DNA from: Planctomycetota bacterium
GTDB taxonomy: Bacteria > Planctomycetota > Planctomycetia > Pirellulales > Pirellulaceae
Assembly: GCA_029979005.1 (NCBI GenBank)
Contig: JAPOIJ010000035.1
Coordinates: forward strand, 1-35,322
Reading direction: 5' to 3'
DNA: 35,322 bases
Under the pieces are notes generated by a model. That model had not been told where the DNA came from. It searched no databases and was given only the letters and a program-made list of their open reading frames with translations. The position numbers and the translations under genes are program-made. This document shows positions 1 through 35,322 of the stretch, piece after piece (the first letter of the stretch is position 1; each line of letters begins with the position of its first letter).

Positions 1-671
1 AACGAGTCATGATTGCGCAAGTAACTCGTAAACGACTTTACGTCCGATATCGCCCAGGTATTACTCAGGCCATCAGTGAAGTCTGAGTGCCGCGTTGCGT
101 TGGCAACACAGAACGAACCATCCCCAGATTCCCGAGATACCGGGTCGTATACCAGCCAACTGCCGAGATTAAAACCGTAACTGGTCGAATGAACGTAATC
201 TTTTCCATCCTTCGTTCGCACTCCCGACTGATAATCGCTTGGGCATGAATAGACGGGAGCTCCAAAGGCAGGAATACCGGAATCGACTTGTTCATGCCAA
301 TCAACCTCGAAGTTGATTCCCTTTTGGGCATTTGCCTGCTCAATCATCGGCAGCAATTTTGCATGAATTGACCACGAACCGCGAGTCAGACCGCTCTCGG
401 GTATGTCAAAGCTCGTGGGATACTCATGATGTGCTGTTTCGTGGTTGGCCACAGCCAAAGAGATTTGACGCAAATTATTGGCACAACTCACCCGCCGTGC
501 CGCACTTCGAACCGATTGAATTGCAGGCAACAGCATCCCGATCAAAATTCCGATGATCGCGATGACCACCAGCAACTCGACGAGCGTAAACCCATGTTTC
601 GGCAAATCACGATAGGCCGACGGGGAATGCCCAAGTGTCGCTTTTAAAAATCCAATGTTGCGTTTTGCCAT
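1..671 (-). CDS. DUF1559 prepilin-like protein (C-terminus outside window)
   Basis: Reading the minus strand from an ATG at 671-669 gives an open frame to the window edge (about 223 codons), so the 3' end is missing. About 25 residues in, the protein has the type II/IV prepilin methylation site (HGFTLVELLVVIAIIGILIG), then LLPAIQSVRSAARRVSCANN, the usual start of the planctomycete DUF1559 (SBP_bac_10-like) family. Later segments such as YSCPSDYQSG, TSYGFNLGSW and FTDGLSNT fit that family, which normally ends with an H-x9-DG motif that is off-window. Such proteins are very abundant in Planctomycetes and are thought to be pseudopilin-like envelope proteins of unknown individual role. The 25-residue n-region before the methylation site is long, so a later start is possible, but no better in-frame ATG is seen. 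Confidence 0.93.
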   Translation of the reverse strand, partial: MAKRNIGFLKATLGHSPSAYRDLPKHGFTLVELLVVIAIIGILIGMLLPAIQSVRSAARRVSCANNLRQISLAVANHETAHHEYPTSFDIPESGLTRGSWSIHAKLLPMIEQANAQKGINFEVDWHEQVDSGIPAFGAPVYSCPSDYQSGVRTKDGKDYVHSTSYGFNLGSWLVYDPVSRESGDGSFCVANATRHSDFTDGLSNTWAISDVKSFTSYLRNHDS

Positions 672-1369
672 ACCGTTATTGTTTTCACTACACCGCTACA
701 CTCAAGCCACAAGCCGCCTCCCACCGTCGCTCGGGCAGACCAACCGTTGGAAAAGGACACGATTACGTAGGTTATTATTGGCGAAGCCTCAATCGCACAC
801 TCCGACTTCCCATTTCGGCAACGTAATCAACGACTCTCTAGCCTACCGCTCAGCAGCAATAATTGTGACTTAGCTTGATAAAAACCAGTAAAAAAACTCA
901 TTCCGTATAAAACCTCTCTGTCAGCAAGCTGTCCGTCAAGGTGACCAGCGGGACGCCTTCCAGCCCTCCAAACTCAAAATCGAAAGTCTAAATAAGGCTC
1001 CATCTTCTCATCTGAGCGAACCCCTTTTTGCCCGACGAACGATTTCCTAAAAAGAATGGTTAAAGCCCTGTCTCCCCCAAGCCATAAAAACTTGTCGATT
1101 CCGAAGAAAATTTCGATTTGTGCAATGGAAACCAACAGCCTAATTCGATAATCTGAGGTACATTTAACGTCAAAGAAGCAACCCGCGGAGGGTTGTAAAA
1201 ACGATTCCAAATTTTTTGTGGACGCACCGGTTACAAGAAATGTGGTTTCCGACGGAAATCCCAAACAAACTCGACCACCTTATGCGACACGTCAGCATTT
1301 TGAATAGAGTTGTCTTGGCACTTCCTTCATGGACGAATCCCGGCCTGTGACGACGATCGGCATTGATTA
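672..1369. other. Intergenic region between divergent DUF1559 gene and sucA
   Basis: About 700 bases without a convincing gene. It must hold the promoters of the DUF1559 gene (leftward) and of sucA (rightward), but I cannot point to a good -35/-10 pair. A compact hairpin (CAACCC 1179-1184, loop GCGGA, GGGTTG 1190-1195) is the only clear structure. A 96-codon minus-strand ORF (974-1264) shows no recognisable domain and has neither a clear Shine-Dalgarno nor a conserved-looking composition. Confidence 0.6.
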
Positions 1370-4153
1370 ATGAACGTTTTCAGTCGAGCTTACATCGACA
1401 GTTTATTTGATGACTACCAACAAGATCCAAGTTCGTTGCCACCTGAATGGCAAACCTTTTTTGAGAGCTTTGATCCCGAAAACAGTGAGATCGACTTCAC
1501 TTCGCTTCCGGTAGCCTCAAATTCTTCTGCCTCTTCGCCAGATCACAACACGACGAACAGTCGCAGTGTTGCTCAACTGCAAGACCGGGTGGACCAACTC
1601 ATTCGTGGCTTTCGTGTCCGTGGGCACCTCGAAGCAAAGATTGACCCACTCGGTCGGCCCCGAGCCACCAACAATGAATTGAATCCGGAATCCTACGGAC
1701 TCCTACCATCTGATTTCCCCAAGAACTTCTCGGCACGGACTGTTGATGGTCAAAATTTCAGATCGCTCGAGGAGATCGTTGATCTGATGCGGCAAACCTA
1801 CTGTCGCTCCATTGGCGTCCAGTTCATGCACATTGATGACCACGATGTCCGTAATTGGTTGCAAACGCGAATGGAAGGTTCGCGGAATCGGATGCAACTG
1901 CACCGAAAGACGCAACTAAGAATTTTGACCAAACTGACGGACGCCGTCATTTTCGAAGAATTCATGCGCAAAAAGTTTTTGGGCGCAAAAACATTTTCAC
2001 TCGAGGGCGCTGAGACCCTGATTCCGTTACTCGATCTCGCACTCGAAAAAGCCGGTGATCACGGCGTCAAGCAAGTCGTTTTAGGAATGGCTCATCGCGG
2101 CCGCCTAAACGTGCTGGCCAATATCATGGGCAAACGGGCACAGAATATTTTCTGGGGATTCGACGACCCTGATCCTGAAAAACACCGCGGCGGCGGAGAC
2201 GTCCTCTACCACCTCGGGCACAGCAACGACTGGGTCACCAGCAAAGGTAAAAAGGTTCACATCTCACTTTGCTTTAATCCCAGCCACCTTGAGTTTGTAA
2301 ATCCCGTTGCCATGGGGCGTTGCCGAAGCAAGCAAGATCGCACCTCGGATTTCGATCAATCTGAAACCATGACAGTCTTGATCCACGGCGATGCTGCCTT
2401 TGCGGGTGAAGGCGTTGTCCAGGAAACACTCAACCTGAGCCAACTCGACGGTTACAAGGTCGGCGGAACACTGCACGTCATCGTCAACAATCAAGTTGGT
2501 TTCACCACCGATTGCCACGACAGTCGTTCTACAACGTACGCGAGCGATGTCGCAAAAATGTTGCAAATCCCAATCTTTCACGTCAACGGAGAAGACCCCG
2601 AAGCTGTGGCCCAGGTAGTCAACCTCGCGATGGAATTCCGACGTGCCTTCAATCGGGATGTTGTAATCGACATGTATTGCTACCGAAGGCTGGGACACAA
2701 CGAAAGTGATGAGCCGAGATTCACCCAACCGTTGATGTACAAATCCATTGATAGTCGACCGACAATCCGTGACAGCTACCTAAAACGACTTCTGAAAATG
2801 CAGGAAGTTACTCAGGAAGAAGCCGATCAGATTGCCGAACAGCGAGGCACCAAGCTTCAGGACGAATTCGAATCCACCAAGGTTGAAGGATTTACCCCAG
2901 ATACCCAAACGCTCGAAGGATTGTGGGCTGGATACTACGGAGGGAAAGAGCGATCCGATGATGAAGCGGATACCACGGTTTCTGAAGCGTCTTTAACCGA
3001 GGTGATTCGCAAATCAGCGACGGTCCCCGAAACCTTTAATCTACACCGAAAATTGAAGCGTGTGCTCGAAACACGCATCGACTCAGCCAATGGCAATCGA
3101 GCAATCGATTGGGCCACAGCTGAACTTGCAGCGATGGGTACGCTTGCCATGGAAGGCCACCCGGTCCGTCTTTCAGGTCAGGATTGCGGTCGTGGAACGT
3201 TTAGCCAACGCCATGCAGTATTGCATGACACAGAATCAGCTGAGTCCTACACCCCCCTCAACCACCTCGGAGAGTCACAAGCCAAGGTAAACGTTATCAA
3301 CAGTCCTCTCAGCGAGGCCGGCGTTCTAGGATTCGACTATGGATACAGCCTCGACTCGCCCGACAGCCTGATTATCTGGGAAGCACAGTTTGGTGACTTC
3401 TTCAACGCCGCTCAAGTGATTGTTGACCAATTCATCTGCAGCGCAGAAGACAAATGGGATCGATTGAGTGGATTAACAATGTTCCTACCGCATGGTTTTG
3501 AAGGCGCGGGCCCTGAACATTGCAGCGGTCGACTTGAGAGATTTTTGACTTCCGCGGCGGAACACAATTTCCAGGTCGCCATTCCGACAACCGCCGCGCA
3601 GCACTTTCACCTGCTCCGCCGACAGGTCAAACGAAAATGGCGAAAACCGTTGGTCGTTTTCACGCCGAAGAGCCTACTTCGTGAACCGTATGTCGCTTCG
3701 CCAATTGAGCAGTTCACCGATGGACAATTCCAACGGGTCATCGCTGACGAGGCAGTTCGTCACAACAGCGCACCGCAACGTGTGCTTTTGACCGCGGGGA
3801 AAATTGGCGTGGAACTACTCAAAGCGAGGGAACTCGCTCAACGTAATGATTTCGCCGTTATTAGAGTCGAACAACTTTACCCCCTACCTCATAAAGAAAT
3901 TGAGGCCTGTTTAAGCCAATACGCTTCGGGCACGCCGGTTTTCTGGGTTCAGGAAGAGCCTAGAAACATGGGTGCCTGGTACTTTATGAAAGTTAAATGG
4001 GATGAATTTGGACTCGAAGAAAAATGGCCTTTAAAAGTCATCTGCCGGCCTGAGTCGGCTAGTCCGTCCACCGGCTCAAAGAAGTCTCACAAAATTGAGC
4101 AAGAGGATATTATGAACACTGCGATGAGTTTCCAACGAACCGCAAACGTCTAG
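1370..4153 (+). CDS. sucA: 2-oxoglutarate dehydrogenase E1 component
   Basis: Encodes a 927-residue thiamine-diphosphate E1 that decarboxylates 2-oxoglutarate and passes the succinyl group to the lipoyl E2, a TCA-cycle step in the cytoplasm. The N-terminus (SRAYIDSLFDDYQQDPSSLPP) is the E2-binding segment typical of bacterial E1o. GMAHRGRLNVL lies near residue 239. The ThDP/Mg site runs from HGDAAFAGEG (about 339-348) to VNNQVGFTT (about 373-381). The transketolase-like pyrimidine domain carries LPHGFEGAGPEHCSGRLERF near residue 705-725. Length matches the family (about 930). The ATG fits the conserved N-terminus; Shine-Dalgarno is weak. It leads a sucA-sucB-lpd cluster with a 90-nt gap to sucB. 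No anomaly was seen. Confidence 0.97.
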   Translation: MNVFSRAYIDSLFDDYQQDPSSLPPEWQTFFESFDPENSEIDFTSLPVASNSSASSPDHNTTNSRSVAQLQDRVDQLIRGFRVRGHLEAKIDPLGRPRATNNELNPESYGLLPSDFPKNFSARTVDGQNFRSLEEIVDLMRQTYCRSIGVQFMHIDDHDVRNWLQTRMEGSRNRMQLHRKTQLRILTKLTDAVIFEEFMRKKFLGAKTFSLEGAETLIPLLDLALEKAGDHGVKQVVLGMAHRGRLNVLANIMGKRAQNIFWGFDDPDPEKHRGGGDVLYHLGHSNDWVTSKGKKVHISLCFNPSHLEFVNPVAMGRCRSKQDRTSDFDQSETMTVLIHGDAAFAGEGVVQETLNLSQLDGYKVGGTLHVIVNNQVGFTTDCHDSRSTTYASDVAKMLQIPIFHVNGEDPEAVAQVVNLAMEFRRAFNRDVVIDMYCYRRLGHNESDEPRFTQPLMYKSIDSRPTIRDSYLKRLLKMQEVTQEEADQIAEQRGTKLQDEFESTKVEGFTPDTQTLEGLWAGYYGGKERSDDEADTTVSEASLTEVIRKSATVPETFNLHRKLKRVLETRIDSANGNRAIDWATAELAAMGTLAMEGHPVRLSGQDCGRGTFSQRHAVLHDTESAESYTPLNHLGESQAKVNVINSPLSEAGVLGFDYGYSLDSPDSLIIWEAQFGDFFNAAQVIVDQFICSAEDKWDRLSGLTMFLPHGFEGAGPEHCSGRLERFLTSAAEHNFQVAIPTTAAQHFHLLRRQVKRKWRKPLVVFTPKSLLREPYVASPIEQFTDGQFQRVIADEAVRHNSAPQRVLLTAGKIGVELLKARELAQRNDFAVIRVEQLYPLPHKEIEACLSQYASGTPVFWVQEEPRNMGAWYFMKVKWDEFGLEEKWPLKVICRPESASPSTGSKKSHKIEQEDIMNTAMSFQRTANV

Positions 4154-4243
4154 ACAATCAGCTCCGAATCCAACAGAAAACCGTTCCGTCGATTTTCGAT
4201 TAATTATTTTAGCCAACAAATCCCAACTCAGAATCAGTCGAAC

Positions 4244-5500
4244 ATGTTTGAAATCAAAGTCCCCGAATTTGGCGAGTCAATTCAGGAAGTTCAGGTCGCA
4301 GCCTGGCTTAAGCAGCCTGGCGACTGGATTGAAAAAGACGAAGACATCGTCGAACTCGAATCCGAAAAAGCATCGCAGGCGCTGAGCTCCGAGCGAGCTG
4401 GTATCTTGCAACAAATCAAGGTTGCCGATGGGGAATTTGCTCAGGTCGGCGATATTCTCTGTGTCGTCGAGGAAGGCGAAAAACCGGCAGGCGCCGCCAG
4501 CACTGCAGCAGCTGCTGCAGGGGGAAGCACTGCGGTTGTCGCTGATCCACCTGCTAAAACCACGGAATGGATCATGCCGGCAGCCGAACGCGTGCTCAGC
4601 GAGTACCAAATCTCCGCAGATGCGATCACACCCACCGGCCCCGGCGGACGACTTTTGAAAGAAGACGTTCTTAATTACGTACGAACCAAAGGTCTCAAAC
4701 CAACCGACGCTCAACCTGCGCAAGCTGCCCCGGCAAGTCCCCCGACCAAACCGCAGCCGGCCGCCGAACCGGTCGCTGTATCCGCACCAGACACTAATGA
4801 ACGGATTGAAAAATCTGTTCCAATGAGCATGATTCGGCGAACCATCTCGAAGAGGCTGGTCGAAGCTCAGCAAACAGCTGCCTTGCTGACCACGTTTAAC
4901 GAAATCGACATGCTGCCGGTAAAAGAACTTCGTTCAAAATACAAAGATGCTTTCCTCAAAAAGCATGGCGTTAAGTTAGGATTTATGTCGTTCTTTGCAA
5001 AAGCAGTCGTCGAAGGGTTAAAACGTTACCCTGCCATTAACTCTGAAGTTCAAGGCGATCGTGTGATCGTTAAAAACTATCACGACATTGGAATCGCAAT
5101 TGGAGGTGGAAAGGGGTTAGTCGTACCTATCCTTCGCAACGTCGAAAACATGAGCTTTGCAGTCGTCGAGCGGAAAATCGGCGAATTCGCGGCGCTGGCT
5201 CAGGCGAACAAAATCGTTCCCGATGATCTAAAAGGCGGCACCTTTACGATTAGTAACGGCGGTGTTTACGGTTCGCTACTCTCCACACCGATCGTGAATC
5301 CCCCTCAAAGCGGAATTCTCGGACTCCATACGATTCAGGGCCGTCCAATTGCTCTCAACGGAGAAGTCGTGATCCGCCCGATGATGTATGTGGCGCTGAC
5401 TTACGACCACCGAATCGTTGACGGAAAAGAGGCGGTCGGTTTTCTAAAAACAATTAAGGAAGTGCTCGAAGAGCCTGCCCGTTTATTCCTTGAAGTTTGA
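4244..5500 (+). CDS. sucB: 2-oxoglutarate dehydrogenase E2 (dihydrolipoamide succinyltransferase)
   Basis: A 418-residue E2 core of the 2-oxoglutarate dehydrogenase complex, transferring succinyl from lipoamide to CoA. Domains in order: lipoyl domain (1-80) with the lipoylated lysine at K42 in ELESEKAS; an Ala/Pro/Gly-rich linker (about 82-105); the peripheral subunit-binding domain (about 108-143, [12 protein letters not shown] ... [11 protein letters not shown]); a second Pro/Ala linker; and a CAT-like catalytic domain (about 190-418) with the active-site DHRIVDG at 388-394 (H389, D393). This is the single-lipoyl arrangement usual for SucB. It sits 90 nt after sucA and 110 nt before lpd, so all three complex subunits are probably co-transcribed. 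It ends in TGA, showing that TGA works as a normal stop here. Confidence 0.96.
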
Positions 5501-5610
5501 ATGCTTCACTCAGATTCGAAATCCGGATTTGAAAATCTCGAACAACCAAATCGGATTTGCTCACGTTCTTGCCGCTTATCCTCAACCTCATAGCGATACT
5601 TTATTTTATC

Positions 5611-6993
5611 ATGGCTGATCAAAAATTTGACCTTATCATTGTCGGCGGTGGTCCCGGTGGTTATGTCGCAGCAATACGTGCCGCGCAACTGGGATTGAAA
5701 ACGGCTGTCATCGACGAGAATCCGCAATTTGGTGGAACTTGCCTTCGCGTTGGCTGTATTCCCAGCAAAGCCCTTCTCGAGTCCAGCCACCTGCTCGTCG
5801 AGGCTCGCGACCACATGGTCGAACACGGAATCACTGCGACCAAATTAACCGTTGACCTCTCAGCCATGATGAAGCGGAAGTCGAAAATTGTTGACACTCT
5901 TACCGGTGGAATCAACATGCTCCTCAAGCGGAACAAAGTTACAACTTACGTCGGTCGCGGAAAACTAGCGGGAAACGGACAGGTCGTTGTCTCTACTGGC
6001 GACACTCTCGTCGCGGCGAACATCATTGTTGCGACCGGCAGTGTACCAATGCGTCTTCCCGGCATCGAGTTCGATGGCGAGTTCATTGGTGACAGCACAA
6101 CCGCCCTGAGCTATCCGAATGTTCCTAAAAGCCTAGTCGTGATTGGTGGCGGCTACATTGGCCTCGAACTGGGATCAGTCTGGAGCAGACTCGGTTCGAA
6201 AGTCATTATTCTTGAAGGCATGGACCACGTACTGCCGGGTCTTGATCAAGAAATTGCAAGAACCGCAAAACGGACGTTTGAAAAGCAAGGACTCGAATTC
6301 CACACCAGCATGTGGGTCGAAAGCGCGAAACGCGAGGGAAACAACTGCGTCGTCAAATGCAAAGATGCTGCCCCCATCCAATGCGATCGGGTACTGGTCT
6401 CGGCAGGACGGGTTCCCAATACCGCCGACGTCGGACTTAAAGAAGCGGGCGTCGAACTCGATCAGCGAGGATTTATTTCCGTCAATCAACATCTTGCTAC
6501 GACAGCTCCCGGTGTCTTCGCGATCGGAGACTGTATCGGAGGAGCAATGCTGGCTCATAAAGCATCCGAAGAGGGAATTGCCTGTGTTGAGTGGATCGTG
6601 AACGGGGCAGGGCATGTCAACCACGACACGATTCCTGCCGTTGTTTACACCCACCCTGAAATTGCAATGGTTGGGAAGACCGAAGAACAGCTTAAAGCAG
6701 AGGGTATTTCCTACCGGAAAGGCTCCTGCCCATTCGGGGCTAACGGTCGAGCGAGAGCGATGGGCGAAGCTGAAGGGAAAATTAAAATTCTCGCCGATGC
6801 CCAGTCTGACCGCATCGTCGGTGTCCATGCGATCGGTGCTCGTGCAGGTGATTTGATCGCTGAAGCAGCGGTGGCAATGAATTTCGGTGCCTCTAGTGAA
6901 GATCTAGCTAGATGCTGCCATGCCCATCCGACACTGTCAGAAATTATGCAGGAAGCGGCACTCGCAGTCGACGGCCGGGCAATTCACACTTAA
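5611..6993 (+). CDS. lpd: Dihydrolipoyl dehydrogenase (E3)
   Basis: A 460-residue FAD disulfide oxidoreductase that reoxidises dihydrolipoamide of the E2 with NAD+. FAD-binding GGGPGG is at 12-17; the redox-active pair is C44/C49 in GGTCLRVGCIPSKALL. A second Rossmann motif (VIGGGYIGLELGSVW) binds NAD, the TSPGVFAIGD-like segment appears as TAPGVFAIGDCIGG, and the C-terminal dimerisation domain carries the His-Glu pair H439/E444 in HAHPTLSE. The frame is open 18 codons upstream, but those residues (hydrophobic, no family match) precede the normal N-terminus MADQKFDLIIVGG, so I choose the ATG at 5611. Third gene of the sucA-sucB-lpd unit; it may also serve pyruvate dehydrogenase. Confidence 0.96.
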   Translation: MADQKFDLIIVGGGPGGYVAAIRAAQLGLKTAVIDENPQFGGTCLRVGCIPSKALLESSHLLVEARDHMVEHGITATKLTVDLSAMMKRKSKIVDTLTGGINMLLKRNKVTTYVGRGKLAGNGQVVVSTGDTLVAANIIVATGSVPMRLPGIEFDGEFIGDSTTALSYPNVPKSLVVIGGGYIGLELGSVWSRLGSKVIILEGMDHVLPGLDQEIARTAKRTFEKQGLEFHTSMWVESAKREGNNCVVKCKDAAPIQCDRVLVSAGRVPNTADVGLKEAGVELDQRGFISVNQHLATTAPGVFAIGDCIGGAMLAHKASEEGIACVEWIVNGAGHVNHDTIPAVVYTHPEIAMVGKTEEQLKAEGISYRKGSCPFGANGRARAMGEAEGKIKILADAQSDRIVGVHAIGARAGDLIAEAAVAMNFGASSEDLARCCHAHPTLSEIMQEAALAVDGRAIHT

Positions 6994-7158
6994 TCCATAC
7001 CTTTTACCAGCACGTTCTTCCTCCCAATCAGCAGTGTATGGCAGGCCTTGAGCCGTCGGTTTTGCGAATTATTAAGTGCTAGCGTGCTAAACGTCTGGAC
7101 TTAAATCTTGGGTTTTTCTACCTTCCCCGCTAACGACCCGTTTCTGGAGATTGCGTTA

Positions 7159-8031
7159 ATGAAAAACCGCGCCGTGAAATACGCAAAAATTACACTATTG
7201 CTCGCAATTAGTTGGCTCCTAATCCCACAATGCGGGACCTCGCTTTTGCTTGGGCAGGATTTTCGAATCGACTCCCAGGTTTACATTGACGCGCAACGAT
7301 CACCGGTCTCTGAGAATATCACACTCTTTTCCTCAGGCATTATTTATGACTTTCAACTCTCTGATACCGGAGAGATCGAAACCGAAGAAACCGTAATTTT
7401 TGATAGTCGCCAAAAGACCTTTACACTTCTGAATCACGCCAAGAAAACCAAACTCGAGTTGTCTGATCTGCAACTGATTTCAATTTACGAAGGTGTGCGT
7501 AAAGAGACACGACTGGATTATCGCTCGAAATTCCTGACGGATGATCCATTCCGTGAGGATTTCGATCCGAATGCGAACTCAATCACACTTTCGAGTCCCC
7601 AAATTGAGTACCGCTACACGGGCTCACAACCTTCCAACGTTTCAATTCTTGAGCAATACAATGACTTCCTTCATTACTTTACCCTGTTGAATGTTTCCGA
7701 CCCAACCAAGGTCCCACCATTTGCCCGAATGGAACTCAATAAATCGATCAAGCGGATCGGCTGGCTGCCCGCGGAAATTCAAATCTCCGTCCAACAAAAC
7801 CACCTATTCCGCGATGCCTTTTCAGCGAAGTCAAAACACTCCGTGAGATATCAGCTGTCGAAACAGGACCAGGACAGAATTGATTCCATTAAAAGGCACT
7901 GGACACAATACGAGTCCGTTGGTCTGGCAGAATATCGCGGATTCAAAAAGGAATCCAAATTTAAAAAACCCGAAATTAAAACTGCTTCCTTCGAAGAGGA
8001 GATTCCCGGCGGTCAGCGAAACAAAAAATAG
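7159..8031 (+). CDS. Secreted protein of unknown function
   Basis: A 290-residue protein I do not recognise. The ATG at 7159 has a Shine-Dalgarno (GGAG, 7146-7149) and begins a clear signal peptide (MKNRAVKYAKITLLLAISWL, cleavage probably near GTSLLLGQD). The frame is open 17 codons further upstream, but those residues lack a signal and an SD. The mature part is polar, rich in charged residues and short beta-like stretches, with no Cys pairs or known motif; the C-terminus is Lys-rich. It follows lpd by 165 nt on the same strand but is probably a separate unit. A planctomycete-restricted periplasmic protein is my best description. Confidence 0.75.
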   Translation: MKNRAVKYAKITLLLAISWLLIPQCGTSLLLGQDFRIDSQVYIDAQRSPVSENITLFSSGIIYDFQLSDTGEIETEETVIFDSRQKTFTLLNHAKKTKLELSDLQLISIYEGVRKETRLDYRSKFLTDDPFREDFDPNANSITLSSPQIEYRYTGSQPSNVSILEQYNDFLHYFTLLNVSDPTKVPPFARMELNKSIKRIGWLPAEIQISVQQNHLFRDAFSAKSKHSVRYQLSKQDQDRIDSIKRHWTQYESVGLAEYRGFKKESKFKKPEIKTASFEEEIPGGQRNKK

Positions 8032-8494
8032 TCGAATTCTGTATCCTTTTTCACCTCGGTAATCAAGCAATCGAAGTGATAAAGTTAACCACTCCACATG
8101 ACTTCGGTTACGCCCGAATCAAGATGAGAGCGGGGTTCTTACGTTCAAAAAAAACGGTTTAGAACGAATGGGGGGGTTAAGATTCATGAGAAACATGAAC
8201 AAGGGGGCGCTAAACGCCTCAATAATCCCATTTATCCGACTCATTTGACATTTTACTTGCGTTGGGAAAGTCGTCGTTCGATAATTAGCTAACAGAGATC
8301 TAAGGCAAGTGATTTATTTTCCAATAACTGGTCGAGTTGTCCGAAACTCAAATCAGTTTTTGGTTTTTCATAGATAACAGAAGACAGTTTGTGGGAAGGG
8401 CGATTGTCATTCCAACAGACGTAGCAGTGAACACTCATGGCAAGTTTTGTTTGCGATGAGGATCGATCAGCTTGTTTCTACCTTGGAGATTTCG
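8032..8494. other. Intergenic region upstream of pentapeptide-repeat gene
   Basis: About 460 bases. It contains a G7 tract (8170-8176), a small GGCG-CTAAA-CGCC hairpin near 8204-8217 and a TTGACA at 8245-8250 that has no acceptable -10 at 17 bases. A 20-codon ORF (8186-8248) follows the G tract but has nothing else to support it. No RNA gene was recognised. Confidence 0.5.
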
Positions 8495-9136
8495 ATGGTC
8501 AAAATCCTACACAAAAAGTCTGGGAAAGTTTTACTTAAGGCAAAGAACGAGTCCATTCGCGGTCGTTTACTTTCCGGTCACGATCTTGCAGGTGCGGACT
8601 TCTCGGGCCAGGATCTGTCGGGTTGCAAATTTACCGGGTGTAATCTTTGCGACGCGAACTTCTCCGGTTGCAACTTATCGTTCGCGAAAATTGACAACTG
8701 TGTCCTGCGAAGAGCCGACTTCTCCGATGCTACGCTTACGAAAGCGGACCTGTCGGACAGTGTACTTGATGTCGCTATCTTCTCCCGTTGCATCGCGGTT
8801 GGGATTCAGTTTCGCCATGCGAAATTAAACGGTGCAGATCTTTCCCACGGCAACTTCAATAAAGGTGACTTTTCCTTTGCAGAAGCACGTGCGAAATTCG
8901 ATCATGCATCACTTGTGGGTGCGAACTTATTCGGTGCTGATTTCTGCAGTGCTGACTTCACCCAGGCCGACCTTCGTAATGCAGACATGACGGACGCTAA
9001 AATTGCGAGAGCAACGTTCACCTACACAAAACTTGAGGGGAGTATCGGCGCAAACGGCCGCCCCTGGGGATTCTCAGTCAAAGCCCCACACACGAAGAAA
9101 GCTTGGTGGAAAGTTTGGGATAACGCTGCCGTATAA
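8495..9136 (+). CDS. Pentapeptide-repeat protein
   Basis: About 213 residues, mostly tandem A(D/N)LXX/F pentapeptides (for example ADFSG, CNLCD, ANFSG, ADLSD, ADFCS, ADLRN) from about residue 30 to 185, which fold as a right-handed quadrilateral beta-helix. No signal peptide, so cytoplasmic. I start at ATG 8495 because GGAG at 8485-8488 is well spaced; ATGs at 8447 and 8456 are in frame but lack an SD. The tail (PWGFSVKAPHTKKAWWKVWD) is Trp/Lys-rich and leaves the repeat. Functions in this fold range from DNA mimicry (gyrase protection) to scaffolding, and the sequence alone does not choose. The gene is monocistronic with a strong terminator behind it. Confidence 0.85.
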   Translation: MVKILHKKSGKVLLKAKNESIRGRLLSGHDLAGADFSGQDLSGCKFTGCNLCDANFSGCNLSFAKIDNCVLRRADFSDATLTKADLSDSVLDVAIFSRCIAVGIQFRHAKLNGADLSHGNFNKGDFSFAEARAKFDHASLVGANLFGADFCSADFTQADLRNADMTDAKIARATFTYTKLEGSIGANGRPWGFSVKAPHTKKAWWKVWDNAAV

Positions 9137-9164
9137 GCAAAGCTAACAAACGAAACTGCAATCG

Positions 9165-9197
9165 CGCCGAATCCAGAGTGGGTTCGGCGTTTTTTTT
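9165..9197 (+). terminator. Intrinsic terminator
   Basis: A 10-bp stem (9165-9174 with 9180-9189, one G-T wobble), 5-nt loop AGAGT, followed directly by eight T (9190-9197). It lies 28 bases after the stop of the pentapeptide-repeat gene. This is the only textbook Rho-independent terminator I found in the window. Confidence 0.92.
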
Positions 9198-9649
9198 ACT
9201 CTCGTCTCCGATCAATCCACTCGTTTAACGAGTTCGAGTTGCTATCTAAGACTATCGTGCTAAGAAAAGGCAAAATTTTTCTTCTAAAACACAGTTTGTG
9301 GCTCCGCCTAGAAAGCCAACTTGAATGAAAAATTCTTCATTTGGCGGTTGAACGAAATATATCAAAGTACATCTCTAGCCATTTTGATGCGCAAATTGAG
9401 GAGCAAACTCACTTTCCGATGTCATTAGACCGATATTCCCAATAAATCGGCCTCTTGGTTCATGGTGCGTCAGAATGGCACGTAGGTAAAACGGGGGCGA
9501 TAAGGTAAGATTTTAATCTTCAAATCACCTCAGATTCTGCCTGCGAACGGTTATTTCAGCCCAATCTTTCCAGTCCGAAAACGAGATCAACTGTTTCGAA
9601 TAATGCAAATAGCGAAATTCGATTTTAAGAATGGCTGAAGGAACCACTA
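9198..9649. other. Intergenic region, nothing recognised
   Basis: About 450 bases, AT-leaning, between the terminator and the next gene. No ORF with a sensible start, no tRNA or riboswitch fold and no strong promoter pair was recognised. It presumably holds the promoter for the 9650 gene. Confidence 0.5.
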
Positions 9650-10507
9650 GTGGCAAACGGCGAGTCGAACAACTCGAATCAACCTAAATGGCTCGACGTC
9701 AGAGTCGAAGGCGTCGGGGCGGAGTATCGAAAATCTCATCCCGTAGCGTGGTGGTTGTCCTTGATTGGTCCCGTTTTGATAACCACTGTATTGCTCGGCC
9801 TCATTGCCCTTATTCAAGGCCCGGATCTCGCTTACAGTTATGCCACCGCAGCAATATCTGCATTTCTTTTTTTTGGGCGTTTCATCATCCTGATTGGTCA
9901 AAGCGAACCAAACGCTGAAGCGATCTTCTTCCTTAAGCATTTATCTGCTTCAAACCTCTTTGTCATGTTAACTTACATGGACACTATGGTTGCGATGTTC
10001 GTCGCGTTTCACATTGGTATTATTTTCCGACTCCCGTGGGTTGGTCCAAGAATCCAAAGCATTATCTCGGACAGCCAATTTATTCTTAGAAAGCAGCCAT
10101 GGATTCGCCGTACCGCTTTTATCGGATTAGTTGGATTTGTAATATTTCCAACATCGACAACCGGTAGTGTTGGTGGTTCAATCTTTGGCAGACTGCTTGG
10201 CATGAAGCGGTGGCGAGTAGTAGTCGCAATTTTAGTTGGCAGCATCCTTGGCAACGGATTGATGCTGATATTCTCAAAACAGATTGCAAAGTACAGCGAT
10301 AACTGGATGCTCAAGTTATTTGGCGTTATCTTGATGATCGTTGTCCTGTTCGTTGTCGAACGCAAATTCCAGCGAATGAAGGCTGAGTATATGGCTCAAG
10401 AAGAACTCAACGAAAAGCTAGAACAACGTTCCGAGAACGCTTCGCCAAGCGATGCTCCCGCCGTCGAATCTGAACCACGAGAAGTCACAACCGAAAACAT
10501 TGATTGA
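9650..10507 (+). CDS. Small multidrug-export-type membrane protein
   Basis: A 285-residue polytopic inner-membrane protein. Transmembrane stretches are near 31-50, 58-80, 95-125, 150-175, 185-205 and 215-240. The block AFIGLVGFVIFPTSTTGSVG followed by GSIFGRLLGMKRWRVVVAIL resembles the PF06695 'small multi-drug export' family, whose substrate is not well established. The start is GTG 9650: GAAGGA at 9637-9642 sits 7 bases before it, whereas the ATG at 9631 is in another frame and stops after 18 codons. A cytoplasmic Glu-rich tail follows the last helix. The next gene begins 13 nt after the stop, so the two are probably co-transcribed. Confidence 0.75.
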   Translation: MANGESNNSNQPKWLDVRVEGVGAEYRKSHPVAWWLSLIGPVLITTVLLGLIALIQGPDLAYSYATAAISAFLFFGRFIILIGQSEPNAEAIFFLKHLSASNLFVMLTYMDTMVAMFVAFHIGIIFRLPWVGPRIQSIISDSQFILRKQPWIRRTAFIGLVGFVIFPTSTTGSVGGSIFGRLLGMKRWRVVVAILVGSILGNGLMLIFSKQIAKYSDNWMLKLFGVILMIVVLFVVERKFQRMKAEYMAQEELNEKLEQRSENASPSDAPAVESEPREVTTENID

Positions 10508-10520
10508 GTCGGGGGATTCC

Positions 10521-11243
10521 TTGAGTAAATCTCATTCAATACCGTCTCGCTGGAAGCAACTTCAGTCCGATGTCGTTCATTGCTCTCGCTGTCCCCGTCT
10601 GATCGACCATTGCAAGTCGGTTGCTCAAAAGAAACGCCGGGCGTATGAAAATGAAACGTACTGGGGAAAACCCGTACCGGATTTTGGCAGTCCCCGCGTT
10701 GGCTTGCTGATTGTCGGCCTTGCTCCGGGAGCGCATGGTGCCAATCGTACGGGTCGTATGTTCACTGGAGATCGCAGCGGAGATTGGCTTTACCGGGCGA
10801 TGCAACGGGCTGGATTTGCAAACCAAAAACAATCAACCGACCGTAAAGACGGTCTCAAATTAATCAATTGCGCAATCACAAATATTTGCCGTTGTGCACC
10901 GCCACAAAACAAGCCGTCCACTGAAGAACTCAAAAATTGCTCACCTTATTTCGCAGAAACGCTGGAGCTTTGTGATCCAACGGTGGTACTCTCCCTGGGC
11001 GGACTCGCCTGGAACGCGACCCTCCGCGAATTAATTCGGGTCGGCTGGTTCGACCGACCGCCCAAAAGACCAAAATTTGGCCATGGTGAAAAAGTTGCTC
11101 TCAATAACAATCGATTTCTATTGGGAAGCTACCACCCGAGTCAGCAAAACACGTTCACGGGAAAACTCACCCAACCCATGCTTGACCGCGTATTTAAAAA
11201 TGCCGTCAAACTAATCAATCGGAATCTGTCGAAAACTGAATGA
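10521..11243 (+). CDS. Type-5 uracil-DNA glycosylase (UdgB-like)
   Basis: About 240 residues. It removes uracil (and often other deaminated bases) from DNA to start base-excision repair. The catalytic block GLAPGAHGANRTGRMFTGD is at about 66-84; the second motif SYHPSQQNTFTGKLT is near the C-terminus. Cysteines C21, C24, C125 and C140 match the 4Fe-4S ligands of family 4/5 enzymes, and RCAPPQNKP is characteristic of family 5. I choose the TTG at 10521 because GGGGGA lies just upstream and it follows the previous stop; the frame is open upstream but would overlap the membrane-protein gene by over 50 bases. The family often uses non-ATG starts. Confidence 0.88.
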   Translation: MSKSHSIPSRWKQLQSDVVHCSRCPRLIDHCKSVAQKKRRAYENETYWGKPVPDFGSPRVGLLIVGLAPGAHGANRTGRMFTGDRSGDWLYRAMQRAGFANQKQSTDRKDGLKLINCAITNICRCAPPQNKPSTEELKNCSPYFAETLELCDPTVVLSLGGLAWNATLRELIRVGWFDRPPKRPKFGHGEKVALNNNRFLLGSYHPSQQNTFTGKLTQPMLDRVFKNAVKLINRNLSKTE

Positions 11244-11420
11244 CAAAGTTTCCCCCGTGCGGTTTAATAAGAAGTAATACCAAGGATGAAGCCTTGAGCC
11301 GCTTAATCAAATCGCAAAATAGAAAACTGTCTTAAGAGATTAGCCGCGCCTCAGGAAAAAGCGCAACCTCAAATTACCGGGCGGTCATCACTGCCATCCT
11401 AAAAACTGAAAAGTAGCATT

Positions 11421-12995
11421 GTGACAACAACTCCTCCAGACCCAGACTCTGGCCAAGATCCAAACGATTTAATCCCCCTTCCCTCCACCGATATTTTATC
11501 GGACGCCGATGGAGACGAATTAGTAGAAGCATCAATCGTTGAAGCAAGTTCTTTTCCACTTTCCAAAACCGGCATCGCGGCTTGGATTCTCGTTGGTTCC
11601 ATTACTTTGCTAATGTTTTCCCTCGTCGCCTATTCACAGCTGTTCCCCGAGCAGGAAATTGGTGGTGACGCGAGCTCCAGCGAATTGATGACTCTGCAAA
11701 TGCAAGGAAAGTTGATCGTTGGCCAGGAACAGTTGTTAGCCCTTGCTGGTGAGCCTCCGGGCGATACCAACCAAAGTTTACCCGAACAATTCGACACCGG
11801 CAGTTACGAGCAAAGACTGTGCTATGCGATTCTAAAGGGCGAACTCGAAGGTCCAGAAGCCGTTAATGAACAATTGATCCAGTTGGACACAAAAGTTCTC
11901 GAAAACAAAGACGTCCTCACGTTAACGGAAGATCAAGCCAAACTTCGACAACTCATTGAGAAGTTAAATCGGGAATACTCGCAAGGAAATCTCGACTCAA
12001 ATGACATCCTTCCTTTAACAGATCGTCAGTTAATCGAATCGAGGCTTGGCTGGACGGGGCAGCTCGCACTCTTGCCCAAGGAAACCCCATTAACCGCACA
12101 AAGGAAAACACTAGAGTCCGAAGCGCTCACTATGCTGATTTTGATTTTCATCATCGCTATCGGCGGATTGGGAATTGGTCTTGCAAGTTTGATTTCTTTG
12201 ATCGTTTTAGGAATCAGATTAAGAAAAAAGAAAATGCGGTCCAATTTTGAGATCCGTTTCTACAATCACAATGTTTACATTGAGACATTCGCTCTATGGA
12301 TGATCCTATTTTTTGGCAGCTCACTCGGCAGCTCTTTCTTTCTTACTCAGCTCGAATTAGATCCAGCTAACTCGCTGTTCGTCCAACTACTCATTTTCTT
12401 TGGATCGTTGATTTGCCTGGCATGGCCAGTTTTCCGCGGGATTCCATTTGCACAAGTCCGCAAAGATATTGGTTGGACTTGCTCGAATCCCTTCAAAGAG
12501 ATTCTAAGTTCTATCCCGGCTTACCTGGCGACACTCTCATTGCTGCTCCCAGGATTTTTGGCCATGTTTGTTTTGGTTGCCCTCGTCTCTTCGTTTCAAG
12601 AAACACACGAATTCGGCAGTCCCATTGCTCCCGGGCATCCAATTCAGGAACTGATCGCCGAAGGCGGTACTAAAATGATTTTGATGATTTTCCTAACGGC
12701 TTGTGTCGCCGCACCAATCGTTGAGGAAACTGTTTTTCGAGGTATTCTGTATCGGCATCTACGGGATGTTAAATCTTTTTCAGCACGCTGGATGAGCGTT
12801 CTTTTTGCTGCAGTGATTAATGCGATTATTTTCGCCGCAATTCACCCACAAGGAATCTATGGCATACCCGTACTCGCTATGCTCGCGATTGGATTTTCGC
12901 TGGCCAGAGAGTGGCGCGGTTCACTCGTCAGCTCAATGGCAATGCACGCAATCCACAACACACTCGTGACTTGTATCTCTCTCGTAATTCTGTGA
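11421..12995 (+). CDS. CPBP-family intramembrane protease with long N-terminal extension
   Basis: A 524-residue membrane protein. The C-terminal third is a CPBP (Rce1-like/ABI) domain: EETVFR with E435, E436 and R440, H475 in FAAIHPQG, and HAIHN near the end, the expected metal and catalytic residues. About eight transmembrane segments are visible, one near 50-72 and the rest after 230. The region 75-230 is soluble, charged and probably helical, with no family I recognise; it faces either side between TM1 and TM2. The start is GTG 11421 with poor SD. Function could be peptide processing or, as in many bacterial CPBPs, a non-proteolytic role. Confidence 0.83.
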   Translation: MTTTPPDPDSGQDPNDLIPLPSTDILSDADGDELVEASIVEASSFPLSKTGIAAWILVGSITLLMFSLVAYSQLFPEQEIGGDASSSELMTLQMQGKLIVGQEQLLALAGEPPGDTNQSLPEQFDTGSYEQRLCYAILKGELEGPEAVNEQLIQLDTKVLENKDVLTLTEDQAKLRQLIEKLNREYSQGNLDSNDILPLTDRQLIESRLGWTGQLALLPKETPLTAQRKTLESEALTMLILIFIIAIGGLGIGLASLISLIVLGIRLRKKKMRSNFEIRFYNHNVYIETFALWMILFFGSSLGSSFFLTQLELDPANSLFVQLLIFFGSLICLAWPVFRGIPFAQVRKDIGWTCSNPFKEILSSIPAYLATLSLLLPGFLAMFVLVALVSSFQETHEFGSPIAPGHPIQELIAEGGTKMILMIFLTACVAAPIVEETVFRGILYRHLRDVKSFSARWMSVLFAAVINAIIFAAIHPQGIYGIPVLAMLAIGFSLAREWRGSLVSSMAMHAIHNTLVTCISLVIL

Positions 12996-13083
12996 TCATA
13001 GCAACCTACGAAAGTGATTTACACCGTTGGTTTTTGACTGTTTCGAAAACCACCCTTCCGCCCCTAATAAAGATAAAAGATCA

Positions 13084-14325
13084 ATGGCTCGTATCAACGA
13101 CAACTATTTGAAGCTTCAGGCAGGTTACTTGTTTCCAGAAATCGCACGGCGCGTGAACACATTCTGCGAGGCCAACCCGGAAGCCAATGTAATCAAAATG
13201 GGAATCGGTGATGTCACCCAGCCGCTATGTCCCGCCGTCGTAGAAGCAATGCACAAAGCCGTTGATGAGATGGCAGTTCGAGAAACCTTTCGCGGCTACG
13301 GCCCGGAAAAAGGCTATTCATTTTTGCGGGATGCGATCGCAAAAAATGACTATCAGGATCGCGGCATTGAAATTCAAAGTGACGAGATATTTGTTTCAGA
13401 TGGATCAAAATGCGATTCAGCAAACTTGCTGGACATTTTTGGAAGCGACAACGTGATTGCGGTTCTCGATCCTGTTTACCCTGTGTATGTCGACACCAAT
13501 GTAATGGCAGGACACACTGGTCAAGCTGATTCTCAGGGACGTTATGAGAAACTGGTCTACATGCCGGTTACCGCCGAATCCAATTTCGAACCAGCGATTC
13601 CGACAGAACACGTTGATCTGATCTATCTTTGCTATCCGAACAACCCAACGGGCACCGTGGCCACACGTGAGATGCTTGAAAAATGGGTCGCCTACGCCAA
13701 AGAACACAATGCCATCATCTTCTATGACGCCGCTTACGAAGCATTCATTTCTGAAGAAAATGTTCCGCGTTCAATTTTTGAAATTGAAGGCGCCAAAGAC
13801 GTCGCGATTGAACTGAGAAGTTTCAGTAAAACCGCTGGATTCACTGGAACTCGATGTGCATTCACGGTAATCCCTAAAGGACTCGTCGGAAAAACAGCCA
13901 GCGGAGAATCACAATCGATCCACGCACTTTGGAATCGGAGACAAAGCACTAAGTTCAACGGCGTATCATATCCTGTCCAATGCGGTGCGGCAGCCGCCTA
14001 TTCGCCGGAAGGAAAGCAGCAAATTAGTGAACTTGTGGCGTTTTACATGAACAATGCAAAATTGCTCCGTGAAGGACTTACGAGCGCAGGATTTCAAGTT
14101 TTTGGCGGGATCAACGCACCCTACGTCTGGTTGAAAACTCCCGGTGAACTTAGCAGCTGGGATTTCTTTGACGAACTGTTGGAAAAGTCTCACATCGTTG
14201 GTACACCCGGCAGCGGCTTCGGTGCCGCGGGAGAGGGATACTTCCGCCTGAGCGCATTTAACAGTCTTGAGAACACCGTGACTGCAATCGAACGCATCCA
14301 AAAATCAGTCGCGGCAAACGTCTAA
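13084..14325 (+). CDS. dapL: LL-diaminopimelate aminotransferase
   Basis: A 413-residue fold-type I PLP aminotransferase. It converts tetrahydrodipicolinate and glutamate to LL-diaminopimelate, the one-step lysine/peptidoglycan branch used by chlamydiae, plants and many planctomycetes. The N-terminus ([20 protein letters not shown]), [18 protein letters not shown] (about 183-191) and the PLP lysine K249 in [12 protein letters not shown] identify DapL. The frame is open 19 codons upstream; I use the ATG 13084 because [11 protein letters not shown] is the family's own N-terminus. Converges on the SDR gene, 77 nt away. Confidence 0.94.
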
Positions 14326-14402
14326 AGCAGGTTCCCCAGCCCTCAACTGGGCAATCCAGCCGCTAGTCTGAGAAAAAACAGCGCATTAGAACCTGTGCAT
14401 TA

Positions 14403-15179
14403 TTAGTTGGTTGTGGCGCGAACTGCACCAACCGAGATACCACCGTCGACTAACAAGGTTTGCCCGGTAATGTATTGGCTGGCATCGGAGGCAAGCAACA
14501 ACAGCGGCCCTGCGAGATCCCCCGGGGCACCGGGACGTCCCAATGGAATCCGTTCGCAAAGATAATCAACCCACCCTTCCTGCTCGTACATGACTTTGTT
14601 CTGATCAGTCTTAAACCAACCAGGCGCAAGGCAGTTGACGGTAATCCCATCGCTCCCCCAGTCGTGAGCCAAACTCATCGTCAGCTGCTTGGTACCGCCT
14701 CGACTTGCTCCATAAGGGCCGAGTCCCGCGTAACCTGCGACACAGGTGACAGAACCAATGTTGATAATCCTCCCATATTTTTGCTTTGCCATATGCCTGG
14801 CAACTTCCTGAGCAACGAAAAACACACCTCTCAAATTTGTATCAAGAACGAGATTCCAATCTTCCCATTCAACATCAACCGCCGGCTTGCGAACATTGCA
14901 TCCGGCATTGTTGACCAAAATATCTATTCGGCCAAAAACATTGATCACTTCTTGAACCGCTGCTTTGATACTTTGATGCTCCCTCACGTCCAATTCAATT
15001 TTGGCTGTTCTAACGCCCAAGGACTCCACTTCCTCGCTAGGGCCGTCCAGTGAAGCCAGCGTGCGACTCGTCATCGCCACACTCGCACCCGCCTTTGCCA
15101 AGGTTTTTGCAAATCCGAGCCCCAGACCGCGACTGGCACCAGTAACTAAGGCAACTTTATCTGATAAGTCAAATGACAC
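14403..15179 (-). CDS. SDR-family oxidoreductase with Arg in place of catalytic Lys
   Basis: A 258-residue classical short-chain dehydrogenase, closest in feel to gluconate 5-dehydrogenase. TGASRGLG (13-20) binds the dinucleotide, NNAG is at 90-93, N115 and S143 are in place, and Y156 starts the active-site motif. That motif reads Y156-G-A-S-R160, so the usual Lys of YxxxK is Arg (codon CGA); a Lys occurs four residues later (K164). It starts at GTG 15179 with GGAG six bases upstream. Downstream of the zinc dehydrogenase and sulfatase on the same strand but separated by the opposite-strand small gene. A sugar or polyol substrate is inferred from neighbours only. Confidence 0.9.
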   Translation of the reverse strand: MSFDLSDKVALVTGASRGLGLGFAKTLAKAGASVAMTSRTLASLDGPSEEVESLGVRTAKIELDVREHQSIKAAVQEVINVFGRIDILVNNAGCNVRKPAVDVEWEDWNLVLDTNLRGVFFVAQEVARHMAKQKYGRIINIGSVTCVAGYAGLGPYGASRGGTKQLTMSLAHDWGSDGITVNCLAPGWFKTDQNKVMYEQEGWVDYLCERIPLGRPGAPGDLAGPLLLLASDASQYITGQTLLVDGGISVGAVRATTN

Positions 15180-15346
15180 AGTTTACTCCAAAAATTAGGT
15201 TGTTTTTCCCACAGATTCCGTTGTTTTTCATCCCCTTCGATAGCACTCCATCCCCGCTTTGGTTATCCTAGCAATCCAATTTAAATCCCAGTTCAACCTT
15301 GGATTAGGCGTAAACCTGATCCTTATACTTTCGCTCAGAGATTGAT

Positions 15347-15523
15347 ATGAAAAAACGATTACTAATTCTTGCTTTCATTTTTGGAATAGGACTCTGTGGT
15401 GTCGGTGGTTTTTATTATTGGCTAGATATGCAGGTTCCTAAAGGGGACAAAAACTTCGTCAAAGAAAAAGCTGCTCCGGATGAGAACGCAGCCAAAGGTC
15501 AGATGGTTGCCCCTGCTATGTAG
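15347..15523 (+). CDS. Small single-pass membrane peptide (58 aa)
   Basis: A 58-codon ORF from ATG 15347 to TAG 15521. It begins with a positive KKR n-region followed by a hydrophobic helix (residues 5-26, LLILAFIFGIGLCGVGGFYY), then a short Lys/Glu/Ala-rich tail ending PAM. This charge and hydrophobicity order is that of a membrane anchor or uncleaved signal; nothing about function can be read. A weak SD (CAGAG) precedes it. It lies alone on the plus strand between two minus-strand genes, antisense to any SDR-ADH read-through transcript. Confidence 0.65.
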   Translation: MKKRLLILAFIFGIGLCGVGGFYYWLDMQVPKGDKNFVKEKAAPDENAAKGQMVAPAM

Positions 15524-15560
15524 TGACTATTTCACGCCTTGTTTCAACGACCGTTGATCC

Positions 15561-16592
15561 TCAAGGCTGAACCACCACTTTCAACAGTTCGGGTTCGTGC
15601 TGGTAAAGTCGCTGAAAAAATTCCGGCCCTCTTTCCAGGCTTGTAACCTGACTGATGAGCGGGCTGACTTTGATTTGCTCTGAAGCCATCAACTCAATGC
15701 ACCGCGGATATTCACCGCTTGACCCGCAAGATCCCACGAGCTTTAGCTCTCGAGTTACAACTTTTTGAAGCGGTAAATCGACATTAGGTTGAAGATTCCC
15801 AACCATCCCAACCTGACCACCGAGTCGGACACAGTCGATCGCTGTCCGCAGAGGTGCAGTTTTCCCGACGACTTCCATCGCGATGTCGACACCAACTCCA
15901 TCGGTCAATGCTAACACTTTCGTTGCGACATCCGCATCACTGGCATCGAGACAATGGGTTGCGCCAAGTTCTTTCGCCAGGTTTAATTTGAATTCATCGA
16001 TATCGATTGCGATAACCTGCTCGCAACCAGCAACCTTCAATGCCTGGACAACCAGTAAACCAATCATTCCCGTGCCGACGACCACCGCAGACGCACCGGA
16101 TGGAACATCGAGTAAATTAACCGCGTGAACTGCTACAGAAACTGGCTCCACCAATGCGGCATGCTCGAAGGAAAGATCATCGGGAATTTCGTAAACGATG
16201 TGCTCGGGAACGGAAACGAACTCGGCAAAACATCCTGATTGACGATAAGTTTCGCACGATACCCCCAGCACTCGACGATCCGCACAAAGATTGGTGCTGC
16301 CCCTGGAACAAAGAGGACAGTCACCGCAGGAAATCATCGAGTCAAAGGTAACACGCTGCCCAATTGAAAATCGAGAAACTTCCGAACCGACCTCCACAAC
16401 GACACCGGAGGCTTCATGCCCCATCACCAACGGTGGAATACGACGCCCACTACTCCCATCGTAGCCATGAACATCGCTACCGCAGATTCCACAAGCTTTG
16501 ACCGAAACCAAAATATCGCATGCCCCTAATTCAGGTTTTTCAACCTCGACTACGTTTAGGTTTTGGTAATCAGATAACAGTAAAGCGCGCAT
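15561..16592 (-). CDS. Zinc-dependent alcohol/polyol dehydrogenase (MDR)
   Basis: A 343-residue medium-chain dehydrogenase. Catalytic zinc ligands: C37 in CGICGSD, and H59/E60 in GHE. Structural zinc: C89, C92, C95 and C103. The GxGxxG nucleotide motif (VVGTGMIGLLVVQAL) is near 172-186. Members of this group (sorbitol, galactitol-1-phosphate, threonine dehydrogenases) oxidise secondary alcohols with NAD(P)+; the exact substrate is not decided by these motifs. ATG 16592 has AAAGG upstream. It lies 119 nt after the sulfatase on the same strand, so a shared transcript is possible and suggests sugar oxidation after desulfation. Confidence 0.9.
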   Translation of the reverse strand: MRALLLSDYQNLNVVEVEKPELGACDILVSVKACGICGSDVHGYDGSSGRRIPPLVMGHEASGVVVEVGSEVSRFSIGQRVTFDSMISCGDCPLCSRGSTNLCADRRVLGVSCETYRQSGCFAEFVSVPEHIVYEIPDDLSFEHAALVEPVSVAVHAVNLLDVPSGASAVVVGTGMIGLLVVQALKVAGCEQVIAIDIDEFKLNLAKELGATHCLDASDADVATKVLALTDGVGVDIAMEVVGKTAPLRTAIDCVRLGGQVGMVGNLQPNVDLPLQKVVTRELKLVGSCGSSGEYPRCIELMASEQIKVSPLISQVTSLERGPEFFQRLYQHEPELLKVVVQP

Positions 16593-16711
16593 TGATAACC
16601 TTTAAAATACTTATGAAAATCAGCAAACCCGAAAGAAGATGATAACGAAATTGTAAGACCTTCACTCAAGCAACTCAATCAACCAATAACCAAAACTCAT
16701 CGATCAACAGA

Positions 16712-18202
16712 TCACTGAATGCCGTTGGCTTTCAAATGAGTCTGAAACCATTCATTAATTGACTTTTTCTTGGTTGAGGCATGGTACTTTGCATTTCGCC
16801 GAGGCAGTTCCAATCGAAACCGAAAGATTAATTCTGCCTGCTCTGGATCACCGGCGATATTCTCCCATTCCTCCGGGTCGAATTCGTGATCATAAAGCTC
16901 CTCCGATCCGTCCTCGTATCTGATATATCGATATCTCTCGGTTCGAAGCGAGTGATTCCTCCGAGCATAAGTCGTCAACGCCGCAAATCTCCAATCCATT
17001 GACGGGTCTTCCATCAGCTCCACCAGACTTCGCCCTTCATTCGACTCGTTCGCAGGAAGACCACACATCTCATTCAGGGTTGGGTAAATATCAACTAATT
17101 CGACAGGCTTGGAGGAAGTTCGACCGGCAACTTTATCCCGAAGCTCAGAATTACGGGGCGGCAAAATCACAAATGGAACGCGAGTTGATTCTTCCCATAA
17201 ACTGTGCTTGCTCACTCGAGCTTTTTCCCCCAAGTGATAACCATGATCAGAAAATAAAATTACCAGCGTATTCTCGGCGTAATCACTTTGCTCAAGTGAA
17301 TTCAACACTTTTCCAATTTGATGATCCACGAAATAATTACACGCCAAATAAGCTTGTACGCACTTCCTGTACTGCTCGTTTCCATCGGCTTGTAAAAATT
17401 CCAGTGAGGGATATTTCGGGAGTTCATGGATTTTCACCCCAATCTCAGGAACATCATCCAGGTCATCATTCGAAATCGAGGGAAGTTCAATCTCATCCAG
17501 TGGGAATGGTGCAAACCATTTTTCAGGAACATACCAAGGGACGTGGGGGCGGTTAAATCCAACTGCCAGAAAAAACGGTCGCTCATGCGTTTGCCCTAAG
17601 ACTTCAGCTGCCCAAGCCGCCGAACGGTAGTCTGGCATTTTTTCATCTCGATCAGGAAACGGTCCCCAATCGGTTTGAGTACCTGTAAAAGGAACGTCAG
17701 GCAAAAAATAATTGAACCGCTTCTCATTCGCTGGTTTTGGACCACTTCCATCGAACTTACCTCCATAATGATCGAAGGCTGTTTCATGTCGGTAGCCATG
17801 CGTAACTTTACCAACCGCAAATGTCTCGTAGCCGTGAGAAGAAAAATATTCGGGTAACAACTGTCCGTTGAAGTGCTTTTTATCGTCCTCCAGCAAATTA
17901 CCCGTTGGCTGCAGATAAACACCGGTCGTGTGGGGGTAAAATCCCGACAGGATTGAGGCGCGGGACGGGCCACATATCGGCCCCTGACAATGAGCGTTCT
18001 CAAACAAAACACCGGTCTTTGCCAAACGATCGATATTCGGGGTCATCGCCTGAGAATGCCCTCCAAGACAACCGACCCAATCATTCAGATCATCGACAAC
18101 GATCATTAGAACATTGGGGCGCGACTCATCCGCAGCCACATCGGCGGTTGCCGGACCAAACAATGTTGTAGCGAAACATAAAAACAGGGCCATTCGGATC
18201 AT
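16712..18202 (-). CDS. Secreted formylglycine sulfatase (iduronate-2-sulfatase-like)
   Basis: A 496-residue type I sulfatase hydrolysing sulfate esters, probably of sulfated polysaccharide. Signal peptide 1-20 or so, then PNVLMIVVDDLNDW with metal-binding D37/D38. The core signature C77-G-P-S-R81 in GPICGPSRASILSG marks Cys 77 for conversion to formylglycine by a maturation enzyme outside the window. Further family blocks include VGKVTHGY, FFLAVGFNRPHVPWYVPEKW and FSDHGYHLGEK. The layout is that of iduronate-2-sulfatase-like family members, abundant in marine planctomycetes. It begins 37 nt after the last of three tandem lipoprotein genes on the same strand, so is likely part of their operon. 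Confidence 0.93.
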   Translation of the reverse strand: MIRMALFLCFATTLFGPATADVAADESRPNVLMIVVDDLNDWVGCLGGHSQAMTPNIDRLAKTGVLFENAHCQGPICGPSRASILSGFYPHTTGVYLQPTGNLLEDDKKHFNGQLLPEYFSSHGYETFAVGKVTHGYRHETAFDHYGGKFDGSGPKPANEKRFNYFLPDVPFTGTQTDWGPFPDRDEKMPDYRSAAWAAEVLGQTHERPFFLAVGFNRPHVPWYVPEKWFAPFPLDEIELPSISNDDLDDVPEIGVKIHELPKYPSLEFLQADGNEQYRKCVQAYLACNYFVDHQIGKVLNSLEQSDYAENTLVILFSDHGYHLGEKARVSKHSLWEESTRVPFVILPPRNSELRDKVAGRTSSKPVELVDIYPTLNEMCGLPANESNEGRSLVELMEDPSMDWRFAALTTYARRNHSLRTERYRYIRYEDGSEELYDHEFDPEEWENIAGDPEQAELIFRFRLELPRRNAKYHASTKKKSINEWFQTHLKANGIQ

Positions 18203-18239
18203 ATTTCCAACTCACTGAATCGAGTACGATTGCCCCAAT

Positions 18240-20870
18240 TCAATTCCCTGCCAACGCAACCTCGGAGATCACGCAGATTTCGGTTTCATTCGGAGCCTCT
18301 ACCGTCGTATTGTTACCGCTGGGCCAACGAATTTCCAGTTTCGCAATAGAATCCCCCTCAGGAATTCCGATGGAATGAGTTGCTGAATTCTGGCTTGAAA
18401 ACCCTTCTCCCGCCTGATTTTGGATCAAAATCTTTCTTCCCGATGAGTAGATCACCAAAACCTGTGCACCGATACCATCACGATTGCTTAAATTCTCTGT
18501 TGGCTCAGAAGATGTATTACCGCCTTGTAGTCGAAACTGAAAGGGTCGATTTCCAGACCTTACGGCAGACATTTTATTCTTGAATAATTTAAACCGGGGT
18601 GCGTTCAGAGACATCAGGGCGATATCCTGCCAGCCATCGCGATCAAAATCCAGTGTCGCAAAGGAGCGACCGTCAGCAATGTCGTCAGCACCACTAAGTA
18701 AAGTTACATCGGTAAAATTATCACCAAGCTGTAAAAACAAACGGTTTCGCTCACGACCGCTGAGTGAATTGCTCGTGAATTTCAAACCGTCATCTGATAG
18801 GTCACTTGACGCTTTGGGAGGTGCCCGAACAATCACATCATTGACGTACCGCTGGTGCTGCCAGAGATCATTCGATTTAAAGTCCTCTCCCTGGGTTGTA
18901 TCTTCACGCACGACCGTGCGCCATAGACACGATCACAAATCAACCTTCGTATCGATCTCCGGAGGGGCAGTATAGAACCCAGTCGGCACATACAGATCCA
19001 GACGTCCGTCATTGTCGAAGTCAGCCCATTGACCCCCGTACGACCAGCCTACCTGGTTAACCCGAAACTGATCGTCTCCAGTGCCTGCTCGCTGTTCAAA
19101 TTTCCCATCCGAATTAACAAACAAAAAACAACCGGCAGCCGCAACTTCAATGCGAGGGTCAACCGAATCAAGTTTTTTTACGATCCGACGGCCTGCTTTT
19201 GAAAACATATTAGATACATAAAGATCTAGGTCACCATCGGCGTCAAAATCGCCAAAGGACGCTCCCATTCCAAAACCAACCCCCTTATTGACCAATGCGG
19301 ATTCTGTAATCTCAACAAAGACCGGTTGGCTTGCTCCACGGGGAGTGTCGTTGCGCAATAAGGCATCGGGGGCAAAATCATTACACACATACAGATCATC
19401 ATCGCCATCGTTATCTATATCCGACCACACCGGCTGATAGGATCGACGCCACTGAGACACAACATCATCAAAGGGTACTCGTTCTAATCGACCGTTCCCT
19501 CGATTCATCAAGAGAACGTTTGCGGTGCCCGCGGTTCCAATCCATTTTTCGCTCGCCTCTCGCTTCTCGAGATAAATTTTTCGCTCTTTTTCACTTAGAA
19601 AATGATGCTCGAAGGCTGTGTCTTTTTTACTCAATGGCGGATAACTACTCATGTAGATATCAATCAGACCATCTCGATTGACATCCGCTGCCGCGATTCC
19701 GCTGGTAAAATACTGCAAGTCCGTTCCGAGATCCGATTGCGTGCTCGTCACGTCCTCAAAAACACCTCCATTGTTTTGAAAATACCGTGCGGGCTCCAGC
19801 GAATGTCCCATCAACAGGTCTTTGTCACCATCATTGTCGAGATCCACGAACAATACACAATTAACAAGGAAATCAACTTTTAACCCGATCGACTCCGCCA
19901 CGTCCACAAATGTACCGTCCCCTCGATTCTTTAACATCTGAGTCGGTCCCCAACGAGCCGTCAGGAAAATATCATCCCATCCATCATTATTAAAATCAAC
20001 GACCGAAACTGATGGATAAACATGATCAGACGTCATCGTCGTCCACTTCGAATACTTATTGTCAGGCAAATCATAAACACCCGTCTGTGCCGTCTCTAAA
20101 ATAATTTCATCAAGAAACGAACGCTGCGCATTGGCCAGCGAATCCGGATCTTTTAGAACCTCGGCCAAAACCTCCTCGAACAACGGTTGCTGAGAACGCT
20201 CGATATAAAAATCCTCTTGAGTCCATTTCTTTAGGAACCAATCTCCAGATTCCTTTTGAAACTCAAGCGTCTGGTAAGCCTTCAAGCCATAAAGCCAAGG
20301 CGAATCGACCGATATTGATTTCCCTCTAGCTTCGACTTTTGTGTTGATGACAAACACATTTTTATCAGCATCGGAAAAATCCCCGGCGATAGCACCAAAC
20401 TTCATTGTCTCCCATTGGGCATCGAGGGACATTGCTGACTGCCACGGGTCAATCGCCGTTTCTATCGGCGCTTCGACCAAAGGCCAGTGCCCCACCTCGA
20501 CAAAATCAGCATGGCTAGCATCCCGATGAAACACCTGCTCAGCACTGATCTCCGCCAAACCAGTCACACTGACACAATCCGATAATTCCGGTGAAAGCGG
20601 GAGAGCCGGATTCTGCGATCGCTGTTCATACCATGCTGCAATCCTGCTCAACCGTGGCGTCAAATCCAGAATCAGATCTTCGCTTTTGATCAAGTCATCG
20701 ATCACCGCAGTTTCCGCCAGATTAATTTCTCCTGTGGGAGGGTTAGGGGATGGTTCCTTCTCTCCCACACAACCTTGAGTTGTCACAAAAGTAAGTAACA
20801 GAACGGCCATCAAAAACACAAAATGTGTGCTGACAACGTATTTGACCTGCACCGCTGACTGATTATTCAT
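18240..20870 (-). CDS. Putative selenoprotein, FG-GAP/ASPIC-UnbV lipoprotein, copy 3 (in-frame TGA at 18935-18933)
   Basis: Read as one gene the product has 876 residues with selenocysteine at position 646. A type II signal ends at TTQGC34. An N-terminal region of about 230 residues of unknown fold precedes FG-GAP calcium-binding repeats (DFNNDGWDD, DLDNDGDKD, DVNRDGLID, DIDNDGDDD, DFDADGDLD, DFDNDGRLD). Then comes the TGA, SCLWRTVVRED, a seventh blade (DFDRDGWQD) and the ASPIC/UnbV domain (NRDGIGAQVLVIYSSGRK ... AGEGF ... RWPSG). Both halves are needed for the usual CRTAC-type architecture. The ATG overlaps the end of copy 2 by 8 bases, so translation is coupled. If the TGA were a true stop, the product would be a 645-residue protein lacking the last blade and domain. 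The only alternative restart, a GTG at 18911, lies inside the hairpin without an SD. Confidence 0.82.
18906..18921 (-). promoter_or_regulatory. Predicted bacterial SECIS hairpin (copy 3)
   Basis: Minus-strand RNA GCGCAC-GGUC-GUGCGU: six pairs (one G-U at the base) closing a GGUC loop. The loop starts 17 nt after the TGA. A GGU-containing apical loop at this distance is what SelB recognises in bacterial SECIS elements such as fdhF of E. coli. Here the second pair below the loop is A-U, where the sister copies have U-U. Confidence 0.78.
18933..18935 (-). other. In-frame TGA, predicted selenocysteine codon (copy 3)
   Basis: The codon order on the minus strand is GAT TTG TGA TCG TGT CTA TGG: D-L-U-S-C-L-W. 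The reading frame continues without a stop to 18240. The same position carries TGA in the two sister genes. Confidence 0.82.
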
Positions 20871-23475
20871 CGCCCACTTCCTCGATTGTCAAAATTTCTG
20901 CAACACTCGGATTCATGATCTCCGTCTTCAACCCCGAAGGCCAGCGAACTTCGACTCGCTCAACCGCATCTCCTTGGGGAATCCCAATCATTTTTACGTC
21001 AGAGTTTTGACTCGCAAACCCTTCCCCCGCCTGCTTTTGGACCAGCAATTTGTTCCCAGAGGCAAAAGTAATGAGAGCAGTTGCTCCAATTCCATCTCGG
21101 TTACTTAGTTTTTCCGAAGGAGTTCCAGCGCGTTGCCCTCCGATCAAACGAAAACGAAACGACGAATTCTCGGGGTAGATTTTCTTCAGTTCGTTTCGGT
21201 ACAGTTTAAACCGGGGAGCGTTCAGTGACATCATTGCAATATCCTGCCAGCCATCCTGATCGAAATCCAATAGAGCAAAGGAGCGCCCGTCGGCGATATC
21301 GTCTACACCGCTGATTAATGTCACGTCGGAAAAATTATCCCCGTGCCGCAGAAACATCCTATTTCTTTCACGACCGCTGAGTGAATTACTGGTAAAGCCC
21401 CATTTTTGTTTCACCCGGGCACCCGGTCCCTGAGCGGAATCTACGAGTACACGATTTTGATATTTTTGATTGTCCCAACGAGAATCATCGCGGAACACAT
21501 CATCTTGAGTAGGGTCTTCGCGCACGACCGAGCGCCAAAGGCACGATCAGGTATCGACCTGTGTATCGATTTCCTCCGGCGCCGTGTAAAAACCGGTTGG
21601 AACATACAGGTCTAATTGACTGTTGTTGTCAAAATCTCCCCACTGCCCTCCATAAGACCAGCCAACCTGATTGACGTGATATTCGCCGTCCGCAGAACCA
21701 GCGGTTTGCGAGAATTTTCCGTCGTCATTTACAAATAGAAAACAACCGGCTGCTGCGACCTCAATCCGCTCATCGACTGAACCCAACTTCTGGATAATCC
21801 GCCGCCCTGCTTTAGAGAACATGTTGGATACATAAAGATCAAGATCTCCGTCGCGGTCAAAGTCACCATACGATGCCCCCATCCCAAAACCAAACCCTTT
21901 ATAGGTCAGAACCTCTGACGTCACGTCAACAAACACAGGCTGCGCGGCTCCGCGAGGGGTATCGTTCCTCAACATCGAATCCGGGGCGAAGTCGTTACAC
22001 ACATATAAATCATCGTCGCCATCGTTATCGATATCGGCCCATACCGCTTGGAAAGAACGATGCCACTGAGCCAACTCTTCGTCATAAGGCACTCGTTCCA
22101 AGCGACCGCCACCGCGATTCATCAACAGCACATTCGCTGAACCGGCGAGATCCAACCAACGATTACTGTTCGCTCTTTTTTCGAGAAATCGAACTCGCTC
22201 CTCTTCATTGAGAAACGTCTGCTCGAACGAGGCATTTTCTTTGTTGAGTGGTGGATAATTACTCAAATAAATATCAATCAACCCATCCCGATTAACATCA
22301 GCAGCAGATATCCCACTCGTAAAAAATTGCCTACCAATATCGGACTTTGTTTTTGTGACATCTTTATAGATGCCATCCTGATTCTCAAGATATTTAGCCG
22401 TCTCCATCGGCCGCCCCATGATTGCATCCTTGTCGCCGTCGTTATCGAGATCAACAAACAGGACGCAATTCACCAAATACTCCTCATAAAGCCCGACTTC
22501 TTTGGCTACGTCGACGTAGGTACCGTCTCCCAGATTCTTCAACATTTGGGTCGGCCCCCATCGAGCCGTAATAAAAATATCCTCCAGACCGTCGTTATTA
22601 AAATCCACAACAGAAACCGATGGCAGAATATTATCCGATGTCAGGTTGGTCCAAGGCACGTATTCAGGAATGGGCAAAACAAACCCACCCTTACTCGATG
22701 ACTTTAAAATGATTTCATCCTTAAACGATCGCTGGGCGTTGCTAAGGGCCGTTTCATCGGGAAGAACTTCACTGAGCACTTCACGAAAAAGAGGTTGCTC
22801 CGTTCGCTCAACAAAAAAATCTTCTTGCACCCAACTGCTTAATTCCCAAGTCTCATCCACCTTCTTAAACACAACTATTTGATGAGCCTTCATACCCAAT
22901 GCAGCACCGGATTCGGCAACCCCGCGCCCATCCACTTTCGTGTGCATCTCAAACTCATCACGCTGATCGTTAGTAAAATCTCCGGCAATCACGCCAAATT
23001 TCAGCGTCTCCCACCCTACATTCAGTCGCTTTGCAGATTCCCACGGATTAATTGCTTCATTGGTCTGTTCCCCAATTGGCCAGTGAATGGTCTCCAAGAA
23101 CCCTGGCTCGTTGGGGTCCGCGCCAAACAATTCAGCTGGATCTAGTTCTGCAATCCCTACGAAGGATTTGCAATTCTCAAAATCAACCGGCAATTCGTCC
23201 TTGTCTCCGACGGAGTTTTCCTGAAACCAAGATGCAAGCTCAGTTAAACGAGGCGTGAGGTCGAGGAGGAGATCTTCACTTGCAATCAGATTATCAACGC
23301 GACGTTCTTCTTCAGTGAGGACGCTTCCACCAACCTCTTCTGAACCACCGATAGGCGGAGTTGAATTGTTACAACCAATTAAAACCGCCCCCATAAAAAC
23401 GAGAGTGATGAGGCCACTCCATTTTCCACAATGAGCATTCGTTGCGTTGGACAATTGAAAGAACCGTCGCACCAT
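20863..23475 (-). CDS. Putative selenoprotein, FG-GAP/ASPIC-UnbV lipoprotein, copy 2 (in-frame TGA at 21549-21547)
   Basis: Read through, 870 residues with Sec at 643. The signal ends in a perfect lipobox LIGC35, so this is the clearest lipoprotein of the three. FG-GAP repeats include DFNNDGLED, DLDNDGDKD, DVNRDGLID, DIDNDGDDD, DFDRDGDLD and DFDNNSQLD, the last of these with a weakened calcium motif. After the TGA: SCLWRSVVRED, blade 7 (DFDQDGWQD) and an ASPIC/UnbV domain (NRDGIGATALITFASGNK). The gene starts 1 nt after copy 1 ends, with AGGAG (23486-23490) inside the end of copy 1. It is therefore co-translated with copy 1. Role unknown; surface or periplasmic binding or redox is inferred. 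Confidence 0.82.
21520..21535 (-). promoter_or_regulatory. Predicted bacterial SECIS hairpin (copy 2)
   Basis: GCGCUC-GGUC-GUGCGC: four G-C/C-G pairs, a U-U mismatch, one C-G pair and the GGUC loop, 17 nt from the TGA. The base pair that is G-U in copy 3 is G-C here, a pair-preserving change. Confidence 0.78.
21547..21549 (-). other. In-frame TGA, predicted selenocysteine codon (copy 2)
   Basis: Minus-strand codons GAT ACC TGA TCG TGC CTT TGG read D-T-U-S-C-L-W. Compared with copy 3, the codons for Cys and Leu after the TGA differ only at the third base. Confidence 0.82.
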
Positions 23476-23476
23476 A

Positions 23477-26077
23477 TCAGTTCAGCTCCTCAATCAAGGT
23501 AATGGCCTGTGCATCCGGGGAATCGACAGCCGTTGTTTTTCCAGATGGCCACTTCACAACAAGTGAAACAACCTCGTCCCCAGCAGGCACTCCGGCCGAA
23601 AGGACGCCGGAATTCTGAGAGGCAAACCCCTCGCCACATTGTTTCTGAATGACCATTGTTTTGCCAGATCGATACTTCACAAACACTTTCGCCCCGATCC
23701 CGTCACGATTGGACTTTCCAGCCTGACTCTGGCCAGAATCCGCCGATCCGCGAAGACGAAAACGCACGGATCGATTACCGGGATACAAATCCTGCATTTG
23801 ATTTCTATACAATTTGAATTTTGGATTATTGAGAGACATCAGTGCGATGTCCTGCCAACCGTCTTGATCGAAATCCACCACCGCAAACGATCGACCGTCG
23901 GCAATATCATCAGCACCGCTGACCAACGTCACGTCAGCAAAATTCCCCGCACGGTTCATAAACAGACGATTGCGCTCATTGCCACTTAACGAATTACTCT
24001 TAAAACTGAATTGCTGCATTCGCCGCCCGTTCGGGTCACCTTCAGCAGGCATAAAAATTTGGTCTTTATACTTCTGCGTTTCCCACGCGGAAACTGACTG
24101 AAACTCTTTCTTTTGACTTGGATCTTCGCGCACGACCGAGCGCCACAGACATGATCAGGTATCTACCTCCGTCGCAATTTCAGTGGGCGCGGTGTAATAA
24201 CCGGAAGGAACATAGAGATCCAGTTTACCGTCGTTATTAAAATCCGAAAACTGACCGCCGAATGACCAACCAACTTGGTGAACTTTAAACTGTCCTTCCC
24301 CCTCACCGGCGCGTTGTTCGAATTCACCGTCTTCGTTGACGTACAGAAAACTACCTTTCGTTGCCACATCGATTCGTTCATCCACTCGCCCCAGTTTATC
24401 TGCGATCCGTCGGCCAGCTTTTGAGTACATGTTGGAAACGTATAGATCGAGATCACCATCTTGATCAAAATCACCGAACGAGGCTCCCATTCCAAACCCA
24501 ATACCGCGATTCGTGATGGCTGTATCAGTAACGTTCACGAACACGGGTTTCTCAGCACCAGCAGGCGTATCATTTCTCAATAAAGCGTCCGGAGAAAAAT
24601 CATTACAGATGTAGAGATCATCGTCACCGTCCGAATCAAAATCAGCCCACACCGACTGAAACGAACGTCGCCATTGGGAAAGGTCATCATCGTAGGGCAC
24701 CCTCTCCAGTCTGCCACCACCTCGATTCATCAACAAAACATTCGCCGAACCCGGAAGATCGAGCCAACGGTTCATTGTCTTTCTTTTTTCGTCGTAAATC
24801 TCCCTTTCTTCGTCTCCGAGGAAAACATCCTGGAATCGTTGAGACGCCTTATTCAACGCGGGATAACTGCTGAGATAGACATCCAGCAATCCATCTCGAT
24901 TAATATCGGCGGCGGATATTCCACAAACGAAATACTGCTTACCCAGATCGGAGTGAGTTTTAGTCACATTTTTGAAGACACCCGACTCATTTAAAAGATA
25001 TTTCGCCGGCTCCATGGGTCGACCGAGAATTGCATCTTTATCACCATCATTGTCGATATCGAGAAAGAGCGCACAATTTACCATATACTCTTCACGAAGG
25101 CCGATTTTCTCAGCCACATCGATGTAGGAACCGTCGGGTTGTTGCTCCAACATCTGCGTTGCGGCCCAACGCGAAGTAAGAAACAGGTCATCCAATCCAT
25201 CCCCGTTATAGTCGACGACTGCTACGGAAGGAAAAACATGATTGGAAGGTAGCTCTTCCCAGTCAGCCACCAAGGGAACCGGCAAGGTAATCTTTCCACC
25301 CTTGCGAGATGATCTCACAATTATCTCGTCTTTATGAGAACGTTGAATTTCTTGCAACGTTTCGGGATCCGAAATCACTTCCGAAAGTACTTCACGGAAA
25401 AGAGGCTGGGCTGCGCGTTCCAAAAACAAATCACCCTGCAACCACTTGGTCAATTTCCAGGTTCCATTTTTCCGCTCGAATTGAAAATCCTGATGCCCTT
25501 TTATTCCCCAAACAGAATCGGAGGATCTACCGCGTCCCTCAACCTTACTATGAATCAAATACACATCCTCTGCCTCAAAGCCCCCCGAGAGAACGCCGAA
25601 CTTCAAGGTTTCCCACTGCACGCCAAAAACGTCTAACGCCCTCCAGGGAAACGCCGCTGCCGGGGAAGCTTCTTCTTCGATTGGCCAATTGGCTTTTTCA
25701 AGAAACTCAGGATAGTTCTCACGCCTCCCAAATAGCGTCTCCGCATCAGTCGCTGCAAGCCCTCGAACTGAGACTAGATCACTAAGCACGGGCAGTTCGA
25801 ATGCAGATCCAACCTTTCGCTGTTCAATCCACGACGCAATTTGTCTCAGTTGCGGCGTTAGATCAAGAATCAAATCTTCGCTGGCAATTAACCCAGTGAC
25901 GCTCTGCTCGACCTCCGTTTTCGGCGCGCTAACAGGTTCTCGGCCTTCGTTTCCTTTTTGGCACGAGACGCTGGTTAGCAAGAAGACAGTAAGCAGAGAA
26001 CTCAATGCCAATAATCTCAAAATCGATTCAGCATGGCACCTAGAAAATTCCCCGAAAAAATTCGAGTCAGAACGCAT
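23477..26077 (-). CDS. Putative selenoprotein, FG-GAP/ASPIC-UnbV lipoprotein, copy 1 (in-frame TGA at 24157-24155)
   Basis: First gene of the tandem set in transcription order; 866 residues with Sec at 641. ATG 26077 has TAAGGA just upstream. The hydrophobic signal (about 19-38) ends at Cys 39 in TSVSC, a poor but plausible lipobox. FG-GAP repeats: DYNGDGLDD, DIDNDGDKD, DINRDGLLD, DFDSDGDDD, DFDQDGDLD, DFNNDGKLD; then the TGA, SCLWRSVVRED, blade 7 (DFDQDGWQD) and ASPIC/UnbV (NRDGIGAKVFVKYRSGKT). It shares near-identical blocks with copies 2 and 3 (for example GFGMGASFGDFD, NDTP, DDIADGRSFA). Divergent from the lactonase gene; the 167-nt gap must carry both promoters. Homology of the repeats to CRTAC1 is recognised; function is not known. 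Confidence 0.82.
24128..24143 (-). promoter_or_regulatory. Predicted bacterial SECIS hairpin (copy 1)
   Basis: Identical in sequence to the copy 2 hairpin: GCGCUC-GGUC-GUGCGC, with the loop starting 17 nt after the TGA. The in-frame GTG that could restart translation (24133) lies on the 3' arm right after the loop. Confidence 0.78.
24155..24157 (-). other. In-frame TGA, predicted selenocysteine codon (copy 1)
   Basis: Minus-strand codons GAT ACC TGA TCA TGT CTG TGG read D-T-U-S-C-L-W. The Ser codon is TCA where the sisters use TCG, and Leu is CTG where they use CTA and CTT: all synonymous changes. Confidence 0.82.
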
Positions 26078-26244
26078 TCGATTCCTTATTACTGCACATC
26101 ATTCTTCTACCTATTGATACTCAGTAGCGAGTTTGTTGACGATTTATACGAAGCCGAAGTAACATTTTAGCTTTACCACTGGATTAAGGGAAGTTTTACA
26201 CCTATCGTGATAAGTGGTTTAGCCACTGAAAATAGGGACGCAAA

Positions 26245-27423
26245 ATGAACAAATGCCCGTACCGTTATTACCCGACCATTCTTGTTACGCTACCGACCAC
26301 GCGGTTGGTTCAGACCAACTTGGCCGTCCTGATCATTTTATGGTTCTCAACCCCCGTTTATTCCCAAAACATCGACGTCTGGCTTGGCACCGGCAAGACC
26401 GGCATCTACCACTCAACGCTCAACGTCGAAAGCGGAAAACTCTCCGATCCAACGCTGGCGAGCGAAACGAGTGGCGCTGGCTTTCTAGCCATGCACCCTA
26501 ACGGGAAGATCCTTTACTCGACGAACCGTGAAAACGAGGGCAGCGTCACCGCATTTTCAATTATCAACAGTGACTCTGCTAAGGCTCCGTATTTAAAACA
26601 GCTCCAATCCATCCCTACCGGGGATGGCGGTGCTGCTTGCGTGGCAATCGACAAACTAGGAAAAGTCTTAATGTCAGCCCAATACGGAGGCGGATCAACC
26701 TCAACTTATCGACTGAAACCAAACGGAGACCTACTCTCACGAGCAGCCAACATTGAACACGGCAAAGGGTCAGGAATCAATGCGAAGCGGCAGGCTGCAG
26801 CCCACCCTCACTGGGTTGGCACGAGCCCGGACAACCAATTCCTTTTGGTTCCAGATCTCGGCACCGATCAGGTTTTCCAGTACCAATTAAATACAGATTC
26901 GGGCGAGATTAGTTTGAAGTCAAAAATCTCGCTCCCACCAGGCTCAGGCCCCCGACATATGAAATTTCACCCCACAGGTGACTATGCCTTCGTACTCAAT
27001 GAACTTACCCTGACCATCACTGTTTTTCGCTACGACCAAAGCTCTGGAAGGTTTCAGGAAATCCAGAACATTGAAACACTTCCCGCCGACCTCAAAGACC
27101 GACATCTAAATTCAGCAGCGGAAATCCGAGTCCACCCTAATGGAAAATTCGTCTACTCGTCGAACCGGGGTCACGACTCAATTTCTGTATTTAAATTCTC
27201 TCCCGAAAAGAACAAACTCGAATTTGTAGAACGCGAATCGGTAAGAGGATCGTGGCCAAGAAATTTCAATCTAGAACCTTCAGGAAAATGGCTCTTGGCA
27301 GCTGGGCAACACTCGAACACGCTTGCGGTCTTCGAAATCGATCAGGACTCAGGGCAACTGACCTACGCCAGACAAATTGTTAACCTACCAGCACCAATTT
27401 GTGTCTTATTTCAAAACGAATGA
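26245..27423 (+). CDS. Exported lactonase-family seven-bladed beta-propeller
   Basis: A 392-residue PF10282 (6-phosphogluconolactonase/YbhE-type) protein. Blocks GSGPRHMKFHPTGDYAFVLN, VHPNGKFVYSSNRGHDSISV and SWPRNFNLEPSGKWLLAAGQ are family signatures. Unlike cytoplasmic Pgl, it begins with a long basic/polar n-region and a hydrophobic helix (about 22-38) ending VYSQ, so it is probably exported. That argues against a pentose-phosphate role and for hydrolysis of an external sugar lactone, or a non-enzymatic use of the fold. Divergent from the tandem lipoprotein operon. Confidence 0.85.
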   Translation: MNKCPYRYYPTILVTLPTTRLVQTNLAVLIILWFSTPVYSQNIDVWLGTGKTGIYHSTLNVESGKLSDPTLASETSGAGFLAMHPNGKILYSTNRENEGSVTAFSIINSDSAKAPYLKQLQSIPTGDGGAACVAIDKLGKVLMSAQYGGGSTSTYRLKPNGDLLSRAANIEHGKGSGINAKRQAAAHPHWVGTSPDNQFLLVPDLGTDQVFQYQLNTDSGEISLKSKISLPPGSGPRHMKFHPTGDYAFVLNELTLTITVFRYDQSSGRFQEIQNIETLPADLKDRHLNSAAEIRVHPNGKFVYSSNRGHDSISVFKFSPEKNKLEFVERESVRGSWPRNFNLEPSGKWLLAAGQHSNTLAVFEIDQDSGQLTYARQIVNLPAPICVLFQNE

Positions 27424-27668
27424 CCTTCTCTCCAACTGTTGCTCCGCGTCGTGATTTTCAAGCTAACCACCTGAACATTTCGCCACCGCAAAGTTGCTGA
27501 ATTTCTTTGGTTGAACGTTTCAAGGTTGAGCCTTTTCGCCGAATCAATTATCCTAATCCGCTGAAAACACGGGATTAACTTCAATTACCCAGTGAATCTT
27601 ACATAGATCCCGCAGTCGTTTTCTGGCGTGTTCTCTTTGACCAATTCCCTTGTCGCTGCACTTCTTTT

Positions 27669-29435
27669 ATGGCCGTACTCTTTCAAATTCGAAACGCTCA
27701 CCTGAGCTATGGCGACCAGGTTTTATTAGACAACGCAGAAGCAACCATTACGGACCAGGCCAAAGTTGGTTTCGTCGGTCGCAACGGCGCAGGTAAATCC
27801 ACTCTCCTTCGCGTACTGATGGGAGAAGAAGAATTGGATGCCGGAGAAGTTATTCGACATCCCAATCTGCGAATTGGCTACCTTCGGCAGCACGACCCGT
27901 TCCAACCCGACGAATCAGCGCTGGATTTCTTGATGCGAGACAGCGAGCAGCCCGATTGGAAATGCGGAGAGATTGCAGGGCAATTCGAAATCAAAGGGGA
28001 GTATTTACACGGCCCCGTTAAATCACTTTCCGGAGGCTGGCAGACCAGGGTAAAACTCGCGGCACTGTTGCTCCACGAACCCAATCTCTTGATCCTGGAC
28101 GAACCGACCAACTTCCTGGACCTCCGAACTCAGATTCTGCTCGAACACTTTTTAATTTCATTTCGACAGGCTTGTTTGATAGTTTCTCACGATCGTACTT
28201 TTTTAAAATCCACTTGCGACCACACGCTCGACTTGACGCGCGGCACGCTCACAATGTACCCCGGCAAGATTGCAAAATTTTTAGAGTATCAAGCCGAGAG
28301 GCGAGAACAGGCCATTCGCGAAAACGCATCGACCGCTACGAAACAGCGACAGCTTGAAAAGTTTATCGCAAAGAATAAAGCAGGAGCAAACACAGCAAGC
28401 CAAGCGAGATCCAAACAAAAACAACTCGAAAGGTTGAAACTCAACGAAATTGCTGCCGACGAAAAGACCGCTCACATTCGCGCTCCGCTGGTAACTCCCA
28501 AACAAGGTGCGGCGGTTCGCTGTGAAGATCTAGCGATCGGCTATCCGGACCATCGCGTCTCCGAAAACATCAACCTGGAAATTGAACACCAGCAACGAGC
28601 GGCGATTGTCGGAGACAACGGTCAGGGCAAAACAACGTTGCTTCGCACCCTCGTTGGCTCCCTTGATCCACTCGATGGAAGAGCCCGCTGGGGGCACAAC
28701 TGTTCGATTGGCACCTATGCTCAGCATGTGTACACCACGCTTCCTCCGGAAGACACTGTTCTAGAGTATTTAGAGCAGCAGGCCTTGCACGGCACAACCG
28801 ACCAGCAAATCCTTGCGGTAGCAGGTTCCCTATTATTCCACGATGATCACGTTAATAAAAAAGTCAAAGTTCTTTCTGGAGGCGAAAGAGCCCGTTTATG
28901 CATGGCCGGTTTGCTACTCGGCGATTACAACATTCTTGTACTCGACGAACCTGGCAACCACCTTGATGTCGAAACCGTCGAGGCGCTTGCCGAAGCATTA
29001 CTCGCCTACAAAGGGACAGTGATCTTCACCGCCCACGACCGCCATTTTGTAAATCGAATTGCTACTTCAATTATTGAAGTCCGTGACGGAACGGTTAAGA
29101 ACTATGTTGGCGATTACGACTCGTATGTCTACCGCATCAATAAAGAAATTGAAGCGGGGGATAGAGAATCGAATAGTCGAGGGGGCGCCAGTCGAACACC
29201 AGATGACAAACTTGGAAATTCAAAACCGCTGTCCCAAAACAAACAGCGTGAATTCAAGAAAAAAATCAAATCGATTGAAAGAAAAATCGCAAAGCTTGAT
29301 GAAGAACGAAAATCGCTGAACGAAGCGATGCTCTCGGTTACCGACCCAGAGGAAGCGATGCAAATTCATGAAAAAATAGAATCCGTAACCAAAGAGTTAA
29401 CGGACGCCGAAGAAGAATGGCTGGAATTGAACTAG
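27669..29435 (+). CDS. ABC-F family ATPase
   Basis: A 588-residue soluble protein with two ABC domains and no membrane segment. Domain 1: Walker A GRNGAGKST (37-45), signature LSGGW (about 119), Walker B ILDEPTNFLDL. A Lys/Gln-rich linker (about 205-265) follows. Domain 2: GDNGQGKTT (about 315-323), LSGGERARL (about 401-409) and LDEPGNHLD. The C-terminal coiled coil (about 520-588) resembles Uup/EttA-type tails. ABC-F proteins act on the ribosome to relieve stalled states; some give antibiotic resistance, but this arrangement looks like a housekeeping member. Monocistronic or leading the small membrane gene 89 nt downstream. Confidence 0.92.
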   Translation: MAVLFQIRNAHLSYGDQVLLDNAEATITDQAKVGFVGRNGAGKSTLLRVLMGEEELDAGEVIRHPNLRIGYLRQHDPFQPDESALDFLMRDSEQPDWKCGEIAGQFEIKGEYLHGPVKSLSGGWQTRVKLAALLLHEPNLLILDEPTNFLDLRTQILLEHFLISFRQACLIVSHDRTFLKSTCDHTLDLTRGTLTMYPGKIAKFLEYQAERREQAIRENASTATKQRQLEKFIAKNKAGANTASQARSKQKQLERLKLNEIAADEKTAHIRAPLVTPKQGAAVRCEDLAIGYPDHRVSENINLEIEHQQRAAIVGDNGQGKTTLLRTLVGSLDPLDGRARWGHNCSIGTYAQHVYTTLPPEDTVLEYLEQQALHGTTDQQILAVAGSLLFHDDHVNKKVKVLSGGERARLCMAGLLLGDYNILVLDEPGNHLDVETVEALAEALLAYKGTVIFTAHDRHFVNRIATSIIEVRDGTVKNYVGDYDSYVYRINKEIEAGDRESNSRGGASRTPDDKLGNSKPLSQNKQREFKKKIKSIERKIAKLDEERKSLNEAMLSVTDPEEAMQIHEKIESVTKELTDAEEEWLELN

Positions 29436-29447
29436 GAATCCAGCACC

Positions 29448-29471
29448 TTGAAAACCAGCAAAAGTTTTCAA
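29448..29471. other. AT-rich hairpin after ABC-F gene
   Basis: TTGAAAAC (29448-29455) and GTTTTCAA (29464-29471) form an 8-bp stem with an 8-nt loop, 12 bases after the ABC-F stop. There is no U tract, so it is a weak terminator at best. Confidence 0.35.
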
Positions 29472-29524
29472 AACTTCACTCAAAAAATCATTACCTACCC
29501 CACTCAAACCTCGAGGATCTCAAG

Positions 29525-30043
29525 ATGGATCTACTGGAAATCATTTCGCTCGTTTCACGCTGGCTTCATGTCCTGCCCGCGATCGCTTTAGTCGGCGGAA
29601 CTTTATTTATGCGACTATCTTACGTCCCTGCAACTCAAGAGTGCGATGCCTCAGCGGAACTGCGTGAGGCAGTTCGAAAAAAATGGGCGAAGATCGTAAT
29701 GATTTCGATTGCTTTACTCCTCATCAGCGGCCTGTACAACTCGGCAATCAAATCGATCGGCTATGAGTTATCTCCGCTATATAATGGTCTTCTAGGGCTC
29801 AAGATCCTATTGGGATTTGCAATTTTCTACCTGGCCTCCGTACTGTCAGGAAGAAGTGACAAAGCAAAAGCATTTCGGCAACGCGAATTACACTGGCTTA
29901 ACATTCTTTGCGTTCTCATGATCATCACGGTGTTGATCGCAGGCTATATGAAAATGAGCTCGAGTGCATTTCCCGAAAAGAACAAGGCCACACCAACCGC
30001 ACAGAAGATCACGATCGATCAGTTTCATTTGATAGAAATTTAA
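29525..30043 (+). CDS. Four-helix membrane protein, CopD-like
   Basis: A 172-residue integral membrane protein. Four hydrophobic segments (about 8-28, 57-77, 85-106, 124-145) with His in WLHVLPAIALVGGTLFMR (helix 1) and in ELHWLNI (before helix 4), the pattern of small CopD/HemJ-like proteins that may bind heme or copper. I start at ATG 29525 because GAGGA (29513-29517) precedes it by 7 bases; the 36 upstream in-frame codons overlap the ABC-F end and are polar. The tail is short and polar. The specific role is not deducible. Confidence 0.7.
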   Translation: MDLLEIISLVSRWLHVLPAIALVGGTLFMRLSYVPATQECDASAELREAVRKKWAKIVMISIALLLISGLYNSAIKSIGYELSPLYNGLLGLKILLGFAIFYLASVLSGRSDKAKAFRQRELHWLNILCVLMIITVLIAGYMKMSSSAFPEKNKATPTAQKITIDQFHLIEI

Positions 30044-30100
30044 GCAAGGGAAATCACTGCCCTCGTTTAAACGCTTCCTTTCCAGAGTCAAGAATTGAAT

Positions 30101-30123
30101 CGCGGATCCAAAGCCGATCCGCG
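30101..30123. terminator. GC-rich hairpin, possible terminator
   Basis: CGCGGATC (30101-30108), loop CAAAGCC, GATCCGCG (30116-30123): a perfect 8-bp stem 57 bases after the CopD-like gene. Neither side has a U tract, so it may be a Rho-assisted or 3'-end-protecting structure rather than a classical terminator. Confidence 0.4.
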
Positions 30124-30371
30124 TCTGTGGAGCCTTACCTACGACGGGACAGAATCTCAGTCAATTGCAACGAATCCAATTGAAAAAGTCTCACTCTGCC
30201 TCGTCTAGTTGAGAACATTTGCACTTTTGCGTGGGTTCTTTTAAACCGATTATTCAGATTCCCGCATATTATTGCTCGACGGGCAAACCAAATGACGAGT
30301 TGAATCGAAATAATCGGTACCGCAAATATCGACTCCGCCAGCATACGACCTGCAAAACTTATGAAATTAGC

Positions 30372-30377
30372 TATAAT
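30372..30377 (+). promoter_or_regulatory. Candidate -10 box for the phoH transcript
   Basis: A perfect TATAAT. No good -35 stands 17 bases upstream (CCTGCA). Transcription would start near 30384, about 30 bases before the small leader ORF. Confidence 0.4.
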
Positions 30378-30414
30378 TTACATGGTAGAGCCAGTGTGAA
30401 ATGAGGTGATTGCC

Positions 30415-30477
30415 ATGCTCAATTCGCACGTGCTCACTGCAGTCATGGCACCGCGTCAAAAACGCAAACGCCATTGA
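30415..30477 (+). CDS. Predicted 20-residue leader peptide upstream of phoH
   Basis: ATG 30415 to TGA 30475 encodes 20 residues: a hydrophobic first half (LNSHVLTAVMA) and a strongly basic end (RQKRKRH). GAGGTGA at 30403-30409 matches seven consecutive bases of the 16S anti-Shine-Dalgarno, the best SD I saw in the window, five bases before the ATG. phoH itself, 54 bases further on, lacks a clear SD. Inverted repeats link the ORF to the gap before phoH. I infer a translated regulatory or leader ORF; it could instead be an independent short peptide. Confidence 0.5.
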   Translation: MLNSHVLTAVMAPRQKRKRH

Positions 30478-30531
30478 TTGACTGCATCTCAAACTGTATT
30501 CGGTGCGGCATATAAACCTGCTGCTTTTTGA

Positions 30532-31491
30532 ATGACTGAAGCAACAATTTCTTCTGTAGAACCAAAGTTTGTTCTACCTCTGTTTGGCGCCAAAGACCAA
30601 CACCTCCGTCGTTTGCGCGAAAAATTTAATGTCACCATTACTCACCGGAACGGCCAAGTAAAAATTTCGGGTGAGAAAAAAGAACAGGTCGCTCAGGCCA
30701 CAGACGCCATCGAGCAATTGACCGAGATTGTCCGCACCAAGGGCAACTTAACCCCCGCTGTATTCGATGAGACCATCGCACGGGTAACCGGCGAATCAGC
30801 GCCGCGGAAAGCAATCGAGGCGATTCAAACGTTACAGGTAGGTAAAGAAATTCGCCCGCGGACTCCCGGACAAGCGGCGTATGTTGACGCCATGAGAAGC
30901 AACGACCTCGTCTTTGCCGTGGGACCCGCAGGATCAGGCAAAACCTACCTTGCCGTGGCCATGGCCGTCGAAGCGTTAAAAAACCAACGAGTCCGAAAAC
31001 TCGTTCTTGTGCGCCCGGCGGTCGAAGCAGGCGAGAGCCTCGGTTTCTTACCAGGTGACCTGCAGGCCAAAATCAACCCTTATCTAAGGCCTCTACTCGA
31101 CGCTATTCATGAGATGATCGGGTATGATCAAGTTCAACAGCTAATCCAAAGTGACGTAATTGAAGTCTGCCCACTGGCCTACATGCGGGGGCGTACGCTC
31201 AACGAATCATTTATCATTCTCGACGAAGCCCAAAATACCACGACCGCTCAGATGAAAATGTTCTTGACGCGAATGGGAAATGCCTCGAAAATTGTGGTCT
31301 CGGGAGACCAAACGCAAATCGATCTTCCCCCGAAAACTAAGAGCGGTCTCGTCGATGCACTTCAGCGGCTTAAAAAAATAAATGGCGTCGGTATTTCGCA
31401 TTTAACATCGAAAGACATTGTCAGGCACCGGTTAGTTACCGATATCGTACAAGCGTACGACGGCAAACCTAACCAATCACCATCTTCCTAG
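30532..31491 (+). CDS. phoH: PhoH-family ATPase
   Basis: A 319-residue PhoH-like P-loop protein. An N-terminal KH-like RNA-binding region (about 8-65, LFGAKDQHLRRLREKFNVTI) is followed by the PhoH domain with Walker A GPAGSGKTY near 134-142 and Walker B FIILDEAQNTT near 225. PhoH/YbeZ partners YbeY in rRNA maturation and quality control, which fits ybeY two genes downstream. It heads the phoH - 7TM-HD - ybeY - CNNM/CorC cluster seen widely in bacteria. The gene symbol is used in the family sense. Confidence 0.93.
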   Translation: MTEATISSVEPKFVLPLFGAKDQHLRRLREKFNVTITHRNGQVKISGEKKEQVAQATDAIEQLTEIVRTKGNLTPAVFDETIARVTGESAPRKAIEAIQTLQVGKEIRPRTPGQAAYVDAMRSNDLVFAVGPAGSGKTYLAVAMAVEALKNQRVRKLVLVRPAVEAGESLGFLPGDLQAKINPYLRPLLDAIHEMIGYDQVQQLIQSDVIEVCPLAYMRGRTLNESFIILDEAQNTTTAQMKMFLTRMGNASKIVVSGDQTQIDLPPKTKSGLVDALQRLKKINGVGISHLTSKDIVRHRLVTDIVQAYDGKPNQSPSS

Positions 31492-31584
31492 CACTTCCAA
31501 AATCGCTCGGGTCATTAAACGGTTTTTTGAGTTCATCCATCACCGTAATTCTCAAGCAGCCTCAATCGAAAGTCATTTAGCACG

Positions 31585-33921
31585 ATGTCCAACGCTTCAT
31601 CAAACCGTAATCGGTGGATGACACCCGCACCTAAGACACCATTTTTCAAGGTCGCTGATTTCATGCAGCGGTCGGATGTATGGTCACGCATTGGGCTATG
31701 CGCCCTCACCACCGGCATCCTCTACTTTGTGATGTTTGGCTGGGAGCCCCCTTTTTCCTATCGGATTCGCCAAGCGCCCTTAAGAGACTTGCATGCCAAT
31801 ACACTTTTTGAAGACGAGGACGCCAGAGCTACCTTCGAGAAACGAGAACGAACCAAACGAAACTTTAAGAACTTCTACGAAAACGATGCACAGAAAATTG
31901 AGATTATTCGCGAAGAACTAATCAATGATGTCTTCAGCATCATGCAGCAGGAATGGGGCGAAGTTGAAAGCTCCAATCTTTGGTCTGAGTTTTTTGAAAT
32001 TGATGCAAACACTACCGAGGCAACTGCTGCCGACGAGGAGTCGTTCAACCTGTTCCGAGAGAGTCTTTCCGCTGATAAAGAATTGAAAAAACTGAAAACA
32101 ATTCTTGACCTGGCACTACTCGACATAAAACAAAAAGGCCTTTTAATTGAACTCTCACACGAGAGCGAAGAGGGAAGTGTAGAGCAAATTCAGGTTTACC
32201 CTTTGGGCAATCTCGACGCCAGTGAAGTTATCAAAATCGAAGAGGTTCGCATCGCCGAAGTGACCGACGAACTGCAAAAGCGTCTATCGGAAGAACTAAG
32301 TAATGAATCCGATACCATTACAGACCCCGGACTTGTCTCTGATCGCATTTTCTCCTGGCTCAAACGAAAATTACCGGAAACACTTTCCTATAACGAGGGA
32401 CATTCCAAGAAAGAGCGGAAAGCTGCTGTCGACGCTGTCGAAATTGAGATGAAGCAAATCAATGTAAGTGATCCGCTAAAATCCGGCACCTTGAACATTC
32501 TGTCACTCGATTCGGTCGGCATTATGGCGGGTGTTCCGCTTACAATGGAAGACATCGCTTTACTAAAAAAGGAACATAATGCTCGCGTCGCAAGCGAGAC
32601 AGTTCAAGATAAACTTATTCGATCGGCCATGTTTTTTGGCCTATTCGCAGCGATTTTTTCTATGTTCTGCCAATACCTGTTCTATCGAGACCGTTATCTT
32701 TTAGACGATTTAAAACAGTTTTCGATCTTACTGGGACTGATGCTGATCACGCTGACCCTCGCGTGGATTGTCACAGTCAACAACGCTTGGCGAGCCGAAA
32801 TTGTTCCAATTACGATTTTTGCGATGACGATCGCCATCGTTTACCACATTGAATTGGCAATGCTGGTTGCGACCCTTGTTGCCCTTGCATACACCGTCGC
32901 GCACGGCTTTGGCTTAAGCGAATTTGTCATCTTAACTGCTTCTTCGTCCTCGGCAGCGCTCATGTGCCGGGCCATTCGCAGTCGAACCAAGTTGGTTTAC
33001 GTTGGGGTCATCGTCGCGACGATTGTTTTCCCAACCGTTATTGGCGTCAATTATTTGATGGGCCAACCCCTGTCTTTGAACCTTGCCGCCGAAGCACTTT
33101 GGTTCGCCGGAGGTGCTGGCGTTGCTGGTCTGATGATGACGGCCTTACTCCCTTTTCTGGAACGTCTATTTGACATCCAAACTGACATCAGCCTCCTCGA
33201 ACTTAGTGATGCCAATCACCCGTTATTAAAAGAACTGGTTCAACGTGCGCCTGGCACGTACAACCACAGCATTAACGTAGCTTCGATGAGCGAAGCGGCG
33301 GCAGATGCGATTGGAGCCAACGGCCTATTGTGTCGCGTTGGAGCTTATTTTCATGATGTTGGCAAGCTTCGGAAGCCCGAGTATTTTATCGAAAACCAAG
33401 GGGGCGGCCCCAATAAACATGACGACCTGACGCCCTCGATGAGCACGCTGGTGATTCTCGCTCATGTCAAAGATGGAATTGAAATTGGTCGCAAACACCG
33501 CCTGCCACAACGAATTATCAATCTCATTGAACAGCATCATGGTACGACGCTGATTGAATATTTCTATCAACGGGCGATGTCTCTTTTAGAAGAGTCAGGG
33601 GATGAAGAAGCTCTCGCTAATCTTGATGAGTCTGATTTCCGATACCCCGGGCCTCGCCCCCAGACTCCGGAAGCCGCTGTCATGATGCTCGCCGATGCCG
33701 TTGAAAGTGCGTGCCGCGTCCTTCGTGAACCCGCGCCCGCCAGAATTGAAAGCCTTGTCCGTGATATTACCAAAAAGAAATTCGACGATGGGCAATTCGA
33801 AGATTGCGATATTACGATTAAGCAACTCAACACCATTCAGGAATCCCTTATTAAATCCCTGAATGCTATGTATCATGCCCGGATAAAATCCCCCGATGCG
33901 CAAGCTGCGACCGCCACTTAA
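31585..33921 (+). CDS. 7TM-HD phosphohydrolase (PgpH/YqfF-like)
   Basis: A 778-residue membrane HD-domain protein. TM1 lies near 33-53; a large extracytoplasmic region follows (about 55-340, the 7TMR-HDED domain, rich in Glu/Lys). Then six to seven hydrophobic segments (about 350-545, 7TM-7TMR_HD) and a cytoplasmic HD domain. The HD motif is H590-D591 in YFHDVGKL, preceded by GTYNHSINVASMSE and followed by HHGTTLIEYFY. In Firmicutes PgpH hydrolyses c-di-AMP. That substrate is inferred here; no diadenylate cyclase lies in the window. Located between phoH and ybeY, as in many genomes. Confidence 0.9.
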   Translation: MSNASSNRNRWMTPAPKTPFFKVADFMQRSDVWSRIGLCALTTGILYFVMFGWEPPFSYRIRQAPLRDLHANTLFEDEDARATFEKRERTKRNFKNFYENDAQKIEIIREELINDVFSIMQQEWGEVESSNLWSEFFEIDANTTEATAADEESFNLFRESLSADKELKKLKTILDLALLDIKQKGLLIELSHESEEGSVEQIQVYPLGNLDASEVIKIEEVRIAEVTDELQKRLSEELSNESDTITDPGLVSDRIFSWLKRKLPETLSYNEGHSKKERKAAVDAVEIEMKQINVSDPLKSGTLNILSLDSVGIMAGVPLTMEDIALLKKEHNARVASETVQDKLIRSAMFFGLFAAIFSMFCQYLFYRDRYLLDDLKQFSILLGLMLITLTLAWIVTVNNAWRAEIVPITIFAMTIAIVYHIELAMLVATLVALAYTVAHGFGLSEFVILTASSSSAALMCRAIRSRTKLVYVGVIVATIVFPTVIGVNYLMGQPLSLNLAAEALWFAGGAGVAGLMMTALLPFLERLFDIQTDISLLELSDANHPLLKELVQRAPGTYNHSINVASMSEAAADAIGANGLLCRVGAYFHDVGKLRKPEYFIENQGGGPNKHDDLTPSMSTLVILAHVKDGIEIGRKHRLPQRIINLIEQHHGTTLIEYFYQRAMSLLEESGDEEALANLDESDFRYPGPRPQTPEAAVMMLADAVESACRVLREPAPARIESLVRDITKKKFDDGQFEDCDITIKQLNTIQESLIKSLNAMYHARIKSPDAQAATAT

Positions 33922-33944
33922 AATAATTACAACGGCCTAAAACA

Positions 33945-34424
33945 TTGCCCAAAGACACTCACAAAATTGAGATTGCCGACGAACAATCCTTGGCGTTTGA
34001 CGGGACGCGACTCGTCTCGACGGTCGCTCAAATTCTTTCCGACCACGATCTCAATCAGTCCGAAATCAGTATCGCTGTGGTAGACGACCCGGCTATCCGA
34101 GTTATCAATAAACAATACCTCGATCACGACTACGCAACCGACGTAATTAGCTTTGTCCTTGATTTTGACGAGGCAAAGTCATTCCTCACCGGACAACTGG
34201 TTGTCAGCACTGACACAGCCAGCAGCATGGCCAGCCAAATAGGGAGTACAATGGAGGACGAACTCCTTTTGTATGTAATCCATGGTATGCTTCACCTGGT
34301 TGGCTTTGACGACAAAGACCCAACTTCAGCGACCGAAATGCGAGAACAAGAGCGTCATTATCTCGCGCTTCATGGTGTTGAACACCGTTGGCAAGCCACA
34401 AGCCCCGATGGAGACTCCCATTAA
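33945..34424 (+). CDS. ybeY: Endoribonuclease YbeY
   Basis: A 159-residue metal-dependent single-strand endoribonuclease for 16S rRNA 3'-end maturation and ribosome quality control. NKQYLDHDYATDVISF and the zinc motif H113-G-M-L-H117-L-V-G-F-D-D123 are visible; the third ligand position is Asp rather than His, a variant common in this family. Apparent start is TTG 33945, 23 bases after the HD gene; no ATG fits better. Its stop TAA overlaps the next ATG by one base, so the two are translationally coupled. Confidence 0.9.
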   Translation: MPKDTHKIEIADEQSLAFDGTRLVSTVAQILSDHDLNQSEISIAVVDDPAIRVINKQYLDHDYATDVISFVLDFDEAKSFLTGQLVVSTDTASSMASQIGSTMEDELLLYVIHGMLHLVGFDDKDPTSATEMREQERHYLALHGVEHRWQATSPDGDSH

Positions 34425-35322
34425 TGCCTGACCTGCTCTTCTGGTGCTTAATTTTTAGCGGGGTTATCACTACCTACTCCGCAATCGCCTCGTTCGTTTT
34501 GAACGAGATCGCGTGGCACGAACTGGAAGAATATTGCAAGCAGAAAAAACAACCGAAACTGTTTGGAGTAATTTTCGACTTCCGCGAACAAATGACACTC
34601 GGCGCTGGAATTCTCCAAATGATTGCAACCGCAGTGTTCGCGGTCACACTGGCCGCCGCGTGGCTTGGACCTCGCAATATATCCGAACTATCCGCAACCC
34701 AACTTACTTCAATCCTTGGATTGGTCTGCTTCAGTCTCGTCTTTTGCGGCAGCTGGATCCCATGGGCAGTTGGACGTGTCGGAGCCGTTCCTTTTCTGTT
34801 TCGCACCTGGCGATGGTGGTGGATGGTTTCTGCACTCGCCTGGCCTTTATTAGTGGGAGGTCGATTCGTGACGACCATTTTTGCCCGAGCCAGTGGTCAG
34901 GATGATGAAGAGGAAGACGAGGAAGAGGCGTTTGAAGACGAAATCCTGTCCATGGTTTCAGAAGGTGAACAGGACGGTTTCATTGAACCAGACGCCAGAG
35001 AAATGATCGAGGGAGTGATGGAGCTTGACGACAACGATGTCAGCTCCGTCATGACACATCGATCTCAAGTCGACGCCCTCGAAGAAAATACCGACTGGGA
35101 CGAAATGTTGCGATTCACTGTCGAATCCGGACGAACTCGCATCCCGGTTTATCAGGAAAAAATAGATAACATCGTTGGATTGCTGTACGCAAAAGACCTG
35201 CTGCGGGAATCGCTGCGAAGCGAAAGCAAACGCAAGCCTCTGCGCAAACTTCTCCGAGACCCGCTTTTCGTACCGGAAACAACTTTACTCGATGAAATGC
35301 TAAGTAAGTTTCTCCACGTGCG
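34424..35322 (+). CDS. CNNM/HlyC/CorC-type membrane protein with CBS domains (3' end outside window)
   Basis: ATG 34424 opens a frame that runs off the right edge (299 codons seen). The N-terminal part holds a DUF21-like transmembrane region with about four helices (2-25, 65-90, 98-120, 128-150). An acidic run rich in Asp/Glu (about 160-175) follows, then EMIEGVMELDDNDVSSVMTH and a first CBS domain (RTRIPVYQEKIDNIVGLLYA) typical of CorC/HlyC proteins implicated in Mg2+/Co2+ handling. Position directly behind ybeY is the usual place of corC. The C-terminal transporter-associated domain is not visible. Confidence 0.88.
   Translation, partial: MPDLLFWCLIFSGVITTYSAIASFVLNEIAWHELEEYCKQKKQPKLFGVIFDFREQMTLGAGILQMIATAVFAVTLAAAWLGPRNISELSATQLTSILGLVCFSLVFCGSWIPWAVGRVGAVPFLFRTWRWWWMVSALAWPLLVGGRFVTTIFARASGQDDEEEDEEEAFEDEILSMVSEGEQDGFIEPDAREMIEGVMELDDNDVSSVMTHRSQVDALEENTDWDEMLRFTVESGRTRIPVYQEKIDNIVGLLYAKDLLRESLRSESKRKPLRKLLRDPLFVPETTLLDEMLSKFLHV

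Follow-up and report, generated by a model that had tools for sequence, protein, structure and literature searches.

The question raised by this locus is whether three neighbouring reading frames, each interrupted by a TGA at the same place, are broken genes or genes whose TGA is translated. They lie on the reverse strand of the window, by which we mean the whole stretch of 35,322 nucleotides of planctomycete DNA that was analysed, at positions 23477..26077 (gene 1 of the tandem, 866 residues), 20863..23475 (gene 2, 870 residues) and 18240..20870 (gene 3, 876 residues). The start of gene 3 overlaps the end of gene 2 by 8 bases, and the two outer genes show 57% and 59% identity to the middle one. 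Each contains exactly one in-frame TGA, at 24155..24157, 21547..21549 and 18933..18935, respectively, after which the frame remains open up to a normal stop. Conservation in the own genome and among homologues leads us to read these codons as selenocysteine (Sec), at residues 641, 643 and 646. An earlier note on this DNA had described three adjacent paralogues of about 870 codons, interrupted at one aligned position and open thereafter; the alignment confirms this, with all three TGA codons in a single column followed by S-C-L-W-R. The placement of an ASPIC/UnbV domain after the TGA was likewise borne out by Pfam, which identified FG-GAP repeats in all three genes and UnbV_ASPIC (PF07593) downstream of each TGA (E 1.1e-11 to 8.3e-11). 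Standard frame reading cuts each gene in two, as had been predicted for automated annotation. Elsewhere in the window TGA is an ordinary terminator: the 20 reading frames end with TGA in nine cases, TAA in eight and TAG in three, and two of the three tandem genes themselves end with TGA. The products are putative lipoproteins, judged from lipobox-like sequences read by eye (VLIGC in the middle gene).

We estimate a probability of roughly 90% that the UGA of these FG-GAP/UnbV genes is decoded as Sec and that the product is an exported CRTAC1-like propeller bearing a redox-active selenol. The analysis itself shows the reading frames, the Sec machinery, the conservation, a hairpin that covaries in the largest subgroup, and the fused domains; that Sec is inserted, that the protein is exported and catalyses redox chemistry, and which thiols serve as partners is what we infer, in the following form. 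SelB and tRNA-Sec would decode the internal UGA with the help of a SECIS hairpin, the GGUC loop of which starts 17 bases on, so that each gene would give one full-length protein of about 870 residues. This protein would be a CRTAC1-like beta-propeller, exported and probably anchored by a lipid, that ends in an ASPIC/UnbV domain; its Sec, opening a helix in the late part of the propeller, would act as a redox-active selenol. Its partner would probably be the Cys two residues on (U-S-C) in the subfamily of the window, and a fused TlpA/ResA-like CxxC domain in most other members.

The TGA is conserved well beyond the tandem. In the source genome, all seven copies spanning the site (the three window genes and four further ones, two of which are truncated by contig ends) carry TGA followed by S-C-L-W-R. 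A protein search of 99 genomes, namely the own genome and 98 relatives, returned one TGA in every listed row spanning residue 643, and the five listed rows without a stop all end before that residue. Loci were then examined at the nucleotide level, chosen mostly from listed TGA rows plus selB-negative genomes; they gave 133 aligned places over the column, of which 102 contain exactly one in-frame stop, always TGA, located exactly at the column in 100 cases and beside an alignment gap in two. A TGA with an open frame after it was found in listed rows down to 31% identity. The 31 places without a stop were left out of the hairpin counts; apart from L029, they are for the most part incomplete or off-register alignments in selB-negative genomes (L060-L089). 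Among them, L060 is a non-Sec homologue aligned across the site, where it has Ala. A Cys at the site in L089 belongs to an off-register FG-GAP alignment and was not counted as a Cys homologue. The earlier note had looked to homologues for Cys or Sec at this column, and the Sec part stood, with TGA in 102 of the 133 places, whereas a Cys homologue was not found. TAA or TAG, which it regarded as speaking against Sec, occurred in none of the 133 aligned places.

The surroundings of the site are conserved as well. Asp occupies position U-2 in all 99 sites of a set that was not selected for it. Of 205 distinct sites, 187 have Ser at U+1, and Phe and Cys occupy U+2 in 100 and 49, respectively. The sequence downstream of the TGA is strongly conserved. 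That the UGA terminates, in split or decaying genes giving a product of about 640 residues and a separate C-terminal piece, accords with standard frame reading, and a protein stopping before the UnbV domain is conceivable, but this is extremely improbable in view of a UGA with an open frame after it recurring in 102 places and in rows as distant as 31% identity, of the downstream conservation together with synonymous constraint, and of the 111 of 114 pattern matches in the named loci that are open on both sides by the criterion of our script. The other three matches were judged by eye to be a chance match (L187), a frame-broken copy (L228) and a match near the end of its locus (L237).

The genetic equipment for Sec insertion was searched for in the source genome, a 5.06 Mb draft with 92.5% completeness. 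All four genes that the earlier note had proposed to look for are present: selB (365.9 bits, cut-off 242.25), selA (586 bits), selD (259 bits) and the tRNA-Sec gene selC (67.4 bits, gathering score 47), the last also called by ARAGORN as tRNA-SeC with anticodon TCA. The selB, selA, selD and tRNA-Sec genes lie on four different contigs (C65, C201, C124 and C233), so that no single sel operon is apparent in the draft. The selD match (locus L018, G000:C124:23733-24641) lies within a 740-residue open frame, roughly double the length of the SelD model, which suggests a possible fusion.

Among the 98 relatives, 80 were examined for selB, which was detected at E<=1e-60 in 45. Against this base rate, it was found in all 18 genomes outside the window's genus that had listed TGA rows. 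Fifteen of these 18 selB-positive family genomes also have a tRNA-Sec above 60 bits, and the search for this tRNA found none in the remaining three (G041, G063 and G087). A nineteenth genome, G029, carries a TGA copy (L061) and no selB at E<=1e-60; since its tRNA-Sec scores 65.8 bits, a gap or a missed gene is the likely reason. The gathering score of the tRNA-Sec model is unspecific by itself, as the Caulobacter and Thermus controls, which are not known to use Sec, also exceed it; three selB-negative genomes score 50-54 bits.

SECIS-type hairpins were located on the reverse strand, with positions counted from the TGA, at 24128..24143 in gene 1, 21520..21535 in gene 2 and 18906..18921 in gene 3. 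Gene 3 has a clean stem of six base pairs (GCGCAC-GGUC-GUGCGU), and in the other two the unbroken stem is only four pairs long. For gene 1, the predicted fold shows a GCGC stem around UCGGUCGU, with a larger loop; by eye, the loop can alternatively be drawn as GGUC, enclosed by a C-G pair and a U.U mismatch. The hairpin letters of gene 2 are identical to those of gene 1, and there the predicted minimum-energy fold of 51 bases favours a different structure. In most family members, with the UGA numbered as bases 1-3, bases 15-20 pair with 25-30 or 26-31 around a GGUC(G) loop, the GGUC beginning 17 bases after the UGA. The published bSECIS model comprises for most families a loop of 3-9 nt with a G in its first two positions and a stem of 4-16 bp, situated 16-37 nt from the UGA. 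This model fits the third window gene and the two main subgroups of the family, which account for 136 of 205 sites; it fits the first and second window genes only when the U.U mismatch is allowed.

Support for the hairpin comes from the set of sites, whose members are related to each other. Folding energy over positions +4..+51 (48 bases) was not lower than in synonymous shuffles (mean z -0.30, with 4 of 99 sites at p<=0.05). The longest stem at +13..+39 averaged 5.85 pairs over 99 distinct sites against 4.78 expected, with eight control windows within 0.31 of expectation and one of the 99 sites passing alone. Codon choice is heavily constrained in 99 sites not chosen for the hairpin, where Val+7 is GTC in 86 of 92 cases (expected 0.36) and Val+8 is GTG in 83 of 89 (expected 0.29). 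A comparable bias affects the Leu preceding Sec (Leu-1), encoded by TTG in 66 of 67 sites (expected 0.28); being upstream of the UGA, it is unexplained by the hairpin. In the window, the codon before the TGA occupies 18936-18938, 21550-21552 and 24158-24160, and it encodes Leu only in the third gene.

In the largest subgroup, characterised by W-R-Q-V-V (120 sites), the hairpin is kept by compensatory change. The third base of the Arg codon can pair with base 28 in 119 of the 120 sites, as A-U (52), G-U (45), G-C (17), C-G (4) or U-G (1), against a shuffle mean of 102.1 and with none of 10,000 shuffles reaching as high; in addition, two sites have A-U in place of C-G at pair 16-30. Because this Arg base is synonymous in CGN codons, selection on the protein does not explain the pairing, although the shared ancestry of the sites means that the shuffles overstate its significance. 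The second subgroup (PDG-U, 16 sites) has a six-pair stem of its own, and in the remaining 69 sites, those of the window included, the stem is weaker, with only three pairs reaching 75%. Hairpins in other registers and with other loops (e.g., AGUUC and CGUGUC) were observed in L023, L027, L145 and the PDG-U group (L104, L122, L110 and others), indicating that the position of the SECIS shifts by a few bases within the family. A search of Rfam at the site returned no plausible RNA family, only a chance snoRNA match (E 3.1).

Reading of the UGA as some other residue (Cys, Trp or another), by a suppressor tRNA or leaky termination, is scarcely more probable than plain termination. Sec was assigned without a Cys homologue as a guide, and to that extent we infer the residue; on the other side, the TGA-bearing genes are accompanied by selB and tRNA-Sec, in most members the hairpin conforms to the bSECIS model and shows covariation, and TGA also terminates genes in the window. 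Machinery, column conservation and hairpin thus jointly argue for the earlier note's proposal that the three genes encode selenoproteins.

What the Sec residue does was approached through the architecture of the protein. An AlphaFold model of gene 2, built from 22 sequences with Cys replacing Sec, reached a pLDDT of 86.7 and a pTM of 0.86, and places residue 643 as the first of a helix spanning 643-652. Its closest match in the PDB is CRTAC1 (9etn; Foldseek E 3.1e-24, TM 0.73 by target length), and the window genes combine the two features of the CRTAC1-like class, FG-GAP repeats followed by UnbV_ASPIC and the CRTAC1 fold. Beyond UnbV, 12 of the 15 members scanned, a sample that includes short forms, have an AhpC-TSA/Redoxin domain. 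NCBIfam describes this fused C-terminal domain as TlpA/ResA-like, with scores below its cut-offs, and CxxC is retained in 13 of the 14 domains inspected. Of 118 usable complete tails, those of U-x-C members are short in 30 of 30 cases, whereas those of the others are long in 84 of 88, and a simple motif scan found CxxC in 79 of the 84 long members. The window genes are of the short, U-x-C (U-S-C) form. The association between U-x-C and short tails seems overwhelming in a Fisher test (30/0 versus 4/84) but is not taken as statistical proof, since U-x-C changes only twice on a tree of 97 rows; it is suggestive of a two-lineage pattern. In one locus, a second frame with UnbV and AhpC-TSA/redoxin (L179:71-967) lies upstream of the family gene and may correspond to a tandem paralogue's C-terminal half.

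The best-surviving alternative accepts the selenoprotein and assigns Sec to metal binding or a structural crosslink instead of redox catalysis. FG-GAP repeats bind calcium, Cys at U+2 is absent from 156 of 205 sites, and no oxidoreductase activity is known for mammalian CRTAC1. Against this stand the CxxC-containing TlpA-like domain fused in most long members and the position of Sec, which begins a helix, as redox-active Sec or Cys usually does. We regard a metal-binding or structural role as unlikely, while granting it clearly more weight than either alternative to Sec itself, and retain the redox-active selenol as the preferred reading.

The family is widespread. When 84,980 species, each represented by a single genome, were scanned with a pattern, at least 109 stretches matched; the 80 titles listed are mainly from Verrucomicrobiota (Akkermansiaceae, Roseibacillus, Verrucomicrobiales) and Planctomycetota, with one Acidobacteriota and one Terriglobia assembly also among them. 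With a second pattern, 44 of 99 genomes gave a total of 125 matches, compared with 5 for its reversed control; the 125 were partly checked, and some are plainly chance. One genome (G031) accounts for 17 of them, 9 of which were fetched and found in frame. Across 392 Planctomycetota genomes, the Sec form of the residue pattern matched 61 times in 37 genomes, at the level of the pattern, against none for the reversed control, and its Cys form gave no in-frame match; the single candidate was rejected as chance because it carries an in-frame TAA. No relatives were found by a search of viral contigs.

The absence of a Cys form may explain how the family escaped screens based on Cys/Sec pairs. Nearly all selenoproteins have Cys homologues according to PMC13188914; in contrast with the proteins treated there, none was found for the FG-GAP/UnbV family. 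Many selenoprotein screens depend on such homologues, and a family lacking them reveals a blind spot. We lean slightly towards a broader view, in which these proteins would be a large class of Sec-obligate exported propeller oxidoreductases, a CRTAC1-type fold turned into an enzyme, their selenol recycled in cis by the neighbouring Cys or the fused thioredoxin domain, expanded across planctomycetes and verrucomicrobia, phyla that would be much richer in selenoproteins than surveys record.

The genomic neighbourhood offers few functional hints. A sulfatase gene (PF00884; 16712..18202, reverse strand) lies 37 bases downstream of gene 3 on the same strand and is a possible operon partner of the tandem; a crude scan of the named loci for sulfatase motifs was uninformative (5 of 109 loci). 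The named loci have 26 same-strand close neighbours; the 20 of these that were examined revealed no clear partner or common theme: three are PEP-CTERM proteins, two contain TSP3 repeats, two are family-like reading frames, and the rest are mixed or without a match. Farther away in the window (1370-6993) are adjoining genes for a 2-oxoglutarate dehydrogenase E1, an acyltransferase of E2 type and an E3-like pyridine-nucleotide-disulfide oxidoreductase.

The FG-GAP and ASPIC/UnbV pair is present in many copies in these genomes and has no well-established function in bacteria, and the present reading provides it with a testable enzymatic role. No model of NCBIfam release 20 covered the propeller and Sec site in the 10 proteins scanned; the matches obtained (TlpA/thioredoxin-like, TPR and a weak XAC2610) were all below cut-off, and two thioredoxin-type selenoprotein models matched the fused CxxC domain only. 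Table 1 of PMC13188914, which in 2026 listed 119 families of prokaryotic selenoproteins, has no FG-GAP, UnbV or CRTAC entry, and the families that the available part of this paper credits to Haft and Tolstoy 2025 (mSystems) include none of FG-GAP/UnbV type. For two planctomycetes, PMC4807772 describes Sec genes together with candidate selenoproteins, and the enzymes named in its available part are others. Among the papers listed, titles and abstract openings disclosed none joining selenoproteins with FG-GAP, UnbV or CRTAC1 in bacteria. The earlier note's suspicion that the family is undescribed thus agrees with that inventory table and with NCBIfam, and a widespread FG-GAP/UnbV selenoprotein family of planctomycetes and verrucomicrobia has apparently gone undescribed. 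A multi-copy family appears to be missing from present inventories and frame reading splits its genes, so that selenium use by these two phyla would be underestimated.

Compared with known systems, the family shares with CRTAC1 (9etn; ASPIC/UnbV, FG-GAP propeller) a common fold over most of its length, but the sequence match is weak (E 6.3e-5; 15% identity in the Foldseek alignment), and the bacterial proteins add an N-terminal region, the D-x-U-S/T-x-x-W motif and often TlpA-like and TPR domains. TlpA/ResA/DsbE oxidoreductases have their counterpart, CxxC included, in the C-terminal domain of the long members, where it is only one part of a fusion with the Sec propeller and its scores stay below NCBIfam cut-offs; the short form of the window lacks it. 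The closest parallel in decoding is E. coli fdhF, which also decodes UGA with a hairpin in the coding sequence just downstream and has the loop letters GGUC in common with the family, although its GGUC lies one base further from the UGA and its protein, formate dehydrogenase H, is unrelated; the fdhF SECIS has a bulged U. The prokaryotic families in Table 1 of PMC13188914 are mostly redox Sec proteins, among which U-x-C and C-x-U motifs occur. The mechanism of UGA recoding is itself classical; new are the protein family as such, its architecture and its restriction to Sec.
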